NCBI GenBank assembly: GCA_025055075.1
Contig: JANWYV010000023.1
Location: 1 to 64,000, forward strand
Direction: 5' to 3'
From: Blastocatellia bacterium
GTDB taxonomy: Bacteria; Acidobacteriota; Blastocatellia; HR10
Length of the DNA stretch: 64,000 bases
Shown here: positions 1 through 64,000 of the stretch, in pieces
Numbering within the stretch: the stretch's first letter is position 1
Layout of the letters: each line of letters opens with the position of its first letter
The notes under the pieces: generated by a model
The model's database searches: none
What the model was told of the DNA's origin: nothing
What the model saw: only the letters and a program-made list of their open reading frames with translations
Translations under genes and position numbers: made by a program

Positions 1-444
1 GCGCGATCGCTCTCCGGGGCTATTTATCTCTTCGGGGCCTTTCATGGAATGCTCCCATTTCCCGATACGATGCGTTACGGGTTTTTGCCCTGGAGCCTTC
101 CATTTCTCGCTCTTGGATGGAAATGGCGGCGGGAGCTGCTAGCGACTTTGCGCGTCCGGCGCTTTACTGGAGCGATCGGGGACTTACTGGTGACCCCCTC
201 GGGGTATTTGCTCGTCACGCTTCTGATCCCCATCGCAGGGCTCACTCTTCTCTCGCTCGTGCTCTTTCCGCTCTTTCTGCCGCGCTACTTGATCTATGGC
301 CTTCCGATGTACTACTTGCTCGTGAGCCGATGCGCCGTGCTGGCCGCATCGAGTGCGCGCGGTCAAATTCTGCTTCTTCTTCCGGCCATTGGCTGGAGTC
401 TCGCCTCGGCCTTTTCCCATCAGCTCATACGGTGGTTCGGTTGA
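1..444 (+). CDS. C-terminal part of an integral membrane glycosyltransferase-like protein (5' end outside window)
   Basis: The reading frame is open to the left edge of the window, so the N-terminus is missing; a GTG/ATG-started version would begin at 49. The visible part is very hydrophobic, with about three membrane segments (for example LLVTLLIPIAGLTLLSLVLF) and basic loops. It looks like the C-terminal half of a polyprenyl-phosphate-sugar-dependent GT-C (PMT/ArnT-like) protein, an inference from hydropathy and from the DPM1-like GT2 gene 56 bp downstream that could supply its lipid-linked sugar donor. No catalytic residues are visible in this fragment. Confidence 0.55.
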   Translation, partial: ARSLSGAIYLFGAFHGMLPFPDTMRYGFLPWSLPFLALGWKWRRELLATLRVRRFTGAIGDLLVTPSGYLLVTLLIPIAGLTLLSLVLFPLFLPRYLIYGLPMYYLLVSRCAVLAASSARGQILLLLPAIGWSLASAFSHQLIRWFG

Positions 445-500
445 GGGAATGAAGGGTTGACCGAATGAGCGCGGGAACTTAGAATTTCGGACCGAAGGTT

Positions 501-1490
501 ATGCAAAGCGCGCTTCCAAGGGTATCTGTGGTCGTTCCGGTTTTCAACAGCGAACGAATCCTCCCTCTGCTGGTGCAGCGGCTTCAGCCCGTTTTGGCGG
601 CTTGCGCTTCGGAGGCGGAAGTGATCTTGGTGAACGATGGGAGCGAAGATCGGAGTTGGGAGACGATTAGCGATTTGGCTCGGCAGCATTCGTGGATTCG
701 GGGGATTTGTCTGATGCGGAATTACGGTCAGCACAATGCGCTCCTATGCGGGATTCGGGCGGCTCGCGGCGATGTGATCGTCACGATGGATGACGATTTG
801 CAGCATCCCCCGGAAGAAATTCCGAAGCTCTTGGCGAAGCTGGCCGAAGGATACGACGTCGTCTACGGGACTCCACTCAAACCGCCTCATGGCTTTTGGC
901 GCACGATGGCCGCGCAAATCACGAAATTAGCCTTGCAGAGCGCGATGGGAGCCGAGACGGCGCGCTATGTTAGCGCCTTTCGAGCCTTTCGCACGTCGTT
1001 GCGCCAGGCCTTTGCCAACTATCAGGGTCCCTTTGTCTCGATTGACGTCTTGCTCACGTGGGGGACAACGCGATTTGCCGCGGTCGCTGTGCGGCACGAT
1101 CCGCGGCCGATCGGAAGCTCTCATTACACCTTTTGGAAGCTCGTCACCCATGCGCTCAACATGATGACGGGATTCAGCGTACTCCCGCTGCAGATCGCGA
1201 GCTTGATCGGCTTTTTCTTCTCGCTCTTCGGCCTCGGAGTGCTCGTCTATGTCGTCGGGCGCTATTTGATCCACGGGGGAAGCGTTCCGGGATTTCCGTT
1301 CCTGGCTTCGATCATCGCGATCTTCTCCGGCGCGCAACTGCTCTCGCTGGGGATCATTGGCGAATATCTTGCCCGAATGCATTTCCGCGTGATGGAACGC
1401 CCGGCGAGCGTCGTTCGTGAAACAGTCGGATTCGAGGAGGAACGTTCTCGTGAAGTTGACTCAGCCGTCCATTCGGCTCTCTCCTCTTGA
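501..1490 (+). CDS. Glycosyltransferase family 2, DPM1/GtrB-like polyprenyl-phosphate sugar transferase
   Basis: 329 residues. An N-terminal GT-A domain starts with VSVVVPVFNSE and carries the nucleotide-sugar motif LVNDGSEDRSWE and the metal-binding MDDDLQHPPEE (DxD-type). Two membrane helices follow near residues 235-300 (the second around FLASIIAIFSGAQLLSLGII). This is the architecture of GtrB/ArnC-type enzymes, which move a sugar from a nucleotide to undecaprenyl phosphate at the cytoplasmic face. It probably feeds the membrane glycosyltransferases on either side. The acetyltransferase start overlaps its 3' end by about 40 bp, suggesting coexpression. The sugar transferred cannot be read from sequence. 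Confidence 0.85.
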   Translation: MQSALPRVSVVVPVFNSERILPLLVQRLQPVLAACASEAEVILVNDGSEDRSWETISDLARQHSWIRGICLMRNYGQHNALLCGIRAARGDVIVTMDDDLQHPPEEIPKLLAKLAEGYDVVYGTPLKPPHGFWRTMAAQITKLALQSAMGAETARYVSAFRAFRTSLRQAFANYQGPFVSIDVLLTWGTTRFAAVAVRHDPRPIGSSHYTFWKLVTHALNMMTGFSVLPLQIASLIGFFFSLFGLGVLVYVVGRYLIHGGSVPGFPFLASIIAIFSGAQLLSLGIIGEYLARMHFRVMERPASVVRETVGFEEERSREVDSAVHSALSS

Positions 1491-2193
1491 TACGCAGCGT
1501 TTCGGGATACGCACAGCGCGGGCGTTCGCGGGGACTGTGGAAGATGTATCTGCGATCCTAGACTTCTGCGCGCGCGAAGACGTAGATCTGCTCATCGTTC
1601 GGTGTCATGCGGACGACCTTCGCACGGCTCACAGGCTTGAGCAGGCTGGGGGGCGACTCATGGACACGCTCATCTACTATTGCCGGGACTTGCAGGGAAC
1701 GCCCATTCCTGCGGAAGAGCCTTTTGTCCTCATCCGCTCCGCGCGTCCTGAAGATGTAGAGGCTGTCCGTCACATCGCGGCAGAGGCTTTTCGCGGATAT
1801 CGGGGGCATTATCATGCCGATCCGCGCCTGGATCCTGTGAATTCAGATGAGGCCTATGTAGATTGGGCGGTGCGTTCGTGTCGCGGTGAGCTGGCGGATG
1901 AAGTCCTCGTGGCTGCGGAAGAAGGAGGGAGATTGCTTGGATTCGTCACCCTGCGTTTGAACGATCCCGAGGAGGTAGAAGGAGGATTATTCGCGGTCTC
2001 TCCGGAAGCCCGAGGGAAGGGGATTGCTCGTGCCCTCATTATAGAAGCCTTGCGATGGTGCCAGCGACGTAAGATGGCGCGCTTTCTTATCTCCACTCAG
2101 ATCACCAATATCGCAGCGCAGAAGGTATGGATTCGCGCGGGGCTTGAACCGAGTTATGCCTATTACACCTTTCACGTGTGGTTCGATGAATGA
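1450..2193 (+). CDS. GNAT-family N-acetyltransferase, WecD-like
   Basis: 247 residues from a GTG start chosen because GAGGAGG lies just upstream (1434-1440); an in-frame upstream start at 1417 would overlap more of the preceding gene. The C-terminal GNAT fold has the acetyl-CoA loop motif EARGKGIARALI and the preceding beta strand GGLFAVSP. The N-terminal ~100 residues match the layout of dTDP-fucosamine acetyltransferase (WecD/RffC) rather than a bare GNAT domain. Its position immediately upstream of a WecE/RffA aminotransferase supports N-acetylation of a dTDP-4-amino-6-deoxy sugar. That pairing is known from enterobacterial common antigen synthesis; the exact sugar here is inferred. Confidence 0.75.
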   Translation: MKLTQPSIRLSPLDTQRFGIRTARAFAGTVEDVSAILDFCAREDVDLLIVRCHADDLRTAHRLEQAGGRLMDTLIYYCRDLQGTPIPAEEPFVLIRSARPEDVEAVRHIAAEAFRGYRGHYHADPRLDPVNSDEAYVDWAVRSCRGELADEVLVAAEEGGRLLGFVTLRLNDPEEVEGGLFAVSPEARGKGIARALIIEALRWCQRRKMARFLISTQITNIAAQKVWIRAGLEPSYAYYTFHVWFDE

Positions 2194-2250
2194 TGCGGGA
2201 GCAAATTCCGCGTGACCGTGACGGGTTGCTCGCCTGAGCGGAGGTCCGGC

Positions 2251-3390
2251 ATGTATCGGATCCCCTTCAATCGGCCATCTTTGACGGGGCGGGAGCAAGC
2301 GTACATGGCTCAGGCTGTGGCGAATGGGCATATCTCCGGTGATGGAGCGTTCACTCGGCGATGCCGGGAGTTACTGGAGCAGTTGCTCGACGCGCCGTGC
2401 GTATTGCTCACGCCTTCGGGGACTCATGCGCTGGAGTTGATGGCGCTGCTTCTCAACATTGAACCGGGTGACGAAGTGATCATCCCCTCGTTCACGTTCG
2501 TCTCCACAGCCAATGCGTTTGTCCTGCGTGGGGCCCGACCCGTTTTCGCCGACATTCGGTGGGACACGCTCAATCTCGATGAGACCCAACTGGAGCAATT
2601 GATCACGCCGCGTACGAAGGCGATCGTCGTCGTGCACTATGCGGGCGTGGGCTGCGAAATGGAGGCTATTTTGGAGATTGGCCGCCGTCATGGAGTGGTC
2701 GTCGTCGAAGATAATGCCCACGGGTTGTTCGGCGCTTATAAGGGGAAACCCCTGGGCACATTCGGTCCCTTGGCAGCATTGAGTTTTCATGAGACGAAGA
2801 ACTTCACCTGCGGCGAAGGCGGCGCGCTCATCATCAATGACCCGCAGTATATCGAGCGGGCGGAGATCATCCGCGAGAAAGGCACAGACCGCAGCCGCTT
2901 CTTTCGGGGCGCAGTGGACAAATACACCTGGGTCGACATCGGCTCGAGTTATCTGCTGTCGGATCTATTGGCGGCTTTTCTCTACGCGCAACTCGAAGCC
3001 CGCGAGGAGATTCAGGCCAAGCGCCGACGCATCTGGGAATACTATGCTGAGCATTTGCGCGATTGGGCCGAGGCACATGGCGTTCGTCTCCCCTACGTTC
3101 CTCCACATTGTCAGCAATCGTACCACATGTTCTACCTGCTCATGCCCTCGCTCGAGGAGCGGCAGGCATTGATCGCTCACCTGAAGACCTACGGCATTTT
3201 GAGCGTCTTTCATTACCAACCGCTGCACCTATCGGCGATGGGGCGACGCTTCGGTGGGCGACCCGGTCAATGTCCCGTCACCGAGCAGGTCAGCGATCGC
3301 TTGCTTCGCCTGCCGTTCTACACTTCCCTGACGGAGGAGGACCAGGCCTACGTAGTGGCTGCGATCAAAGAATTCGACCATTGGGCATGA
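2251..3390 (+). CDS. rffA: dTDP-4-amino-4,6-dideoxygalactose transaminase (WecE/RffA)
   Basis: 379 residues, the usual length for WecE. The start at 2251 follows a GCGGAGG site; the longer in-frame version from 2212 lacks one. DegT/DnrJ/EryC1-fold, PLP-dependent. Highly characteristic WecE strings are visible: GDEVIIPSFTFVSTANAFVL, the PLP-lysine region SFHETKNFTCGEGGAL, IIREKGTDRSRFFRG and VDKYTWVDIGSSYL. The enzyme transaminates dTDP-4-keto-6-deoxyglucose to dTDP-fucosamine in the cytoplasm. The WecD-like acetyltransferase directly upstream would then acetylate the product. Enzymes making the dTDP-keto sugar (RmlA/RmlB) are not in the window. Family assignment is strong; the use of the product in surface glycan is inferred from flanking glycosyltransferases. 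Confidence 0.9.
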   Translation: MYRIPFNRPSLTGREQAYMAQAVANGHISGDGAFTRRCRELLEQLLDAPCVLLTPSGTHALELMALLLNIEPGDEVIIPSFTFVSTANAFVLRGARPVFADIRWDTLNLDETQLEQLITPRTKAIVVVHYAGVGCEMEAILEIGRRHGVVVVEDNAHGLFGAYKGKPLGTFGPLAALSFHETKNFTCGEGGALIINDPQYIERAEIIREKGTDRSRFFRGAVDKYTWVDIGSSYLLSDLLAAFLYAQLEAREEIQAKRRRIWEYYAEHLRDWAEAHGVRLPYVPPHCQQSYHMFYLLMPSLEERQALIAHLKTYGILSVFHYQPLHLSAMGRRFGGRPGQCPVTEQVSDRLLRLPFYTSLTEEDQAYVVAAIKEFDHWA

Positions 3391-3508
3391 ATCCCTTTGA
3401 ACTGCTAGCCTCGGGATCGCCCACAGTGTGTGCGCTTCCGCGTTGCTCTCTCCACGGAGGTCGGCTCTATGCTCTCCTTCTCACGGAGAGTTGAGAGGAA
3501 GATTGTCC

Positions 3509-4855
3509 ATGGATGAACGAACTCGTCCAACAGCTCAGGCGTCGCGTCGAGACGAACGATCGTTGTGCATGAAGATTCTCTTGGCTGTGTGCGTCCTTCA
3601 GGGAGGTGCTTTTGCGGTCGCCGTTTACGTTCATCGGGGGAACTGGCTCTATTCTGACGCGGTCTTCTACGAGCAGCCAGCCTGGAATCTCGTACGGGGG
3701 TACGGCTTCTCCTATGCGCGCGAGGAATGGGAGGATCCTGATCTGACGCGCCTTTATCAGGTAAGGCATCCGGAAGCCGCGTCCGCGCGCTTTGTCCCTG
3801 CGGCGACGTTTCCTCCCGGATACAGCTTCTTCCTTGCGGGAATTTATGGACTTGTGGGACGAAAGCCTCTCGTTGCCGTGCTCGCCAATGGCGTGTTAAT
3901 GATCGCCACCATCGTCTTGATCTTCGCGTTGGCTCGGAGAGCCTATGGTTATGGCAAAGAGTTAATGATCACGCTCGTTCTGGTGGGGACCTATCCCATG
4001 TGGGCATATTGGGCGTCACTCGTGATGTCGGACATACTACACGTTTTTTTGCTCTCGCTCTTCACGGTGATCTGGTTCACCGACGGGCTGACGGTTCGAA
4101 GGGCACTCCTGGCGGGGTTTATCCTCGGCCTGGCCGCGTTAGTTCGTCCATATGTTCTTTTGCTGCCCGTGCTTCTGGGGATCGCAGGGAGGTTCTTCCA
4201 TTTCCCAGCCTTCCGCCTCCGTTATGTCCTCCCGCTGACGCTCAGCATGTCTCTTCCTGTGGGTGCGTGGGTGACTCGGAATTACCTCGCCTTTGGGAAG
4301 CCGATGTTCGTTTCCATGGAGCTGGGATACGGATTTTGGATCGCCACGCGCGAACCTTGGATTCCTAGTCCGGAGTGGGAGCGTGACATACGGCGGGAAC
4401 TTCAGATGCTCGGGATTCAGCAGGCATATTGGTGGCGCGAGAATAGGCGCCTGCGTCAGCTCGCCTTTGAGCGCATCCGCCAGCGTCCGATCCGCTATCT
4501 CCTCGCGAGCGTCGCGAAGATTCCCCGACGATGGCTCCACCTGGGAACTCATACGCCTTCTTGGGCGAAGGCAGTGTTGGGCCTATACTTCGGCCTCGGA
4601 TTCGTGCTTTTGGTGATGGGATTCTTCTTTGCGCGCTTTCGGCATCAGGTGGTTCTGGCCGGAAGCGCCGTACTCGTCATCTACTACTCACTCGTCTTCC
4701 TGCCACTTCATGTCGAAGCCCGATATATGCTGCCAGCTCGTCCATTCGCCTTTTTGGTCTCGGCTTCGGCTGTAAGTCCATTGCTCGACTTTTTGGGAAC
4801 CATTTTCTCTCGCTGCCTTCGGCATTGGCGCCTTCCTCAAAAGCTGAATACCTGA
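3509..4855 (+). CDS. Integral membrane glycosyltransferase, GT39/ArnT-like
   Basis: 448 residues from an ATG at 3509 preceded by GAGAGGAAG; in-frame starts upstream have no ribosome site. After an N-terminal helix (KILLAVCVLQGGAFAVAV) comes an acidic periplasmic-type loop (YSDAVFYEQPAWNLVRGYG) and the PPGYSFFLAGIYGL motif typical of dolichyl/undecaprenyl-phosphate-mannose-type GT-C proteins. About nine to ten further membrane helices run to the C-terminus. GT-C enzymes transfer sugars from polyprenyl phosphates on the outer face of the inner membrane. The gene follows rffA by 118 bp and probably belongs to the same glycan island. Acceptor and sugar are unknown. Confidence 0.7.
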   Translation: MDERTRPTAQASRRDERSLCMKILLAVCVLQGGAFAVAVYVHRGNWLYSDAVFYEQPAWNLVRGYGFSYAREEWEDPDLTRLYQVRHPEAASARFVPAATFPPGYSFFLAGIYGLVGRKPLVAVLANGVLMIATIVLIFALARRAYGYGKELMITLVLVGTYPMWAYWASLVMSDILHVFLLSLFTVIWFTDGLTVRRALLAGFILGLAALVRPYVLLLPVLLGIAGRFFHFPAFRLRYVLPLTLSMSLPVGAWVTRNYLAFGKPMFVSMELGYGFWIATREPWIPSPEWERDIRRELQMLGIQQAYWWRENRRLRQLAFERIRQRPIRYLLASVAKIPRRWLHLGTHTPSWAKAVLGLYFGLGFVLLVMGFFFARFRHQVVLAGSAVLVIYYSLVFLPLHVEARYMLPARPFAFLVSASAVSPLLDFLGTIFSRCLRHWRLPQKLNT

Positions 4856-4903
4856 AGCGCGCGGTGCGGAGAGAACTTCGGACCTTGGATCGGCCCGTGT
4901 CGT

Positions 4904-7045
4904 CTAGGGTGAATGGGCCAAGATCACCGGCAATCGCTTCGTGTTATTGCCCTCGTCCTTTTCCTCAACGGCTTTCTTCGAATCGGCGGTGATGAGGATT
5001 TCGGCGGGACCTGGGGGAACGGGGATGGGGAGCAAGAGGCCGGGCAGTTGAATGAGTCGAGGAATTTGAACCGTCGTGAGGAAGGGAGTGAAGCGATCGC
5101 GGCCTAAGCGCGGCGTCTCCACCGTTCGAAGCGGCGCGCGAAGTTGGAAGGGAAAGGGGCCGATGTTGATCGTGAGGGCGAGGCTGATCTCATGGGTCGC
5201 CGGATCAGCCGCGCCTTCCCCTCGGTTCGCGATGAGGAAGAAGAGGGCTGTGGGCGCGCCGATCATCAGCGTCGGCGGATCACCTGGAGCGAGGACGCGC
5301 GCACTTTCGATGACCAGATCCGGGAGGGGCGTAGTCAATCGAATCGGGATTTCGACGATATTGTCCGCCTCATTCGATTCCCGCACGTCTCCGCGCGGGC
5401 GTTCGGGCGTCGGAGGATCTACTTCCAGGCGCACAAGCGCCGGCCCTTTCTCGGCCTGAGCGGGTACACGAAGTGCGAAATCCACTGGAGGGAATTCAGC
5501 GTGCCCAGCATCGAGCGAACGCCGTGTGCGAAATTCCTCTCGCGCGAGTGGCTGGCCTTTTTGCCAGAGTTCGGCGCGCACACGCACGCCAGCGGGAACG
5601 GGAGCGCGATCCTGCGGATGATCCCGCACATTGACGACGCGAAAACGCACGCTCGCACTCTGTCCGAGCAATACCTCTTGAGGAACAGAGAGATCAAGCA
5701 GGCGCAAGTTCGGGAGATCAATATGGACGCTCGCGCATGGCGGTTCTTCATCCGTGTCCGTCGTCGTCTCTTCCGAGACGCGCTCGACGATCAGGCGCAC
5801 GACGGCGTCACCTTCTTCAGCGTCCTCGGGAATGAAGAGTGCGGGGGGCGAAAGACTTGCGCTCACGTCTTCCGATCTGTGAGTAGCGCCGACGCGAAGG
5901 CTTCCCCCACAGGGCGCCAGCGCGACATTCGGCAGCGAGAGCGTTTCGGGCTCTACGCGCAGTCTCTTTCCATTCGCTTCGGCGATCACGCGCACAGTGA
6001 GCGACGGGCTCGTCCCCGGCTGGTTGCCTCGATTGACGAGCGTGAAGCCGAGCGTGGCCGTCCCTCCGGGAAGAACGGGGTCACCCGGCGCTCCACCCGG
6101 CGGAACGATGGTGATGTCTTCGACTTTCACATCGGCTCCTGTGCCGATGGCCAGGAGGCGTCGTTCGGTGAGGGCTTCGGGATGGAGTCGAACCTCGAAC
6201 ACCAGGCGTCGCCCGGGAATAAGGGCTGACCTCGGGATCTCCACCAGCTCTGGAGAACGGATACGTCGCTGCTCTCCGGCGGCGATTCGACCGAGCAGTA
6301 AGCGTCCGCTCGCCACAAGCGCATTGTTCTCGCGCTCTCGGAGCTCGTAGAGAAGTCGGACATCGTCCACGGGGTCGAAGGTCACGTTCTGCAACTCCAC
6401 CTCGAACTGGACGGAAGTCGCGCCCTGGCAGTCGGGGAGCACCGTGGGATAGACCTTCAGGTTGTGCATGCGAAGCCGAGCGACGGTGATCGCTCGTGCT
6501 TCCGATAGGATGGTGGAGAAGCCAGCGACGGAATATCCATGAACGACGGCGATGAGGTGATGACGGCCGCTACGGATCGGCGCTTGGAAGGGAATCGTCA
6601 AGAGGCGATGCGTCCGAGATGCCACAGGTTCGGCGGCGAAGTCTGAGGCGGCCTCCGCTGCGAGCGAAGCGACCTCATGAGGCGTGCTGTCATCGGGATC
6701 GAGGAGGAAGAGCTGAAGGGATTCGATCCAGACGTCCTCCGCACGCTCGTTTATGACCAGCACGTGCGCCGTGGCGCGATCGCCGGGAGCGAGAACCGTC
6801 GGATGGATATCCTGAATTCGGACCGCGAGGCGAGATGAAACCAATCCCTGGAGAGGAGATCCCGGCTTCGCTGCTGCCAGTGTAGCGACGCTTATCAGGA
6901 GCGCGAAGAAGATCTTGGTGAGGCGAAGCCGCCGTATGTCCTTTGCCCTTCGACTCCGCACGAAGGGAAACCTAGTCGGTTTTTCGCGCGCGCGCAAGGC
7001 GCATATAGTTGGCGGAGAATTCGCCAGCTCACGGTTAGAATGCAT
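4904..7045 (-). CDS. Secreted protein with CARDB-type beta-sandwich repeats
   Basis: Up to 713 residues. A signal peptide-like hydrophobic stretch (IFFALLISVATLAAAKPG) sits near residues 45-62, so the annotated ATG at 7045 may be too long. A GTG at 6961 would give a normal-length signal peptide, but neither start has a clear ribosome site. The mature part is a chain of immunoglobulin-like modules; several begin with CARDB-type phrases such as LPDLVIESARVLAPGD and LPNLRLLDLSVPQEVLLG, followed by FxxxNxG-type strands. CARDB modules are known from extracellular adhesion-associated proteins. No catalytic domain is visible. It is convergent with the upstream membrane GT gene (48 bp apart). Confidence 0.7.
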   Translation of the reverse strand: MHSNRELANSPPTICALRAREKPTRFPFVRSRRAKDIRRLRLTKIFFALLISVATLAAAKPGSPLQGLVSSRLAVRIQDIHPTVLAPGDRATAHVLVINERAEDVWIESLQLFLLDPDDSTPHEVASLAAEAASDFAAEPVASRTHRLLTIPFQAPIRSGRHHLIAVVHGYSVAGFSTILSEARAITVARLRMHNLKVYPTVLPDCQGATSVQFEVELQNVTFDPVDDVRLLYELRERENNALVASGRLLLGRIAAGEQRRIRSPELVEIPRSALIPGRRLVFEVRLHPEALTERRLLAIGTGADVKVEDITIVPPGGAPGDPVLPGGTATLGFTLVNRGNQPGTSPSLTVRVIAEANGKRLRVEPETLSLPNVALAPCGGSLRVGATHRSEDVSASLSPPALFIPEDAEEGDAVVRLIVERVSEETTTDTDEEPPCASVHIDLPNLRLLDLSVPQEVLLGQSASVRFRVVNVRDHPQDRAPVPAGVRVRAELWQKGQPLAREEFRTRRSLDAGHAEFPPVDFALRVPAQAEKGPALVRLEVDPPTPERPRGDVRESNEADNIVEIPIRLTTPLPDLVIESARVLAPGDPPTLMIGAPTALFFLIANRGEGAADPATHEISLALTINIGPFPFQLRAPLRTVETPRLGRDRFTPFLTTVQIPRLIQLPGLLLPIPVPPGPAEILITADSKKAVEEKDEGNNTKRLPVILAHSP

Positions 7046-7113
7046 GGGGAAGGGGGGAGCAGTGGGCAGCCTCGCTCATCGCGAGATGTTCCAGTAGGGG
7101 ATGCCTTCGCGGC

Positions 7114-7572
7114 CTATCGAGGGAGACCAAATGGTCTTCCGATCTGGGCATCCGAGAAGCCCCATCGGCGGGGACGTAGCGGAGGACGCATTTGACGCCA
7201 TTCGGTCAACTTCTGCTTCTGTTCCGGCGTGAGAAGAGCTTCCAAGTCCGCGCGCAACTTCTGCTGCTTCTCCCGAAGCTGCTGTCGCAGCGCGCGACGT
7301 TCCAAGACGAGTTGTCCGATCGCTGTCGCATTGGGCTGTGGCGCATCCAGCGCGAGACGCAGCTCATGAGACTTCGCCCGCAATTGCTGCTGTAAGGGGA
7401 AGATCTCGTTCCGATACGCTTTGAGCCGCTCCTGAATTTGCGTGACTTGCTCCGGAGTGAGCCCGAGGTATTCTCTCAAGCGCAGAAGCTCGGCCGGGCG
7501 TTGAGCCCAGATCGTCCCCCCTCCCCCCACGAGAAGCGAGAGCGCCAATCCGAGGATCACGCTTCGTCGCAT
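7114..7572 (-). CDS. Periplasmic LTxxQ-motif (Spy/CpxP-like) protein
   Basis: 152 residues with a cleavable signal peptide (SVILGLALSLLVGGGGTIWA). The mature part is almost wholly helical and charged, with the LTPEQ motif twice: GLTPEQVTQIQERL near residue 38 and LLTPEQKQKLTEW near residue 113. This spacing is that of Spy/CpxP periplasmic proteins, which are small helical chaperones or stress sensors. The C-terminus is proline- and arginine-rich. Divergent from the ZIP transporter across ~200 bp. No two-component partner is adjacent, so a link to envelope stress is by family only. Confidence 0.75.
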   Translation of the reverse strand: MRRSVILGLALSLLVGGGGTIWAQRPAELLRLREYLGLTPEQVTQIQERLKAYRNEIFPLQQQLRAKSHELRLALDAPQPNATAIGQLVLERRALRQQLREKQQKLRADLEALLTPEQKQKLTEWRQMRPPLRPRRWGFSDAQIGRPFGLPR

Positions 7573-7719
7573 CGCCTTTTCCTCCTTCTGACGATTCTCG
7601 CCGTCGTCCCTGTCGACGGCGGATGGATCGGTCGGCGCATTTTTCGCGGCGCGACCGTTTCCACATTTTTAGGATGGCGCTTCGGTCGAAAAAGTTTGAA
7701 AACCCCTGTCGGCGCCTCA

Positions 7720-7749
7720 TTGGAGGTCGCTGAGGCCGGGTGATATACT
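7720..7749 (+). promoter_or_regulatory. Predicted sigma-70 promoter for the ZIP transporter-uvrC pair
   Basis: TTGGAG at 7720-7725 and TATACT at 7744-7749 are separated by 18 bp, and the -10 is preceded by TGA. The predicted transcript would start near 7756, about 34 nt before the ATG at 7790. Confidence 0.5.
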
Positions 7750-7789
7750 CCTCCGATCTGTCGTGCGAAAATGAGCGTTGGGGGGACGG

Positions 7790-8536
7790 ATGGAGGCTGC
7801 GATTTTCGGAGGATTGGCCGCGTTGGCCACGATTGTGGGGGGATGGTGGGTGACGTGGCCGGGAATAGCCATCCGCCGATCCCTCCTCTCATCTCTCCTC
7901 GCGTTGGGAGCCGGATTCCTCCTGGCCGCGGTCTTCCTGAAGGTCATTCCGACAAGTCTTGATCTGGAGGTTTGGCGCGGGCGCTTGTCAGGGCCGCTGA
8001 TCCTCGTGCTCGCTGGGTATCTGCTCATTCAGTTGTTCGAGCATACAGTAGCCCCGCATTTTCATTTCGGGGAGGAGACGCATGCCGAGGCGCTCGCGGA
8101 ACGGCATGTCGTTTGGGCGGCAATCGGCGGTGTGGCCTTGCATGCGTTCTTCGATGGCGCCGCCATTGCCGCCGGGTTTCATGTGGAGCATCGACTGGGC
8201 ATCCTCATCTTCATCGCTATCTTTCTCCACAAGCTGCCGGAGGGGTTCACGGTCGCCTCGGTCGTCCTCGCATCGGGTCGGTCGCGGCGTGCCGCCCGAT
8301 GGGCTAGTGTGGGTGTCGCCGTGGCGACGCTCCTGGGGCTGATCTCGGTGGGCGCCGTGCGAGGAACGGTCCCCTATGCCTTGCCGCTCTCGGCGGGAGT
8401 GACGCTCTATGTCGCGGCTTCGGATCTGATCCCGGAGATCAATCGCGAGAATCGGCGCGCGGCTTCGCTCATTGTCTTCCTCGGCGTCGCGCTCTATTAT
8501 ATGACGGAGAAGGCGCTCGAGGAGTTCGGGCGATGA
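7790..8536 (+). CDS. ZIP-family divalent metal transporter
   Basis: 248 residues, inner-membrane. The ATG at 7790 follows GGGGGGA; a TTG at 7778 is also in frame. About eight membrane helices are visible. The signature ZIP helices IV and V are present: HAFFDGAAIAAGFHVEHR (H and D ligands) and IFLHKLPEGFTVASVVLASG (HKxPEG metal-binding core). ZIP proteins move Zn2+, Fe2+ or related ions into the cytosol; the ion cannot be assigned here. A histidine/acid-rich loop (HFHFGEETHAEALAERH) lies between helices III and IV, as is common in the family. Its stop overlaps the uvrC start (ATGA), so the two are translationally coupled. Confidence 0.88.
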   Translation: MEAAIFGGLAALATIVGGWWVTWPGIAIRRSLLSSLLALGAGFLLAAVFLKVIPTSLDLEVWRGRLSGPLILVLAGYLLIQLFEHTVAPHFHFGEETHAEALAERHVVWAAIGGVALHAFFDGAAIAAGFHVEHRLGILIFIAIFLHKLPEGFTVASVVLASGRSRRAARWASVGVAVATLLGLISVGAVRGTVPYALPLSAGVTLYVAASDLIPEINRENRRAASLIVFLGVALYYMTEKALEEFGR

Positions 8537-10395
8537 CGCTCGCGGAGAAAATCCGACGGCTTCCTGAAGCCCCCGGGTGCTATCTCTTTCGCGATCACGC
8601 CGGGGAAGTCATTTACATCGGGAAGGCGAAGAACTTGCGCCATCGCGTGCGGCAGTATTTCCATTCCTCGCGTTGGCACGACGCGAAGACGTCGGAATTG
8701 GTCGCCCACATCACCGATCTCGAATACATCGTCACCGACACGGAGATCGAAGCGCTCATCCTGGAGGGACATCTCATCAAGCGATATCAACCGCGCTTCA
8801 ATGCCCTCCTCAAGGACGACAAGCACTATCCGCATCTGAAGCTGACGATCAACGAGCCATTCCCGCGCGTCGTGAAGGTGCGCAAGATCGAGCGCGACGG
8901 CGCGCTGTATTTCGGTCCATATCTGCCGGCATCGCTCGCGGACCAAGTGCTCGATCTCATCCAGCGGGAGTTCCGCTTGCGTCCGTGCTCGGACGAAGTG
9001 TTTCACACCTATCAGCGAAAGGGACGGCCTTGCTTGCAGTATCAGATCAAGCGGTGTTTAGGGCCGTGTGTGGAAGGGCTCTTCGGCCGCGATCAATATT
9101 GGGAAGCGGTGCGCGACGTGCGCCTGTTTCTGGAAGGGAAGAATCGCGATCTGGCTCGGAGCTTACGCGAGCGCATGGAGCGGGCGGCCGAAGAATTGCG
9201 CTTCGAGGCCGCTGCGCGATATCGGGATCTGCTGCGCGTCGTCGAGCGCCTCGGGGAGGAGCAGAAGATGGCGCTCCCGACGGAAGTGGATGCGGACATC
9301 TTCGGCCTCCACACGGATGGGCGACGGCTAGCGCTCTATCTCTTCACCATGCGCGAAGGGAAGATCGTCGGCAAGCGCGATTTCTATTGGGAGGAACTGC
9401 CGCCGGGGGATCTGGGGCGCTTCCTCGCACAGGTGCTCGTGCAGTATTACGAGGCGGGGGATTACGTGCCATCGGAGATCGTCCTCCCGTGCGCCATCGA
9501 GGATCGGCGATTGATCGAGCGATGGCTGAGCGCGAGAAAAGGGCGGCGCGTGCGCGTGCAGGAGCCCAAGCGCGGCGTGAAGCGAGAGCTGGTCGCACTC
9601 GCCACGCAAAACGCCAAGCTCGCGTTCGAGGAGCGCTTTCGCGTGCTGCGCCCAGAGATGTCTCAGGTCCTGGAGGAATTAGGGCGCGCCCTGGGATTGC
9701 CGCAACCGCCCCAGCGGATTGAAGCGTTCGACGTCTCGCATTTGCAGGGGACGGAGATGGTCGCCTCCCTCGTCGTGTGCGAGGCCGGAGCAATGCGCAA
9801 AAGCGAGTATCGCCATTATCTTGTGAAAACGGCTCGGGAAGGAGACGATTACGGAGCCCTTCGCGAAGTCGTCCATCGGCGTTACGCCCGCGTGCTGCGC
9901 GAGGCGCGTCCGCTCCCTGATCTCGTGCTCATTGATGGAGGGAAGGGACAACTGCGGGCTGCCGCGGAAGCGCTCGAGGAGCTGAACCTCGCGACGCTTC
10001 CGGTCGCCGCTCTCGCCAAACGGGAGGAGGTTCTGTATGTCCAGGGGCGGGCGGAGCCACTCGTCCTCGATCGTCATTCGCCAGCGCTGCATCTGATTCA
10101 GATGATCCGCGACGAGGCGCATCGTTTCGCGGTGACATTCCACCGACGACGTCGGCAACGACGGGATTTCGCTTCGGAGTTGCTCGCGATTCCCGGCATC
10201 GGCGAGCGGCGAAAGGACCGACTATTGCGGAATTTCGGGAGCGTCGCGCGCATCCGACGCGCGACGGTCGAAGAGCTGCGGCCATTCGTCGGCGAGCGGC
10301 TTGCCCAGCGGATTGTGGAATATTTCGCAGCGTCCTCCCCGCCTTCGGAGGAGGAGACGGGGCTACTAGCGTTCGATCATTCATCCGAAACGTGA
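8533..10395 (+). CDS. uvrC: UvrABC system protein C (excinuclease subunit)
   Basis: 620 residues, full length. Order: GIY-YIG nuclease domain (GCYLFRDHAGEVIYIGKAKN, residues ~14-33, for the 3' incision); Cys-rich segment (CLQYQIKRCLGPC); UVR/UvrB-interaction motif near residues 205-240; RNase H-like 5'-incision domain with DVSHLQGTEMVASLVV and DLVLIDGGKGQL; C-terminal helix-hairpin-helix pair beginning AIPGIGERRKDRLL. Works with UvrA and UvrB in nucleotide excision repair, cutting on both sides of the lesion. The start overlaps the upstream ZIP gene by 4 bp. Nothing unusual in the active sites. Confidence 0.97.
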   Translation: MTLAEKIRRLPEAPGCYLFRDHAGEVIYIGKAKNLRHRVRQYFHSSRWHDAKTSELVAHITDLEYIVTDTEIEALILEGHLIKRYQPRFNALLKDDKHYPHLKLTINEPFPRVVKVRKIERDGALYFGPYLPASLADQVLDLIQREFRLRPCSDEVFHTYQRKGRPCLQYQIKRCLGPCVEGLFGRDQYWEAVRDVRLFLEGKNRDLARSLRERMERAAEELRFEAAARYRDLLRVVERLGEEQKMALPTEVDADIFGLHTDGRRLALYLFTMREGKIVGKRDFYWEELPPGDLGRFLAQVLVQYYEAGDYVPSEIVLPCAIEDRRLIERWLSARKGRRVRVQEPKRGVKRELVALATQNAKLAFEERFRVLRPEMSQVLEELGRALGLPQPPQRIEAFDVSHLQGTEMVASLVVCEAGAMRKSEYRHYLVKTAREGDDYGALREVVHRRYARVLREARPLPDLVLIDGGKGQLRAAAEALEELNLATLPVAALAKREEVLYVQGRAEPLVLDRHSPALHLIQMIRDEAHRFAVTFHRRRRQRRDFASELLAIPGIGERRKDRLLRNFGSVARIRRATVEELRPFVGERLAQRIVEYFAASSPPSEEETGLLAFDHSSET

Positions 10396-10414
10396 GCGCA
10401 TATGAGTCCGCGCT

Positions 10415-11254
10415 TCAACTGGATTCCCATCGTTCGGGGGGAGGGGGGAAGAGGTCCGGTGGCCACGATCGCACGCCGAAAATATCTCGGTAGGCGACGG
10501 CCGCTGCGCAAATGATCCACGGGAGCGTGACGAACACGCCGATCCCGCATCCGAGAAGGCCCGCCGTCAGGATCAACAGGAAGACGATGCCGAGGACCCA
10601 GAACATCACCCATTGGCGCGAGATGACGATGCGCCATGCTTCGTTCAACGCCGCAGCGATGTCCAGCTTCCGATCGAGGATCAACGGATAGACAAAGGCG
10701 AACAGCGCAAATGCCAGTGGAGAGAAGGCGAGCGAAATCAATCCCATGAGCGGGGCGCGTTCGGTGAGCCCACCAAGCGAGAGGTGGATGAAGACTTCGA
10801 TGATCCAAGCCAGGAAGGCGAGCCCGAATTGCTCGAATCCCTTGAAGAGATCTCCCAGCTGAATCCTCTCTCCCCGCATGACCTGGAAGGCCATGAAATA
10901 GAGACCGAGCAAGAAGGGCCCAGTTGTGATGGTGAGCGTCACCATCGAGAGGAAACCAGCCACTAACGTGGCGAGCGCGAACGTCGGCCATTGGCGGGCG
11001 AAGAGTTTCCATCCTTCGGAGAGCCATCGGCCGACGTCCACGCGAACGTCCATCGGAGCAGGCGGGCGCGGGGAGATCGCCGGGGGAACATAGGCCGGGC
11101 CGGTCGGCCGTGGTTCCAGAGATGCTGTCGGCGGAGTCTCTAAGATCTGCGTCGGAGTCTCCTCCCATGGGGACTCCATCAAGCGCGCTCCACATCGACG
11201 GCAAAAGCGCGCCGTCTCCGGCGACTCCGTTCCGCATTTCGGACAAATAATCAT
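10415..11254 (-). CDS. Zinc-ribbon, multi-pass membrane protein of unknown function
   Basis: 279 residues. The N-terminus is a zinc ribbon with two CxxC knuckles (ICPKCGTESPETARFCRRCG), followed by a Pro/Thr/Glu-rich linker (~residues 25-75) and then about six membrane helices. The Gly-rich MVTLTITTGPFLLGLYFMAF helix and the RWxxF-type region resemble bacterial membrane proteins with a glycerophosphodiesterase-like transmembrane domain. A different minus frame over the same region (10377-11246) has no recognisable domain and is rejected. It has the same plan (zinc ribbon, acidic/proline linker, multi-pass membrane) as the product at 13416-14714. No function can be assigned. Confidence 0.65.
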   Translation of the reverse strand: MIICPKCGTESPETARFCRRCGARLMESPWEETPTQILETPPTASLEPRPTGPAYVPPAISPRPPAPMDVRVDVGRWLSEGWKLFARQWPTFALATLVAGFLSMVTLTITTGPFLLGLYFMAFQVMRGERIQLGDLFKGFEQFGLAFLAWIIEVFIHLSLGGLTERAPLMGLISLAFSPLAFALFAFVYPLILDRKLDIAAALNEAWRIVISRQWVMFWVLGIVFLLILTAGLLGCGIGVFVTLPWIICAAAVAYRDIFGVRSWPPDLFPPPPERWESS

Positions 11255-11331
11255 TCGCGCTTCATCACCAGCTCATTCGCACCGCCCCTGCTTCCAAAAA
11301 GGAGGCGATTCGTCCCGTTCCGCTCACGCGT

Positions 11332-11496
11332 TTAACTCTTCTTCGAAGTCACGGCGTAGAAAGCCACGGGTTGTTGTTCGACCTTCCGGCTCCCACATTT
11401 GGGGCATTTGACCTTCTTCTTCTCGTATTCGGCAATGCTCATCGTCACGGTGAACTTTCGATTGCATTGCGTGCAACGGTACTCGTAGACCGGCAT
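11332..11496 (-). CDS. FmdB-family small zinc-ribbon regulatory protein
   Basis: 54 residues, too short for most gene finders. It starts MPVYEYRCTQCNRKFTV and has a second knuckle CPKCGSRKVE, giving the CxxC...CxxC ribbon of the FmdB/CxxC_CxxC_SSSS family. The ATG at 11496 is preceded by a near-perfect ribosome site (GGAGGTGAG). FmdB proteins are small putative regulators first seen beside formamidase genes; the biochemical role is unclear. It lies 77 bp upstream of the zinc-ribbon membrane protein gene and may be cotranscribed with it from the promoter at 11585-11612. Confidence 0.85.
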   Translation of the reverse strand: MPVYEYRCTQCNRKFTVTMSIAEYEKKKVKCPKCGSRKVEQQPVAFYAVTSKKS

Positions 11497-11584
11497 AGCT
11501 CACCTCCTCGCGTATGATTCGCTCTCCCCATCCGGTAGGGCCGCTTCACGCTCCCCTGTGGAGCGAAATCAAGCGGCCATTATC

Positions 11585-11612
11585 ATCATAGCATATTCGC
11601 CCATTCAGTAAA
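11585..11612 (-). promoter_or_regulatory. Predicted sigma-70 promoter for the FmdB-type gene
   Basis: On the minus strand TTTACT (11612-11607) and TATGAT (11590-11585) are separated by 16 bp. Transcription would start near 11578 and give an ~80-nt leader before the ATG at 11496. Confidence 0.4.
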
Positions 11613-11663
11613 GGAGTCGTCGGCTCCCCCGGGCGCGCTCGAGAGCGTCGGCGAAGCCGGTGT

Positions 11664-11692
11664 TTTGATTCGTCGAGGATTTCACCTATAAT
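11664..11692 (+). promoter_or_regulatory. Predicted sigma-70 promoter for the panC-like gene
   Basis: TTTGAT at 11664-11669 (or TTGATT one base later) lies 17 (or 16) bp from a consensus TATAAT at 11687-11692. The start would be near 11699, 16 nt before the ATG, with GGGAGG serving as ribosome site. Confidence 0.55.
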
Positions 11693-11714
11693 ACGCCAGG
11701 CGGGAGGCTCAACT

Positions 11715-12578
11715 ATGGAGGTGATCAAGAGCGCAGCGCGCATGCAGGCGGTCGCCCGGAAGTATCGGGCCGAGGGGCGAACGATCGGCTTGATTCCGAC
11801 GGCCGGGCATCTGCATGAGGGACATCTGAGCCTCATCCGCCGCGCGCATGAGCTGGCCGAGATCCTCGTTGTCGCCATTTCGCCTCCGCCGCTCGTGGGG
11901 GAGAGGCCTGAGGGGGAGCGCCGGGGAGGACGGGAGAAACCGGCGCGGTATCTCTCCGACGAGGTCGAGGTCCTCTCGCCTTTGGGCGTGCATTACGTCT
12001 TCGCCCCGACCAAGGAAGAGCTATTTGCCGAGGGGGCATGCACGGAGGTCGTCGTCCGCGGGTTGAGCGAGCGGCTCTATGGAGCAACTCATCCGGAACA
12101 TTTCGTCCGACTGACGACGTATCTGATGGTCCTCTTCAACGTCATTCATCCGCACTTCGTGATCTTCGGCTGGAAGGATGCGCAGCAGGTTGTGATCGCG
12201 CGTCGGATGGTCCGAGATCTTCACGTGGATGTGGAGGTCGTCACGTGTCCGATCGTGCGGGATGCCGATGGATTGGCGATCGCGCCTGAGAACGAGTGGC
12301 TCACCGAACGCGAGCGTCAAGCGGCGCGCGTGATCCCACAAGCGTTGGAGAAAGCGCAAGTCCTGGTGGCTGCGGGGGAACGTCATACGGCGAATATCCT
12401 CAAGGTGATGCGCGAGATGATCGAGGCGCATCCGGCGATCCGCATCGAGTACCTCTCCATCGTAGACGGGGAGACACTGGAACCGATCCCACTTCTGGAA
12501 GACCGTCCGGCCCTGGTGATGGTGGCGGCGGTCGTCGGGAAGGTGCGATTGAGTGATAACGTCCTCTTGAACGCCTGA
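11715..12578 (+). CDS. panC: Divergent pantothenate synthetase (PanC) homologue
   Basis: 287 residues, normal PanC length. PanC condenses pantoate and beta-alanine with ATP in the cytoplasm. The HIGH-type loop is kept (LIPTAGHLHEGHLSLIRRAH), as is part of the lysine motif (IFGWKDAQQVV, family FGEKDYQQ). Two other canonical motifs are lost. The pantoate-binding VNPxQF stretch reads ISPPPLVGE and is followed by a Gly/Arg/Glu-rich insert. The ATP-binding SSRN of GLAxSSRNxYL reads GLAIAPENEWL. The fold is therefore confident but the activity is doubtful. It could be a paralogue with another substrate, or PanC with compensating changes. It is a single gene with its own promoter; no panB or panD is nearby. 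The symbol denotes family membership only. Confidence 0.7.
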   Translation: MEVIKSAARMQAVARKYRAEGRTIGLIPTAGHLHEGHLSLIRRAHELAEILVVAISPPPLVGERPEGERRGGREKPARYLSDEVEVLSPLGVHYVFAPTKEELFAEGACTEVVVRGLSERLYGATHPEHFVRLTTYLMVLFNVIHPHFVIFGWKDAQQVVIARRMVRDLHVDVEVVTCPIVRDADGLAIAPENEWLTERERQAARVIPQALEKAQVLVAAGERHTANILKVMREMIEAHPAIRIEYLSIVDGETLEPIPLLEDRPALVMVAAVVGKVRLSDNVLLNA

Positions 12579-12718
12579 ATCTCGCCTTTCTCGGCGAGGG
12601 GCTTGTGAGGTGAGCATTTGAGATGCGCTCGAGGCGATCGTGGGAGAGAGCGTGAGAGGCAGAGGCTCAGCGCTGCGCTCTCTCCGATTTTGGGAAAGAG
12701 GCGCAAGGAGGGGGGCTT

Positions 12719-12946
12719 ATGAGGAAGAAAGCGATTATAGATGCGGCCTTGTGGATCGTCACGGCGGTGTGTCTCATCCTCTCCATGGTGTACTTCTTCA
12801 AGTGGAAGGCGGCGCCGAATCCGACCGACGAAGGACACGTGAGCCAGTGGGTGTGGATCACGTTGGTCATCATCGCTATGGTGTGCATCCTGATCTGGTT
12901 CTTCACGCGCGGCAAGGAAGAGGAGATCAGCATCACCCGAGGATAA
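12719..12946 (+). CDS. Small two-helix membrane protein, unknown function
   Basis: 75 residues with two hydrophobic helices (IIDAALWIVTAVCLILSMVY and WVWITLVIIAMVCILIWFF) joined by a short polar turn, and a charged C-terminal tail. A strong ribosome site (AAGGAGGGGG) precedes the ATG. I recognise no family. It lies upstream of the DUF350 and zinc-ribbon membrane genes on the same strand, which may form one unit of membrane proteins. Confidence 0.7.
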   Translation: MRKKAIIDAALWIVTAVCLILSMVYFFKWKAAPNPTDEGHVSQWVWITLVIIAMVCILIWFFTRGKEEEISITRG

Positions 12947-13143
12947 ACCGCTCGTTTCCTGGCTCTCCTCAAAGAGGAAGCGTCGCGCTGACTGCGCGGG
13001 ACATTGGTACAGCGCGGGCGATCCTCGCCGCACGCGGGGGAGGGGGACTCATGGTGGTCCTCTGTGGGTGTCTTTCACGATGAGCGAAGTAGGACTCAGG
13101 CATCAGAGGCCGTCTCCGCTGATGCGGGGAAGGAGCGCGAGAT

Positions 13144-13413
13144 ATGGGCATTGGAACGCACGTGGTGCTCGTGGGATTGGCCGTTCAAGCTTCGAGGATC
13201 GCAGAGAAACTGAGCCTCTGGGATCTGGTCGCGACGGCGACGTATGGGCTTTTGGGAATCGCTCTCTCGGTCATCGGATATTTGATCTTCGACCTCATCA
13301 CTCCCTTCTCCTTGGGGAAGGAGTTGGTGGAGGATAAGAACATCGCGGTCGGGATCGTCGTCGCTGGGATCATCATCGGGATTGCGATCATCATCGCGGC
13401 CGCCATCTCGTGA
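13144..13413 (+). CDS. DUF350 (UPF0719-like) small membrane protein
   Basis: 89 residues. Two long helices carry the features of DUF350: TYGLLGIALSVIGYLIFDLI, the short conserved turn TPFSLGKELVEDKNIAVGI, and a second helix rich in Ile/Gly/Ala (IVVAGIIIGIAIIIAAAI). GAAGGAGCG serves as the ribosome site. DUF350 proteins are inner-membrane proteins of unknown function, often found with other small membrane or ATP-grasp-type genes. The stop codon abuts the next gene (GTGAGTATG), pointing to translational coupling with the zinc-ribbon protein. Confidence 0.8.
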   Translation: MGIGTHVVLVGLAVQASRIAEKLSLWDLVATATYGLLGIALSVIGYLIFDLITPFSLGKELVEDKNIAVGIVVAGIIIGIAIIIAAAIS

Positions 13414-13415
13414 GT

Positions 13416-14714
13416 ATGGCGCGATTCTGTTCGGAATGTGGCATTCCATTGCCTGAGAAGGTCCTCTTTTGTCCGAGTTGCAACGCCTCCACACTTGATC
13501 GGTTGTTGGCTTCGCAAACGATTATTCCGTCGGTCGAATCTTCCTCGGCAGCCGAGGAGGGAGTCTTCGCCACAGAGTCATCGCACGGTGAAGGGGAAGG
13601 GGCGGAGCGGGCCCTTGAAGAATCTGTTGGGCCTCTTGGAGAAGGAAGGATTTCGGCTCCGTCCGAAGAGACGCCGTCAGGCGAGGGAGGAGCAGGAGTT
13701 GAGAGCGCCGGTTCGGTCATCGAGGCGGAGACAGTTCCCACGCTGACGCTGGCCGATGCCATGGCCGCACTACGATTTCTTTTGGACCATCGGCGGATTC
13801 TGTGGTACGGGACGAGCACGATGATTGGCTGGATGCTCTTAGTCGTTTTTCAGCTCCTTGGATCCGTCGCGGTGGAGTCTCCGAAGTTGGCGGCGACGTG
13901 GCGCATCGTCGGATGGGGAGCATTCATCGCGATGTTTGCTCTGAGCTCAGCGACCCTCGCTGCTTCATTGATCATTGAGGGAGGGCCTCGTCTTCGGCTC
14001 ACATGGGCCCCAGCTTCGGGAATTCTTCAACGACTGCCGGCTATCGTTGGTCCGGCGACGCTGTTCGCCGGGATCATCGGGTTCGGGATTGTGCTCCTGT
14101 TAGCTCTCGGAGCGCTCGCGCGAATGGGGACGAGCGGGCGCTTGCTCTGGGCGCTCCTTTTCATCCCGCAGTTCCTGCTCGCGCTAGGGATCGTGTCGGC
14201 GGGATTAGCTCTCCTCGCGGCTCTGATCTACGGGCCAACTTTAGCCGTGACCAACGGCGGGACGTTCTCGCAAACGCTCTATCGGCTTTATCTGCTCTTC
14301 GCGCGTGAAGGGAAACGCGCCATGGGGTATCTCCTCCTGCTCCTGGCACTTGGTGGCCTCTTGGGAGCGCTGATCCAGATAGGGATCGGGCTTGTGGTTC
14401 AAGGGATTGAGCATCTCGCCCTATGGGCGAGCCGAGGAGAGACGGCCGCCATTGTGCGCGTCGGAAGAGAAGTGATCGCGGCGTGTATGCCGGGTCACGT
14501 GGGGCTTGAGGAAGATCGGCCTTTCGTTCCCCTCCGAGTCGAGTCCGATCTTCGCTTAGCGGGATTTCTCTGGGCGATCTCAGTCATCGTTCTGAGGGGA
14601 GTAGGAGTGGTGATCCCCCTTTTGCTGGTCAGTGGGGGAGGCGCCCTCGCGGCGTGGGGGTTACTCGGGCGCCTCGCACGGTCACCTCATCGGGGTGAAG
14701 AGGCGCGCGTTTGA
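13416..14714 (+). CDS. Zinc-ribbon multi-pass membrane protein
   Basis: 432 residues from the ATG at 13416; a GTG at 13410 overlapping the previous stop is an equally close alternative. The N-terminal zinc ribbon (FCSECGIPLPEKVLFCPSC) is followed by an acidic, low-complexity linker of ~80 residues and then about seven membrane helices (for example LLLVSGGGALAAWGLLGRLA at the end). The organisation repeats that of the product at 10415-11254. Such ribbon-linker-membrane proteins are common and uncharacterised. Coupled to the DUF350 gene upstream. Confidence 0.65.
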   Translation: MARFCSECGIPLPEKVLFCPSCNASTLDRLLASQTIIPSVESSSAAEEGVFATESSHGEGEGAERALEESVGPLGEGRISAPSEETPSGEGGAGVESAGSVIEAETVPTLTLADAMAALRFLLDHRRILWYGTSTMIGWMLLVVFQLLGSVAVESPKLAATWRIVGWGAFIAMFALSSATLAASLIIEGGPRLRLTWAPASGILQRLPAIVGPATLFAGIIGFGIVLLLALGALARMGTSGRLLWALLFIPQFLLALGIVSAGLALLAALIYGPTLAVTNGGTFSQTLYRLYLLFAREGKRAMGYLLLLLALGGLLGALIQIGIGLVVQGIEHLALWASRGETAAIVRVGREVIAACMPGHVGLEEDRPFVPLRVESDLRLAGFLWAISVIVLRGVGVVIPLLLVSGGGALAAWGLLGRLARSPHRGEEARV

Positions 14715-14767
14715 TCAGCTTTGTTCGCCGGACTCGTACCGGGAGGCCCGATTTCCGCCGCCAGGGA

Positions 14768-15862
14768 TCACGGATTCCGCCGCCTCAAGGTGGGCCTCTC
14801 CTGTGGAGCCGGGGACTTCTCCGCAGACTCAGCCCCAGTCTTCTCCTCTCCCTGTGTGCCCTCTTGAGGTTGATCTTGACCTTGCGGACGGCGCTTCAGC
14901 GTTGGTCGGCCACGCTCTTCAGGCGTGCTTCCCGGCGCTCGCTTCTCATCCAAGCGCCGATGCAGCCCCTGCAGCCGAATGAGCCTGTCTTTGATCTTGT
15001 TGAATTCGGACGTGGTGATGATGTATTCCTCTCGCTCGGGGAACCGGGCGATCAGATCCTTCACGACCGCGATGCGATCGGGCGTCGGCGGATGCGACAT
15101 GAAGAGCTTCGAGATGCCCCCCGGGCGCGTCTTCTGCATCGCGTTGATCTTCTCGAAGAAGGTCAGCAGCCCATTCGGATCATATCCCGCTGCCCAGAGA
15201 TATTGAGCAGCAAGAATGTCGGCTTCTTTCTCCGCCCCCCGACTGAACTTGAAGAAGGCCGCGTAGATGCCCAGATCCGAGCCCATCATGATGAGTTGAC
15301 CGAGGCCGTAATATCCCCCTCCTGTGAAGATGATGAGCGGGATCTGCAGGAAACTCAGCAACTGCGTCTTGGTGAAGTTCTCCAATGCGTGTCGCGCCGC
15401 GACATGCGCGATCTCGTGAGCCATCACCCCCGCCAATTCCGATTCATTATCGGCAGCCGCGATCAATCCCGTGTTCACGTAGAAGAAGCCTCCCGGGAGC
15501 GCGAACGCATTCACTTCATCCGAGACGATGACCTTGATCGTGAATGGGACCTTCGCATCGGAGTGGAGGACGAGGTTTTGACCGACGCGATTGACATATT
15601 CGCTGATGATCGGGTCATCGAGGATTTGCATGTATCGGTCGATCTCGGCCGCCAGTTGTCGCCCCAATTGGACTTCGCGCTCGATGCTGTAGAAGTTCCA
15701 TTGCCGCTTGTTGATGTCGCGCTTGCCGATGAGGCGTGGGTCCTCGTTCGGACTGAGGGGTTTCGTCGCTTTTTGAGACGACTGACTCCACGCCGAAGAG
15801 CCCACGAGGAGCCCAAGGGCGATCACTGCGAGGACCGTCTTTTTCCAATGCCTGATGTTCAT
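14768..15862 (-). CDS. M48-family periplasmic zinc metalloprotease (BepA/YfgC-like)
   Basis: 364 residues. Signal peptide KTVLAVIALGLLVGSSAWSQ; the mature part has the active site HEIAHVAARH (zinc ligands two His, catalytic Glu) preceded by NESELAGVMA. The third ligand is in the downstream glutamate helix GAEKEADILAAQYLWAAGY. The segment MSHPPTPDRIAVVKDL is the usual end of the M48 catalytic domain. The C-terminal ~70 residues are a Pro/Lys/Glu-rich tail without TPR repeats, unlike E. coli BepA. The likely role is periplasmic quality control of outer-membrane proteins, by family. Its own promoter is at 15892-15897, divergent from rnpB. A longer plus-strand frame over the same DNA (14711-16117) has no domain and is rejected. 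Confidence 0.88.
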   Translation of the reverse strand: MNIRHWKKTVLAVIALGLLVGSSAWSQSSQKATKPLSPNEDPRLIGKRDINKRQWNFYSIEREVQLGRQLAAEIDRYMQILDDPIISEYVNRVGQNLVLHSDAKVPFTIKVIVSDEVNAFALPGGFFYVNTGLIAAADNESELAGVMAHEIAHVAARHALENFTKTQLLSFLQIPLIIFTGGGYYGLGQLIMMGSDLGIYAAFFKFSRGAEKEADILAAQYLWAAGYDPNGLLTFFEKINAMQKTRPGGISKLFMSHPPTPDRIAVVKDLIARFPEREEYIITTSEFNKIKDRLIRLQGLHRRLDEKRAPGSTPEERGRPTLKRRPQGQDQPQEGTQGEEKTGAESAEKSPAPQERPTLRRRNP

Positions 15863-15891
15863 AGCGCGCGCTCCTTTCTCACTCGCGAGGA

Positions 15892-15897
15892 ATTATA
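15892..15897 (-). promoter_or_regulatory. Predicted -10 element for the M48 protease gene
   Basis: A perfect TATAAT on the minus strand lies 30 bp upstream of the ATG at 15862. No convincing -35 is seen at the expected distance, so only the -10 is called. Confidence 0.4.
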
Positions 15898-15967
15898 CAC
15901 CGACCAGGGGACGAGTGGTATGGTCCGACTGATTAATTTTTCTTCATGTGGCGCCGCCTGCAAGAGA

Positions 15968-15997
15968 TTCCCTTTTTCGCAAGCCGAGGGCTATAAT
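15968..15997 (+). promoter_or_regulatory. Predicted sigma-70 promoter of rnpB
   Basis: TTCCCT (15968-15973) and a consensus TATAAT (15992-15997) are spaced 18 bp. The -10 ends 7 nt before the first paired base of the RNase P RNA at 16005, which matches direct transcription from the mature 5' end. Confidence 0.65.
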
Positions 15998-16004
15998 TCT
16001 CTCG

Positions 16005-16452
<448 letters not shown>

Positions 16453-16489
16453 CCTTCTTAACGCCATGGGTTCCTCGGGCTACGCGCCT

Positions 16490-18052
16490 TCAGCCCTTCG
16501 CAGAAGAACCGGGCACGATGACTCCTTGCTCGGGAAGGGACTGCTCGGGCGCTGCCGAAGAGAAGCCTCGCCGACGAATCTTCTCCCACGTGGGGGCGCG
16601 ACCGAGCACCATGTCCACCAGCGTCCCCACCTGCCAGAGAATGATCAGTTGGCGATACCCCAAATGCGAGAGGACGGTGAAGAGCAAGAGCTTCAACGTC
16701 TCCTTGGGACTGTAGGTGAAGAGCGAGTGATACCCAACCGAGCGATAGACGGCCTCGGACCAAATTCCGAAGAGAATCGCGGAGGTCGAGACGAAGATGC
16801 CGTAGAGGACAGCCGAGAGGAAGAAGAGCACAGCATACTCGACGCTCAATAAGCCCAGGGGGATGCAAATGAGGAGGATGAGATAGCCGCTTAATTCAAT
16901 CACGGGGCCGAAGACTTCGAACAACACCTGATAGGGCATGGCCAGAAGTCCAATCCGACCGTAGCGCCGGTTGAAGAGCATATCGCGATAGAAGACGAGG
17001 AGGTTTTCCACGAGCCCGCGATACCATCGCTTTCGTTGCTTCCGCAGGTCGGCGAGCACCTCGGGCACCTCGGTCCATGCGATCGGATAAGGGAGGAAGT
17101 CCACGCGCCCCTCGATCTTTTTGTCGTACATGTAGCGGTAGAGCCGCAGGATGATCTCCAGGTCTTCGGTCACCGTCTGTGGCGCGTCGCGCGCGTATTC
17201 GCGTCCAAGGCGGGTGCGCATATTTTCGGTGAGAAAGCCCCCGATGCGGATGAGCACATCCCGGCGATAGAGGGCGAAGACGCCCGAGAGGATGAGCAAG
17301 GCCCGGAGCATCGCCAACGCCGTTCGCCCCATCGTGAATGATCGGAGGTATTCGACGAATTGAAGGAGCACGAGAGCACGTTTCGGCAACTGCGTCGAGC
17401 GCACGCGACCCGGTTCGACAACGCGCCCATTGGCGACGCTGACCTGTCCGCCGATGGCGACGATCTGCCCGGGATCTTTTTGTACGGCGGCGATAAGCTG
17501 AAGGAGCGCCTTCTCGTCAATGAGCGAGTCAGCATCCACCGTACAAATGTAGGGAGCCAGTGCCACGTTGATCCCAGCATTGAGCGCATCGGCTTTGCCG
17601 CCCTTCTCCTTATCCACGAGGATGAGCCGCTGAACGTGAGCGGGTTTCTCACTCCTGGCTTCGTAGAGTCCCTTAATGGGAGCCGTCTTCAGTGGCGCAT
17701 GGTGGGGGAGATCACGCCGCACCAAGGCGAACGCCTCTTGCAGCACCTCGCGCGTGCGATCGGTCGAGCCGTCGTTGACGACGATGACCTCCAGGCGCGG
17801 ATAGCGCAAGCGCAGCAGCGCGCGCACGGATTCGACGATCGTCCGTTCCTCATTGTGGGCGGGCACGATGAGCGAGATCAAAGGGGTATACGGTGAAGCG
17901 TACGCGAATTCCGGATCAAGTACCGAACGCTCTCGAAGGAAGAACCGAATGCGCCAGAAGGCGAGGACCATGAGGAGAAGGTTCACCGTGTTGTAAAGCA
18001 GCGTGTAGCCGATGATGAAGAGTTGCGCGAGGATAAGGATTCGGACGAGCAT
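16490..18052 (-). CDS. Membrane-bound processive-type family 2 glycosyltransferase
   Basis: 520 residues, inner membrane. An N-terminal helix (VRILILAQLFIIGYTLLYNT) is followed by a GT-A domain with ISLIVPAHNEERTI, VIVVNDGSTDRTREV, GKADALNAGINVA and TVDADSLID (DxD). The acceptor motif TEDLEI and the QRKRW motif (Q(Q/R)xRW) follow, then four to five C-terminal helices. This is the plan of PgaC/BcsA/hyaluronan synthase-type enzymes that polymerise and extrude glycans. Start chosen by GGAGGACGGCGT upstream of ATG. It is the last gene of the seven-gene unit, 21 bp after the UbiA-type gene. The polymer is unknown. Confidence 0.88.
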   Translation of the reverse strand: MLVRILILAQLFIIGYTLLYNTVNLLLMVLAFWRIRFFLRERSVLDPEFAYASPYTPLISLIVPAHNEERTIVESVRALLRLRYPRLEVIVVNDGSTDRTREVLQEAFALVRRDLPHHAPLKTAPIKGLYEARSEKPAHVQRLILVDKEKGGKADALNAGINVALAPYICTVDADSLIDEKALLQLIAAVQKDPGQIVAIGGQVSVANGRVVEPGRVRSTQLPKRALVLLQFVEYLRSFTMGRTALAMLRALLILSGVFALYRRDVLIRIGGFLTENMRTRLGREYARDAPQTVTEDLEIILRLYRYMYDKKIEGRVDFLPYPIAWTEVPEVLADLRKQRKRWYRGLVENLLVFYRDMLFNRRYGRIGLLAMPYQVLFEVFGPVIELSGYLILLICIPLGLLSVEYAVLFFLSAVLYGIFVSTSAILFGIWSEAVYRSVGYHSLFTYSPKETLKLLLFTVLSHLGYRQLIILWQVGTLVDMVLGRAPTWEKIRRRGFSSAAPEQSLPEQGVIVPGSSAKG

Positions 18053-18073
18053 ACGCCGTCCTCCGAAGGCCTC

Positions 18074-18952
18074 CTATCGGTAGAGGATCCACACGACCAT
18101 CGCGCCGTACAGCAGGATGGTCGCGAACAATGGACGATCCGAGATCAAAAGCATCTCCGGGCTTCCTCCTTCCCCCTTCTGGTAGACGAGATAGAGGTAG
18201 CGGAAGATCCCGTACAAAACGACGGGGACGGTGTACTTCAACGCGTCGGTATGAAGTCGCGCGATCGTCTCGGCCGAGAGCGTATAGAGCGCATAGGTGA
18301 CGATCGTCGCTGCCGTCACCAGTGCGATCATCTGATCCAAAAGGAGCGGGCTGTACATGGCCAAGCTCGCTCGGTGTTCGGCGGCCGATCGCTCCAGTAG
18401 GAGCAATTCGTGCCGACGCTTGCTCAACCCTAAAAAAAGCGCCAGCAGCATCGTGCAGATGAAGAACCACGGCGACAGGGGGACGGCAACGGCTTCTCCG
18501 CCGGCGACGGCGCGTAGGACGAAACCCATGGCGATGGCGAACACATCGAGAATGACGATCGCTTTCATCCAGAGCGAGTAAGAGACTTGCAGCACGGCGT
18601 AAGCGAGGGCCGTGAGTCCGAAGCCGACATTGAGCCAGAATGAAAGCGCCAGCGCTCCACCGAGCAAGAGCACGCCGAAGCGCGCTGCCAGGCGCGGTGA
18701 GAGCGCACCAGAGGCCAGCGGTCGTCGCGCCTTTATCGGATGACGGCGATCCCGCTCGATGTCGCGAAGATCGTTGAGCACGTAAATGCTTCCAGAGAGC
18801 AGGCAGAAGATCCCGAAAGCCGCTGCGGCGCGGAGCGCGCGATCCTCCTCAAACAGATGTCGTGAGAAGACGAGCGGTGCCAGCAAGATCAGATTCTTCG
18901 TCCAATGACGAGGACGAAGCGAGAGCACCAGCAGTCGCACCGTCTCTCTCAT
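18074..18952 (-). CDS. UbiA-family decaprenyl-phosphate phosphoribosyltransferase-like protein
   Basis: 292 residues with about eight to nine helices. Start at 18952 (TGATG overlap with the upstream stop) is preferred over an in-frame ATG at 18988. The motif RPRHWTKNLILLAPL is the family marker of 5-phospho-ribosyl-1-pyrophosphate:decaprenyl-phosphate transferases (mycobacterial Rv3806c has RPRQWVKN). The Asp-rich site NDLRDIERDRRHP and the second motif LGLSKRRHEL are also present. The enzyme makes a polyprenyl-phosphate pentose donor in the membrane. Such a donor could feed the GT-C enzyme encoded two genes upstream. The donor assignment follows from the family; the connection is inference from operon order. 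Confidence 0.82.
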   Translation of the reverse strand: MRETVRLLVLSLRPRHWTKNLILLAPLVFSRHLFEEDRALRAAAAFGIFCLLSGSIYVLNDLRDIERDRRHPIKARRPLASGALSPRLAARFGVLLLGGALALSFWLNVGFGLTALAYAVLQVSYSLWMKAIVILDVFAIAMGFVLRAVAGGEAVAVPLSPWFFICTMLLALFLGLSKRRHELLLLERSAAEHRASLAMYSPLLLDQMIALVTAATIVTYALYTLSAETIARLHTDALKYTVPVVLYGIFRYLYLVYQKGEGGSPEMLLISDRPLFATILLYGAMVVWILYR

Positions 18953-21228
18953 CAGAAGACCCACTGTAGGAAGATGGAGGCATGCCAAGTCCGCTGCGTG
19001 AGCGTGTCGCGCCAGTAGCGCCCTTCTCCTCCTAGGCGCAGGCGAGTGCCGATCCAGAAGGCGAACCGACCGAGGGCATCGTGCGCCCAGTAGCGGGCTG
19101 TGGCTTCATCGGAGAGCCGCGCATATCCATAGCGGAGTTCGTAGGACCAACGCGGACGCGCTTCGCTCCTGAGCGCCAGATACGGCATGACGTTGCGGAT
19201 CGTCAGCGTGTTGTATCGGAGCGCATCGCGTGCGTACCAGTCCCGAAAATACGATGCCCCGAATTCGACGACGCGGAGGATATGGGGCCGATATCCCACC
19301 ATCGCGCGCGCCCGCCATCCCCAATTCCGGTCCTGATACCACGCCCGCGCGGCCTCAGCGCGGAGCATGATCTCCGCATGCGGCGCCCACCATCCGGCGA
19401 AGATAGCCTCATGGACTCGAAGGAAGTCGAGCGTGTTCTCTGGCGTCAGAAAGCGGGCCTGTAGTGGCGTCAGGCGGTACCCGATGATTCCCTCCTTTCG
19501 GGCGTCCGCATAGCGCAACGTGGCTCCGGCCGCGTGCGTTCGATTTCCATCGGAATAGCGGGCGAAGGCGTAGTCGGCGTGTGCCCAGAGGGTGGAGGAG
19601 AGGCGCCGATCGTAGAGCGCCTGAAAGCGATTCTCGACGAAGATCCCGAATCGGACATCTGCGGCGAAGCTCCGTCCTAAGAAGGGACCTCGTCGGAAAC
19701 CAAACCCCAGGTGATCGCTCGGCCCACGATATTCGAGATGGGCTTCGGAATGGAGGAACGTCTCCTCCGGTATGGAGCCTGCCGCGTTGCTTTGAAAGAA
19801 GGCAGCGCCGATCTCTCCGGTGAACGACCAGCGGGGAGCGGGTGCGCCCTCTACCCCGAAGGTAGGCGTGAGGATGGTGAAGTCATAGATCGTGAAGCCA
19901 CCGGAACGGTTCGTGACCTGGTCGCGGCTGGCGCGCAGAATGCCTTGCAGCGCCCAAGTCTCGCCCACGGGGTAACGCCCGCGAGCCGTAGCCCGTTGGA
20001 GGCGATACCGAATGCGCGTCACCGGAATATCGAAGACGCGGTCAGCGCGTCCTTCCAAGACCTCCGTCTCATGCTGCTCATAGGTCGCTTCGAAGGTTGG
20101 GCGGACGATGGGCCAAAGCCGCCAATATCCGGCCGAAGCCGCCTCGTCTTGCGGATCGCGATGGAGTGCTCGTTGATATTCTCGCAGGGCTTCTCGCCGC
20201 CGGCCCTGCCGCTCCAAGAGCTGACCCCAGAGCACGATGACTTCAGGATGGTTCGGATCGAGTGCGCGCGCTTGCTCCAACTGCCGTTCAGCCAATCGGA
20301 GATCTTCCTGTGCGAGGGCGAGGCGCACCAGTCCGATCACGGCATCCAGATGTCGCGGTTCTCGACGGAGGGCTTCTCGGAATGCTTCTTCCGCAGCGCG
20401 CACGTCCCCGCGCCATCGCGCGATCGTTCCGATCCAGAAGTAACTGTCGGCGTCGTGCGGATACAGGCGCGCGAGCTGCCGATAGAGCTCCACGGCGCGC
20501 TCCAGTTTCCCCGACTTGCGATACGCTTCAGCCAAAGCGCGAAGCACGGCGTGATCGTGAGGCATGGCCGCGAGTGCGCGCGCATAGGCGCCGATGGCTT
20601 CGGACATTCGCCCCTGGGCAGCATAGAGATCGCCAAGCCAGCGATCTCGTCCGGGCAGATCCGAATGCGCCCGAATCCATGCTTCGGCCTCTTGAAATCG
20701 TCGGGCGCGCAGGAGCATCTGCAGCCAGAGTTCGGCCGCTTCCTCGCTCCGTGGAGCAGCAGCGAGCGCCGCGCGCACATCGGCCTCGGCTTCGGCCAGT
20801 CGGCCCATTTGCAGAAAAACGCGCGCGCGTCCAAGGAGCGCGTCCACATGCTGTGGCACCTCTGCCAGAACGCGCCCATACGCAGCGAGCGATTCCTCCA
20901 TGGCGCCCTTCCACCGATAGAGCGTCGCGATCCAAAACATCGCCTCGACATCCCGTGGGATGAGAGCCAACACAGCCTGATATTGCGCGAGCGCCTCGTC
21001 CCATCGTCCCTGTCGGCGACGCACTTCACCGAGTAAGCGCGCGCTCTCTGGATCGCGCGGATGCGTCGCGCGGATTTCCTGGAGCTGTCGGGCGGCCTCT
21101 TCCAATTCTCCCCGCTCGATCAACGCTCGGACGGATTCCAGCGATACCTGAGGCAATGGAGTCAGAGGCCTTTCGTCATCGCTTCGAACGTGACACAGCA
21201 GCATGAGGACGAGTACGGCCGCCTTCAT
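18952..21228 (-). CDS. TPR-repeat protein with C-terminal outer-membrane beta-barrel
   Basis: 758 residues. A short hydrophobic N-terminus (MKAAVLVLMLLCHV) suggests export. Residues ~30-385 are about ten tetratricopeptide repeats (for example WDEALAQYQAVLALIPRD and AEEAFREALRREPRHLDAVI). The remaining ~370 residues alternate hydrophobic and polar strands rich in Tyr/Trp/Arg (YaiO-like barrel) and end with ASIFLQWVF, the terminal aromatic of outer-membrane barrels. TPR plus barrel is the plan of export proteins such as PgaA and BcsC. It overlaps the upstream GT-C gene (ATGA) and the downstream UbiA-type gene (TGATG). A role in glycan export is inferred. Confidence 0.8.
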   Translation of the reverse strand: MKAAVLVLMLLCHVRSDDERPLTPLPQVSLESVRALIERGELEEAARQLQEIRATHPRDPESARLLGEVRRRQGRWDEALAQYQAVLALIPRDVEAMFWIATLYRWKGAMEESLAAYGRVLAEVPQHVDALLGRARVFLQMGRLAEAEADVRAALAAAPRSEEAAELWLQMLLRARRFQEAEAWIRAHSDLPGRDRWLGDLYAAQGRMSEAIGAYARALAAMPHDHAVLRALAEAYRKSGKLERAVELYRQLARLYPHDADSYFWIGTIARWRGDVRAAEEAFREALRREPRHLDAVIGLVRLALAQEDLRLAERQLEQARALDPNHPEVIVLWGQLLERQGRRREALREYQRALHRDPQDEAASAGYWRLWPIVRPTFEATYEQHETEVLEGRADRVFDIPVTRIRYRLQRATARGRYPVGETWALQGILRASRDQVTNRSGGFTIYDFTILTPTFGVEGAPAPRWSFTGEIGAAFFQSNAAGSIPEETFLHSEAHLEYRGPSDHLGFGFRRGPFLGRSFAADVRFGIFVENRFQALYDRRLSSTLWAHADYAFARYSDGNRTHAAGATLRYADARKEGIIGYRLTPLQARFLTPENTLDFLRVHEAIFAGWWAPHAEIMLRAEAARAWYQDRNWGWRARAMVGYRPHILRVVEFGASYFRDWYARDALRYNTLTIRNVMPYLALRSEARPRWSYELRYGYARLSDEATARYWAHDALGRFAFWIGTRLRLGGEGRYWRDTLTQRTWHASIFLQWVF

Positions 21229-23855
21229 GAACCCTCCCTCGCCAACCGAAAATCTCTCACGATGATCTCGCCTGTCCCGATGCGCTCATCCGGATCGTCA
21301 TCCACGACCAGGTGAAGAGTCCGCACATCCCCGAGGGTGAATCCGTTGGTCTTCCACTCGGGCCGAGTCAGATCAATCCGCACGCGATTCCATCCGGGCG
21401 CGAGTGTCCGCAGAGGGAGACGAAATCGCGCGTACTGTCGGGGATCGAGATTCTTCACGTACACGAAGAGGAGATCCGGGGCGCCTGACCAGAAGAGTTG
21501 GAATTCCAACCATCGCGCCGCCGACCACTCGGTCAGTTCGACTCCAGCCAGGATCTCGCCATAGTCGTTCTCGCGCGTAGTGAAGCGCCAGCTCAGGCGA
21601 ACGCCGCCGTCGGCCGCTGCGCGCGTGACCTCACATCCACGAACCTCCAGATAGATCTGCCACGCCAGCGGGTCATTGAGTTCGGGCAATTCTCGGACCG
21701 ATCGTCCAACCGGCCAGCCGGACGAGGTGTCGGAGACGTTCGCCCGCTCGAGTGAAGAAAATCGCGGGCGCAAGAGCGCGACCGTCGGTCCCCAAGACTT
21801 CACGACCTCGAAGTCCTCCGGATGCGCGCGAATCCACTCAGCGACCGGATAAGGCGCGTCGTACGTCGGCGGATTGTAGAAGAAGATGTAGTCCACGCGT
21901 TGTTCGGCAAGGAGCCGGCGCCACTCCGCGTATGTCGTCGCGCGCGGCAGATGCGCGAGCTTCACGAATTCCCATGTCGGGATGTGAACGGGCCGGTTCG
22001 TGGATTCCCATCCGTACAGAAGCGCAGCGAAATCCGGGACCGTGTAGGCGATCGTCCGATTCCGGATGTGATCGGCGATCCAGACGAGTCCGTCTATCGC
22101 GGGACCATACTCTTTGACAAGCGGGTAGTTCGCGATGGCATCGGGGCCAAATCGGCCACTTCGAAGGAGGTGCACTAACGAATGACCGCAACTTCCTGCA
22201 TCGCGCTCGACCAAATGACCAGTAGTCGCCAGGACGGAGAAGAACGCAGCGATGACCAGGGCGCCAGTGAGGAACGCGCGGCCGAATCGGGTCAACTCGC
22301 TCCGCAACACCAGGAGCGCGAAGATCGCTATCCCACAAATCGCCAGAATATACCGCGGTTCGCGGTATGGATTCAAGATCCACCAAAGGGCGATACTAAG
22401 CGGAAGCGTCATGAGCGTCCAGAAGAGCAATCGGTCGCGCCGCCGTCGCGCTCGAACGAGCATCAGGAGGGTCGCGATCCCTCCCATGGCGAATTGCGGG
22501 CCGAAGCCATTCGACCATCCGTAGTGGATTGGGACCTCCGGCGCCGTGTGGAACCGGGGGTCATCCACGTAGGCTTCGCGAAACGGGTAGAAGAGCCATT
22601 GCCAACGCTGAGAGACGAATCGCCGCTCGTGCAACTCCGAATGTCGCGTCATCGAGATCGGGCCATCGAAGAGCGTCGTCCCTGCAATCTCCAAGCGCAC
22701 GGGATAGACGGGATTTCCGAAGACGAGCGCGTTCCGAACCATCCAAAATCCTCCGCCCAGGAGCACACAAAGCAGCAGCGTCCCCACCCGTGACCACACG
22801 AGGCGCAAGTGCTCGCCGAGCGGGAACTCTCCTCGATCCGCGCCGAAGAGGAAGACGACGATCAAAGGGAGCGAGAGGTAGAGGAACGTGAACTTGGTGC
22901 CCAGGAGAAGCCCGAAGGCCAGCGCGAACAGATGTAGCTCCAACGACCGCCGATTCTGGAGATGGAGAACGAGAAAGACGAGCGCCGTCAGGAAGAATGC
23001 CGCCGCAATGATATCCACCATCGTCGTGAGCGATTGAAGGAGCACAAGGGGCGTGAGCACGTAGAGCGACAGCGCGAGCACGGCCACATGCCGGAGCCCG
23101 AACGCATGAGCCAGACTCCATACGGCCCATCCGCCCATGAAGGCAAAGGGGATCTGAACGGTGTTCATGTGGACGAACGCTGCTTTGTTCCCGCCCCCGA
23201 GCAGATAAATCCAGAGGGTGAGCAGCTCTCCAGCTTTCGGGAAATATGGCTGAATCCACGCGAAGGGGAAGGGATCGAGATTTCGGTTGTGCGCGTACGT
23301 GAGGACATCGAGCAGATGGTAGTTGAGCGAGTCCACATCGTGCGGCGGCACCATTCGCTCGAGATAGAGGATGAAGCCGTAGGTGACGGCCACGAGCGCA
23401 CCGAGCAGGCCGCCCACAAAAGAGGGCCGCGCGCGAGGAGAAGCCGGTGCTTGCGCGATGCGTTTTCGCGCCCAGAACCCATAGCCCATCAGGAATGCGG
23501 CCGCGATCACCAGATTGGTCAGCAAAAGCGCCGGGCCTGTCAAATGGTCGAACATTCCCAGAGCGATCTGCGAGACGACGATCTGCACCGAAGTCACCAA
23601 AGCGGCCGCTAATATCCGATACGGACTCTCCAGAGCTAATGCCCGGATCCACAGCTCGTGCGCGAGGAAGATCAATCCCGCCAAGATCCACGGGATATGA
23701 AGCGATGGACTCGCGGACGTGAGCCTCACATGGAGAAGCATGCTCCACAGCAGGAGGGCAAGACCAAAGAGCACATCCGAGGGCCAGACGAAAAACCCCC
23801 GCCTCGTGGTCGTCGCGAGCCTCAGACGTTCCCCGATCCAAACGCTTCGTTTCAC
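21225..23855 (-). CDS. Large GT-C membrane glycosyltransferase with C-terminal beta-sandwich domain
   Basis: 876 residues from a GTG start preceded by AGGTGAT. About twelve membrane helices fill residues ~20-560. After helix 4 comes the periplasmic catalytic-type loop (RMVPPHDVDSLNYHLLDVLT) with acidic residues as in GT-C enzymes that use polyprenyl-phosphate sugars. The last ~180 residues form a soluble, beta-rich, carbohydrate-binding-like module (LTEWSAARWLEFQLFWSG, then IIVRDFRLA). A GT-C core followed by a C-terminal carbohydrate-binding module recalls arabinosyltransferases of the Emb type, which use decaprenyl-phosphate pentose. That comparison is inference from architecture and from the neighbouring phosphoribosyltransferase. 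Overlaps the TPR/barrel gene by 4 bp. Confidence 0.75.
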   Translation of the reverse strand: MKRSVWIGERLRLATTTRRGFFVWPSDVLFGLALLLWSMLLHVRLTSASPSLHIPWILAGLIFLAHELWIRALALESPYRILAAALVTSVQIVVSQIALGMFDHLTGPALLLTNLVIAAAFLMGYGFWARKRIAQAPASPRARPSFVGGLLGALVAVTYGFILYLERMVPPHDVDSLNYHLLDVLTYAHNRNLDPFPFAWIQPYFPKAGELLTLWIYLLGGGNKAAFVHMNTVQIPFAFMGGWAVWSLAHAFGLRHVAVLALSLYVLTPLVLLQSLTTMVDIIAAAFFLTALVFLVLHLQNRRSLELHLFALAFGLLLGTKFTFLYLSLPLIVVFLFGADRGEFPLGEHLRLVWSRVGTLLLCVLLGGGFWMVRNALVFGNPVYPVRLEIAGTTLFDGPISMTRHSELHERRFVSQRWQWLFYPFREAYVDDPRFHTAPEVPIHYGWSNGFGPQFAMGGIATLLMLVRARRRRDRLLFWTLMTLPLSIALWWILNPYREPRYILAICGIAIFALLVLRSELTRFGRAFLTGALVIAAFFSVLATTGHLVERDAGSCGHSLVHLLRSGRFGPDAIANYPLVKEYGPAIDGLVWIADHIRNRTIAYTVPDFAALLYGWESTNRPVHIPTWEFVKLAHLPRATTYAEWRRLLAEQRVDYIFFYNPPTYDAPYPVAEWIRAHPEDFEVVKSWGPTVALLRPRFSSLERANVSDTSSGWPVGRSVRELPELNDPLAWQIYLEVRGCEVTRAAADGGVRLSWRFTTRENDYGEILAGVELTEWSAARWLEFQLFWSGAPDLLFVYVKNLDPRQYARFRLPLRTLAPGWNRVRIDLTRPEWKTNGFTLGDVRTLHLVVDDDPDERIGTGEIIVRDFRLAREGS

Positions 23856-23906
23856 CCGATCACCTCTCTGTCGCTTCTCTCCCGGAAATGGGCGATGATC
23901 ACCGAT

Positions 23907-24038
23907 TCACCATCCCAGCAAATGCCGCACGACGATCCCCGTCGCCTTCGTGAGCGGCCAATGCACGCCGATATACACGGCGAGCGCTGCGCCAAGCAGC
24001 ACGAGCACGAGCCATTCGCTCCGAGGAGGAGGCGTCAT
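23907..24038 (-). CDS. 43-residue single-helix membrane ORF
   Basis: Short ORF, easily missed. The ATG overlaps the stop of the HEAT-repeat gene (ATGA), a coupling signal seen throughout this operon. The product starts MTPPPRSEW, has one helix (LVLVLLGAALAVYIGVHW) and a basic tail (PLTKATGIVVRHLLGW). GGAGGAGGCG sequences lie within its own N-terminal codons on the plus strand only; coupling rather than an independent ribosome site would drive translation. A 51-bp gap separates it from the GT-C gene. No family is recognised. Confidence 0.55.
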   Translation of the reverse strand: MTPPPRSEWLVLVLLGAALAVYIGVHWPLTKATGIVVRHLLGW

Positions 24039-27000
24039 CGTGGGCGTCCGGTCAAAATCCGATGAGCGACTTCTCGAACTTCAGGGACGGGATCCTGCTC
24101 CAGCGTCCGAAGGACATCGCGATACGCGTGGACGTCCAAGCTCCCGAGGATCTGCGCCGCGTGAATCCGAAGTTGAGGATCTGGATCCCTCAAGGCCGCC
24201 AAGAGCAGTGCTCGTGCTTCCGATCCCTCCAGTTTCGCGACAGCGGATACAGCGGCGCGGCGCACCTCGGCATCCGGATGTTGCAACGCTCGACGGAACG
24301 CGGGGAGCGCGTGTGGGGATCCAAGCAGACTCAGGGCGTGCAGCAGGCCGAGCAGGACGGGTCTCCTCTCTGTTGCGAGGGCCAATTCCACGAGCCGCTG
24401 CGGTTCCCTCTGGAAGATGGCGGCGAGCGCGTGGGCGATCGCCTCCCGATAGAACGGCTCGGCGAGTGAGAGTTGCTCGAGAAGCTGATCCGTCGCTTTC
24501 GGATCTCGAAGTTGCCCGAGAAGCCTCACGGCTTCCATTCGGACGTGATGATCGGGATCGCGCAGGGCTCGAAATGCTGCCGCGCGCGCATCAGCGGGAG
24601 AAGCGACTCGAGCCAAAGTGCGCAGCGCTTCGGCGCGCACGCGCGCATCGGGATCGCGGATGAATGTCTCTTGGAGAAGCTCCAGATACCGAGCATCGCT
24701 CACCACACCGAGTCCTTGGACGGCATGCCAACGGGCGTCGCTGTCCTGACTGTGTCGGACGATGTGGACATAGTGTTCGATCATGCGCTCGAAGTCGGGA
24801 AGCACAAGATCATCCAGGGCCTCGATGTGGAGGAACTCACGAACTCGTGCGATCGTTTTTTCCGACTCGCGTTCGAGCCCCACTCGAGCCGCGTCCCGGA
24901 CCTGTGGGTCTTGGAGCCGCGCGAGTATATCCGGGATATACGAGCTGCTGCGCAGCAAGGCCAGGCCGATGATCGCAGCGGCTTGTACGGATGGGGATGC
25001 CGCATTCAGCAATTCCGCGAGCCGCGTTTGAGCATTGGCGTCGCCCAATTTGCCCAAGCAGAGCGCCGCATGTTGCTTGACGTGATCGCTCGGGTCTCGC
25101 GTGGCGTTCATGACCGGGTCCAGCGCCTCCGGAGCACCGAGTTCACCTAGAGCGTCGAGGACGGCGATCCGCACCGATTCTGCCGGATCATTGAGCGCTG
25201 AAAGCAAGGCGTTCAGGGCGCATGCTCCGGGTCGTCGTCCGAGCGCGCGGGCCGCAGCTTCACGCACACGAGCCGAAGGATCGCGGAGGAAGGCGCACAA
25301 GGCCTCGGTGGCTTCTTCCTCTTGGCGTTGGGCGAGCGCGTGAACAGCCCCTCGGCGTCCCGCTTCGCTGGAGAGATCGCTAAGTGCACGAATGAGCGCC
25401 TGTACATCCCGAGCCAGATGCGCGAGCGTATCGGCGACAGCCTCCCGAAGCTCTTCGTTATCCGTATCCAGGAGCCGCACGAATGGATCAAGAGGGCCTC
25501 GGTATTCCAAGTGCTTGAGGCTGCGCACTGCGGCCAAGCGAACGGAAGGGCTCGGATCTTCCAAAGCCACCAGTAGAGCGGACATGACGTGCGGTTCGGA
25601 AAAGGCGCTGAGCGCGGCCGCCGCATGCGCGCGCACATCCTCGATGGGATCCTTGAGGGCCTCCAGAAGCGCTTCTCGGACCTGCGCATCGGGGATCCGC
25701 TGCAGGATCGTGGCCGCCGTGGCGCGGATCCAAGCATTCGGATCGCGAAGCAGGTTCAAGAACTGCGGCAAGAAGGCCGCCAGGTCCGTCGCTTCCATTT
25801 CTGCGATTGCCGCGGCAGCCGCTTCGCGCACGATCGCTTCCTGATCCCCTAACCGCTCGATGAGGTCGGGCAACGCTTCCTTCGCGCGCAATCTCCCAAG
25901 TGCGGCGATCGCCTGCGCGCGAACGGACCATTCGCGGTCCCTTGTGGTCAGTTGCAAGGCTTCGAGAATTCCGGGAGATTTCTCCCCCACCTCGGCGAGC
26001 ACCTGACACACCTGCGCGCGAACGCGAAAATCCGGATCGTGCAGACCAGCCGAAAGCGATTCCCGAAGCCCGGCCTTTCCAATGAGCGTGAGCTTCCGTC
26101 GCGCCATGGCGCGTTCGATCGCGTCCTCGCTCTTGAGGCGGTCCAGCTGGGTTTGAACATATCCCAACCGTTCCAAGACGGCGGCCGTTCGATACCGCAC
26201 CTCAGGATCATCGTCGGTCAATGAGCCTTCAAGGAGCTCACTGGCTGAAGGACCGATCATCTCCAGCGCTTCGATGGCGCGCAAGCGAACAATTGGATCC
26301 GGATCCGCGAGGGCGAGTTGCAGGGCTTCCAGCGACTTCTCATCCCCGATCTTCCCCAAGGCGACAGCCGCTTCCATCCGAACGAGCGCCGAGGGATCTC
26401 GCAGCGTTCCTTCCAGGAGGGCATTCACCGCACGGTGATCCCCAATCTCGCCCAAGGCGCGGGCGGCTGCCGCGCGAACGGATTCCGCGCGATCCCACAA
26501 GGCGCGAATGAGATTCGGCACGGCCGCTCGGGAGCGAATCTCTCCGAGGATACTCGCGGCCCATGTGCGCAAGTTGTCCGAGTTCGGGTCCCGAAGGGCT
26601 TCCATCAGGGGTGCTTCAGCGAGCGCTCCAAACGGCACGAGCACCTCGGCCACTCGCGGCGAGACCCATTTGTCCGGTTCCCGAAGGGCTTCGATCAGCG
26701 ACGGAATCGCTTGCGGATCGCGAATCATTCCCAAAGCGCGAGCGCACGCCAGCTTGACGTCCTCGTCCTCATAGGGGTCGCGCATGGCTTCGAGCAGCGC
26801 TGGGACAGCTCGCGCACTGCCAATCTCTCCAAGGCGCCGCGCTGCACCCGCGCGAACGCTCCAGCGGGGCGAATGGCGAAGGTCGTGAAGATAGCGGTCC
26901 AAAAGGCCCAAATGCTCGTAAAGCGCTTGAAACTTCGCCTGCAAGGAGACGTCGGCCAGCTCCACGCTCTCGTTCAGAAGCCATTCCAGGTGTCTCAAGC

Positions 27001-27229
27001 CGAAGGTCTTCTTGAGCTGTTCAGCCAGCTCGGCCACAGCGGCCTCCTCCATGCGGTCCATTTCATCGAGCATCGCGCGGAACCGCCGCCGAATCCGCGC
27101 CAGGCGCCATTGTCGCCATCGTCGCCATGATTCCCTCGCCAAGACGACAAGGATCGCCAGGAGAATCCCCCCGGCGATCGCCACGATGCTCCAGATCAAC
27201 CATGTGCGTAAGGTTTCGCTCGGGATCAC
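24035..27229 (-). CDS. Membrane-anchored giant HEAT-repeat protein
   Basis: 1064 residues from a GTG overlapping the kinase stop (GTGA). One N-terminal membrane helix (LIWSIVAIAGGILLAILVVL), then a basic/coiled segment, then roughly thirty HEAT repeats of ~31 residues with the pattern A-L-x-D-P-x-x-x-V-R-x-x-A-x-x-A-L-G (for example DPSARVREAAARALGR and DPDARVRAEALRTLAR). HEAT/PBS-lyase-type arrays form superhelical protein-binding scaffolds. The orientation puts the array in the cytoplasm by the positive-inside rule (WRRWRQWRLARIRRR follows the helix). Its direct coupling to a cytoplasmic hybrid kinase suggests a signalling scaffold, which is inference. Confidence 0.85.
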   Translation of the reverse strand: MIPSETLRTWLIWSIVAIAGGILLAILVVLARESWRRWRQWRLARIRRRFRAMLDEMDRMEEAAVAELAEQLKKTFGLRHLEWLLNESVELADVSLQAKFQALYEHLGLLDRYLHDLRHSPRWSVRAGAARRLGEIGSARAVPALLEAMRDPYEDEDVKLACARALGMIRDPQAIPSLIEALREPDKWVSPRVAEVLVPFGALAEAPLMEALRDPNSDNLRTWAASILGEIRSRAAVPNLIRALWDRAESVRAAAARALGEIGDHRAVNALLEGTLRDPSALVRMEAAVALGKIGDEKSLEALQLALADPDPIVRLRAIEALEMIGPSASELLEGSLTDDDPEVRYRTAAVLERLGYVQTQLDRLKSEDAIERAMARRKLTLIGKAGLRESLSAGLHDPDFRVRAQVCQVLAEVGEKSPGILEALQLTTRDREWSVRAQAIAALGRLRAKEALPDLIERLGDQEAIVREAAAAAIAEMEATDLAAFLPQFLNLLRDPNAWIRATAATILQRIPDAQVREALLEALKDPIEDVRAHAAAALSAFSEPHVMSALLVALEDPSPSVRLAAVRSLKHLEYRGPLDPFVRLLDTDNEELREAVADTLAHLARDVQALIRALSDLSSEAGRRGAVHALAQRQEEEATEALCAFLRDPSARVREAAARALGRRPGACALNALLSALNDPAESVRIAVLDALGELGAPEALDPVMNATRDPSDHVKQHAALCLGKLGDANAQTRLAELLNAASPSVQAAAIIGLALLRSSSYIPDILARLQDPQVRDAARVGLERESEKTIARVREFLHIEALDDLVLPDFERMIEHYVHIVRHSQDSDARWHAVQGLGVVSDARYLELLQETFIRDPDARVRAEALRTLARVASPADARAAAFRALRDPDHHVRMEAVRLLGQLRDPKATDQLLEQLSLAEPFYREAIAHALAAIFQREPQRLVELALATERRPVLLGLLHALSLLGSPHALPAFRRALQHPDAEVRRAAVSAVAKLEGSEARALLLAALRDPDPQLRIHAAQILGSLDVHAYRDVLRTLEQDPVPEVREVAHRILTGRPR

Positions 27230-29574
27230 AACTTGAGCACCTCGCGGAGCTTCGCCGTGACTTCCTCGATCTCAAACGGTTTCACGATGTAGGCCTCCGC
27301 TCCTGCTTCGAGTCCCCAGAAACGATCGCTCGCTTGAGAGCGAGCCGTCAACATGAGGATCGGAATGTGGCGCGTCCGTTCCTCAGCCTTCAAGCGGCGG
27401 CAGACCTGATAGCCGTTGATGTCCGGAAGCATGATGTCCAGGAGGATAGCATCCGGGGCCAATTCGTTCGCTTTGCGTAACGCCTCCATCCCCGTATACG
27501 CCACCTCGCACGCAAAGCCCTCGCTCTGCAAATGGAAGCTCAACGTCTCGACCATATCGGGCTCGTCCTCGACAATTAGGACCACCGGCTTCCGCGGACG
27601 TCGCCTTTCGGCCGGCAAGAGGAAGGAGAAGCAACTGCCTTCACCCACTGTGCTCTCGACCCAGATGCGTCCCTTGTGGGCTTCGACGAGCGCCTTCGTG
27701 ATGGCGAGCCCTAGGCCCAAGCCCTGTTCCTTCGTCGTCGGCGCGCGATAGTACCCCTCGAATATGCGCTCGCGCGCTTCTGCGGGAATACCGATGCCTG
27801 TGTCTTGTACATCAATGCGAACCCAAGCTGTCTCAGGATCGGCCGGATCTGTATATGGCATCGCGCGGATCCACACGCGTCCGCCCTCGGCAGTGAACTT
27901 GATCGCGTTCTGGAGCAGATTGTTGAGGATTTGTTCCAGGCGTCCGGCATCCGCGTATACCTTGGGCAATCCCTCCGTCAGTTGCTTCTGCAGCGTGATT
28001 CGCTTCTGCTCAGCGATCGGTTGGAACGTCGCCAGCGCCGCGTCGATCACCCTCTCCACATCCATCAGCTCGATCTCCAGCTCCAACTTCCCTCTTCGGA
28101 TGCGATCCAGATCCAGAATCGTATCCAGCAAGTGCGCCAGTTTATCCGCATTTTTGTTCGCGATCGAGAGGAATCGAAGTTGTTCGGGCGTCAGAGCGCC
28201 CGCTTTCTGAGCGAGCACGATGCCGAGCGCATTTTTGATGAGCGACAACGGCGTGCGCAGATCGTGGGAGATCTGCGAGAGCAGATCCTGTCTCATTTCG
28301 TCCAGTTCCTTCTCCCGCGTCACGTCGTGAAACGTGAAGACGGTCCCCCAAAGCTCGCCCGTATGGCTTCGCACGCGGCTGACATTGACCTTCAGGACGC
28401 GGGGCGTCGGCGTTTCCAGACGATATTCCGCGCTCTGTTTCTCCTGACCCCCGTTCTGGAGGAGATTGCAAAGCCCCAGCTCCTCGCAACGATTCACGAA
28501 TGCCTCCGTTGTCGCGTCGCCCGTCAGTCCCAAGACCTCCTTCGCCGCTCGATTGATCACGCGCACCTGACGAGCTTCGTCAACCATGACGACGCCCTCG
28601 CTCATGCTCTCCAGCATCGCGCTGATCTTGTCTTGCTCCGCGGCGGCGGTCTCGCGCAATCGGTTCAAGGCGATCAGCAATTGCTGGGCGACGATGCGGA
28701 CGAAGGCTTCTTCGTCCGAAGTGAACGCTTCGGCTTGAGCGCGACTGAGGTGGAGCACTCCAACAATGGCCTCCCCCTCCTCGAGAGGAATTGTGAGAGA
28801 GGCCCGCGGCTCTTCAGCGACGAGGATCTGGCTGGGCGGCACCTCCGGCTCGAGCACATGGAGGGCAACGGAGACCTCCGAGAGGGTCGGGAGAATCTGG
28901 CGCGCCGACTCGAGGGCCTGTTGCTTCACGCGCTCTAAGAACACCTCGCTCACGACATGGCGGGGGATCATTGTCAGCTCTGCCTGCCTTTCCACGAGCA
29001 GCAGACTCAGGACATCATAAGCGATCGCCTTGGGCAGCACCTCCGCAACCACCATCAACACGCGTCGCGGCTCGAGCACACGATTGAGCGAGGCCGTCAA
29101 TTCATAAAGCAAGTGGAGCTCCGCGACGCGCTTCTCCAACGTCTGGAACAACCGCTTGTTCTCCTTCTGCAATCGCCAGCGATCGAGGGCATGGGCGGCG
29201 ACTTTGAGGAGTCGCGCATGATCGAAGGGCTTAGTGATATAGTCGTAAGCCCCACGCCGCACAGCCTCGATGGCCGTCTCCAAGGAGGCGTATCCGGTGA
29301 TGACGATGACCTCGGTCTCTGGGCTTCGTTCCTTGATCCGCGCTAGCACCTGCATGCCATCCAGACGCGGGAGGTTAATGTCCACGATCGCCAGAGCGAT
29401 CTCCTCTTGCTCCATCAGGGCCAAGGCCTCCGCTCCTTCCGAGGCGGTGAGGAGACGCGTGATGCCCAAATCGGCCCATTCCTTCACTTCCGGAGCCACC
29501 AGCAATCCTCTCAAAAGCTCCTTCAAGAGCGCTCTGATGCTCTCCTCGTCATCTACGATCAAAATGGCCCCCAT
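27226..29574 (-). CDS. Cytoplasmic hybrid histidine kinase: REC-GAF-PAS-HisKA-HATPase-REC
   Basis: 782 residues. The ATG at 29574 is chosen because AGGAGG sits 7 nt upstream; a frame extension to 29592 would contain that site. Order: receiver with ILIVDDEES and phosphoacceptor Asp in ALAIVDINLPRLDG; coiled linker; GAF-like sensor (~residues 165-315); PAS (~330-440); HisKA with ISHDLRTPLS; HATPase with LNNLLQNAIKFTAEGG, DTGIGIPAEARERIFEG and GLGLGLAITKAL; second receiver with VEDEPDM and AILLDIMLPDINGYQ. No membrane helix, so the input is cytosolic or comes through a partner. It is the first gene of the seven-gene operon and has no separate DNA-binding response regulator in the window. Confidence 0.93.
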   Translation of the reverse strand: MGAILIVDDEESIRALLKELLRGLLVAPEVKEWADLGITRLLTASEGAEALALMEQEEIALAIVDINLPRLDGMQVLARIKERSPETEVIVITGYASLETAIEAVRRGAYDYITKPFDHARLLKVAAHALDRWRLQKENKRLFQTLEKRVAELHLLYELTASLNRVLEPRRVLMVVAEVLPKAIAYDVLSLLLVERQAELTMIPRHVVSEVFLERVKQQALESARQILPTLSEVSVALHVLEPEVPPSQILVAEEPRASLTIPLEEGEAIVGVLHLSRAQAEAFTSDEEAFVRIVAQQLLIALNRLRETAAAEQDKISAMLESMSEGVVMVDEARQVRVINRAAKEVLGLTGDATTEAFVNRCEELGLCNLLQNGGQEKQSAEYRLETPTPRVLKVNVSRVRSHTGELWGTVFTFHDVTREKELDEMRQDLLSQISHDLRTPLSLIKNALGIVLAQKAGALTPEQLRFLSIANKNADKLAHLLDTILDLDRIRRGKLELEIELMDVERVIDAALATFQPIAEQKRITLQKQLTEGLPKVYADAGRLEQILNNLLQNAIKFTAEGGRVWIRAMPYTDPADPETAWVRIDVQDTGIGIPAEARERIFEGYYRAPTTKEQGLGLGLAITKALVEAHKGRIWVESTVGEGSCFSFLLPAERRRPRKPVVLIVEDEPDMVETLSFHLQSEGFACEVAYTGMEALRKANELAPDAILLDIMLPDINGYQVCRRLKAEERTRHIPILMLTARSQASDRFWGLEAGAEAYIVKPFEIEEVTAKLREVLKL

Positions 29575-29602
29575 GGGATGCCTCCTAATCAATCATTTCC
29601 GC

Positions 29603-29632
29603 ATGATATCAAAAGGCCCGAGGCGTTCACAA
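29603..29632 (-). promoter_or_regulatory. Predicted sigma-70 promoter of the kinase-HEAT-glycan operon
   Basis: On the minus strand TTGTGA (29632-29627) and TATCAT (29608-29603) are 18 bp apart, and the -10 has an extended TGA just upstream. Transcription would start near 29596 with a ~22-nt leader. It lies between tRNA-Arg and the kinase ATG, so the operon need not rely on read-through from the tRNAs. Confidence 0.5.
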
Positions 29633-29718
29633 GGTGCCCGTGCGGAGGGAGGAAGAAGGGCCTCATCCGAAACTCGAAGGGACCGTTCCATTGGGGAGTG
29701 AGCGTGTGGGAGGGCAAG

Positions 29719-29795
29719 TGGCGCCCCGAGCGGGACTCGAACCCACAACCTACGGCTTAGAAGGCCGTTGCTCTTTCCAGTTGAGCTATCGGGGC
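29719..29795 (-). tRNA. tRNA-Arg (anticodon UCU)
   Basis: 77 nt. Acceptor GCCCCGA pairs with TCGGGGC, discriminator G and an encoded CCA at the 3' end. The D arm has GCTC/GAGC. Anticodon stem ACGGC/GCCGT holds the loop CTTCTAA, giving anticodon TCT (reads AGA/AGG). The T arm has GTGGG-TTCGAGT-CCCGC with one mispair. The gene lies 71 nt downstream of tRNA-Pro on the same strand, and the two are probably one transcript. Confidence 0.97.
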
Positions 29796-29865
29796 GCGCT
29801 ACAAAGATAGCATTCGGTCGTCGCTCCTGTCGAGGGGGGAATCTCTCGCGGGGGGATCGAAAGCG

Positions 29866-29943
29866 TGGTCGGGGCGGGCGGATTTGAACCGCCGACCTCC
29901 TGCTCCCAAGGCAGGCGCGCTCGCCAGGCTGCGCCACGCCCCG
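29866..29943 (-). tRNA. tRNA-Pro (anticodon UGG)
   Basis: 78 nt including an encoded CCA. Acceptor CGGGGCG/CGCCCCG with discriminator A; D stem GCGC/GCGC around a 10-nt loop; anticodon stem CCTGC/GCAGG with loop CTTGGGA, giving TGG; T arm GGCGG-TTCAAAT-CCGCC. The unusual first base C1 paired to G72 is typical of bacterial tRNA-Pro and supports the call. Confidence 0.97.
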
Positions 29944-29983
29944 AGGGTTCGAACCTTCACTCTAGCGAATCCTTCGGAGCCTG

Positions 29984-30823
29984 TCAAACGAAGCGAATCG
30001 CTCCCTGCTCTTGAGCGCGCGCGTGAAAAAGAGCCGTCGTCAGAGCGGCCAATTCTTCCAACGCGAGCGTCTCCGCTCGACGGAGGGGAGAGAGACCGAC
30101 GCGCTGAAAGACCGAGGCGAGATCGTTCACCCGTAAGCGCGCAGCGGCGCGCTTGAGATTGTTCCAAATCGTCTTGCGCCGTTCGGCGAAGAGCGCGCTG
30201 ACCACGTCGAAGAAGAACTCTTCATCGGGGACCTCCACGGCCGGACGTTCGCGCACGCGAAGATGGACGACCGTCGAGAAGACCTTAGGCGATGGTCGGA
30301 AGGCGCTCGGCGAGATGGTGAAGAGGCGTCGGCCTTCGCAATGGTACTGGACGAAGATGGAGAGATAGCCGTAGGACTTGCTCCCGGGAGGGCTCAGGAT
30401 GCGGTCGGCGACCTCGCGCTGCAACATGACGGTCATATCGCGCAGGCGTGTGCGGAAGCGAAGCAAATGTTGAAGGATGGCCGTAGCGATGTTGTACGGG
30501 AGATTGCCGAAGACGCGAATGGGTGCGCTGAGTCCTTCTCGCTCCAGGAGCTGATCGAGGTCCAGCTTCAAGATGTCTCCGATGATGAGGGTGACCTTCT
30601 CCGGAGGCCATCGGCCAGCGAGCTGTCGAGCGAGCGCTTCGTCAATCTCGACAGCCAGGACGCGGGCCGCGCGTTCGCTCAGAAAGCGGGTCAGAGCGCC
30701 GCGTCCCGGACCGATCTCCAGGACGACATCCTCGGGATGGAGATCAACGGCCTCCACGATCCGACGGGCGAGATGGGGATCGGACAGGAAATGTTGCCCC
30801 AGACGTTTGCGCGCGCGCATCAT
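29984..30823 (-). CDS. rsmA: 16S rRNA A1518/A1519 N6-dimethyltransferase (RsmA/KsgA)
   Basis: 279 residues. N-terminal motif RKRLGQHFLSDPHLARRIVE is the KsgA signature. SAM-binding motif I reads VLEIGPGRGALTRFL, with AVEIDEALARQLAGR as the acidic loop. The catalytic motif IV NLPYN is present (VFGNLPYNIATAIL). The enzyme dimethylates two adjacent adenines in helix 45 of 16S rRNA late in 30S assembly. It lies 42 bp after ribD on the same strand and just upstream of the two tRNA genes. A second ATG three bases on is also possible as start. Confidence 0.96.
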   Translation of the reverse strand: MMRARKRLGQHFLSDPHLARRIVEAVDLHPEDVVLEIGPGRGALTRFLSERAARVLAVEIDEALARQLAGRWPPEKVTLIIGDILKLDLDQLLEREGLSAPIRVFGNLPYNIATAILQHLLRFRTRLRDMTVMLQREVADRILSPPGSKSYGYLSIFVQYHCEGRRLFTISPSAFRPSPKVFSTVVHLRVRERPAVEVPDEEFFFDVVSALFAERRKTIWNNLKRAAARLRVNDLASVFQRVGLSPLRRAETLALEELAALTTALFHARAQEQGAIRFV

Positions 30824-30865
30824 GCGGTCATCCTCATCGCGATCTCAAGCGCGCCGATAGCGCGG

Positions 30866-32038
30866 TCAGGGGACTGGATACGCCGTGATCTCCACATCGT
30901 CGCCCGAATATGCGACGGCGACGATCCGGACCGAGAGCGCACGATCGAGCGTCGGAATATCCTCGCCCCCGATGGCTGGGAGAGCGCCCCGTCCACCAAT
31001 GATCTTCGGCGCGATGAAGACCGTCAGCTTATTGGCGAGCCCTTGCTGGAGAAAGGCGGCATGGACTTCGGCTCCTCCCTCGACCAAGAGGCTCGTGATC
31101 TCTCGGCGGCCGAGTTCATCCAAGACGGCCGAAAGGTCCACACGTCCGGCGCGAGCCGGGACAGGGATCACCGAGGCTCCGCACTCGATCAAGTGGGACG
31201 CGTGCTCCCTGAGAGGTTCCGTCGTGAAGATCCACAGGGGCCACTGGCGCGCCGTGCGCACGAGTTTCGACGTGAGGGGGATGCGCAAACGAGAGTCTAG
31301 CACGACGCGAACGAGCGGCCGATGGCGCGGGCGGGCCGACCGATCCGTCAATTCCGGATCATCGGCGAGCACCGTGCCGATGCCGACCAAGATGGCATCA
31401 TACTCGTGGCGTAAGTGATGGACGGTTCGACGCGAGACGTCACCCGTGATCCATCGGGAATGGCCGGTCGCCGTTGCGATCCGACCGTCAAGGCTCATGG
31501 CGATCTTCAAATGCACGAAGGGGCGTCCCGAAGTGATGTAGTGGACGAACTTCTCATTCAACTGCCGAGCTTCCGCTTCGGCGATGCCGACCTCAACGCG
31601 AATGCCCGCGCGGCGCAAGGCTTCGAAGCCGCGCCCACAAACCTGCGGATTCGGATCCATCATGCAGGCGACGACGCGCGCGATGCCAGCACGAATGATC
31701 GCGTCGGTGCAAGGCGGCGTTCGTCCGTAATGGCAGCACGGTTCCAGATTCGTGTAGAGTGTCGCTCCTTGGGCCCGCTCTCCGGCCTCTTCCAAAGCGA
31801 GGACTTCAGCGTGCTTCACTTCGGCATAGCGATGGACGCCGCGACCGACGATGCATCCCTCTTTGACGACGAGCGCGCCCACCAAGGGATTCGGACTGAC
31901 TTCTCCTTTCGCCGAAGCTGCCAATTCCAAGGCCAGGCGAATGTAATCTTCGTCCGTGGGGGCGGAGACCGTCGAGGGGGGGGATCCAGAAGTCGCGCTC
32001 GCGCGCCAGAGACCCATTTGATTGACACTCACTGGCAT
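30866..32038 (-). CDS. ribD: Bifunctional riboflavin biosynthesis deaminase/reductase RibD
   Basis: 390 residues. N-terminal deaminase with zinc motifs HAEVLAL and PCCHYGRTPPC; C-terminal reductase with HLKIAMSLDGRIA, SRWITG, DAILVGIGTVLADDP and LLVEGGAEVHAAFL. Converts the pyrimidine intermediate after GTP cyclohydrolase II in two steps of riboflavin synthesis. The open frame runs back to 32578 across radA, but that part has no homology, so it is dropped. A minus-strand TATAAT at 32054-32049 predicts a transcript start only ~4 nt before the ATG at 32038. Either translation is leaderless or it starts at the ATG at 32017. No other rib genes are adjacent. Confidence 0.92.
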   Translation of the reverse strand: MPVSVNQMGLWRASATSGSPPSTVSAPTDEDYIRLALELAASAKGEVSPNPLVGALVVKEGCIVGRGVHRYAEVKHAEVLALEEAGERAQGATLYTNLEPCCHYGRTPPCTDAIIRAGIARVVACMMDPNPQVCGRGFEALRRAGIRVEVGIAEAEARQLNEKFVHYITSGRPFVHLKIAMSLDGRIATATGHSRWITGDVSRRTVHHLRHEYDAILVGIGTVLADDPELTDRSARPRHRPLVRVVLDSRLRIPLTSKLVRTARQWPLWIFTTEPLREHASHLIECGASVIPVPARAGRVDLSAVLDELGRREITSLLVEGGAEVHAAFLQQGLANKLTVFIAPKIIGGRGALPAIGGEDIPTLDRALSVRIVAVAYSGDDVEITAYPVP

Positions 32039-32050
32039 TGCGGTCACAAT
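32022..32050 (+). promoter_or_regulatory. Predicted sigma-70 promoter of radA
   Basis: TTGACA (32022-32027) is a perfect -35 and CACAAT (32045-32050) is a 4/6 -10 at 17 bp. The predicted start is near 32057, giving a ~32-nt leader before the GTG at 32089. It interlocks with the minus-strand ribD promoter. Confidence 0.5.
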
Positions 32051-32078
32051 TATACCGATTCGGGAACGAAAGGAGCAA
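32049..32078 (-). promoter_or_regulatory. Predicted sigma-70 promoter of ribD
   Basis: Minus-strand TTGCTC (32078-32073) and consensus TATAAT (32054-32049) are 18 bp apart. The start would be near 32042. The -10 overlaps the -10 of the divergent radA promoter by two base pairs. Confidence 0.55.
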
Positions 32079-32088
32079 CGGACGGGAC

Positions 32089-33453
32089 GTGGCGAGGGGC
32101 CAAAAGACCATCTACATCTGTCAAGAATGTGGGTACCAATCGCCCAAGTGGCTGGGGAAATGTCCCGCCTGCGGAGAGTGGAATTCGCTCGTTGAGGAGC
32201 GAGAGCCTCCCTTCGAAGGGGAACAGCGTCGTCTCCGGCGCGCGGGTCGTGCGATTCCCCGACCATACTCGGAGATTGAGCAGCGCGCGGATGTCCGTTG
32301 GACCAGTGGGCTTCCCGAATTCGATCGCGTCTTGGGGGGAGGGATTGTCCCAGGGAGCGTTGTGCTTGTCGGCGGCGATCCGGGGATCGGCAAGAGCACG
32401 CTGCTGCTACAGGTCGCTGATCAATTGACTCGCCGATACGGAACCGTGCTCTACGTCTCGGGCGAGGAATCGGAGCGGCAGATCCGGATGCGCGGAGAGC
32501 GCTTAGGGCTGGAAGCACCAGCGCTCTACGTTTTGACGGAGACGTGCTTGGAATCTGTGAGCGAGGCCATCGAGACACTGCGCCCCGCGGCCGTCGTCAT
32601 TGACTCGATTCAGACGATCTTCTCCGAGACGCTCGAGTCAATACCGGGCAGCCTCGCACAGGTGCGCGAGGCCGCGGCTCGTTTCCTCATGCTGGCCAAA
32701 AGTCACGAGATCCCCATCTTCCTGATCGGGCACGTGACCAAGGAAGGGATGATCGCCGGACCGAAGGCGCTCGAGCACATCGTGGATGCGGTCCTTTATT
32801 TCGAGGGGGAGCGGCATCAGAATCATCGGGTGATTCGCGCTGTGAAGAATCGGTACGGGGCCACCAATGAGGTGGGCGTCTTCGAGATGACGTCGCAGGG
32901 GTTGATCCCCGTGCCGAACCCTTCGGCGATGTTTCTGAGCGAGCGTCCGCTGGGCGTCTCGGGCTCGGTCGTCTCGGCCTGTATGGAGGGGACGCGCCCG
33001 ATCTTGATCGAGCTGCAGGCGCTCGTGGGATCGAGCGGCTCTGGAGCGGGACGGCGGATGACGCGCGGCGTGGATCCTTATCGGGTGGCCCTGCTTTTGG
33101 CCGTGTTAGAACGGCGGGCGGGATTCCAATTGGTCGGATGTGATGTCTTCGTCAATATCGCCGGTGGGATCACTGTGGATGAACCGGCTGTGGATCTGGC
33201 CATTGTCGCGGCGGTCGCTTCCAGCTTCCGCAACGTGGCGCTCGATCCGCAGACGGTCATCTTCGGAGAAGTCGGATTGGCCGGAGAGGTGCGGGCTGTC
33301 TCAGCGGCCGCCGCGCGCGCGCGCGAGGCCGCGCAGATGGGCTTCCGGCGCCTCATCGTGCCGGAGAATAATCGCCGGAGCGTGGATGCTTCGGAGACGA
33401 TGGAGATCATCGGCGTGCGCTCGATCTTCGAAGTCCTCGACATCATGGCGTGA
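32089..33453 (+). CDS. radA: DNA repair protein RadA/Sms
   Basis: 454 residues from a GTG at 32089, chosen because the conserved N-terminus (TIYICQECGYQSPKWLGK) begins a few residues later; the longer frame from 32038 would overlap the ribD start. Domains: N-terminal C4 zinc finger (CQECG and CPACG); RecA-like ATPase with Walker A GGDPGIGKSTLLLQ and Walker B AAVVIDSIQTI; the RadA-specific KNRFG motif, here KNRYG (VKNRYGATNEVGVFEM); C-terminal Lon-protease-like domain. RadA is a branch-migration helicase in recombination. It is first in a plus-strand run of housekeeping genes. Confidence 0.96.
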   Translation: MARGQKTIYICQECGYQSPKWLGKCPACGEWNSLVEEREPPFEGEQRRLRRAGRAIPRPYSEIEQRADVRWTSGLPEFDRVLGGGIVPGSVVLVGGDPGIGKSTLLLQVADQLTRRYGTVLYVSGEESERQIRMRGERLGLEAPALYVLTETCLESVSEAIETLRPAAVVIDSIQTIFSETLESIPGSLAQVREAAARFLMLAKSHEIPIFLIGHVTKEGMIAGPKALEHIVDAVLYFEGERHQNHRVIRAVKNRYGATNEVGVFEMTSQGLIPVPNPSAMFLSERPLGVSGSVVSACMEGTRPILIELQALVGSSGSGAGRRMTRGVDPYRVALLLAVLERRAGFQLVGCDVFVNIAGGITVDEPAVDLAIVAAVASSFRNVALDPQTVIFGEVGLAGEVRAVSAAAARAREAAQMGFRRLIVPENNRRSVDASETMEIIGVRSIFEVLDIMA

Positions 33454-33555
33454 GGTCGTGGGTGAACGAGGGATCATCGAGCGTTCGCGGTCGCGATTTT
33501 CGATCATCCCTGCCAAATCGCCGCACGCAACCGGCGGCGATCGGAAGGAGCGATC

Positions 33556-34599
33556 ATGCGCGTGAATTGGGACGTTTTGCTCATTCGGATCGTTTTCACG
33601 GGAATCTTGATTGCCGCGGGATACTTTCTCCGCCCCATCGCTCACGATGTGCGTCTCTCGGTGCTGGCGGCTGCGGCGCTGGCCGTGGCGATCATCTTCT
33701 TCGAGACGCGCGTACGTCGAGCCTCGCTGAAGACGCTCATTGGGGCGGCCATGGGATCCATCCTCGGTATCATCGGCGCGACGCTCATCGGCTTCCTTAT
33801 CACGGTTCAAGGCGCGTTGCCACCAGATGTGCGCGCCTATGTGACGTTGGCCTTGCTGCTGCTGATGGCCTATGTCGGCTTAATGGTCGGCGCCGCCAAG
33901 GGGGAGTTCCTCGATCTGTCCGCTCTTGGCGGGCTCCTGCGCGAGCGCAGTTCGCGGAACGTGAAGATCCTCGACACGAGCGTCATCATTGACGGGCGCA
34001 TCGCGGACATCGTGGAGACGGGGTTCCTCGAAGGCATGCTCGTGATTCCGAACTTCATCCTCCGGGAGCTGCAACAGATCGCCGATTCTCCGGATACGCA
34101 TAAGCGCAATCGCGGGCGGCGCGGATTGGACATCTTGCAGAAGCTGCAGACCAAGCATGGCATCACGGTGCAGTTCTCCGAGGTTGACTTCCCCGAGCTA
34201 CGGGACGTGGATCAGAAACTCATCGAGCTGGCCAAGCAGTTAGATGCCAAGATCGTGACCAACGATTTCAATCTCAACAAGGTGGCGCAGTTGCGCGGCG
34301 TCGAGGTCTTGAACATCAACGAGCTGGCCAATGCGCTGAAGCCCGTGGTCTTGCCTGGTGAGACGATGCGCGTCTTCATCCTCAAGGAGGGGAAGGAGGC
34401 GAATCAGGGCGTCGCCTATCTGGACGATGGGACGATGGTCGTCGTAGATAACGCGCGGAAGATGATCGGCAAGACCATTGAAGCGACTGTGACGAGCGTC
34501 CTGCAGACGACAGCGGGGAAGATGATCTTCGGACGCTACGTCGAAGACGCGCGTTCGACGCGGGGCTCGCGATCGTCGCAGGCGGCGGAGGACTCGTGA
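33556..34599 (+). CDS. PIN/TRAM-domain membrane protein (YacL-like)
   Basis: 347 residues. Four N-terminal membrane helices (~residues 8-118), then a PIN nuclease-fold domain starting KILDTSVIIDGRIADI with the acidic residues expected for metal binding (second acidic cluster around IVTNDFNLNKVA), then a C-terminal TRAM nucleic-acid-binding domain (GVAYLDDGTMVVVDNAR). This matches Bacillus YacL, which also neighbours radA and ispD/ispF in many genomes. GGAAGGAGCGATC is the ribosome site. The role of YacL is not settled; RNA binding or cleavage is suggested by its domains. Confidence 0.92.
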   Translation: MRVNWDVLLIRIVFTGILIAAGYFLRPIAHDVRLSVLAAAALAVAIIFFETRVRRASLKTLIGAAMGSILGIIGATLIGFLITVQGALPPDVRAYVTLALLLLMAYVGLMVGAAKGEFLDLSALGGLLRERSSRNVKILDTSVIIDGRIADIVETGFLEGMLVIPNFILRELQQIADSPDTHKRNRGRRGLDILQKLQTKHGITVQFSEVDFPELRDVDQKLIELAKQLDAKIVTNDFNLNKVAQLRGVEVLNINELANALKPVVLPGETMRVFILKEGKEANQGVAYLDDGTMVVVDNARKMIGKTIEATVTSVLQTTAGKMIFGRYVEDARSTRGSRSSQAAEDS

Positions 34600-34627
34600 G
34601 CGCTCGCCGGAGCAGGCCGGGGCAAGA

Positions 34628-35326
34628 GTGAAGGAGACCAACGTCGCCATCATCGTCGCAGCCGGGCGAGGGAAGCGAATCGGCGCGGATATCCCGAAGG
34701 CCTTCCTCTCGCTGGCGGGGGAGCCGATCATCTTGCGCACGCTGCGTCCGTTTGAAGCATGTGCGGAGGTGCATCGGCTGGTCGTCGTCGTGCCTGAGGA
34801 ATTGCGAGCGCGCGCCGAAGCGATATTCGCGGCGGCGCACGTGACGAAGCTCGCCGCTGTGATCGCGGGCGGGCCAGAGCGCATGGATTCGGTCGCGCGC
34901 GCCCTGCAGGTGCTCTCACCGAAGGCCGTGGATCTCCTCCTCGTTCACGACGGCGTTCGCCCCTTCGTCACGCCCGAGCAGATCGCGCGCGTCATCGAGC
35001 GGGCGCGCGCCGTGGGCGCAGCACTGCTGGCCCTCCCCATCGCGGAGACGGTCAAAGAGGTCGAAGATGAGCGCGTCATCGGCACGTTGGATCGTCGTCG
35101 CCTCTATTTGGCGCAAACCCCGCAGGCGTTCCGCGCTTCGATCCTCTTCGAGGCGTATGAACGCGCCCTGCGCGAAGGGGTCACGGCGACCGATGAGGCG
35201 GCGCTCGTCGAGCGCTGTGGATGGCCGGTCGTCATCGTGGAGGGATCAGTCCGCAATATGAAGATCACGTGGCCCGAAGATTTGCTTCTGGCCGAAGCGC
35301 TCGTGCGCGCGGAGGAGAGAAGATGA
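34628..35326 (+). CDS. ispD: 2-C-methyl-D-erythritol 4-phosphate cytidylyltransferase
   Basis: 232 residues from a GTG at 34628. The CTP-binding N-terminus is VAIIVAAGRGKRIGADIPKA (AAGxGxRxG...PK). Further motifs are LLVHDGVRPFVTPEQI (DGxRPF), the TPQAFR motif (LAQTPQAFRASILFEA) and TDEAALVERCG. Third step of the MEP isoprenoid pathway. The stop overlaps ispF by 4 bp (ATGA); the two enzymes act two steps apart and are often neighbours or fused. Confidence 0.96.
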   Translation: MKETNVAIIVAAGRGKRIGADIPKAFLSLAGEPIILRTLRPFEACAEVHRLVVVVPEELRARAEAIFAAAHVTKLAAVIAGGPERMDSVARALQVLSPKAVDLLLVHDGVRPFVTPEQIARVIERARAVGAALLALPIAETVKEVEDERVIGTLDRRRLYLAQTPQAFRASILFEAYERALREGVTATDEAALVERCGWPVVIVEGSVRNMKITWPEDLLLAEALVRAEERR

Positions 35327-35808
35327 GCGAGCGCATCGGATTCGGATACGATCTCCATCGCCTGGTCGAAGGGCGGCGGCTCGTGCTGGGGGGGATCGAG
35401 ATCCCCTTCCCCAAGGGATTAGCGGGACATTCGGACGCCGATGTTGTCCTTCACAGCCTCTGCGATGCGCTTTTGGGCGCAGCGGGACTTGGCGACCTGG
35501 GGCGACATTTTCCGGACACGGATCCACGCTACGCTGGGATCTCCAGCGCGAAGCTCTTGGAGGCCGTGCTCGCGGAGCTCGCGCAGCGCGAGTTTGAGAT
35601 CGAGAACGTGGATGTGACGATCTTGGCCGAAGTCCCGCGCCTCTCGCCCGTTCTGGAGAGCATGCGCAATCGGGTGGCAGAGCTGCTGCAGATCCCACCG
35701 GATCGAGTCAATATCAAGGCGAAGACGAATGAGGGTGTGGATGCTATCGGCCGCGGAGAGGCAATTGCGGCGTACGCGGTGTGCTTGCTGCGGCGATCCG
35801 GAGCGTGA
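35323..35808 (+). CDS. ispF: 2-C-methyl-D-erythritol 2,4-cyclodiphosphate synthase
   Basis: 161 residues, normal length. Start at 35323 overlaps ispD (ATGA); a longer frame from 35221 lies inside ispD. Metal-site residues are in GFGYDLHRL and LAGHSDADVVLHSLCDALLG. The CMP-binding and closing motif reads NIKAKTNEGVDAIGRGEAIA. Forms the cyclic diphosphate in the MEP pathway as a homotrimer. Confidence 0.97.
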   Translation: MSERIGFGYDLHRLVEGRRLVLGGIEIPFPKGLAGHSDADVVLHSLCDALLGAAGLGDLGRHFPDTDPRYAGISSAKLLEAVLAELAQREFEIENVDVTILAEVPRLSPVLESMRNRVAELLQIPPDRVNIKAKTNEGVDAIGRGEAIAAYAVCLLRRSGA

Positions 35809-35838
35809 GCCCCTGGGCTCACCGAGAAGGTTGCGAAC

Positions 35839-37140
35839 ATGCGCGTCGTTGATCTGATTCGGAAGAAACGAGATGGGCAGGCGCTCGCGCCCGAGGAGAT
35901 CGCATTCCTCATTCGCGGCTATTCGCGAGGGGAGATCCCCGACTATCAAATGGCCGCTTTTTTGATGGCGACGATGTGGCGGGGGATGACGATGGAAGAG
36001 ACGCTCGTCCTGACCGAGGAGATGGTGCGATCGGGGCGCACGCTGGATTGGGGACATCTGCTCGAGGCGAAGGTGGACAAACACAGCACCGGGGGCGTGG
36101 GGGATAAGACCTCACTCGTTTTGGCGCCCATCGTCGCAGCGGCTGGCGGGCGCGTGCCGATGATCTCCGGTCGCGGTCTGGCGCACACAGGAGGGACGCT
36201 CGATAAATTGGAGTCCATCCCGGGATTTCGCGTACAGCTCCCGCTGGAAACGATTCGCCAATTGGTCGAGCGCGTGGGCGCGGCGCTCGTGGGACAAACG
36301 GAGGAGATCGTCCCGGCCGATCGCAAGCTCTACGCCTTGCGCGACGTCACAGCGACGGTGGAGTGCGTGCCGCTCATCGTCGCCAGCATCATGAGTAAGA
36401 AGATCGCCGAAGGGATTGATGCACTCGTGCTGGACGTCAAGGTGGGAAAGGGCGCCTTCATGAAGAGCGAGGACGAGGCACGAGATCTGGCCGAGCGCTT
36501 AGTGGACGTCGGGCGGCGCATGGGCAAGCGCGTGCGAGCGCTGCTGACGGATATGAATCAGCCGCTCGGGCGAGCTGTCGGCAACGCCCTCGAGGTGATC
36601 GAGAGCATAGAGACGCTCAAAGGACGAGGTCCGGAGGATCTACGCGCGCTATCGTTGGAGTTGGCCGCGCACATGCTTCTTCTCAGTGATCGGGCGGCGA
36701 ATCTCGACACCGCTCGACAAATGGCCGAACGCGTTTTGCACAGCGGGGCCGCTCTGGAGAAGTTTCGAGAGATCGTCGAAGCGCAAGGGGGGGATCCGCG
36801 CGTCGTGGATGATTACGCGCGCTTGCCGCAGGCGCGGTTCCGCATGGACTATCGGGCGGAAGTCGCGGGCGTCGTGGTCGAAGCTCATGCCGAGCGCCTC
36901 GGCCAGGCGTCTATGCTGTTGGGCGCCGGACGCGAGCATCTTCACGCGCCCATTGATCATGCCGTTGGCCTCATCATTCACAAGAAGGTGGGCGAGCCTG
37001 TCATCCGGGGGGAAGTCCTGTGCACGCTCCATTACAATAGTGAGGAGCGGCTGCCGCGCGCTTTGGAACAGGTCCGCGCCGCATTCGTCATTGGGGCGGC
37101 CGCGCCGAAGCCCGAACCTCTGATCAAAGCCGTCGTGTGA
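35839..37140 (+). CDS. pdp: Pyrimidine-nucleoside (thymidine/uridine) phosphorylase
   Basis: 433 residues. Contains the family signature KHSTGGVGDKTSLVLAPIVA and the substrate residues in SGRGLAHTGGTLDKLES. ALRDVTATVECVPLIVASIM and KVGKGAFMKSEDEARDLAE are also characteristic. Cleaves uridine, thymidine and deoxyuridine with phosphate. A lysine- and serine-based distinction between PyNP and thymidine phosphorylase cannot be made here by eye, so deoA is an alternative name. First gene of the nucleoside-salvage set, 30 bp after ispF, with AGAAGG as ribosome site. Confidence 0.92.
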   Translation: MRVVDLIRKKRDGQALAPEEIAFLIRGYSRGEIPDYQMAAFLMATMWRGMTMEETLVLTEEMVRSGRTLDWGHLLEAKVDKHSTGGVGDKTSLVLAPIVAAAGGRVPMISGRGLAHTGGTLDKLESIPGFRVQLPLETIRQLVERVGAALVGQTEEIVPADRKLYALRDVTATVECVPLIVASIMSKKIAEGIDALVLDVKVGKGAFMKSEDEARDLAERLVDVGRRMGKRVRALLTDMNQPLGRAVGNALEVIESIETLKGRGPEDLRALSLELAAHMLLLSDRAANLDTARQMAERVLHSGAALEKFREIVEAQGGDPRVVDDYARLPQARFRMDYRAEVAGVVVEAHAERLGQASMLLGAGREHLHAPIDHAVGLIIHKKVGEPVIRGEVLCTLHYNSEERLPRALEQVRAAFVIGAAAPKPEPLIKAVV

Positions 37141-37213
37141 GCATCTGTCCGCATTTCTCGTGCCGCTGGCCTTCTCATCAGCGAGCCAAAATCTTCACGA
37201 ATTGGGGAGGGGG

Positions 37214-38674
37214 ATGAAGATGGATCGAGCATTTCGACGCAAAGCGGGAATCATCCTCGGGGCGTTGCTGGCCGGAGCCGGGATCCTCTCCTTCGTCCTC
37301 GAGGGGGAGAAGGCACGCCCGACGGAAGCGCGCGCATTCGCGGCGCCGCTTTGGGCTTCAGCTTCTTCGATGCCGACGGCGCACGAGCGTGAGCTTGTAG
37401 AGAAAGTTCAAGGAGATGCGCCGGACATGCGCGATCAAGCGCGCACAGCTCATGTCCCGTGGACGACGCGGGCGATCGGGCTGGTGGGCATCTTCGCTAT
37501 CCTCGGCATCGCGTTCCTTCTCTCCAACAGCCCGCGCGACGTGAGCGCGCGCATTCTCCTCTGGGGCATCGGCTTGCAGATCGCTCTGGCGATCCTCATT
37601 TTGCGAACGGGCCCGGGGCGATGGTTCTTCGATCAGCTCGGCGAATTGATTCGGCGACTCCTGGCCTTCGCCGTCGAAGGCGCGACGTTCGTCTTCGGAC
37701 CGCTGGCGGGAGAGAGTTTTGGCGTCATCTTCGCCTTTCGCGTGCTGCCGACGATCATCTTCGTCTCGTCGTTCTTCTCGATCCTCTATTACCTGGGCAT
37801 CATGCAGCGGATCGTGCTCGCCATGGCGAAATTCATGGCGTGGACGATGAAGGTGAGCGGCGCCGAGAGCTTGGCGGCAGCAGCCAACGTTTTCATGGGA
37901 CAGACAGAGGCGCCGTTGATCATCGCGCCGTATGTGCCCTCGATGACGCGTTCGGAGCTGCTTTGTCTGATGCTCGGGGGAATGGCGACGATCGCCGGGG
38001 GGGTCATGGCCGCTTATATCGGCATGGGCATCAATCCCGTCTATCTGTTGACGGGAAGCGTCATGGCAGCGCCCGGCGCCATCATGATGGCGAAGATTTT
38101 GATCCCGGAGAAGGAGGAGCCGCTCACGCGGGGCGTGGTGCGGATCGAGGTGAAGACCGAGGATCGGAATGTGATCGAGGCGGCCGCGCGCGGAGCAGGC
38201 GACGGAGCGCGCTTAGCCATTAACGTCGCGGCCATGCTCATCGCCTTCATCGCCTTGATCGCTTTGGTGAATGCGCTCCTCGGATTTTTGCACGCGCGCG
38301 TGAGCTTCATCCCGCCCAATCTGCAATGGATTCTCGGATGGCTCTTCGCGCCGCTGGCCTTCATCATGGGCGTGCCAACGGCGGACATCACTGAGGTCGG
38401 GAATCTGCTCGGGCAAAAGCTCATCCTGAACGAGTTCGTCGCTTACACGGAGCTGGCGCGGGTGCAGTCGGAGCTGCATCCGCGTTCGGTGATGATCGCC
38501 ACGTATGCGCTCTGCGGGTTCGCCAACTTCGCTTCCATCGGCATTCAGATTGGCGGGATCGGGGGGATCGCGCCCAATCGGCGAGGCGACCTCGCCGAGT
38601 TGGGCGTGCGAGCGATGATCGGCGGATTCTTGACGACGTGTTTGACCGGGACGATCGCTGGGCTGATCAGTTGA
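37214..38674 (+). CDS. nupC: Concentrative nucleoside transporter (NupC/CNT family)
   Basis: 486 residues from the ATG at 37214, which follows GGGGAGGGGG; the frame extends upstream without a ribosome site. CNT signatures are visible: FRVLPTIIFVSSFFSILYYL, NVFMGQTEAPLIIAPYVPSM (GQTEAPL) and LMLGGMATIAGGVMAAYIGM. The core is followed by LARVQSELHPRSVMIATYAL and CGFANFASIGIQIGG. Imports nucleosides with Na+ or H+. The ~80-residue N-terminal extension has one helix (GIILGALLAGAGILSFVLEG) and a hydrophilic loop before the usual first core helix, giving a longer protein than E. coli NupC (~400). Flanked by phosphorylases acting on the imported substrates. Confidence 0.93.
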   Translation: MKMDRAFRRKAGIILGALLAGAGILSFVLEGEKARPTEARAFAAPLWASASSMPTAHERELVEKVQGDAPDMRDQARTAHVPWTTRAIGLVGIFAILGIAFLLSNSPRDVSARILLWGIGLQIALAILILRTGPGRWFFDQLGELIRRLLAFAVEGATFVFGPLAGESFGVIFAFRVLPTIIFVSSFFSILYYLGIMQRIVLAMAKFMAWTMKVSGAESLAAAANVFMGQTEAPLIIAPYVPSMTRSELLCLMLGGMATIAGGVMAAYIGMGINPVYLLTGSVMAAPGAIMMAKILIPEKEEPLTRGVVRIEVKTEDRNVIEAAARGAGDGARLAINVAAMLIAFIALIALVNALLGFLHARVSFIPPNLQWILGWLFAPLAFIMGVPTADITEVGNLLGQKLILNEFVAYTELARVQSELHPRSVMIATYALCGFANFASIGIQIGGIGGIAPNRRGDLAELGVRAMIGGFLTTCLTGTIAGLIS

Positions 38675-38719
38675 CCGCGCCAGCAACTTCGGTCTAGCAT
38701 GAGCGGCGTGGGGGATGAG

Positions 38720-39586
38720 ATGGCGAAGTCCTTGTACGAACGCGTTCAAGAGGCCGTCGCCTTCATTCGCGAGCGAAGCGCGATACGGCCGCAGGTCGGT
38801 CTCGTCTTGGGATCGGGATTGGGCACTGTGGTCGGAGGGATGAGCGATGCCGTAGAACTCAACTATGCGGAGATCCCACATTTTCCCACGGCTACTGTGG
38901 CCGGACACCCGGGACGATTGCTCCTGGGCCGGCTTGCGACGACGGCAGTCGCCGTGTTGCAGGGCCGGTTTCACTACTATGAGGGGTACGCGATGGAGGA
39001 CGTGACATTCCCCATTCGCGTGCTCGGCGTGCTCGGCGTCCGACAGGTGGTGTTGACGAATGCCGCCGGAGGGATCAATCTTCGCTTTCGCCCTGGCTCG
39101 CTCATGCTCATCGCCGATCACCTCAATCTGATGGGCGTGAATCCGCTGCGCGGTCCGAACGACGAGCGCTTCGGTCCGCGATTTCCCGATTTGACGCAGG
39201 TCTACTCCCCGCTTCTGCGCGCCCTTGCGCATGACGTCGCGCGCGAGATCGGTCTGGCGTTGGAGGAAGGCGTATATGCGGCCGTAAGTGGGCCGAGCTA
39301 CGAGACGCCCGCCGAGATTCGGATGCTGCGGCAATTGGGCGCAGACGCTGTGGGCATGTCCACCGTTCCCGAAGCGATCGTGGCGCGCCATATGGGGATG
39401 GAGGTCCTTGGTCTCTCGGTGATCGCCAATATGGCGGCAGGCATCGCCGAGCATCCGTTGCGCCATGAGGACGTCTTGGAAGCGATGACGCGCGTGCGCG
39501 AGCGACTTCAAGCGTTGCTCGATCGACTCATCCCGCGCCTTGCGGAAGCCCACGTCGCCCAGACCGAATCGCGGCCGAAGGAGTGA
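38720..39586 (+). CDS. punA: Purine-nucleoside phosphorylase
   Basis: 288 residues from the ATG at 38720, which is preceded by GGGGGATGAG; an ATG at 38699 is in frame but lacks a ribosome site. Trimeric PNP motifs: VGLVLGSGLGTVV (phosphate loop), VAVLQGRFHYYEGY, TNAAGGINLRFRPGSLMLI, SGPSYETPAEIRML and VGMSTVPEAIVARH. Splits inosine and guanosine to base plus ribose-1-phosphate. Together with pdp and the transporter it completes uptake and cleavage of both nucleoside classes. Confidence 0.95.
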   Translation: MAKSLYERVQEAVAFIRERSAIRPQVGLVLGSGLGTVVGGMSDAVELNYAEIPHFPTATVAGHPGRLLLGRLATTAVAVLQGRFHYYEGYAMEDVTFPIRVLGVLGVRQVVLTNAAGGINLRFRPGSLMLIADHLNLMGVNPLRGPNDERFGPRFPDLTQVYSPLLRALAHDVAREIGLALEEGVYAAVSGPSYETPAEIRMLRQLGADAVGMSTVPEAIVARHMGMEVLGLSVIANMAAGIAEHPLRHEDVLEAMTRVRERLQALLDRLIPRLAEAHVAQTESRPKE

Positions 39587-39593
39587 ACGGGGA

Positions 39594-40256
39594 ATGAGAG
39601 ACGTCCAAGCGCGTCGCGTCCTGATCATCGGGATTTGTGGGGGGACCGGCTCTGGTAAGACGACGGTCGCGCAAAAGATCCTGGAGGCCGTCGGCGCCGA
39701 TCGCGTCGTCTACCTGCAGCAGGATGCTTATTACAAGGACCTGAGTCATTTGCCGCTGGAGGAGCGGCATCGGTTGAACTTCGATCATCCCGATGCCATT
39801 GACACGGACTTGCTCTTGCAACACATCGAGGAGCTACGTGCGGGTCGAGCGATCGAGCAGCCGATCTACGACTTCACGACTCATACGCGTCGGCCGGAGA
39901 CGCGTCGCATCGAACCGCGCCCCATCATTTTGGTCGAGGGCATCCTCGTCTTCGAGAATCCGCGTCTGCGCGCTCTCATGGATTTGAAGATCTTCGTGGA
40001 CACGGCCGACGATATTCGGTTCATTCGCCGTCTCCTCCGCGACATCTCCGAGCGCGGCCGCACGGTCGAATCTGTGATCCGGCAGTATCTGGAGACAGTG
40101 CGCCCGATGCATCTGGAGTTCGTCGAGCCGAGCAAGCGCTATGCCGACATCATCATCCCCGAAGGGGGGTATAATATCGTCGGCATTGACCTCATCATCG
40201 AGAAGATCAAGGCCTATTTGAGCGAGGTCGAAAGGTCGGGAGAAACGACGCGATGA
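39594..40256 (+). CDS. udk: Uridine kinase
   Basis: 220 residues. Start at 39594 just after the punA stop (the frame extends upstream inside punA). P-loop GICGGTGSGKTTVAQKIL; substrate motifs LQQDAYYKDLS and NFDHPDAIDTDLL; YDFTTHTR; and IILVEGILVFENPRLR. Phosphorylates uridine and cytidine with ATP or GTP. The cdd start overlaps its stop (ATGA). Confidence 0.96.
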   Translation: MRDVQARRVLIIGICGGTGSGKTTVAQKILEAVGADRVVYLQQDAYYKDLSHLPLEERHRLNFDHPDAIDTDLLLQHIEELRAGRAIEQPIYDFTTHTRRPETRRIEPRPIILVEGILVFENPRLRALMDLKIFVDTADDIRFIRRLLRDISERGRTVESVIRQYLETVRPMHLEFVEPSKRYADIIIPEGGYNIVGIDLIIEKIKAYLSEVERSGETTR

Positions 40257-40642
40257 CCGATACCGAGTTGATCGCACAAGCGATGGCGGCGCGCGCCCTC
40301 GCCTATGCGCCGTATTCGGAGTTCGCCGTTGGAGCGGCTTTGCTCACAGCCGATGACCGCGTCTTCACCGGATGCAATATTGAGAACGCCAGTTATGGCT
40401 TGACCGTCTGCGCCGAGCGCGTGGCCCTCTTCAAAGCGGTCTCCGAAGGCGTGCGCGAGTTTTCGCGAATCGCTCTTGTCGCCGACACGGAGGCGCTCAT
40501 CTCCCCCTGCGGAGCGTGTCGCCAGGTGTTATGGGAGTTCGCGCCGGACCTGATCGTCGTCTCGGCTAATCTCAAAGGGCAGATGCGCGTGCATCCGCTG
40601 CGAGGGTTGCTCCCAGAGCCCTTTGATGGCCGGATGCTCTGA
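40253..40642 (+). CDS. cdd: Cytidine deaminase
   Basis: 129 residues, homotetrameric type length. Zinc motifs CAERVALFKAVSEG (catalytic CAE) and SPCGACRQVLWEF (PCxxC); substrate segment GCNIENASYGLTV. Deaminates cytidine and deoxycytidine to uridine forms, which feed udk or pdp. Last gene of the plus-strand run; converges with grpE. Confidence 0.96.
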   Translation: MTDTELIAQAMAARALAYAPYSEFAVGAALLTADDRVFTGCNIENASYGLTVCAERVALFKAVSEGVREFSRIALVADTEALISPCGACRQVLWEFAPDLIVVSANLKGQMRVHPLRGLLPEPFDGRML

Positions 40643-40663
40643 TGAGCGCCCCAGCGTCCATGT

Positions 40664-40681
40664 GGAGCGGCTAGACGCTCC
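40664..40681. terminator. Short hairpin between convergent cdd and grpE
   Basis: GGAGCG and CGCTCC form a 6-bp stem with loop GCTAGA in the 55-bp convergent gap. No T tract follows on either strand, so its role as a terminator is weakly supported. Confidence 0.3.
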
Positions 40682-40697
40682 TCCTCAGAAGCGCCCA

Positions 40698-41312
40698 CTA
40701 CGCATGTGGCTCAGCCGACTTCGCTGGAGGAGACGACCCTTGTGTGGAAGGCCCGGCGACAGCGACCACGACGTGCGCCGGACGCAAAATCTGGTCTCCC
40801 CAGCGATATCCCTTTCGGACCTCCCGCACGATCGTTTGCTCTTCGTGCTCATGGCTGGGAATCGCCTCGATGGCCTCGTGCAGGGCTGGGTCGAATTTCC
40901 GCCCGAGGCTCTCATAGGGGCGAACGCCACAAGCTTCCAAGAGCCGCACAAGCTGACGGTGAATGAGTTGTAGGGCTTCGCCCGTCGGGGAGGCCGTCGT
41001 CCCCGTCCGCTCTTTCTCCAAGCCCAGGACGTTCTCGAAGGCATCCAGCACTTGCAGCACCTCTAATAAGATCTTGCGCATGCCGTCCCGCACGCGCTCG
41101 CTCAGTTCCCGCTCGATGCGCTTGCGGTAATTATCAAAATCGGCCAAGGCCCGAAGATAGCGGCGGTGTTCGGCCGCGAGCTCCCGGCGCAACTGTTCCA
41201 ATTCGGCCGTCAGATGCGCCAGTTCCGAAGATTCGCGCGCCGTCTCCACCAAGCGCACGGGAGCCAGTTCCCCATGGCGCTCTGCCGAAGCTCGGTCCTC
41301 TCGCTCGCTCAT
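40698..41312 (-). CDS. grpE: GrpE nucleotide-exchange factor
   Basis: 204 residues. A long N-terminal helix/coiled coil (AELEQLRRELAAEHRRYLRA, then LADFDNYRKRIERE) leads to the beta-wing head (FDPALHEAIEAIPSHEHEE, then IVREVRKGYRWGDQILRPA). GrpE releases ADP from DnaK. DnaK and DnaJ are not in the window. The gene lies 63 bp downstream of hsp20 on the same strand with no promoter seen between, so both likely respond to the sigma-54 promoter at 41906-41921. Confidence 0.94.
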   Translation of the reverse strand: MSEREDRASAERHGELAPVRLVETARESSELAHLTAELEQLRRELAAEHRRYLRALADFDNYRKRIERELSERVRDGMRKILLEVLQVLDAFENVLGLEKERTGTTASPTGEALQLIHRQLVRLLEACGVRPYESLGRKFDPALHEAIEAIPSHEHEEQTIVREVRKGYRWGDQILRPAHVVVAVAGPSTQGSSPPAKSAEPHA

Positions 41313-41375
41313 GTCGGCCTCCCCGACGGCGCAGGTCCTCCTTGACGATCGAAAGGATCGTCGGGAGGATCGGCC

Positions 41376-41819
41376 TCATTTCACTCTAATCTCCACCTGC
41401 CGAGGCTTCGCTTCCGGCTTCTTCGGGATCAGCACCCGCAGCACGCCATCCCGATATTCCGCACTGATGTTCTCGATGTCCATGTTAGGCGAGAGAGTGA
41501 AGCTGCGGCTGAAGCGCCCATAGGGGCGCTCCACGCGATGATAATTGTCGGGCCGATCCTCATGTTCCAATCGGCGCTCGCCGCTGACGGTGAGGATGTT
41601 CTTCTCCACGCTCACCTGGATCTCATTCTTGTTGATCCCGGGGAGATCGAAGAGGATCTCCATGCCGTCAGTGTTCTCGTAGATGTCGACGGCGGGTGTC
41701 CATCCACCGGCTACCTCTTCCTCTGGACGCGTGCGGAAGACTTCGCGGAAGAGCCGATTGATCTCTTCTTGCAGGTTCATCAGTTCGCGGAATGGGTCAC
41801 CACGTCGAATCCGCATCAT
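41376..41819 (-). CDS. Hsp20/alpha-crystallin small heat-shock protein
   Basis: 147 residues. Start chosen at 41819 (tandem ATGs at 41819 and 41816) behind AGGAGG; the frame continues upstream into non-coding DNA. The N-terminal region DPFRELMNLQEEINRLFREV precedes the alpha-crystallin domain (ILFDLPGINKNEIQVSVEKN; ILTVSGERR; YGRFSRSFTLS; the A-x-x-x-n-G-V-L pattern AEYRDGVLRVLIPKK). The C-terminus lacks a clear extra I-x-I tail beyond VEIRVK. ATP-independent holdase chaperone. Upstream lies a sigma-54 type promoter rather than a CIRCE or sigma-32 element. Confidence 0.93.
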   Translation of the reverse strand: MMRIRRGDPFRELMNLQEEINRLFREVFRTRPEEEVAGGWTPAVDIYENTDGMEILFDLPGINKNEIQVSVEKNILTVSGERRLEHEDRPDNYHRVERPYGRFSRSFTLSPNMDIENISAEYRDGVLRVLIPKKPEAKPRQVEIRVK

Positions 41820-41905
41820 ACGCCTTCGCCTCCTGATGTCGTTGTGAAGCCACTTCGCTCGTGAAGAGATACTGCCTTTCGCGAGGGCTTCCATCTCTGA
41901 AGTTA

Positions 41906-41921
41906 AGCAAATGGCATGCCG
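41906..41921 (-). promoter_or_regulatory. Sigma-54 promoter for hsp20-grpE
   Basis: Reading the minus strand, CGGCATG (41921-41915), CCAT, TTGCT (41910-41906) matches the RpoN consensus TGGCAYG-N4-TTGCW except for the first base. The invariant -24 GG and -12 GC are correctly 12 bp apart. The predicted start is near 41895, ~76 nt before the hsp20 ATG. Transcription would require an AAA+ enhancer-binding activator. Confidence 0.7.
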
Positions 41922-42159
41922 CATAACCAAGTCATTTCGCGCGCCCGCCGATCGGCCAGAAGATCGCTGCCGAGAAGAGGATTCGATCGCGTGCTGAGAA
42001 GGGAAGAAACTCTGCAGCGTCCCCTCCCCGTGGCGATTTGGTCTGCGCAGAGGGTGCAAACTCGCCACTCCCGTTGGTCTGAAGAGGGAGATTTTCGTCG
42101 TCGAAGCGAGAAACCAAAGGGGAGATGTGCACCTTTCAGCGGGGACTGGAGGCGGCCCG
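41922..42159. other. Intergenic region between back-to-back sigma-54 promoters
   Basis: This non-coding interval, part of the 421-bp gap between hsp20 and the mreB-like gene, holds no convincing ORF or RNA. It contains the direct repeat at 42038-42088 and an inverted relative of its core (AACCAAA near 42112). It is the natural place for shared upstream activator sites. Confidence 0.5.
42038..42088. repeat. Direct repeat TTGGTCTG-n-AGAGGG, candidate activator sites
   Basis: TTGGTCTG at 42038-42045 with AGAGGG at 42049-42054, and again TTGGTCTG at 42074-42081 with AGAGGG at 42083-42088. The copies are 36 bp apart. They lie 70-125 bp upstream of the plus-strand sigma-54 site and ~120-180 bp upstream of the minus-strand one, a typical enhancer distance. 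Function is inferred only from position. Confidence 0.4.
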
Positions 42160-42175
42160 TGGCATGCCGATTGCA
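42160..42175 (+). promoter_or_regulatory. Sigma-54 promoter for the mreB-like gene
   Basis: TGGCATG (42160-42166), CCGA, TTGCA (42171-42175) is an exact match to TGGCAYG-N4-TTGCW. Predicted start near 42186, about 55 nt before the ATG at 42241. Confidence 0.78.
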
Positions 42176-42240
42176 TCTAAAAGTAGTGTGCGAAGCCCTT
42201 GTGCCTGGAGAGTGCCGAAGGGCTGAGAAGGAGGATGAAG

Positions 42241-43314
42241 ATGCGGTTCTTCCGTCGGTTCTTCGTTGAGCGCGTGGCCCTGGATCTGGGGACGGTCACG
42301 ACGCTCATCTATTCCTCGCGGCGAGGCCTAGCGTTGCATGAACCTTCGGCTGTTGCCGTGAATCGCTTCACCGGAGAGGTCATCGCCGTCGGGCGACGCG
42401 CCTTGGAGATGCTTGGGCGAGAGCCTTACGATGTGGAGGTCCATCGTCCCCTGCGGCATGGGACTATCGCCAATCTGAATCTGGCCCAGTACCTGCTGCG
42501 GCATTTTCTCGAACCCATCTGTCGGAATCGCTTCCGGCGCATCCATCTGATGGCGACAATTCCAGGATCAGCGACCGATGCCGAACGTAACGCCCTGATA
42601 GAAGTCGCGCGCGAGGCTGGAGCTCATCGCGTGGATCTCGTCGAAGAGGGATTGGCCGCAGCTTTCGGTGCCGACGCGATCGCTCCGGATGGAGCGGCGC
42701 GCATGATCGTGGACATCGGGGGTGGCACGACGAACCTCAGCATCGCTTCCCGACATGGATTGATCGCTTCGGAGACCTTGCAGATCGCCGGCAATGATAT
42801 GACCGAGGCCATCCGCGGATACCTGCAGAAGCGCTACGATCTCCTGGTCGGGGAGCGGACCGCCGAATGGATCAAGATCGAGATTGGATCGGCGCTTCCG
42901 GAGGGGAACGGTCGCGCGGTGAAGGTCTATGGGAAATTGGCCCTCGGGGGCGGGGCCGAAAGCGTTCTGCTGCACAGTCACGAGGTCGCTCAAGCGCTCG
43001 AGCCAATCCTGCGGGCTATTCGGGACGGCATTCAAAGGGTCCTGGAGCAAGCGCCACCGGATGCGGCACACGACGTCTGTGAAAGTGGGATCGTGTTGAG
43101 CGGCGGGGGATCGCTCCTGCATGGCTTGGATCGTTGGCTGAGCGACCAATTGCAATTGCCCGTTGTGCGCGCAGAGCATCCGGTCGAAGCCGTCGTCCTC
43201 GGAGCCGCGCGCCTGCTCGAGAACCCCGAGCTGTATCGGCAATTGCGCGTGGTCGAACGAATGTCCTACTGGTCGGAGCTGTATGAGGAAGCGTTGCACG
43301 CCCTCGAAGTGTGA
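42241..43314 (+). CDS. Divergent MreB-family actin-like protein
   Basis: 357 residues. The ATG at 42241 lies 6 nt after AAGGAGG; an ATG at 42235 directly follows the site and is less likely. The N-terminus MRFFRRFFVERVALDLG is an amphipathic, Arg/Phe-rich membrane-binding type. Actin-fold motifs: ALDLGTVTTLIYSS (phosphate 1), LMATIPGSATDAERNALIEV, MIVDIGGGTTNLSIAS (phosphate 2), LLVGERTAEWIKIEIGSALP, IVLSGGGSLLHGLDRWLSDQ (adenosine). The usual MreB EEPMAAAIG reads EEGLAAAFG. No mreC/mreD follows, so this is probably a paralogue beside a main mreB elsewhere. Expression from a sigma-54 promoter is unusual for this family. Confidence 0.82.
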   Translation: MRFFRRFFVERVALDLGTVTTLIYSSRRGLALHEPSAVAVNRFTGEVIAVGRRALEMLGREPYDVEVHRPLRHGTIANLNLAQYLLRHFLEPICRNRFRRIHLMATIPGSATDAERNALIEVAREAGAHRVDLVEEGLAAAFGADAIAPDGAARMIVDIGGGTTNLSIASRHGLIASETLQIAGNDMTEAIRGYLQKRYDLLVGERTAEWIKIEIGSALPEGNGRAVKVYGKLALGGGAESVLLHSHEVAQALEPILRAIRDGIQRVLEQAPPDAAHDVCESGIVLSGGGSLLHGLDRWLSDQLQLPVVRAEHPVEAVVLGAARLLENPELYRQLRVVERMSYWSELYEEALHALEV

Positions 43315-43343
43315 CATCTTCGCCACGGGATGGCGCGCAGACG

Positions 43344-43409
43344 CGCCACAGGCGGACGCGCCCTGGTGGCTTTCGGCGAATTCGCTACAAAAATCGCGCT
43401 CCTGTGGCG
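43344..43409. repeat. Inverted repeat upstream of the third sigma-54 promoter
   Basis: CGCCACAGG (43344-43352) and its reverse complement CCTGTGGCG (43401-43409) are ~48 bp apart, with a related CCTGGTGGC at 43362-43370. They sit 20-85 bp upstream of the sigma-54 site at 43428. They could be activator half-sites or a terminator-like structure after the mreB-like gene; no T tract is seen. Confidence 0.35.
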
Positions 43410-43427
43410 GGGCGCGGAATGCCTCTT

Positions 43428-43443
43428 TGGCACGAGAGTTGCT
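43428..43443 (+). promoter_or_regulatory. Sigma-54 promoter for the small secreted protein gene
   Basis: TGGCACG (43428-43434), AGAG, TTGCT (43439-43443) is a full match to the RpoN consensus. Predicted start near 43454, 37 nt before the ATG at 43491. Confidence 0.8.
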
Positions 43444-43490
43444 ACTCACAGTTTCGGTCTCCGAGAGGATCATAGGCAGGAGGTGAAGCC

Positions 43491-43853
43491 ATGATGAGAC
43501 GAACGCTGAGCCTTTTGGTGATCTTCATGATCGCTTTCGGAGCGATCGCCTGGGCTGCCCAGAAGGAGCAGCGTCGTCAGGTTACGTTCACCGAAGATGT
43601 CCTTGTCGCCGGACAGCTCCTGAAGAGGGGGACGTACACGGTCGTCTACCAACCGGGTGTCGAGGGGAAGGCGACATTCATGAGAGGCGGAAAGGCTGTC
43701 GTGGAGGCGTCGTACAAGCTGGTGCGATTGCCGCAAAAGGCCACCACGGATTCAATCACCTATCGGCGAACGGGGCCGCAACCCGTTCTCACCCGCTTGA
43801 CCTTCGCTGGGCAGCTTGAGGCGCTCGAATTCGAGAGCGGTGGATCTGAATAA
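43491..43853 (+). CDS. Small secreted protein of unknown function under sigma-54 control
   Basis: 120 residues; start follows GGAGGTGA. Signal peptide TLSLLVIFMIAFGAIAWAAQ. The mature ~95 residues are beta-rich and compact (VTFTEDVLVAGQLLKRGTYT, then FAGQLEALEFESGG). The phrase LLKRGTYTVVYQPG resembles small secreted proteins common in Acidobacteria, but I cannot name a family with confidence. A clear terminator follows 25 bp after the stop, so the gene is monocistronic. Confidence 0.75.
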   Translation: MMRRTLSLLVIFMIAFGAIAWAAQKEQRRQVTFTEDVLVAGQLLKRGTYTVVYQPGVEGKATFMRGGKAVVEASYKLVRLPQKATTDSITYRRTGPQPVLTRLTFAGQLEALEFESGGSE

Positions 43854-43878
43854 CGTTCATAATCCTCTCGCTCGCTGG

Positions 43879-43920
43879 GCCCGACGGGCTTGAAGAGAGC
43901 CGGTCGGGCTCGGCGTTTTT
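43879..43920 (+). terminator. Rho-independent terminator after the small secreted protein gene
   Basis: GCCCGACGGGCT (43879-43890) pairs with AGCCGGTCGGGC (43898-43909) with one mismatch and a 7-nt loop. TTTTT follows at 43916-43920. Confidence 0.8.
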
Positions 43921-43975
43921 CCTCCACTCCGTATGACTTCGGATCGCCCGCCTCCTACGAGGGTGAATTTGCAGC

Positions 43976-44004
43976 TTGACAGAGATGCATCCCTTCTCTA
44001 AAAT
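43976..44004 (+). promoter_or_regulatory. Sigma-70 promoter of the 1453-residue surface protein
   Basis: TTGACA (43976-43981) and TAAAAT (43999-44004) are exactly 17 bp apart, close to consensus. Start near 44011; AAGGAGGGG precedes the ATG at 44041. Confidence 0.75.
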
Positions 44005-44040
44005 CGGCATCGCTCGTGTCGAACTTTTAAGGAGGGGAAT

Positions 44041-47000
44041 ATGCCGGCTGTTCGATCTTTGTGGGCATGGAGCGCGATAATCCTCGGCTCTCTCCTTTTG
44101 ATCTTTCCGTTCACCCCGAGCGAGCGCGCTGGCGCATCGTCTCCGCAAAAATGGCCGGAGCGCATTGGCCTCCTCGTCCAAGGGCGCGGCGAGCCAGAGT
44201 TGACGCTGCAAAATGGGCGGAATTTGCCCGAGGATCGTCCTGGCGATGGTGGGCGTTCGGGGGTGTCGTGGCCGACGCGGCTCAGTTATGGAGATTTCAA
44301 CGGGGATGGATGGCTGGATCTCCTCATTGCCTATGCGCGGACAGGTGGAGGGGAACTCGCCCTTCGGTTTGGAAACGGGCGCGGGGATTTTACAACGCCG
44401 CTTCGCGTGCCAGTGGTCGGGCAAGAGCCTTCGGCGCTCCTTGTTGAGGACTTCGATCAAGATGGGGCTTTAGATGTTGCCGTCGGCTATACGGATGAGC
44501 CGGTAGTCTCGATCTACATGGGAACGGGACGCGGCTCATTGCAGTGGAAAGAAGACGTGCGGTTGGGACTCATGGTGAGTGGGCTCGCTTCGGGGGATTT
44601 CAATCGCGATGGGATGCCGGATCTTTTGGTCGCTTCTTCATCTCCTCCTTTTCTCGCGCTCCTGCCCGCCGATAGACGGGGGCAATTCGGCACGCCGTGG
44701 TTCTTCTCGCTCAACGTCAGTGGAGCTGTCCTGAGCCTTGGGGAAGTGCGCGTAGCCGATCTCGATGGCGATGGCCGACTCGATGGCATCGTGCTCTATC
44801 GGGGCCAGAGATCGGGCGTTGCCGTCCTCTATGGTGCGGAGGATGGGAAGTTCTCCTATCCCCAGTTCTTGTCTGCGGGGGTCGCTCTGGAAGGTTTGGC
44901 TATTGGTGATTTCGATCAGGACAAGCGAACGGACATTGTGGTGACGGATGCCGCCAGCGGAAGCATCTTCGTGCTGCGGGGGCGTGAGAATCGAATGTTC
45001 ACTTCTCCTATGAGTTTTCATGCGGGGACGCTCCCAGGCCCGCTCACGATAGCGAATTTGAACAACGATGGATATCCCGATCTGGCCGTCGTCGAGCGCG
45101 GGAGCAATCGCATCACGGTCCTGTTGGGGAACGCCAGCGGGGCATTCGATCGCTCGGTGAGCTATGATGTGGACAGCCCTCCGGTCGCGGTTGTGGCCGG
45201 ACGATTCCGTCAGGGAGCGCTCGATGATCTAGTCGTTGCGAAACAGGGGGGAGCGACCGTCGCTATCGCGCTCAACGCGCCGCCGACGATCGTCGTCACG
45301 ACGACGGCCGATGAAGTCCGACAGGACGGGCGCGTGAGTTTGCGCGAGGCGATCCTCGCCGCCAATGGGAATCCACCGAATCCGGACGTCCCCTCTGGGC
45401 GGGGAAACGCGCCCGATGTGATCGGATTTGACCTGCCGGAGGCTCAGCGATCAGGTGGGGTCTTCACCATTCGTGTGAGCGCGGAGCTAGGTCCACTTCC
45501 GCGGTTGACCGATGGGGGGACGACGATAGACGGGACGACGCAACGCGGATTCGCGGGCACGCCGATCATTGTCCTGGATGGTTCGCAAGCCGGTGCTGTG
45601 GATGGATTGACGATCGCTTCGAGTCTGAATGTCGTGCGCGGCGTGGTTGTGAGCGGCTTTGGTAGCCACGGAATTCGGATCGTCGGCGGTGAGGCGCCCG
45701 TTACAGGAAACGTCATCGCTGGATGCTACATCGGCACGGATGCTTCTGGGCAGCGGGCTCGCGGCAATGGGCTTGCGGGGATTCATATTTCCGGGGACAG
45801 CGTGAGCAATACCCTTATCGGAGGGACGGCCGCCGCTGATCGAAACGTCATCTCCGGTAATGGCGGCGATGGGATCGAAGTGCGAGGTCTGGCACGGAAT
45901 ACGCAAATCGTGGGCAACTACATCGGCGTCGCGGCGGATGGGCGAACGCCCTTGCCCAATGGTGGTGCTGGCCTTCTCTTGACGGGAGCCGATAATGTGA
46001 CCATTGGCGGAACGGCCAGTGGTGCCGGGAACGTGATCTCTGGGAACTCGCGTCACGGCCTCCAAGTGCGGAATAGCACGGGCGTGCGCGCGCAAGGGAA
46101 TCTCATCGGCGTGGACGCACGGGGCGCTGCTGTCGTGAAGAACGGGGATGATGGAATTTTCCTCGCGGATGTCTTCAATGCGCAGATTGGCGGCGTCTCC
46201 GCCTCGGCGCGAAACGTGATCTCCGGCAACGAGGGCAACGGCGTGACGCTCGTGCGGAGCACGGGGAGTAAGATTCAAGGGAACTACATCGGCACGGATG
46301 CCACGGGACGTCAAGCGCTGGGCAACGGCGGCGCGGGCATCCACGTGGATTTCAACTCGCCGAATAATCTCATCGGCGGTGCCGTCGAAGGTGCCGGTAA
46401 CGTCATCTCGGGGAATCGCGGCAGCGGTCTCTTCCTCGGCGCGGGTGCGTTGGGGACGCAAGTGTTTGGGAACCGTATTGGTGTGGATGCGACGGGTCAG
46501 GTCGCGCTGGGCAATGGCGGCGATGGGATCACCGCCAATGGGGGAGGGAATCATCAGATTGGCAGCAGCGAGAGCGTCGCGCGCAACATCATCAGCGGTA
46601 ATGCGGGCGATGGCGTGAAGCTGTTGAACGCTTCCGAGAATCGCCTCGTGGGCAATGCCATTGGAACGGACGCTGGGGGGACGATCGCACTGCCGAATGG
46701 CGGCAATGGCGTGCGGATTCTCTCGACCGATGGGTCTGCCTCGCGAAATACGGTGTTGCAGAACACGATTGCGTACAATCGAGGAGCTGGCGTGCGGATC
46801 CTCGGTTCGGGAACGGGAAATCGCTTGTCACAGAATTCGATTTTCCAAAACGAGGACCTGGGCATTGACCGAGGCGGGCAAGGCGTCATCCCTCAGATCA
46901 CGGCGATCACCGAAGAAGGTGGTGGCCGAGTGACGGTGAGAGGCGTCTTTTCCGCTCCGGCTCCCGCGGGCGCGGTGATCGAAGTCTATCTCGCCGATCC

Positions 47001-48402
47001 GGATCCTTCGGGACGTGGCGAGGGGAAAGTCTTCCTGGGCAGCACGCGCGCTAACGATCGCGGGGAGTTCTCGCTTGCACTCTCAGGGCGCTCTCGGGGA
47101 GAGCCGATCACGTGTACGGCGACGGACTTTCGCGGCGATACATCGGAGTTCGCGGATAACTTCATCATCGGCGAAGGTACGCTCAGCGTGCGCGTCCTTC
47201 AGCCCAATGGTGGTGAGATCTTGATTGGAGGAAGCACCTTTACCATCCGATGGGAAGCCGGCGGTGGCGTCGCCTCGCAGGAGATCGCGCTCTCGCTCGA
47301 TGGAGGAGCGACGTTCCCGATCAGTGTCGCTGCGGGTTTGGCCGCCGATGTTCGAGAATTCTCATGGAGGGTGCCGACGACGGTTTCCACAGTGCGCGGG
47401 CGCATCCGCGTCACGGTCGTGAACGCGCAAGGGCGTCGGGCGTTTGATCAGAGCGATGCCGATTTCATCATTGACTCGCAAGCGCCGGTGGTGCGGGTGG
47501 TCTCGCCCAATGGGCGGGAAGTCTTTCGAGGCGGAGACGTCTTTGAAATCCTCTGGAAGGCTTCCGATGATACGCGATTGACGCGGCAGAGCATCCAACT
47601 CTCGACCGACGGCGGTGCGACGTACACGGACATCGTGACGCTCGACGGCGATGATCCTCAGGTCTTCCGATGGAAAGTGCCACTGACGCTCTTCACGCAG
47701 CGGGGACGCATCCGCATCGTGGCCGAGGACATTGCCGGGAAGGTGAGCCAAGATGCGAGCGATGCCGATTTCTCCATCCTGCCCACCGAGAGCGAGCCGC
47801 CGTTTATACAAGTCCTCAGTCCGAACGGTGGGGAGATCTTGTGCGCTGGAACGCCCTTCCGAATCACCTGGCGAGTATCGGACAATACGGCTGTGAAATT
47901 CCAGGACGTCCTCCTCTCGACCGATGGAGGCGCCAGGTTCAATCCGATCGTCGAGCGGCTGCCGGGAACGGCGCAGTCCTTCGATTGGAGTATCCCGGCT
48001 CGGTTGTCGACAACGCGCGCGTTCATCGCCGTGCGGGTGCGCGATTTTGCAGATAATGTCGCCGTGGATACGAGCGATGAGCTTTTCTCGATTGACGGCG
48101 CGAGTCCGACAATCAACGGTCTGACCGTCGGAACGGGTTCGGTCTTCGTCGGTGGCGAGCGCGTGTTGGTCTCTTGGACGTCTTCGGATGATGTGCAACT
48201 GGCGGCTCATGTTCTGGAGCTGTCCACCGACGGCGGAGCGACGTGGACGTTGATTACGAATCTTCCTGGGGATGCGTCGCAATTCCTCTGGACGATCCCA
48301 CGGGGCGTTCGCACGGGGGATGGGCGTCTCCGCGTGACGGTGCGTGATACCTGCGGTCGAACGGCGCAGGCGGTGAGCGGACGCTTCTCCATTGCGTGGT
48401 GA
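44041..48402 (+). CDS. Giant secreted mosaic protein: FG-GAP repeats, CSLREAI motif, beta-helix, Ig-like repeats
   Basis: 1453 residues with an N-terminal signal (SAIILGSLLLIFPFTPSE). Residues ~80-410 hold six FG-GAP/VCBS units with calcium-type loops (GDFNGDGWLDLLIA, EDFDQDGALDVAVG, GDFNRDGMPDLLVA, ADLDGDGRLDGIVL, GDFDQDKRTDIVVT, ANLNNDGYPDLAVV). Residues ~418-440 carry a CSLREAI-type segment (GRVSLREAILAANG). Residues ~490-950 form a right-handed parallel beta-helix of repeated NVISGN/GNYIGTDATG units. The last ~390 residues are four ~95-residue Ig-like modules starting SPNGGEI or similar and containing LSTDGGATY. No catalytic site or sorting signal is visible. Likely a surface or released adhesive protein. 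Flanked by its own promoter and a hairpin. Confidence 0.88.
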   Translation: MPAVRSLWAWSAIILGSLLLIFPFTPSERAGASSPQKWPERIGLLVQGRGEPELTLQNGRNLPEDRPGDGGRSGVSWPTRLSYGDFNGDGWLDLLIAYARTGGGELALRFGNGRGDFTTPLRVPVVGQEPSALLVEDFDQDGALDVAVGYTDEPVVSIYMGTGRGSLQWKEDVRLGLMVSGLASGDFNRDGMPDLLVASSSPPFLALLPADRRGQFGTPWFFSLNVSGAVLSLGEVRVADLDGDGRLDGIVLYRGQRSGVAVLYGAEDGKFSYPQFLSAGVALEGLAIGDFDQDKRTDIVVTDAASGSIFVLRGRENRMFTSPMSFHAGTLPGPLTIANLNNDGYPDLAVVERGSNRITVLLGNASGAFDRSVSYDVDSPPVAVVAGRFRQGALDDLVVAKQGGATVAIALNAPPTIVVTTTADEVRQDGRVSLREAILAANGNPPNPDVPSGRGNAPDVIGFDLPEAQRSGGVFTIRVSAELGPLPRLTDGGTTIDGTTQRGFAGTPIIVLDGSQAGAVDGLTIASSLNVVRGVVVSGFGSHGIRIVGGEAPVTGNVIAGCYIGTDASGQRARGNGLAGIHISGDSVSNTLIGGTAAADRNVISGNGGDGIEVRGLARNTQIVGNYIGVAADGRTPLPNGGAGLLLTGADNVTIGGTASGAGNVISGNSRHGLQVRNSTGVRAQGNLIGVDARGAAVVKNGDDGIFLADVFNAQIGGVSASARNVISGNEGNGVTLVRSTGSKIQGNYIGTDATGRQALGNGGAGIHVDFNSPNNLIGGAVEGAGNVISGNRGSGLFLGAGALGTQVFGNRIGVDATGQVALGNGGDGITANGGGNHQIGSSESVARNIISGNAGDGVKLLNASENRLVGNAIGTDAGGTIALPNGGNGVRILSTDGSASRNTVLQNTIAYNRGAGVRILGSGTGNRLSQNSIFQNEDLGIDRGGQGVIPQITAITEEGGGRVTVRGVFSAPAPAGAVIEVYLADPDPSGRGEGKVFLGSTRANDRGEFSLALSGRSRGEPITCTATDFRGDTSEFADNFIIGEGTLSVRVLQPNGGEILIGGSTFTIRWEAGGGVASQEIALSLDGGATFPISVAAGLAADVREFSWRVPTTVSTVRGRIRVTVVNAQGRRAFDQSDADFIIDSQAPVVRVVSPNGREVFRGGDVFEILWKASDDTRLTRQSIQLSTDGGATYTDIVTLDGDDPQVFRWKVPLTLFTQRGRIRIVAEDIAGKVSQDASDADFSILPTESEPPFIQVLSPNGGEILCAGTPFRITWRVSDNTAVKFQDVLLSTDGGARFNPIVERLPGTAQSFDWSIPARLSTTRAFIAVRVRDFADNVAVDTSDELFSIDGASPTINGLTVGTGSVFVGGERVLVSWTSSDDVQLAAHVLELSTDGGATWTLITNLPGDASQFLWTIPRGVRTGDGRLRVTVRDTCGRTAQAVSGRFSIAW

Positions 48403-48414
48403 GGTCGGATCGGA

Positions 48415-48449
48415 ACTGGGGAGCGCGTTCTGGTGGTGCGCTCCCCAGT
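48415..48449. terminator. Strong hairpin between the convergent giant protein and acyl-CoA dehydrogenase genes
   Basis: ACTGGGGAGCGC (48415-48426) and GCGCTCCCCAGT (48438-48449) form a perfect 12-bp stem with an 11-nt loop in the 75-bp convergent gap. There is no T tract on the plus strand; it may act from both sides. Confidence 0.65.
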
Positions 48450-48477
48450 CGCCGTTCGATCCCGCTAGAGTGCTGCT

Positions 48478-49623
48478 TCAAGTGCCGCGTAGGATCTCGC
48501 GGGCGATGACGAGGCGTTGAATCTCACTCGTCCCTTCGCCGATCGTCAGCAGCTTCGCATCTCGCCAGAACTTCTCAACCGGATAATCCCGGATGTACCC
48601 ATAGCCGCCGAAGATCTGAATGGCCTCCTCGCAAACGCGCACGGCCATTTCCGAAGCGAAGAGTTTGGCCATCGAGGCCTCTTTCGTGACGCGGTACCCC
48701 TGTGCCTTTCGCTCCGCCGCGTGATAGGTGAGCAACCGCGCAGCTTCGATTTGAGTGGCCATATCGGCGAGCTTGAACTGAATCGCTTGGAATTCGGCGA
48801 TCGGCTTGCCAAAGGCCCAGCGCTCGCGCGCGTATCGCAAGGCGGCCTCGTAAGCGCCTTGGGCGAGTCCAACGGCTAGGGCCGCGATGGTGATTCGTCC
48901 GCCATCGAGCACGCGCAGGGCGTCTATGAACCCCAGGTTCAGCGTCCCGAGCAGATTCTCCTCGGGGACCAGACATTCTTCCAAAAGCACTTGCGCCGTA
49001 TCGCTGGCCCGCATGCCGAGCTTCTTCTCTTTTCGCCCGGGGCGAAGACCTAGCGTTCCTCGCTCCACGATGAAGGCCGAGATGCCTTTCTTCTCCTGCG
49101 CGCGATCAGTAACGGCGAAGATGATGTAGATGTCCGCGCACGAGCCGTTGGTCGTGAAGTTCTTCGCTCCATTGAGGACCCAGGTTCCCTCACGCTTCAC
49201 GGCCGTCGTGCGCATGTGCGATGCGTCGCTGCCGCTTGTCGCTTCGGTCAATCCCCATGCGCCCAACTTCTCACCACGAGCCAGTGGCAGCAGGTACCTC
49301 CGCTTTTGCTCCGGCGTGCCCGCCAGGAAAATATGGTTCGCGCACAGACCCGTATGTGCGGCGACCGTGAGGGCGATCGCCGGATCCACCCGCGCCAACT
49401 CCTCGATGATGAGGGCGTACTCCAAAGACGTCAGCGCCGCTCCCCCATATTCTTCCGGGAAGATCGCCCCGAGTACGCCCAACTCGCCCAGCTTCGGAAT
49501 CAGCTCGCGTGGGAAATGCTCGGCCTCATCCCATTCCCTCACGTGAGGGGCGATCTCGGCCTCGGCGAATTCGCGAATCAGGTGCCGGACCTGTTGCTGC
49601 TCTTGCGTCAATTCGACAGGCAA
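48478..49623 (-). CDS. Acyl-CoA dehydrogenase
   Basis: 381 residues from a TTG start; GGAGGGGGAAGG lies just upstream. FAD-dependent short/branched-chain type. Signature 1 reads [20 protein letters not shown] and signature 2 is in [30 protein letters not shown] carries the Glu that is the catalytic base in most members. Other motifs: [17 protein letters not shown] and [19 protein letters not shown]. Introduces the alpha-beta double bond into acyl-CoA, passing electrons to ETF. No other beta-oxidation genes are adjacent, so the chain length is unknown. Confidence 0.92.
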
Positions 49624-49670
49624 GGCCTTCCCCCTCCAGATTAGTTTCGCTTAGCGTCGCATAAGGCAAA

Positions 49671-49676
49671 ATTATA
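49671..49676 (-). promoter_or_regulatory. Predicted -10 element for the acyl-CoA dehydrogenase gene
   Basis: A consensus TATAAT on the minus strand lies 48 bp upstream of the TTG start. No consensus -35 is found; the expected -35 position falls within the terminator hairpin of the upstream gene. Confidence 0.35.
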
Positions 49677-49686
49677 TCCCCTCGGG

Positions 49687-49717
49687 AAAAAGAGCGCCAG
49701 CCAACAGGCTGGCGCTC
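49687..49717 (-). terminator. Rho-independent terminator after the MDR gene
   Basis: On the minus strand GAGCGCCAGCC (49717-49707), a 4-nt loop, GGCTGGCGCTC (49702-49692) and then TTTTT (49691-49687). This is an 11-bp perfect stem with a T tract. Confidence 0.88.
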
Positions 49718-49748
49718 GGAGCATCGCGCGAGGCTCCTTTCGAGGACG

Positions 49749-50780
49749 TTACGGTTTCAAGAGGATCTTGCCGAAGTGACCTCGCTCCTCCATGCGCCGC
49801 TGCGCGGCCGCTGCTTCTTCCAGTGGGAAGACACGATCAATGACCGGCTTGAGACGGCCCTGCACGAAGAAGGTGAAGGCTTCGAGGAGTTCCCCTTTGC
49901 TGCCCATAAATGATCCGAGCAAGCTCAGTTGGCGACTGAAGAGGTAGCGGATGTCGAGTTGCGTTTGATAGCCGCTTGTGACGCCGCACGTCACCAGCCG
50001 CCCGCCCGGAACGAGGCTGAGGACGCACTTCTCGAAGACGGCCGTGCCAACGTGCTCGATGACGATGTCGACGCCGCGCCGCTCGGTCAAGCGCTTCACT
50101 TCTTGAAGCAGGTCCTGGGTCGAATGATTGATGACCTCGTCGGCGCCTAGCGCTTTTGCCTTCTCCAGCTTCGCCTCGGTTCCGGCCGTCGCCAGGACGC
50201 GCGCGCCGAAGAGCTTAGCGATTTGAATGGCCGCCATTCCAACGCCGCTTCCAGCAGCGATGACGAGCACGGTCTCGCCCGGTCGCACACCGGCCCGGGT
50301 CACGAGCATATGCCAAGCCGTGAGGAAGACCAGGGGGAACGCCGCCGCTTCCTCGAAGCTGATATGATCGGGGAGGGGGACGATGTTGACCTCGGGCACC
50401 TTGACGTACTCCGCGTATCCGCCGTCGGAGCGGTTTGAGCCGATGACCTCGTAATCGGGACAGAAATTATCTCGACCGTCGAGGCATGCCGGACATTGTC
50501 CGCAACTGAGGCCAGGCGAGATGAGGACACGCTGTCCAACCGTCACGCGCGTGACGGCCGATCCGACCTCGGCGATCTCACCAGCGATATCGCTGCCCAC
50601 GATACGAGGGAGCGGAATCGAGCGGCCGGGCAATCCCCGTCGGAGCCAAAGGTCGAGGTGATTGAGGGCGCAGGCCCGCACGCGGACGAGGACTTCCGTG
50701 GGGCCGATCTGCGGTTCAGGGACATCCTCGTATCGGAGGACGTCGACATCGCCATGCGCATGGAATCGAACGGCTTTCAT
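49749..50780 (-). CDS. Zinc-containing MDR oxidoreductase (quinone oxidoreductase-like)
   Basis: 343 residues. The start at 50780 overlaps the upstream PBP stop (ATGA); the frame extends to 50819. Cysteines in GLSCGQCPACLDGRDNFC form the structural zinc lobe of medium-chain dehydrogenases. The catalytic zinc ligands of alcohol dehydrogenases are replaced (CALNHLDLWLR and VGSDIAGEIAEVG), as in quinone oxidoreductase-like members. The NADPH-binding loop reads VLVIAAGSGVGMAAIQIAKL. It probably reduces an enone or quinone with NADPH; the substrate is unknown. A strong terminator follows. Confidence 0.85.
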   Translation of the reverse strand: MKAVRFHAHGDVDVLRYEDVPEPQIGPTEVLVRVRACALNHLDLWLRRGLPGRSIPLPRIVGSDIAGEIAEVGSAVTRVTVGQRVLISPGLSCGQCPACLDGRDNFCPDYEVIGSNRSDGGYAEYVKVPEVNIVPLPDHISFEEAAAFPLVFLTAWHMLVTRAGVRPGETVLVIAAGSGVGMAAIQIAKLFGARVLATAGTEAKLEKAKALGADEVINHSTQDLLQEVKRLTERRGVDIVIEHVGTAVFEKCVLSLVPGGRLVTCGVTSGYQTQLDIRYLFSRQLSLLGSFMGSKGELLEAFTFFVQGRLKPVIDRVFPLEEAAAAQRRMEERGHFGKILLKP

Positions 50781-52162
50781 AGGCGTGTTTTCTCCTGGAT
50801 GTGAAATTCTCGCTGCCATGTGACGATGTCCCTCTGCCGAGGTGCACCTCTTTCATCCCTGCAACGGGCTCGTGTTCTTCCTGGGACATCAGCGAAGCGT
50901 CGTGAAGGAGTGAGATCAGGCAGCCGAGATTCCCGTAAGGATTCCGTCATCGGGGGTGAGGTCAGCCGGTGAGCCAAGCGTTGATAGATTTGACCGACGA
51001 TGGAAGCGGCTGTGGAGCCGCGCTCGTGCCTGCCGTAGACGATCACCGTGACGACGAAACGGGGATTCGTGACAGGGGCGAACGAGGTGAACAAACCCAG
51101 CCAGAGGGAATCACTGCGGCAACTCCCAGTCTTCCCGGCGAAGGAGATGCCGGGAACATAAGCGAGCTTGGCCGTCCCATACTCGACGGCGGCGATCATG
51201 CCGGCGATGAGACTCTCGCGATGTTCTGCCGGGAGGTTCACGTAGCGACGTACGGTCGGTGTCGGGCGTTCCGCCTCGCTTTGGACGACGTACGGGCGAT
51301 AGAACGTCCCTCCGTTGACGAGCGCGGAAGTGAGCACGGCCAGTTGTAGGGCCGTCACGGCGAATCCATCTCCGTGACTCGCCATGCGGCCAACGGCTGG
51401 CATCGCGCGCCGCCCCCGCGGGGCTGGAGGTCGCTCGCTCGGCAATTGGCCCGCACTCTCTCGCGGGAGGTTGATCCCCGTCGGTTGTCCGAGCCCCCAT
51501 TCTCGCGCATATTGAAGGAGCGTCGCTCGCCCCAGTTGCTCTCCGATGATCTCGAAATATTGATTGTTCGAGTGCGCGAGCGCTTCGATGAGGTTCATGG
51601 CGATTGATCCCCCACCGAGCGGCAGCGGCGTCCGCGCCTCAATGAGGCCTTCGTTCAATCCCGCGAGTCCGACCACCAGCTTGATCGTCGAGCAAGGTTT
51701 GAACCCCTTTCGCAGCGCCCACTCTTGATTGACGATGCTGTAGACGCGTCCGGAGAACGGGTCCATGACGACGGCGGTCCCGGCATGGCCGCGGAGCGCC
51801 GCGAGCACAGCTTCTCGCACTTCGGGATCTTCGCCGCGCAGGTCGTCGCGCTGGATGGCCGCAGCGCTCGTGCGGCGAACGGAGGCGTCCAGGCGAGCCA
51901 AGCGGCGCTGAAGGGCGGCTTGACGTTGGGCTCTTCGGCGGGCGCGCTGACGCTGCGAGGCGCGGCTCGTCCCAGGACGCGATCGGCGGGAGGTTGGGGG
52001 TTGAGGAAGAAGCTCAAGAGGTTGGATTTCCCATCCTCTCCACTCGCTCTCGAGCGATCCGAGCGGCAATAGAGATCGGCGTTCGGGAGAATGGGCCGGC
52101 AGAGCGAGATCACTGAAGACGAACAAAAGCCCCACAAGTCCCACGTACGTCCGCTTTCTCAT
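50777..52162 (-). CDS. Penicillin-binding transpeptidase-domain protein
   Basis: 461 residues; GGGAGGGAGTAG precedes the ATG. A signal-type N-terminal helix (YVGLVGLLFVFSDLALPA) is followed by a basic, Arg/Gln-rich spacer (~residues 55-105). A transpeptidase domain follows, with active-site serine in KPCSTIKLVVGL (SxxK), SNNQYFEIIGEQ (SxN) and FAGKTGSCRSDS (KTG). The usual PBP dimerisation domain is missing, so it resembles the transpeptidase halves of FtsI/PBP2-like or BlaR-type proteins. A basic C-terminal tail of ~65 residues is atypical. Likely periplasmic cell-wall crosslinking or penicillin binding. Overlaps the MDR gene by 4 bp. Confidence 0.85.
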   Translation of the reverse strand: MRKRTYVGLVGLLFVFSDLALPAHSPERRSLLPLGSLESEWRGWEIQPLELLPQPPTSRRSRPGTSRASQRQRARRRAQRQAALQRRLARLDASVRRTSAAAIQRDDLRGEDPEVREAVLAALRGHAGTAVVMDPFSGRVYSIVNQEWALRKGFKPCSTIKLVVGLAGLNEGLIEARTPLPLGGGSIAMNLIEALAHSNNQYFEIIGEQLGRATLLQYAREWGLGQPTGINLPRESAGQLPSERPPAPRGRRAMPAVGRMASHGDGFAVTALQLAVLTSALVNGGTFYRPYVVQSEAERPTPTVRRYVNLPAEHRESLIAGMIAAVEYGTAKLAYVPGISFAGKTGSCRSDSLWLGLFTSFAPVTNPRFVVTVIVYGRHERGSTAASIVGQIYQRLAHRLTSPPMTESLRESRLPDLTPSRRFADVPGRTRARCRDERGAPRQRDIVTWQREFHIQEKTRL

Positions 52163-52268
52163 CTACTCCCTCCCGTGCTTCTTCTCGGCGTCGCAGCATC
52201 GAAGTCTATGACCTCCGCAATCACGAGGGCTTCGGATCGTGTGACCCGGCGCCACCTCCAGAAAGGCT

Positions 52269-52298
52269 AATATACCACTTGCCCTCCCGTCCGCTCAA
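52269..52298 (-). promoter_or_regulatory. Predicted sigma-70 promoter of the PBP-MDR pair
   Basis: Minus-strand TTGAGC (52298-52293) and TATATT (52274-52269) are 18 bp apart. The start would be near 52262, leaving a ~100-nt leader in which no riboswitch-like structure was recognised. Confidence 0.5.
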
Positions 52299-52350
52299 CC
52301 AACCTCGAAGTGATCCTCGATCTTCGGATTCGACGCGACGAGCGAGCGTC

Positions 52351-52380
52351 TTGCCCCGCTGCACCAAGATGCGCCATACT
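52351..52380 (+). promoter_or_regulatory. Predicted sigma-70 promoter of carB
   Basis: TTGCCC (52351-52356) and CATACT (52375-52380) are 18 bp apart. Start near 52387, 16 nt before the ATG at 52403. A moderate match only. Confidence 0.4.
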
Positions 52381-52402
52381 CTCGATTTCATACATCGGAG
52401 CT

Positions 52403-55400
52403 ATGCCGAAGCGGACGGACATCGAGAAGATTTTGATCATCGGATCAGGCCCGATCGTCATCGGGCAGGCGTGCGAATTCGATTACTCGGGGGCGCAGGC
52501 CTGCAAGGCGTTGCGTGGTGAGGGATACACGGTCATCCTCGTGAACTCCAATCCCGCGACGATCATGACCGATCCGGAATTTGCCCATCGCACCTACGTC
52601 GAACCCCTGACGGTCGAGGTCCTCACCAAGATCATCGAACGGGAGCGTCCCGATGCGTTGTTGCCGACCGTTGGAGGGCAGACGGGATTGAATCTTGCGG
52701 TCGCGTTGGCCGAGCAGGGCGTTTTAGAGGCCTACGGCGTGCGGTTGATCGGGGCGAATTTGCAGGCGATTCGTATTGCCGAAGATCGCCGGCTCTTCAA
52801 GCAGGCGATGGAAGAGATCGGGTTGCAAATGCCGCGCGCCGGATTCGCGTATTCCCTGGAAGAAGCGTGGGCGATCGCGGCGGACCTGGAATATCCAATC
52901 GTTATTCGTCCGAGCTTCACGCTCGGGGGGACGGGAGGAGGGATCGCCTACAACGATGAAGAGTTCCGAGAGATCGTCGAGCGGGGCCTGGAGGCCTCGC
53001 CCATTCATGAGGTCCTCGTGGAGGAGTCCATCATCGGATGGAAAGAGTACGAGCTGGAGGTCATGCGCGATCTCGCCGACAACGTCGTCATCATCTGTCC
53101 GATCGAGAACTTCGATCCGATGGGGATTCACACGGGGGACTCCATCACGGTGGCTCCGGCGCAAACGCTCACCGATCGCGAATATCAGCGCATGCGGGAT
53201 GCTGCCATCGCTGTGATCCGCAAGGTCGGAGTGGAGACGGGCGGCTCGAATATTCAGTTCGCTGTCAATCCCCGTACCGGCGAGCTGCGCGTCATCGAGA
53301 TGAATCCGCGCGTCTCGCGCTCCTCGGCGCTTGCTTCGAAAGCGACGGGATTTCCGATCGCGAAGATCGCCGCCAAACTCGCTGTGGGGTATACGCTCGA
53401 TGAGATCCCCAACGACATCACGCGCAAGACGTGGGCGAGCTTCGAGCCGACGATTGATTACGTCGTCGTGAAGATCCCTCGCTGGGCCTTCGAGAAGTTC
53501 CCGACGGCTGATCCGACGCTCACCACGCAGATGAAGTCGGTCGGAGAGGTCATGGCCATTGGACGAACGTTCAAGGAGGCATTGCTGAAAGGGATTCGAT
53601 CGCTGGAGACGGGACGTCTCTTCCGCTTCGATCACGACCTGCCGGAGGAAGAGCTGCGGCGGCGCCTGGCGATCCCCACGCCCGAGCGCCTCAATTATAT
53701 CCGCTACGCCTTGGATCGAGGATGGAGCGTCGAGCAGATTCACGAATTGACGAAGATCGATCCATGGTTTCTGGCGCAGCTGCGCGAGATCGGGGAGGAG
53801 CAGCGGCGCTTGCGGACGATGACGCTGACGACGGCGACGCGCCAAGACTTGCGTCGGGCCAAACGGATGGGATTCTCGGATGCGCGGTTGGCCGATCTGT
53901 GGGGAGTGAGCGACGAAGCCGTGCGGCAGCGACGTCTGGAACTCGGCGTGCGTCCGGTCTTCAAGCGCGTGGACACATGCGCGGCGGAATTCGAGTCCTA
54001 CACGCCGTATCTCTACTCGACCTACGAGGACGAGGACGAAGCTCAGCCGACCGCTCGGCGCAAGATCATGATCCTGGGAAGCGGCCCCAATCGCATCGGG
54101 CAGGGAATCGAATTCGACTACTGCTGCTGTCACGCCGCCTTCGCCCTTCGCGAGCAGGGGTACGAGACGATCATGGTCAACTGCAATCCCGAGACGGTCT
54201 CGACCGATTACGACACGTCCGATCGGTTGTATTTCGAGCCGCTCACATTCGAGGACGTGATGAACATCTACGAGCTGGAGCGGCCCGATGGGGTCATCGT
54301 CCAGTTCGGCGGGCAAACGCCGCTCAATCTCGCGATGAAGCTGTGGCGAGCGGGCGTCCGCATCATCGGCACGTCGCCCGAATCCATTGATCTGGCCGAG
54401 GATCGGGAGCGATTCGGCGCGCTTCTCCGCGAGCTGGGCATCCCACAACCCGAGAATGGGACGGCCACGAGCATCGAAGAAGCCAAACGCGTGGCTGCGC
54501 GCATCGGGTATCCCGTCTTGGTCCGACCGAGCTATGTCCTCGGCGGTCGCGCCATGGTGATCGTCTACGACGAGCGCGCTCTGGAGCGATACATGCGGGA
54601 AGCCGTCGAAGCCTCGCCCGCGCATCCCGTCCTGATCGATCGCTTCCTGGAAGACGCGTTCGAGGTGGATGTGGATGCGCTCGCCGATGGATCCCGATGT
54701 GTGATCGCGGGCATTCAGGAGCACATCGAGGAAGCGGGGATTCATTCGGGCGACAGCTCGTGCGTGCTCCCGCCGTACATGATCCCCGCCGAGCAACTGG
54801 ATGTGATTCGCCGCTACACGCGGCGATTGGCTGAAGCCTTGGGCGTCGTCGGCTTGATGAACGTCCAATATGCGATCAAAGACGGGATCGTGTACGTGCT
54901 CGAAGTGAACCCGCGCGCGTCACGCACTGTGCCGTTTGTGAGCAAGGCGACGGGCGTTCCGCTGGCGAAGATCGCGGCCTTGCTCATGGTCGGACATATG
55001 CTGGATGAGTTCGATCTGCCCGACGAGCTGAAGGTGGATCGGTTTTACGTGAAGACGCCAGTCTTCCCGTTCGCGCGCTTTCCGGGCGTGGATCCCGTAC
55101 TGGGGCCGGAGATGCGCTCGACTGGAGAAGTCATGGGCGCAGCCTCGACCTTCGGCAGCGCTTTCCTCAAGGCGCAGTATGGGGCCGGAACCCATCTGCC
55201 GCGCCAAGGCACGGCCTTCATCAGCGTCAATGACAACGATAAGGCGAACGTGATTCCCATCGCGCGGCGCCTTTGCGACTTGGGATTTGAGCTGATTGCC
55301 ACGCGCGGCACGCGCGAGGCGTTGCAGCGCGCTGGCCTGCCGGCGCGATTCGTCTACAAGGTCAACGAAGGACGTCCGAACGTCGTTGACCTCATCAAGA

Positions 55401-55636
55401 GCCGTCACATCCATCTCATCATCAACACACCGCTTGGGCGAGCGTCGTTCTACGATGAGCGTTCGATCCGCCGCGCTGCCGTCCAGTATCGCGTCCCGTG
55501 CATCACGACGCTCACGGGAGCTCGCGCGGCCGTCGAGGCCATCGAGGCCTTGCAGAAGGAGCAGCTGGAGATCGGATGCCTGCAGGAATATCACGAGTAT
55601 CTTCGCCGGCTCAATCATCGCGCCGCATCGCCGTAG
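52403..55636 (+). CDS. carB: Carbamoyl-phosphate synthase large chain
   Basis: 1077 residues, full length, from the ATG at 52403 ([20 protein letters not shown]); the frame starts upstream at 52310 without homology. Two homologous ATP-grasp halves: the first has [13 protein letters not shown] and [17 protein letters not shown]. The second has [15 protein letters not shown] and [15 protein letters not shown]. Between them is the oligomerisation segment, and at the end an MGS-like allosteric domain ([14 protein letters not shown]). It makes carbamoyl phosphate for pyrimidines and arginine with CarA, which is not adjacent here. A minus-strand frame of ~700 codons within it is a shadow. Confidence 0.97.
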
Positions 55637-55711
55637 GTTTTGATCTGAAGGGGCGCGCCTCTCCGTCGGGAGGGCGACTCCGACAAGGACTTGCGGCAAG
55701 GAGGGGTGACG

Positions 55712-55936
55712 ATGGAGGAAAAGAAGAACATCGTGCTCATCTTCGGGAAAGACACCTGACCGTACACGATGGCCGCCCGTGAGGATTACGGCCAGCGAGG
55801 ATATGAGGTCCGATATTTCAACGTGCAAAAGGACGAATCGGCGTTTCAGCAAATGCTCCAGTACTCCGGGGGAAAGCGCAGTGTGCCAGTGATCGTAGAA
55901 GGGGAGCGCGTGACGATCGGGTTCGGCGGCACTTGA
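55712..55936 (+). CDS. Glutaredoxin-like selenoprotein with in-frame UGA (U-P-Y-T)
   Basis: 74 residues if the TGA at 55757-55759 is read as selenocysteine (residue 16). AAGGAGGGGTGACG precedes the ATG. The product begins MEEKKNIVLIFGKDT-U-PYT. The first strand and GKDT lead straight into the position where glutaredoxins have CPYC or CPYT, so the TGA replaces the redox cysteine. The downstream frame stays open for 58 codons and codes thioredoxin-fold features: GYEVRYFNVQKDES, then the cis-proline segment KRSVPVIVEGERV and GFGG. I recognise it as like the small glutaredoxin-like selenoproteins labelled Uxx-star family in databases. It was missed because a stop splits it. Function: thiol/selenol redox reactions. 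It lies 75 bp after carB. If no Sec machinery exists it would be a pseudogene. Confidence 0.82.
55767..55797 (+). promoter_or_regulatory. Candidate bacterial SECIS hairpin
   Basis: CGATGGCCG (55767-55775) pairs with CGGCCAGCG (55789-55797) with one A/G mismatch. A 13-nt loop contains GUGAGG and could close further by CC/GG pairing. The stem starts 7 nt after the TGA codon, and the apical GU is ~20 nt from it, as expected for SelB-binding elements. The structure was judged by eye. Confidence 0.55.
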
Positions 55937-56103
55937 GGAGTGTGAGTGCCGACCGGTCCGGTCGGAATTAAGAGAAGCCGATTCGATCCCGGCGGGAAAT
56001 CACCGCGCGCGAGCGGCGAGGTGGCGGCTTGGAAGAATGCGCTCCGGTTCGCCAGGAGCAGAAAGCTCGGGATATTTGTCCTCTGGCTGCGCTGGTCAGC
56101 TCT

Positions 56104-56919
56104 TCACAGCTTTTTCAACAATTCCTTCCATCGCGCCCACGCTTGCTCGCGCGCCTTTCGATTGGCATCGGTGGGATTCGGTTCCTCTCCCGTACGCATG
56201 AAGCCGTGTCCGGCGCCATCGTACGTGATGGGCTCGAAGGTCTTGCCCAAACGTTTCATCACGTCGGCAGTCTCCGGTACGGTCGCCGTCACGCGGGCAT
56301 CATTGCCGCCGTAGAACCCGTAGACGGGACAGCGGATGCGCGCCAGACTCTCCGAATCCCGTGGTCCCGTACCGTAGAAGACGAAGGCTGCGGCCAGATT
56401 CTGGCGATGGGTGGCGAACCGGAAGGCTTGACTTCCCCCCCAGCAAAATCCAGCGACGGCGACTTTCCCATTGCTGGCAGGCAATCGCGCAGCGTAGTCA
56501 GCGATGGCATCCAGATCGGCCATGACCTGCTCCGGCGGCAATTTCGAAATCGCCTCGCGCGCCGCGTCTTCCGATGGAAAGTCGCTCGTCCGTCCTCCGT
56601 TGGGCGCCATCCCAGAGAGCAGGTCGGGAGCGATGGCAATAACACCAGCTTCAGCCAACTGATCGGCCACGCTCCGCACCCAATCGGTGAGCCCACGATT
56701 TTCATGGATCACGATGACCGCCGGCGTCTTGGTTTTGGCTTCGGGATAGACCACGAAGGCATGGACCGTTCGCTGGCCATATGTGATGGTGACCCACTCT
56801 TGGTGGCGCGGTGACGTCTCCAATCGTCGCCGCGCCCACTCTTGAGCTGAGGGACGCGTACTCCCGAAACTCAAGGTCGCGAAGAACACGAGCAAGGCGA
56901 TCCATCGTTCCTTCATCAT
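56104..56919 (-). CDS. Secreted dienelactone hydrolase-family protein
   Basis: 271 residues; start at 56919 directly after GGAGGAGGA (the frame extends to 56940). Signal peptide WIALLVFFATLSFGSTRPSA. Alpha/beta-hydrolase core with VIHENRGLTDWVRSVADQLA, the cysteine nucleophile elbow VAVAGFCWGGSQAFRFA (G-x-C-x-G-G), Asp in GFYGGNDARVT and His in YDGAGHGFMRTGEE. The DLH family hydrolyses dienelactones and related esters; the substrate of this exported form is unknown. The molybdenum hydroxylase large-subunit gene ends 27 bp upstream on the same strand, so it may be in the same transcript. Confidence 0.9.
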   Translation of the reverse strand: MMKERWIALLVFFATLSFGSTRPSAQEWARRRLETSPRHQEWVTITYGQRTVHAFVVYPEAKTKTPAVIVIHENRGLTDWVRSVADQLAEAGVIAIAPDLLSGMAPNGGRTSDFPSEDAAREAISKLPPEQVMADLDAIADYAARLPASNGKVAVAGFCWGGSQAFRFATHRQNLAAAFVFYGTGPRDSESLARIRCPVYGFYGGNDARVTATVPETADVMKRLGKTFEPITYDGAGHGFMRTGEEPNPTDANRKAREQAWARWKELLKKL

Positions 56920-56946
56920 TCCTCCTCCTGAGATGAGCATATCGGC

Positions 56947-59226
56947 TCAGCCTTCTTGTCGCCGTCGGGCTTCGATGGGGAGTCCGCGGGGCACCAGCGG
57001 CAGCGATCGAAGACGCACGCCCGTGGCTTGAAAGATCGCGTTCCCGATCGCCGGCGCGATGCCCACAATCGGCGTCTCTCCCGCTCCCGCCGACGGCAAG
57101 TCTCGGCGATCCAGAAGCACGACTTCGATCTGCGGAAGGTCACTGAAGCGAGGGACACGATACCGCGAGAAGCGCGGATTGAGGATCTTTCCCCCTTCGA
57201 ACTCGATGGCCTCAAACAGGGCGCCGCCCAACCCCATCACGAGCGCGCCCTCAATTTGGTTCTTGAGATGGTCGGGATTGAGAATGGCCCCGCACTCGAA
57301 GGCCGTGACGACGCGCACGACTTTCACCTCGCCGCTTGTGCGGTCCACGGCGATCTCCACGCACGTGGCCACGTAGCCGCCTTTCTCAAATCCCGCGGCG
57401 AGACCTACGCCGCGATCAGGGGCTGGTCTCACTTTCCCCCATCTGAAGCGATCCGCTGCGGCTTGGAGCACGGCGCGCAGGCGATCATCCGTGAGGTTCT
57501 TCAATCGAAATGCCAGTGGATCCATCCCCACTAGGTGCGCCAGTTCATCCATGGCCGTCTCGCGGGCGAAATGATTGGCCGTGGCCGCGAGCGCGCGGTA
57601 GGAGCCTTGACGTAAGGGAGAGCGCGTCGGGTGGAATTCGATGCGTTGATGGGGGATCGCATAGGGCGTGCGAATGGCGGCCGCGCCAGAATTGTAGTTG
57701 TGGAATTCCCAGGCCGTGATCGTCCCATCAGCCTTCACTCCGCTTCGGACTTCGATCACACCAGCTGGGCGGAAGTATGCCCACGTGAATTCCTCTTCGC
57801 GCGTCCAGACGACCTTGACGGGACGACCCGCAGCTTTCGCCAAGCGCGCAGCCTCCAGGGCAGCTTCCCCCGTGTGTTTGCCGCCATATCCGGAACCCGT
57901 ATCGGGCACGATCACGCGCACGCGATCTTCGGGAAGACCGAACGCCTGCGCCAGTTCGCTCCGCACGCCAAAGGGGCGTTGTGTCCCCGTCCATACTGTC
58001 AGACGTCCATCCTTCCACTCGGCGACGGCCGCTCGAGGTTCCAGCGGCGCGTGCGCGATATAGGCGACCGTGTACGTTTGCGCAAAATGCTTTTCGGCAA
58101 GACGCCATCCCTCTTCGATCGAGCCAACCACATGTTGCGAGCGACCCTCCCATCCCCGCGCCTCGATCTCGTTCTTCTTCAGATACTCGAAGATCTCGCG
58201 GCTTGAAGGCTGCGGCGTCGTCCTCCACTCCGCGCGAATGGCCGCGAGCGCGCGCGCCGCTTGTTCAGTGTTCGGAGCCGCGACGCCCACGAAATCGCCC
58301 TCGCGGATGACGACGACATCGGGCATGGCCTCCGCCTCGCGCGTGTCCACGGAGACGAGCGTCGCTCCGAACGCTGGTGGCCGCAAGACCTTCCCGTAGA
58401 GCATGCCGGGGAGCTTTAAATCCGAGACATAGCGATGTTCGCCGATGACGAAAGCTCGGCCATTCACCTTGGGGACAGAGGTCCCGATGATTTTCCACTG
58501 TTCGGGCGGCGTGAGCGGTACCACCTCGGGAAGGGGACGCGCGAGTTTCTGGCCGCGTGTGAGCATCCCGATATCTTGCGCTCGACCGCTCGCCGCATGC
58601 CGGACCTGACCATCGGTGATCTCCACTGTCGCGCGTTCGACCTGCCACTGTTCGGCAGCTAGATCGAGGAGCAGCTCGCGCGTCGCTGCCGCCACGCGAC
58701 GCAAATGCGCAGCCATTGTCGGTGTCGTTCGGCTCCCGAACGTCCCCATGTCAAAGGGCGTCAGGTCCGTATCCCCCATAACTAGGCGAATGCGTTCGAT
58801 GGGCACGCGCAATTCTTCAGCGACGACCTGCGCGAGCGAAGTTCGGATGTTCTGCCCGACCTCGACCTTGCCCGTATAGACCGTCACCAAACCATCCTCG
58901 CCGATGTGAAGCCACGCGCTGATCTCCCTAGGCATAGGTGGGGTCGCAGCGCGACGTCCGCCACTGGACTCCTGTAGAGCGGGCACGTCTCGGAACAGAA
59001 GGACGAGCAACCCGGCCCCCAGTGCCTGACAAAACTGGCGGCGCGTGAGGAGTGGAGCGATCGCTTGAAGCGACTCTGCAGTTGGTGCCGCCAACCTTGA
59101 GTCGTTCCCTCCTTGATCGCCTGGATCATGGCCGGCCGAGCTTGTCGGAAGGGATGCCACGAAAAGCTCATATCGTTCGGGCTCAAGGGATGGATTCGAG
59201 AGTTCTCCGAAAAGCTCCTCTCTCAT
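56947..59226 (-). CDS. Molybdopterin-binding large subunit of an exported xanthine dehydrogenase-family hydroxylase
   Basis: 759 residues. The start at 59226 follows AAAGGAGGGTCGGCA and overlaps the small-subunit stop (ATGA). A Tat-type signal (LTRRQFCQALGAGLLVLLF) lies at residues ~60-80, behind an unusually long N-region. Two Ald_Xan_dh domains follow: IGEDGLVTVYTGKVEVGQNI, VGMDPLAFRLKNLTDD, ECGAILNPDHLKNQIEGALV and AGAGETPIVGIAPAIGNA (GAGE/GVGE cofactor motif). The layout is that of the isoquinoline 1-oxidoreductase/aldehyde dehydrogenase IorB type, which lacks a FAD subunit and sits in the periplasm. The substrate is unassigned. Partner: the 2Fe-2S subunit immediately upstream. Confidence 0.9.
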   Translation of the reverse strand: MREELFGELSNPSLEPERYELFVASLPTSSAGHDPGDQGGNDSRLAAPTAESLQAIAPLLTRRQFCQALGAGLLVLLFRDVPALQESSGGRRAATPPMPREISAWLHIGEDGLVTVYTGKVEVGQNIRTSLAQVVAEELRVPIERIRLVMGDTDLTPFDMGTFGSRTTPTMAAHLRRVAAATRELLLDLAAEQWQVERATVEITDGQVRHAASGRAQDIGMLTRGQKLARPLPEVVPLTPPEQWKIIGTSVPKVNGRAFVIGEHRYVSDLKLPGMLYGKVLRPPAFGATLVSVDTREAEAMPDVVVIREGDFVGVAAPNTEQAARALAAIRAEWRTTPQPSSREIFEYLKKNEIEARGWEGRSQHVVGSIEEGWRLAEKHFAQTYTVAYIAHAPLEPRAAVAEWKDGRLTVWTGTQRPFGVRSELAQAFGLPEDRVRVIVPDTGSGYGGKHTGEAALEAARLAKAAGRPVKVVWTREEEFTWAYFRPAGVIEVRSGVKADGTITAWEFHNYNSGAAAIRTPYAIPHQRIEFHPTRSPLRQGSYRALAATANHFARETAMDELAHLVGMDPLAFRLKNLTDDRLRAVLQAAADRFRWGKVRPAPDRGVGLAAGFEKGGYVATCVEIAVDRTSGEVKVVRVVTAFECGAILNPDHLKNQIEGALVMGLGGALFEAIEFEGGKILNPRFSRYRVPRFSDLPQIEVVLLDRRDLPSAGAGETPIVGIAPAIGNAIFQATGVRLRSLPLVPRGLPIEARRRQEG

Positions 59227-59705
59227 TGCCGACCCTCCTTTCGCATCTTTTGAGCAGCTCTTTGGATGGCGTGGATGATGCGCCCATAGGTCCCGCATCG
59301 GCAGATGTTGCCATTCATGAAGTGAATGATCTCGGCCTCGCTCGGATTGGGGTTCGCGGTCAATAGCGCCACGCCGGACATGATCATGCCCGGTGTGCAA
59401 TAGCCACATTGCAATGCGCCGACTTCGAGGAACGCTTCTTGAAGCGGATGCAGGCGTCCTCCTTGCGCCAGGCCTTCAATCGTCGTGATCGGACGACGGG
59501 CGACCAGATGCACCGGCGTGATGCAAGAACGCACCGCTCGCCCCTCGACGAGGACCGTGCACGCGCCACATTGTCCTTCGCCGCAGCCATATTTCGTGCC
59601 CGTGAGATCCAGGTCTTCGCGCAGCACGCTGAGCAGGCTGCGATTCGGCTCTACGTCCAGGCGATGGCGAACGCCATTGATGTGAAGCTCGATGACCTCG
59701 CGCAT
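59223..59705 (-). CDS. 2Fe-2S small subunit of the molybdenum hydroxylase
   Basis: 160 residues. Two clusters: plant ferredoxin type CGEGQCGACTVLVEG ending in RSCITP, and the C-terminal helical cluster GALQCGYCTPGMIMS with NGNICRCGTYGRI. Passes electrons from the Mo centre to an acceptor (probably a cytochrome in IorA-type systems). It has no signal peptide, so it would ride out with the Tat-borne large subunit. A 4-bp overlap ties the two genes. No cytochrome or FAD subunit gene is adjacent. Confidence 0.95.
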   Translation of the reverse strand: MREVIELHINGVRHRLDVEPNRSLLSVLREDLDLTGTKYGCGEGQCGACTVLVEGRAVRSCITPVHLVARRPITTIEGLAQGGRLHPLQEAFLEVGALQCGYCTPGMIMSGVALLTANPNPSEAEIIHFMNGNICRCGTYGRIIHAIQRAAQKMRKEGRQ

Positions 59706-59835
59706 GACCTCACCTCCTCCGGGGCCTCCGACGGAAGCCCCTCCTTGATCTCCAGCTTTCGCCTCAGAGATACGCGCGCGGATAACCAGATGTTACACGC
59801 GCGAGACCTTTCTCTCCAGCTGGGAGGAGAGCCTC

Positions 59836-59865
59836 TTGACCCGGCTCCTCAGACGCGACTAACAT
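59836..59865 (+). promoter_or_regulatory. Predicted sigma-70 promoter of the S9 peptidase gene
   Basis: TTGACC (59836-59841) and TAACAT (59860-59865) with an 18-bp spacer. The start is near 59872 and the leader is ~114 nt; no regulatory fold was recognised in it. Confidence 0.5.
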
Positions 59866-59985
59866 TGCGCGCGACAGATGGCCGAAAGAGACGGTCAGCT
59901 CATCCGGGGACGCCGATGCGCGATGTTCGATGCGAGCCCCAAGTGTGATCCCCGGAGGCTGAACCTCAAAGCAGAGGAGGGAAAT

Positions 59986-62118
59986 ATGCGAAAGCTTCTT
60001 GGAACCTGGGTCGTCGCTACTTGTGCGCTCGTCGTCGGAGTGCTTGCGCCTTTCGCTTCGGCCTCTCCACGAGCGTCCGAGAAGGACCGTCCCTTTTCGA
60101 TCGAAGCGGTCTTGAGCGCGCCTTTCCCATCGAACCTTATCGCTGCGCCTCGTGGGGATCGTGTGGCGTGGGTCTTCAACGCGCAAGGGCGGAGGAACAT
60201 CTGGGTGGCCGATGGGCCGGACTTCCGGGCGCGACAGGTGACCGCCTATGCGGAGGATGATGGCCAGGAGCTCAGTCAGCTCGCGTTCAGTCCGGACGCA
60301 TCGGTCATCGTCTATGTGCGCGGCGGTTCGCCCAATCGTGAGGGCGAAGTCCCCAATCCGACGAGCGATCCACGTGGGGCGCGGCAGCTCATCATGGCCG
60401 TGCGCATAGAGGACGGGAAGACGTGGGAGATCGCTGAAGGAAGCAATCCACAGATCTCACCGCGGGGCGACCTGGTTGCTTTCGAGCGTCGAGGGCGAAT
60501 TTTTGTAGCGCCGCTTGGGGGAGGGGAGCGTGAGCGCCCGCTCTTTGAAGCGCGCGGTCGCAACGGATCACCCGTGTGGTCGCCCGATGGGACGAAAGTG
60601 GCATTCGTCAGTGCGCGCGGCGATCATAGCTTCATCGGCGTCTTCGACCTGCAAAAGCGGACGATCACGTGGATCGCTCCTTCGGTGGATCGTGATCGCT
60701 CGCCGGTCTGGTCACCCGATGGCCGGCGCTTGGCCTTCATTCGGATTCCTGGGGCGATGGCCGATCCACCGCGCACGCGCGAGTGGGAATTGCCGTTCTC
60801 TCTCTATGTCGCCGATGTGGAGACCGGCGAAGCGCGTTCTGTGTGGACGTCACCGAATGCGACGGCTGGCTTCGCTCAAACATATCCCGCGGAACCCTTG
60901 CGCTGGGCTGCTGGAGATCGCCTCGTCTTCTATTCCGAGCACGAAGGATGGATGCACCTGTATTCGGTCCCTGTCAGCGGCGGGCGAGAGACGGTCTTGA
61001 CTCCCGGAGAATTCGAGGTCGAGGACTCCACGCTCTCTCCTGACGGGCGCGTGATCATCTTCAACTCGAATCAGGACGACATAGATCGTCGCCATCTCTG
61101 GCAAGTGAATGTGGATGGGACGGGGCTTCGCCAGCTCACGCGCGGCACGGGGATCGAATGGAGTCCGGTCATCACCGCCGAGCAGCGGCGTATCCTCTGC
61201 CTCTCCTCGACAGCTCGACGACCTGCAGCCCCGGCGCTCGTGGAGGAGCGGACGAACACCGTGCGGCTGATTGCTCCCGAGGCTATCCCGCGCGACTTCC
61301 CGGAGCAGCATTTGGTGGAGCCCCAGCAAGTGATCATCAAGACTCCCGATGGATGGACGATCCACTGTCAGCTCTTCCTTCCTCGTGATGCGCGGCCGGG
61401 CGACCGACGGCCGGCAGTGATCTTCCTCCACGGTGGGCCGATCCGTCAAATGCTCTTAGGATGGCATCCGCGAGGATATTACCATCGCGCCTATGGCTTC
61501 AACCAATACCTGGCCAGTCAGGGGTACATCGTCCTCTCGGTGAATTTCCGCTCGGGCATCGGATATGGACGGGCATTTCGCTTGGCGCCCAATCAGGGGC
61601 CGCGTGGAGCTTCAGAGTATCAAGACGTACTCGCGGCGGCGAAATATCTCCAGCGACGTCCCGAGGTGGATCCGCAGAAGATCGGGCTCTGGGGGGGATC
61701 TTACGGGGGGTATCTGACGGCGCTGGGTCTGGCGCGAAATTCCGATCTCTTCGCTGCAGGCGTGGACCTGCACGGCGTGCACGATTGGTCACTGCGCGCG
61801 CGCCTGCGCGAGGGAGGCGGCGGATGGGGGATTCATGGGCAGGATCTCATGCGGCTCGCGTGGGAGTCTTCGCCCGTGGCGTCAGTCCGATTCTGGACAT
61901 CCCCGGTCCTCTTTATCCACGGCGATGATGATCGCAACGTGGACTTCATCGAGACGACCGATCTCATCCAACGCCTGCGCGCCGAGGGCAAAGCGCATGT
62001 CGAGCAACTCATCTTCCCCGATGAGGTGCACGATTTCCTCTTGCATCGAAATTGGATTCGCGCCTATCGCGCGGCCGCGGATTTCTTCGATCGCTTCTTG
62101 AAAGGCGGGCAACCGTGA
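59986..62118 (+). CDS. Secreted S9-family (acylaminoacyl/dipeptidyl) peptidase
   Basis: 710 residues from the ATG at 59986 behind GAGGAGGGAAAT; the frame extends upstream without a site. Signal peptide VVATCALVVGVLAPFASASP. Residues ~45-420 are a beta-propeller of WD/PD40-like blades (for example NGSPVWSPDGTKVAFVSARG and DSTLSPDGRVIIFNSNQ). The C-terminal hydrolase has nucleophile GLWGGSYGGYLT, Asp in IHGDDDRNVDF and His in DEVHDFLLHRN. Cleaves short peptides in the periplasm or outside. Converges with a tricorn-type peptidase gene, and both may work in peptide scavenging. Confidence 0.93.
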   Translation: MRKLLGTWVVATCALVVGVLAPFASASPRASEKDRPFSIEAVLSAPFPSNLIAAPRGDRVAWVFNAQGRRNIWVADGPDFRARQVTAYAEDDGQELSQLAFSPDASVIVYVRGGSPNREGEVPNPTSDPRGARQLIMAVRIEDGKTWEIAEGSNPQISPRGDLVAFERRGRIFVAPLGGGERERPLFEARGRNGSPVWSPDGTKVAFVSARGDHSFIGVFDLQKRTITWIAPSVDRDRSPVWSPDGRRLAFIRIPGAMADPPRTREWELPFSLYVADVETGEARSVWTSPNATAGFAQTYPAEPLRWAAGDRLVFYSEHEGWMHLYSVPVSGGRETVLTPGEFEVEDSTLSPDGRVIIFNSNQDDIDRRHLWQVNVDGTGLRQLTRGTGIEWSPVITAEQRRILCLSSTARRPAAPALVEERTNTVRLIAPEAIPRDFPEQHLVEPQQVIIKTPDGWTIHCQLFLPRDARPGDRRPAVIFLHGGPIRQMLLGWHPRGYYHRAYGFNQYLASQGYIVLSVNFRSGIGYGRAFRLAPNQGPRGASEYQDVLAAAKYLQRRPEVDPQKIGLWGGSYGGYLTALGLARNSDLFAAGVDLHGVHDWSLRARLREGGGGWGIHGQDLMRLAWESSPVASVRFWTSPVLFIHGDDDRNVDFIETTDLIQRLRAEGKAHVEQLIFPDEVHDFLLHRNWIRAYRAAADFFDRFLKGGQP

Positions 62119-62185
62119 GACCGCTGGCTTAAAGCGCGTTCACGTCGTCGCGAGACGACGTATTATCCCATCAAGGAATGCCCGA

Positions 62186-62230
62186 ACGGGGAGGCTCCGC
62201 GAAGGGATGAACCTCGACGGAGCCTCCCGT
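62186..62230. terminator. Hairpin between the convergent S9 and tricorn-type peptidase genes
   Basis: ACGGGGAGGCTCCG (62186-62199) pairs with CGGAGCCTCCCGT (62218-62230) with one bulged G and an 18-nt loop, in the 129-bp convergent gap. There is no long T tract on either side. Confidence 0.55.
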
Positions 62231-62247
62231 CTATTCACCCGTGACGT

Positions 62248-64000
62248 TCAGAAGTCGCGCGCGTTGCTTTGCACGATCGGTTGGCGCGGACCGCGGTTGA
62301 GTTCCTTGAGCAGCTCTTGCACGGCCACTTCGAGCTGGCGATCGCGACCCGCGAGATTGTCCTCCGGCGTGTTCTCGACGAAGATGTCGGGTTCGACGCC
62401 GTAGTTCTCCATGTTCGTGCGTCGGGGATCGGCCAGAAAAACGCCCACGCTCGGCGTGCGGATGGTCGAACCGTCAATCAGGCGATACGATCCGGTCCCG
62501 ATGACGGCGCCCATCGTCTTCGTCCCGATCACCTTGCCAAGACCGAGGGCGCGGAAGCCCGCCGGAAACATCTCGGCGTTAGAGGCCGAACGCCAGTTCT
62601 GCAGTACCACTTTCGGACCGAAGAAACCAGTGAGCGGACGATACGTGGGTTCGGTGCCGCGCGGCTGCCAAATCTGGTATGGGCGTTGGATGAGCAGGGC
62701 GAGCAGCTCTTGCTCGATGTTCCCCCCACCATTCCAGCGCTCGTCAATGATCAGGGCCTCCTTGTCCCGATTCTCCCGCAGCTCGCGCTCGAAGCGCAGC
62801 AATGACGGCCGATTCATCGCTTGAATGTGCACGTAGCCGATGCGCCCGCCCGAGAGCTTCTCGACCAACTCGCGCCGCTCCTTGACCCAGCGTTCATATC
62901 GGAGTTGATTGAAGGCGCTCATTGAAATCGGCTCGATGCGCGTCGTCCAGGCCCCCTCCTCCGTGGGCTTGCTGTTGAAGGTCACTTCGATCTTTCGGTT
63001 GAGCCGGTGATTGAGCAAGGGATAGTAGTTATCCCCCGCTTTGATCGGCTTGCCTTCGATGGCGATCAAGTAATCGCCGACGCTCACCTTCACCCAATCC
63101 TTATCAGCCGGCCCGTTCTCGTAGATGTACGTCACGCGATACCGTCCGGCCTGCTCATCGGGTTCGAGATCGAGGCCCAGATGGCCGGTCGAGACGCTCG
63201 CACCGCGTCCGCGCGGCGGGGGCGCCGTCCCCGTGTGCGAGGCGTTCAACTCGCCGAGCATCTCGTTGATGAGGTTGAGCAGCTCCTGGCGATCGCCGAC
63301 ATGTTCGACAAGCGGCCGATATTTCTCGCGGGCGGCATCCCAGTCCTTGCCGTGCATCGCCGGATCGTAGAAACGGTACTTCATCGTGCGCCACGCATCA
63401 TCGAACATCTGCCGCCAGGTCGCGGGCTTGTCGATCTTCACCTTGGCGACGAAGGTGATGCGTCGGCGCGGAGCATCGCCTCGAGCCCCTGGGGCTTGAG
63501 TTGGCGCCACGCTCGCCGGTAGCGAGACCGAATAGACGCCATTGCCTTCGCGGAAGAAGATTGTGCGTCCATCGCGGGAGAAAGCGATGTCGCCGATTCC
63601 TCCGCCCGGTCCAAAGCCCGGAGATGGCGGTCCGTCGTCCTCATCGTCGCTCGGAACCGTCCCCGAGGTGATCCGAGTCAACCGCCGGCCATCCTCTTGG
63701 ATCGAGTAGAGGACGGGCACCATGCGCGCGCCCGTCGGTTCGCTGGTAGCGAAGACGATCGTGCGGCTATCGGGAGAGATGGCATAGCTGGAGACGGGGA
63801 AAGGCATGCGCGTCAGTTGACGCGTTCGCCGCCGCAGTCCCGCCCAATCAATGGCGATCTCCTTAGGCGGTTCCGATCGCGCCATCTGCGGACGACGCGG
63901 TCCCCCCTCGGTCGCCTCGGCCGTCTCGCTCCGCTCTTCGGGTTCCATGGGATCGCGCTCTTCGCGTTCCAAGGTCACCGAGAAGAGCTGCACCGAAGGC
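62248..64000 (-). CDS. Tricorn-type S41 peptidase, C-terminal part (5' end outside window)
   Basis: About 584 residues are visible and the frame is open to the right edge; a GTG at 63993 is not a real start. In order: the end of a beta-propeller (YAISPDSRTIVFATSEPTG, DIAFSRDGRTIFFREGNGVY), the tricorn C1 domain (WRTMKYRFYDPAMHGKDWDA), a PDZ domain (GLDLEPDEQAGRYRV then VSVGDYLIAIEGKPIKAGDN) and the C2 catalytic domain. IIDERWNGGGNIEQELLALL and the nucleophile region WRSASNAEMFPAG are present. Full tricorn homologues are ~1050-1100 residues, so about half is missing. These peptidases degrade oligopeptides. A signal peptide cannot be checked. Confidence 0.9.
   Translation of the reverse strand, partial: PSVQLFSVTLEREERDPMEPEERSETAEATEGGPRRPQMARSEPPKEIAIDWAGLRRRTRQLTRMPFPVSSYAISPDSRTIVFATSEPTGARMVPVLYSIQEDGRRLTRITSGTVPSDDEDDGPPSPGFGPGGGIGDIAFSRDGRTIFFREGNGVYSVSLPASVAPTQAPGARGDAPRRRITFVAKVKIDKPATWRQMFDDAWRTMKYRFYDPAMHGKDWDAAREKYRPLVEHVGDRQELLNLINEMLGELNASHTGTAPPPRGRGASVSTGHLGLDLEPDEQAGRYRVTYIYENGPADKDWVKVSVGDYLIAIEGKPIKAGDNYYPLLNHRLNRKIEVTFNSKPTEEGAWTTRIEPISMSAFNQLRYERWVKERRELVEKLSGGRIGYVHIQAMNRPSLLRFERELRENRDKEALIIDERWNGGGNIEQELLALLIQRPYQIWQPRGTEPTYRPLTGFFGPKVVLQNWRSASNAEMFPAGFRALGLGKVIGTKTMGAVIGTGSYRLIDGSTIRTPSVGVFLADPRRTNMENYGVEPDIFVENTPEDNLAGRDRQLEVAVQELLKELNRGPRQPIVQSNARDF

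Follow-up and report, generated by a model that had tools for sequence, protein, structure and literature searches.

The analysed window comprises 64,000 nucleotides of a Blastocatellia bacterium genome (assembly GCA_025055075.1, contig JANWYV010000023.1). On its plus strand a glutaredoxin-like reading frame of 77 residues was found at 55712-55945, with two in-frame TGA codons at residues 16 and 75. A Shine-Dalgarno sequence AAGGAGG (55698-55704, plus strand), read directly, is located 7 nt upstream of the ATG at 55712. From the ATG, 15 codons lead to a TGA at 55757, followed by 58 open codons, a second TGA at 55934, the codons GGA and GTG and a third TGA at 55943. The initial annotation had described ribosome site, ATG, 15 codons, in-frame TGA and 58 open codons, and this description is exact up to 55936. 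Its frame could thus be retained as far as 55936, but not the stop at 55934 with a product of 74 residues, since this TGA is assigned here as a second selenocysteine (Sec) codon in a protein of 77 residues. With the TGA at 55934 read as Sec, the C-terminus is ...GFGGT-U-G-V-stop. The first Sec codon (UGA-1, 55757-55759, plus strand) was assigned by family comparison; it encodes residue 16 in the motif U-P-Y-T at the N-terminus of helix 1. The second (UGA-2, 55934-55936, plus strand) encodes residue 75, the third from the C-terminus. The TGA at 55943-55945 (plus strand) is taken as the true stop, with the family stopping at the same place and TGA being the usual stop codon.

Upstream, the large subunit of carbamoyl-phosphate synthase is encoded by carB on the plus strand (52310-55636); the gene was named from reading its translation, and its start codon is not settled. 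Within the taxonomic family, each of the six members has carB next to the selenoprotein gene; outside it this arrangement was not seen. No neighbour conserved beyond the taxonomic family was found, and the other neighbours vary by lineage. The neighbourhood gives no lead to the function. By reading, two minus-strand frames at 56947-59705 were recognized as a molybdenum hydroxylase pair with large and 2Fe-2S subunits, and a dienelactone-hydrolase-like frame lies beside them at 56104-56940. Elsewhere in the window, a class A RNase P RNA was detected at 16010-16451 with 274 bits; the open frames over it are probably spurious. The long frames of the window were listed together with their TGA-bounded extensions, and this listing established no second selenoprotein.

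The 77-residue product matched the NCBIfam profile NF041114 'UXX-star selenoprotein family 1' with 118.8 bits (E 8.9e-35) over profile positions 1-70 of 70. The cut-off of this profile is 72 bits, and both TGAs were scored as Cys; the alignment reached the last profile position. The hallmarks of NF041114, UxxT and a C-terminal U-x-x-stop with two Sec codons, are both present (TGA 55757 and 55934). For UXX-star families 2 (NF041211) and 3 (NF047338) the scores of 54.3 and 51.5 bits stayed below the cut-offs of 100 and 97 bits, respectively. The Pfam glutaredoxin profile PF00462 was exceeded with 39.2 bits against a cut-off of 22.9. In a six-frame search of the genome with NF041114 this was the sole locus over the cut-off (104.4 bits, '2 TGA' inside), and a search of this genome for additional UXX-star genes gave nothing over the cut-off. 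Family 2-like genes were observed in other genomes of the class (L072-L092, matches near 1501). A 2026 review includes NF041114 among the predicted families, with the motif UxxT and two Sec (PMC13188914); a 2022 review describes it as 'distant Grx-like protein 1' with UxxT (PMC9312934). The family is already published and catalogued, and the window gene is an additional member of it. No tested function for UXX-star family 1 was found in the literature.

For the comparison of the two TGA sites, 36 distinct members were read, 35 by script, including the window gene, and L059. At residue 16, TGA is present in 32 of the 36 and Cys in four, namely L037, L040 and L041 with TGC or TGT, and L059. At residue 75, TGA occurs without exception (36 of 36); the usual continuation is G-V-stop, and the pattern U-x-V/I is found throughout. 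Site 75 is more conserved than site 16. After Sec 75, the 35 members end with TGA (31), TAG (3) or TAA (1). Among the named relatives, metagenome bins of Acidobacteriota and Blastocatellia come closest. Two deltaproteobacterial relatives (L032:2998-3213 and L033:2998-3213) keep both TGAs, with ends KGEGUAV or QGKGUTV and not GGTUGV. The initial annotation had interpreted the locus as a glutaredoxin-like selenoprotein gene with Sec at the redox cysteine, and had expected Cys or Sec in place of random stops at residue 16 of relatives. The matches to NF041114 and to the Pfam glutaredoxin profile agree with the first claim; in the relatives only Sec or Cys was seen at residue 16, and random stops were absent. 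This core interpretation is supported; the second Sec had been overlooked.

Structure prediction with Cys for Sec resulted in a mean pLDDT of 94.2 and the order beta-alpha-beta-alpha-beta-beta; the last helix of glutaredoxins (Grx) is absent. The product is thus predicted as a shortened glutaredoxin fold with strand 4 as its last element. U16 immediately precedes helix 1 in the model, and U75 is placed near the end of the tail. The nearest solved folds are thioredoxin-like BC3987, Clostridium oremlandii Grx1 and NrdH with Z values of 9.2-9.8; Foldseek was also run.

In the predicted protein U16 would take the classical Grx nucleophile position, and U75-Gly-Val would lie on the C-terminal tail. 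U16 may attack a disulfide or an oxidised substrate, and U75 may resolve the product or relay. Such a relay from one selenol to the other, proposed by analogy with animal thioredoxin reductase and its C-terminal Sec tail, is the preferred reading of the function, with roughly even chances; binding of metals or metalloids comes second. According to this second proposal the gene also has two Sec, but the selenols would bind Hg, As or Cu and carry out no thiol-disulfide chemistry. The 2026 review mentions that Sec in the UXX-star family may be metal-binding ligands or may meet unknown substrates (PMC13188914). The invariance of the C-terminal Sec, whereas U16 is replaced by Cys in four of the 36 members, is consistent with metal binding as well. 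However, no recurring metal-resistance genes were seen within 1.5-3 kb when the clusters were inspected by eye, and UPYT at the predicted helix start would correspond to the catalytic geometry of Grx. Hence, metal binding without redox chemistry appears rather unlikely, though it is the most serious competitor of the selenol relay.

Candidate SECIS hairpins were examined behind both Sec codons. The bacterial SECIS model used here expects a hairpin 16-37 nt behind the Sec-UGA, a G among the first two loop nucleotides and an energy of -7.5 kcal/mol or below (PMC13188914). SECIS 1 lies in the coding region (55767-55797, plus strand), with the loop GUGA at 55779-55782, G23-U24 counted from UGA-1, and a fold of -13 kcal/mol. 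Loop, spacing and energy are within the limits of the model; the upper stem is irregular in the window, and some family members likewise have a short or irregular one. Over the whole family the hairpin score was above all 200 shuffles (z 5.0), while folding of the window sequence alone was no better than in shuffles (z -0.62). Codon usage was considered in addition. The Sec forms keep GCC-CGT-GAG behind UGA-1: the sixth codon is GCC in 32 of 32 and the seventh is CGT in 31 of 32. In the remainder of these genes, CGT is used at 11 of 134 Arg positions. None of the three Cys-16 forms counted has CGT. This synonymous constraint accompanies Sec and is lost in the Cys forms, and therefore points to an RNA element behind UGA-1.

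SECIS 2 is located wholly in the 3' UTR (55949-55965, plus strand). It consists of a 7-bp stem, CCGACCG/CGGTCGG, and the loop GUC, with G23-U24 counted from UGA-2. The fold of -11.9 kcal/mol fits the limits of the bacterial model clearly. Hairpins complying with the model were found behind UGA-2 in 34 of 35 members, and the mean score of 6.46 compares with 3.99 in shuffles (family z 12.9). Against 210 other gene ends the difference was likewise clear (p 1e-13). The stem sequences vary between lineages and the pairing is preserved. MAFFT aligned SECIS 2 poorly because the loop position shifts by a few bases; hairpins were therefore scored in each sequence separately.

It has to be discussed if the protein contains a single Sec at residue 16 and terminates at 55934. 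UGA is the ordinary stop in this genome, and truncation by release factor would be expected to compete, as mixtures are obtained with an engineered C-terminal Sec (PMC3834832). The comparison of relatives argues against this possibility: TGA with U-x-V/I at site 75 is kept without exception, the NF041114 profile runs through this codon, SECIS 2 is conserved behind it, and all four Cys-16 forms retain UGA-2. A protein with one Sec is thus regarded as very improbable. Equally small is the chance that the hairpin in the 3' UTR acts as a transcription terminator and not as a SECIS, as could be supposed for a GC-rich hairpin shortly after a stop codon; a U-run does not follow it (TTTT in two of 34 members), and such a hairpin is absent from other gene ends.

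The sel genes of the genome (3.02 Mb, 98.8% complete) were identified by profile searches, with 587.6 bits for selA, 372.2 for selB and 370.3 for selD. The tRNA-Sec (selC) has a UCA anticodon and a length of 98 nt and is the best match of RF01852. The presence of selA, selB, selC and selD bears out the prediction, made from the locus alone, that the organism makes Sec. selD (L020:1501-2427) itself contains one in-frame TGA, in GGA-GCC-GGT-TGA-GCG-TGT-AAG near L020:1521-1541. SelD normally carries its catalytic Cys or Sec at this position. Therefore, the selenophosphate synthetase of this genome is likely a selenoprotein, judged from its codons.

Within the phylum, 43 of 396 genomes contain the NF041114 family over the cut-off. 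selA over the cut-off was present in 39 of these 43 and in 211 of the 353 other genomes (Fisher p 3.6e-5, phylogeny uncorrected). The four genomes with the family but no selA over the cut-off are G341, G226, G276 and G104; three of them are 77-92% complete, and G341 is listed as 97%. Weak Grx-like matches of 23-25 bits with one internal TGA were noticed in three genomes from one family, f15, of the phylum (G265, G073, G257). They perhaps represent another Grx-like selenoprotein.

For the window gene, dN/dS was about 0.05-0.13 in comparison with five relatives from its own taxonomic family. The four closest showed dN of 0.03-0.04 and dS of 0.47-0.75, and L047 showed dN of 0.15 and dS of 1.15. 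Therefore, purifying selection acts on the reading frame through the TGA. A pseudogene or a sequencing error with nonsense codons might be suspected for a short frame with two in-frame stops in a draft genome, but this is extremely improbable in view of the low dN/dS, the recurrence of both TGAs in dozens of genomes from many families of the phylum, and the absence of TAA or TAG at sites 16 and 75 in the relatives read. A genome-wide reassignment of TGA, e.g. to Trp, for which the in-frame TGA is the only support, is negligible, as TGA terminates 42 of 49 long frames in the window and the tRNA with UCA anticodon is the 98-nt tRNA-Sec. The pseudogene, reassignment and terminator explanations were tested and rejected on the grounds of conservation, dN/dS, stop usage and tails.

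The locus most probably is a functional gene of a UXX-star family 1 selenoprotein in which both UGAs are decoded as Sec; from the sequence evidence, namely the family identity, the conservation of both UGAs, the Sec machinery and the two RNA elements, we estimate a probability of about 0.93. SelB and Sec-tRNA(Sec) would decode both codons, each under its own hairpin. UGA-1 would be directed by the in-frame SECIS 1, and UGA-2 by SECIS 2 immediately 3' of the stop. The third UGA, three codons past Sec-75, would terminate translation. The loop of SECIS 2 is 19 nt away from UGA-2 and 10 nt from this terminating UGA, and the latter distance is below the 16 nt that the model sets as minimum. Spacing may thus separate the reading of UGA-2 as Sec from the reading of the third UGA as stop. 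As a tentative proposal with somewhat less than an even chance, the two selenols could form one working centre, either as a diselenide relay or as a two-selenol metal pincer, and a natural SECIS wholly in the 3' UTR could set a Sec-UGA apart from the stop-UGA that follows six bases later, purely by spacing. Three UGAs, for Sec, Sec and stop, and two SECIS elements are contained within about 210 nt of mRNA. This compact mRNA offers a natural test case for the discrimination between Sec-UGA and stop-UGA in bacteria. Standard gene calling is expected to miss or truncate the selenoprotein gene. Even the earlier version with 74 residues loses the last three residues, including the most conserved Sec of the family.

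Compared with 'distant Grx-like protein 1' (NF041114; PMC9312934, PMC13188914), the window protein shows no essential difference and represents the family in an acidobacterium. The Grx-like domain is shared with UXX-star families 2 and 3. The family 2-like relatives read end with ..GUTVH or ..GUTIH and carry CPYC or CPHC, hence one Sec, whereas the window protein has two. The selenoprotein glutaredoxin cGrx1 of Clostridium oremlandii (7c10/7c12) ranks first among solved relatives in sequence comparison and is one of the best matches by fold. In contrast to cGrx1, the UXX-star protein has Thr at the position of the resolving Cys, lacks the last helix and contains a second, C-terminal Sec. With animal thioredoxin reductase it has in common a Sec near the C-terminus on a tail; the proteins are unrelated, and the likeness is one of design only. 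The SECIS loop of E. coli has GU at nt 23-24 counted from the UGA (PMC8659212), and the same position is occupied by GU in both window loops. Furthermore, engineering for the expression of TrxR1 showed that a SECIS outside the translated region can function behind a C-terminal Sec in E. coli (PMC3834832); in this design the SECIS is placed behind the stop, as in the window gene.
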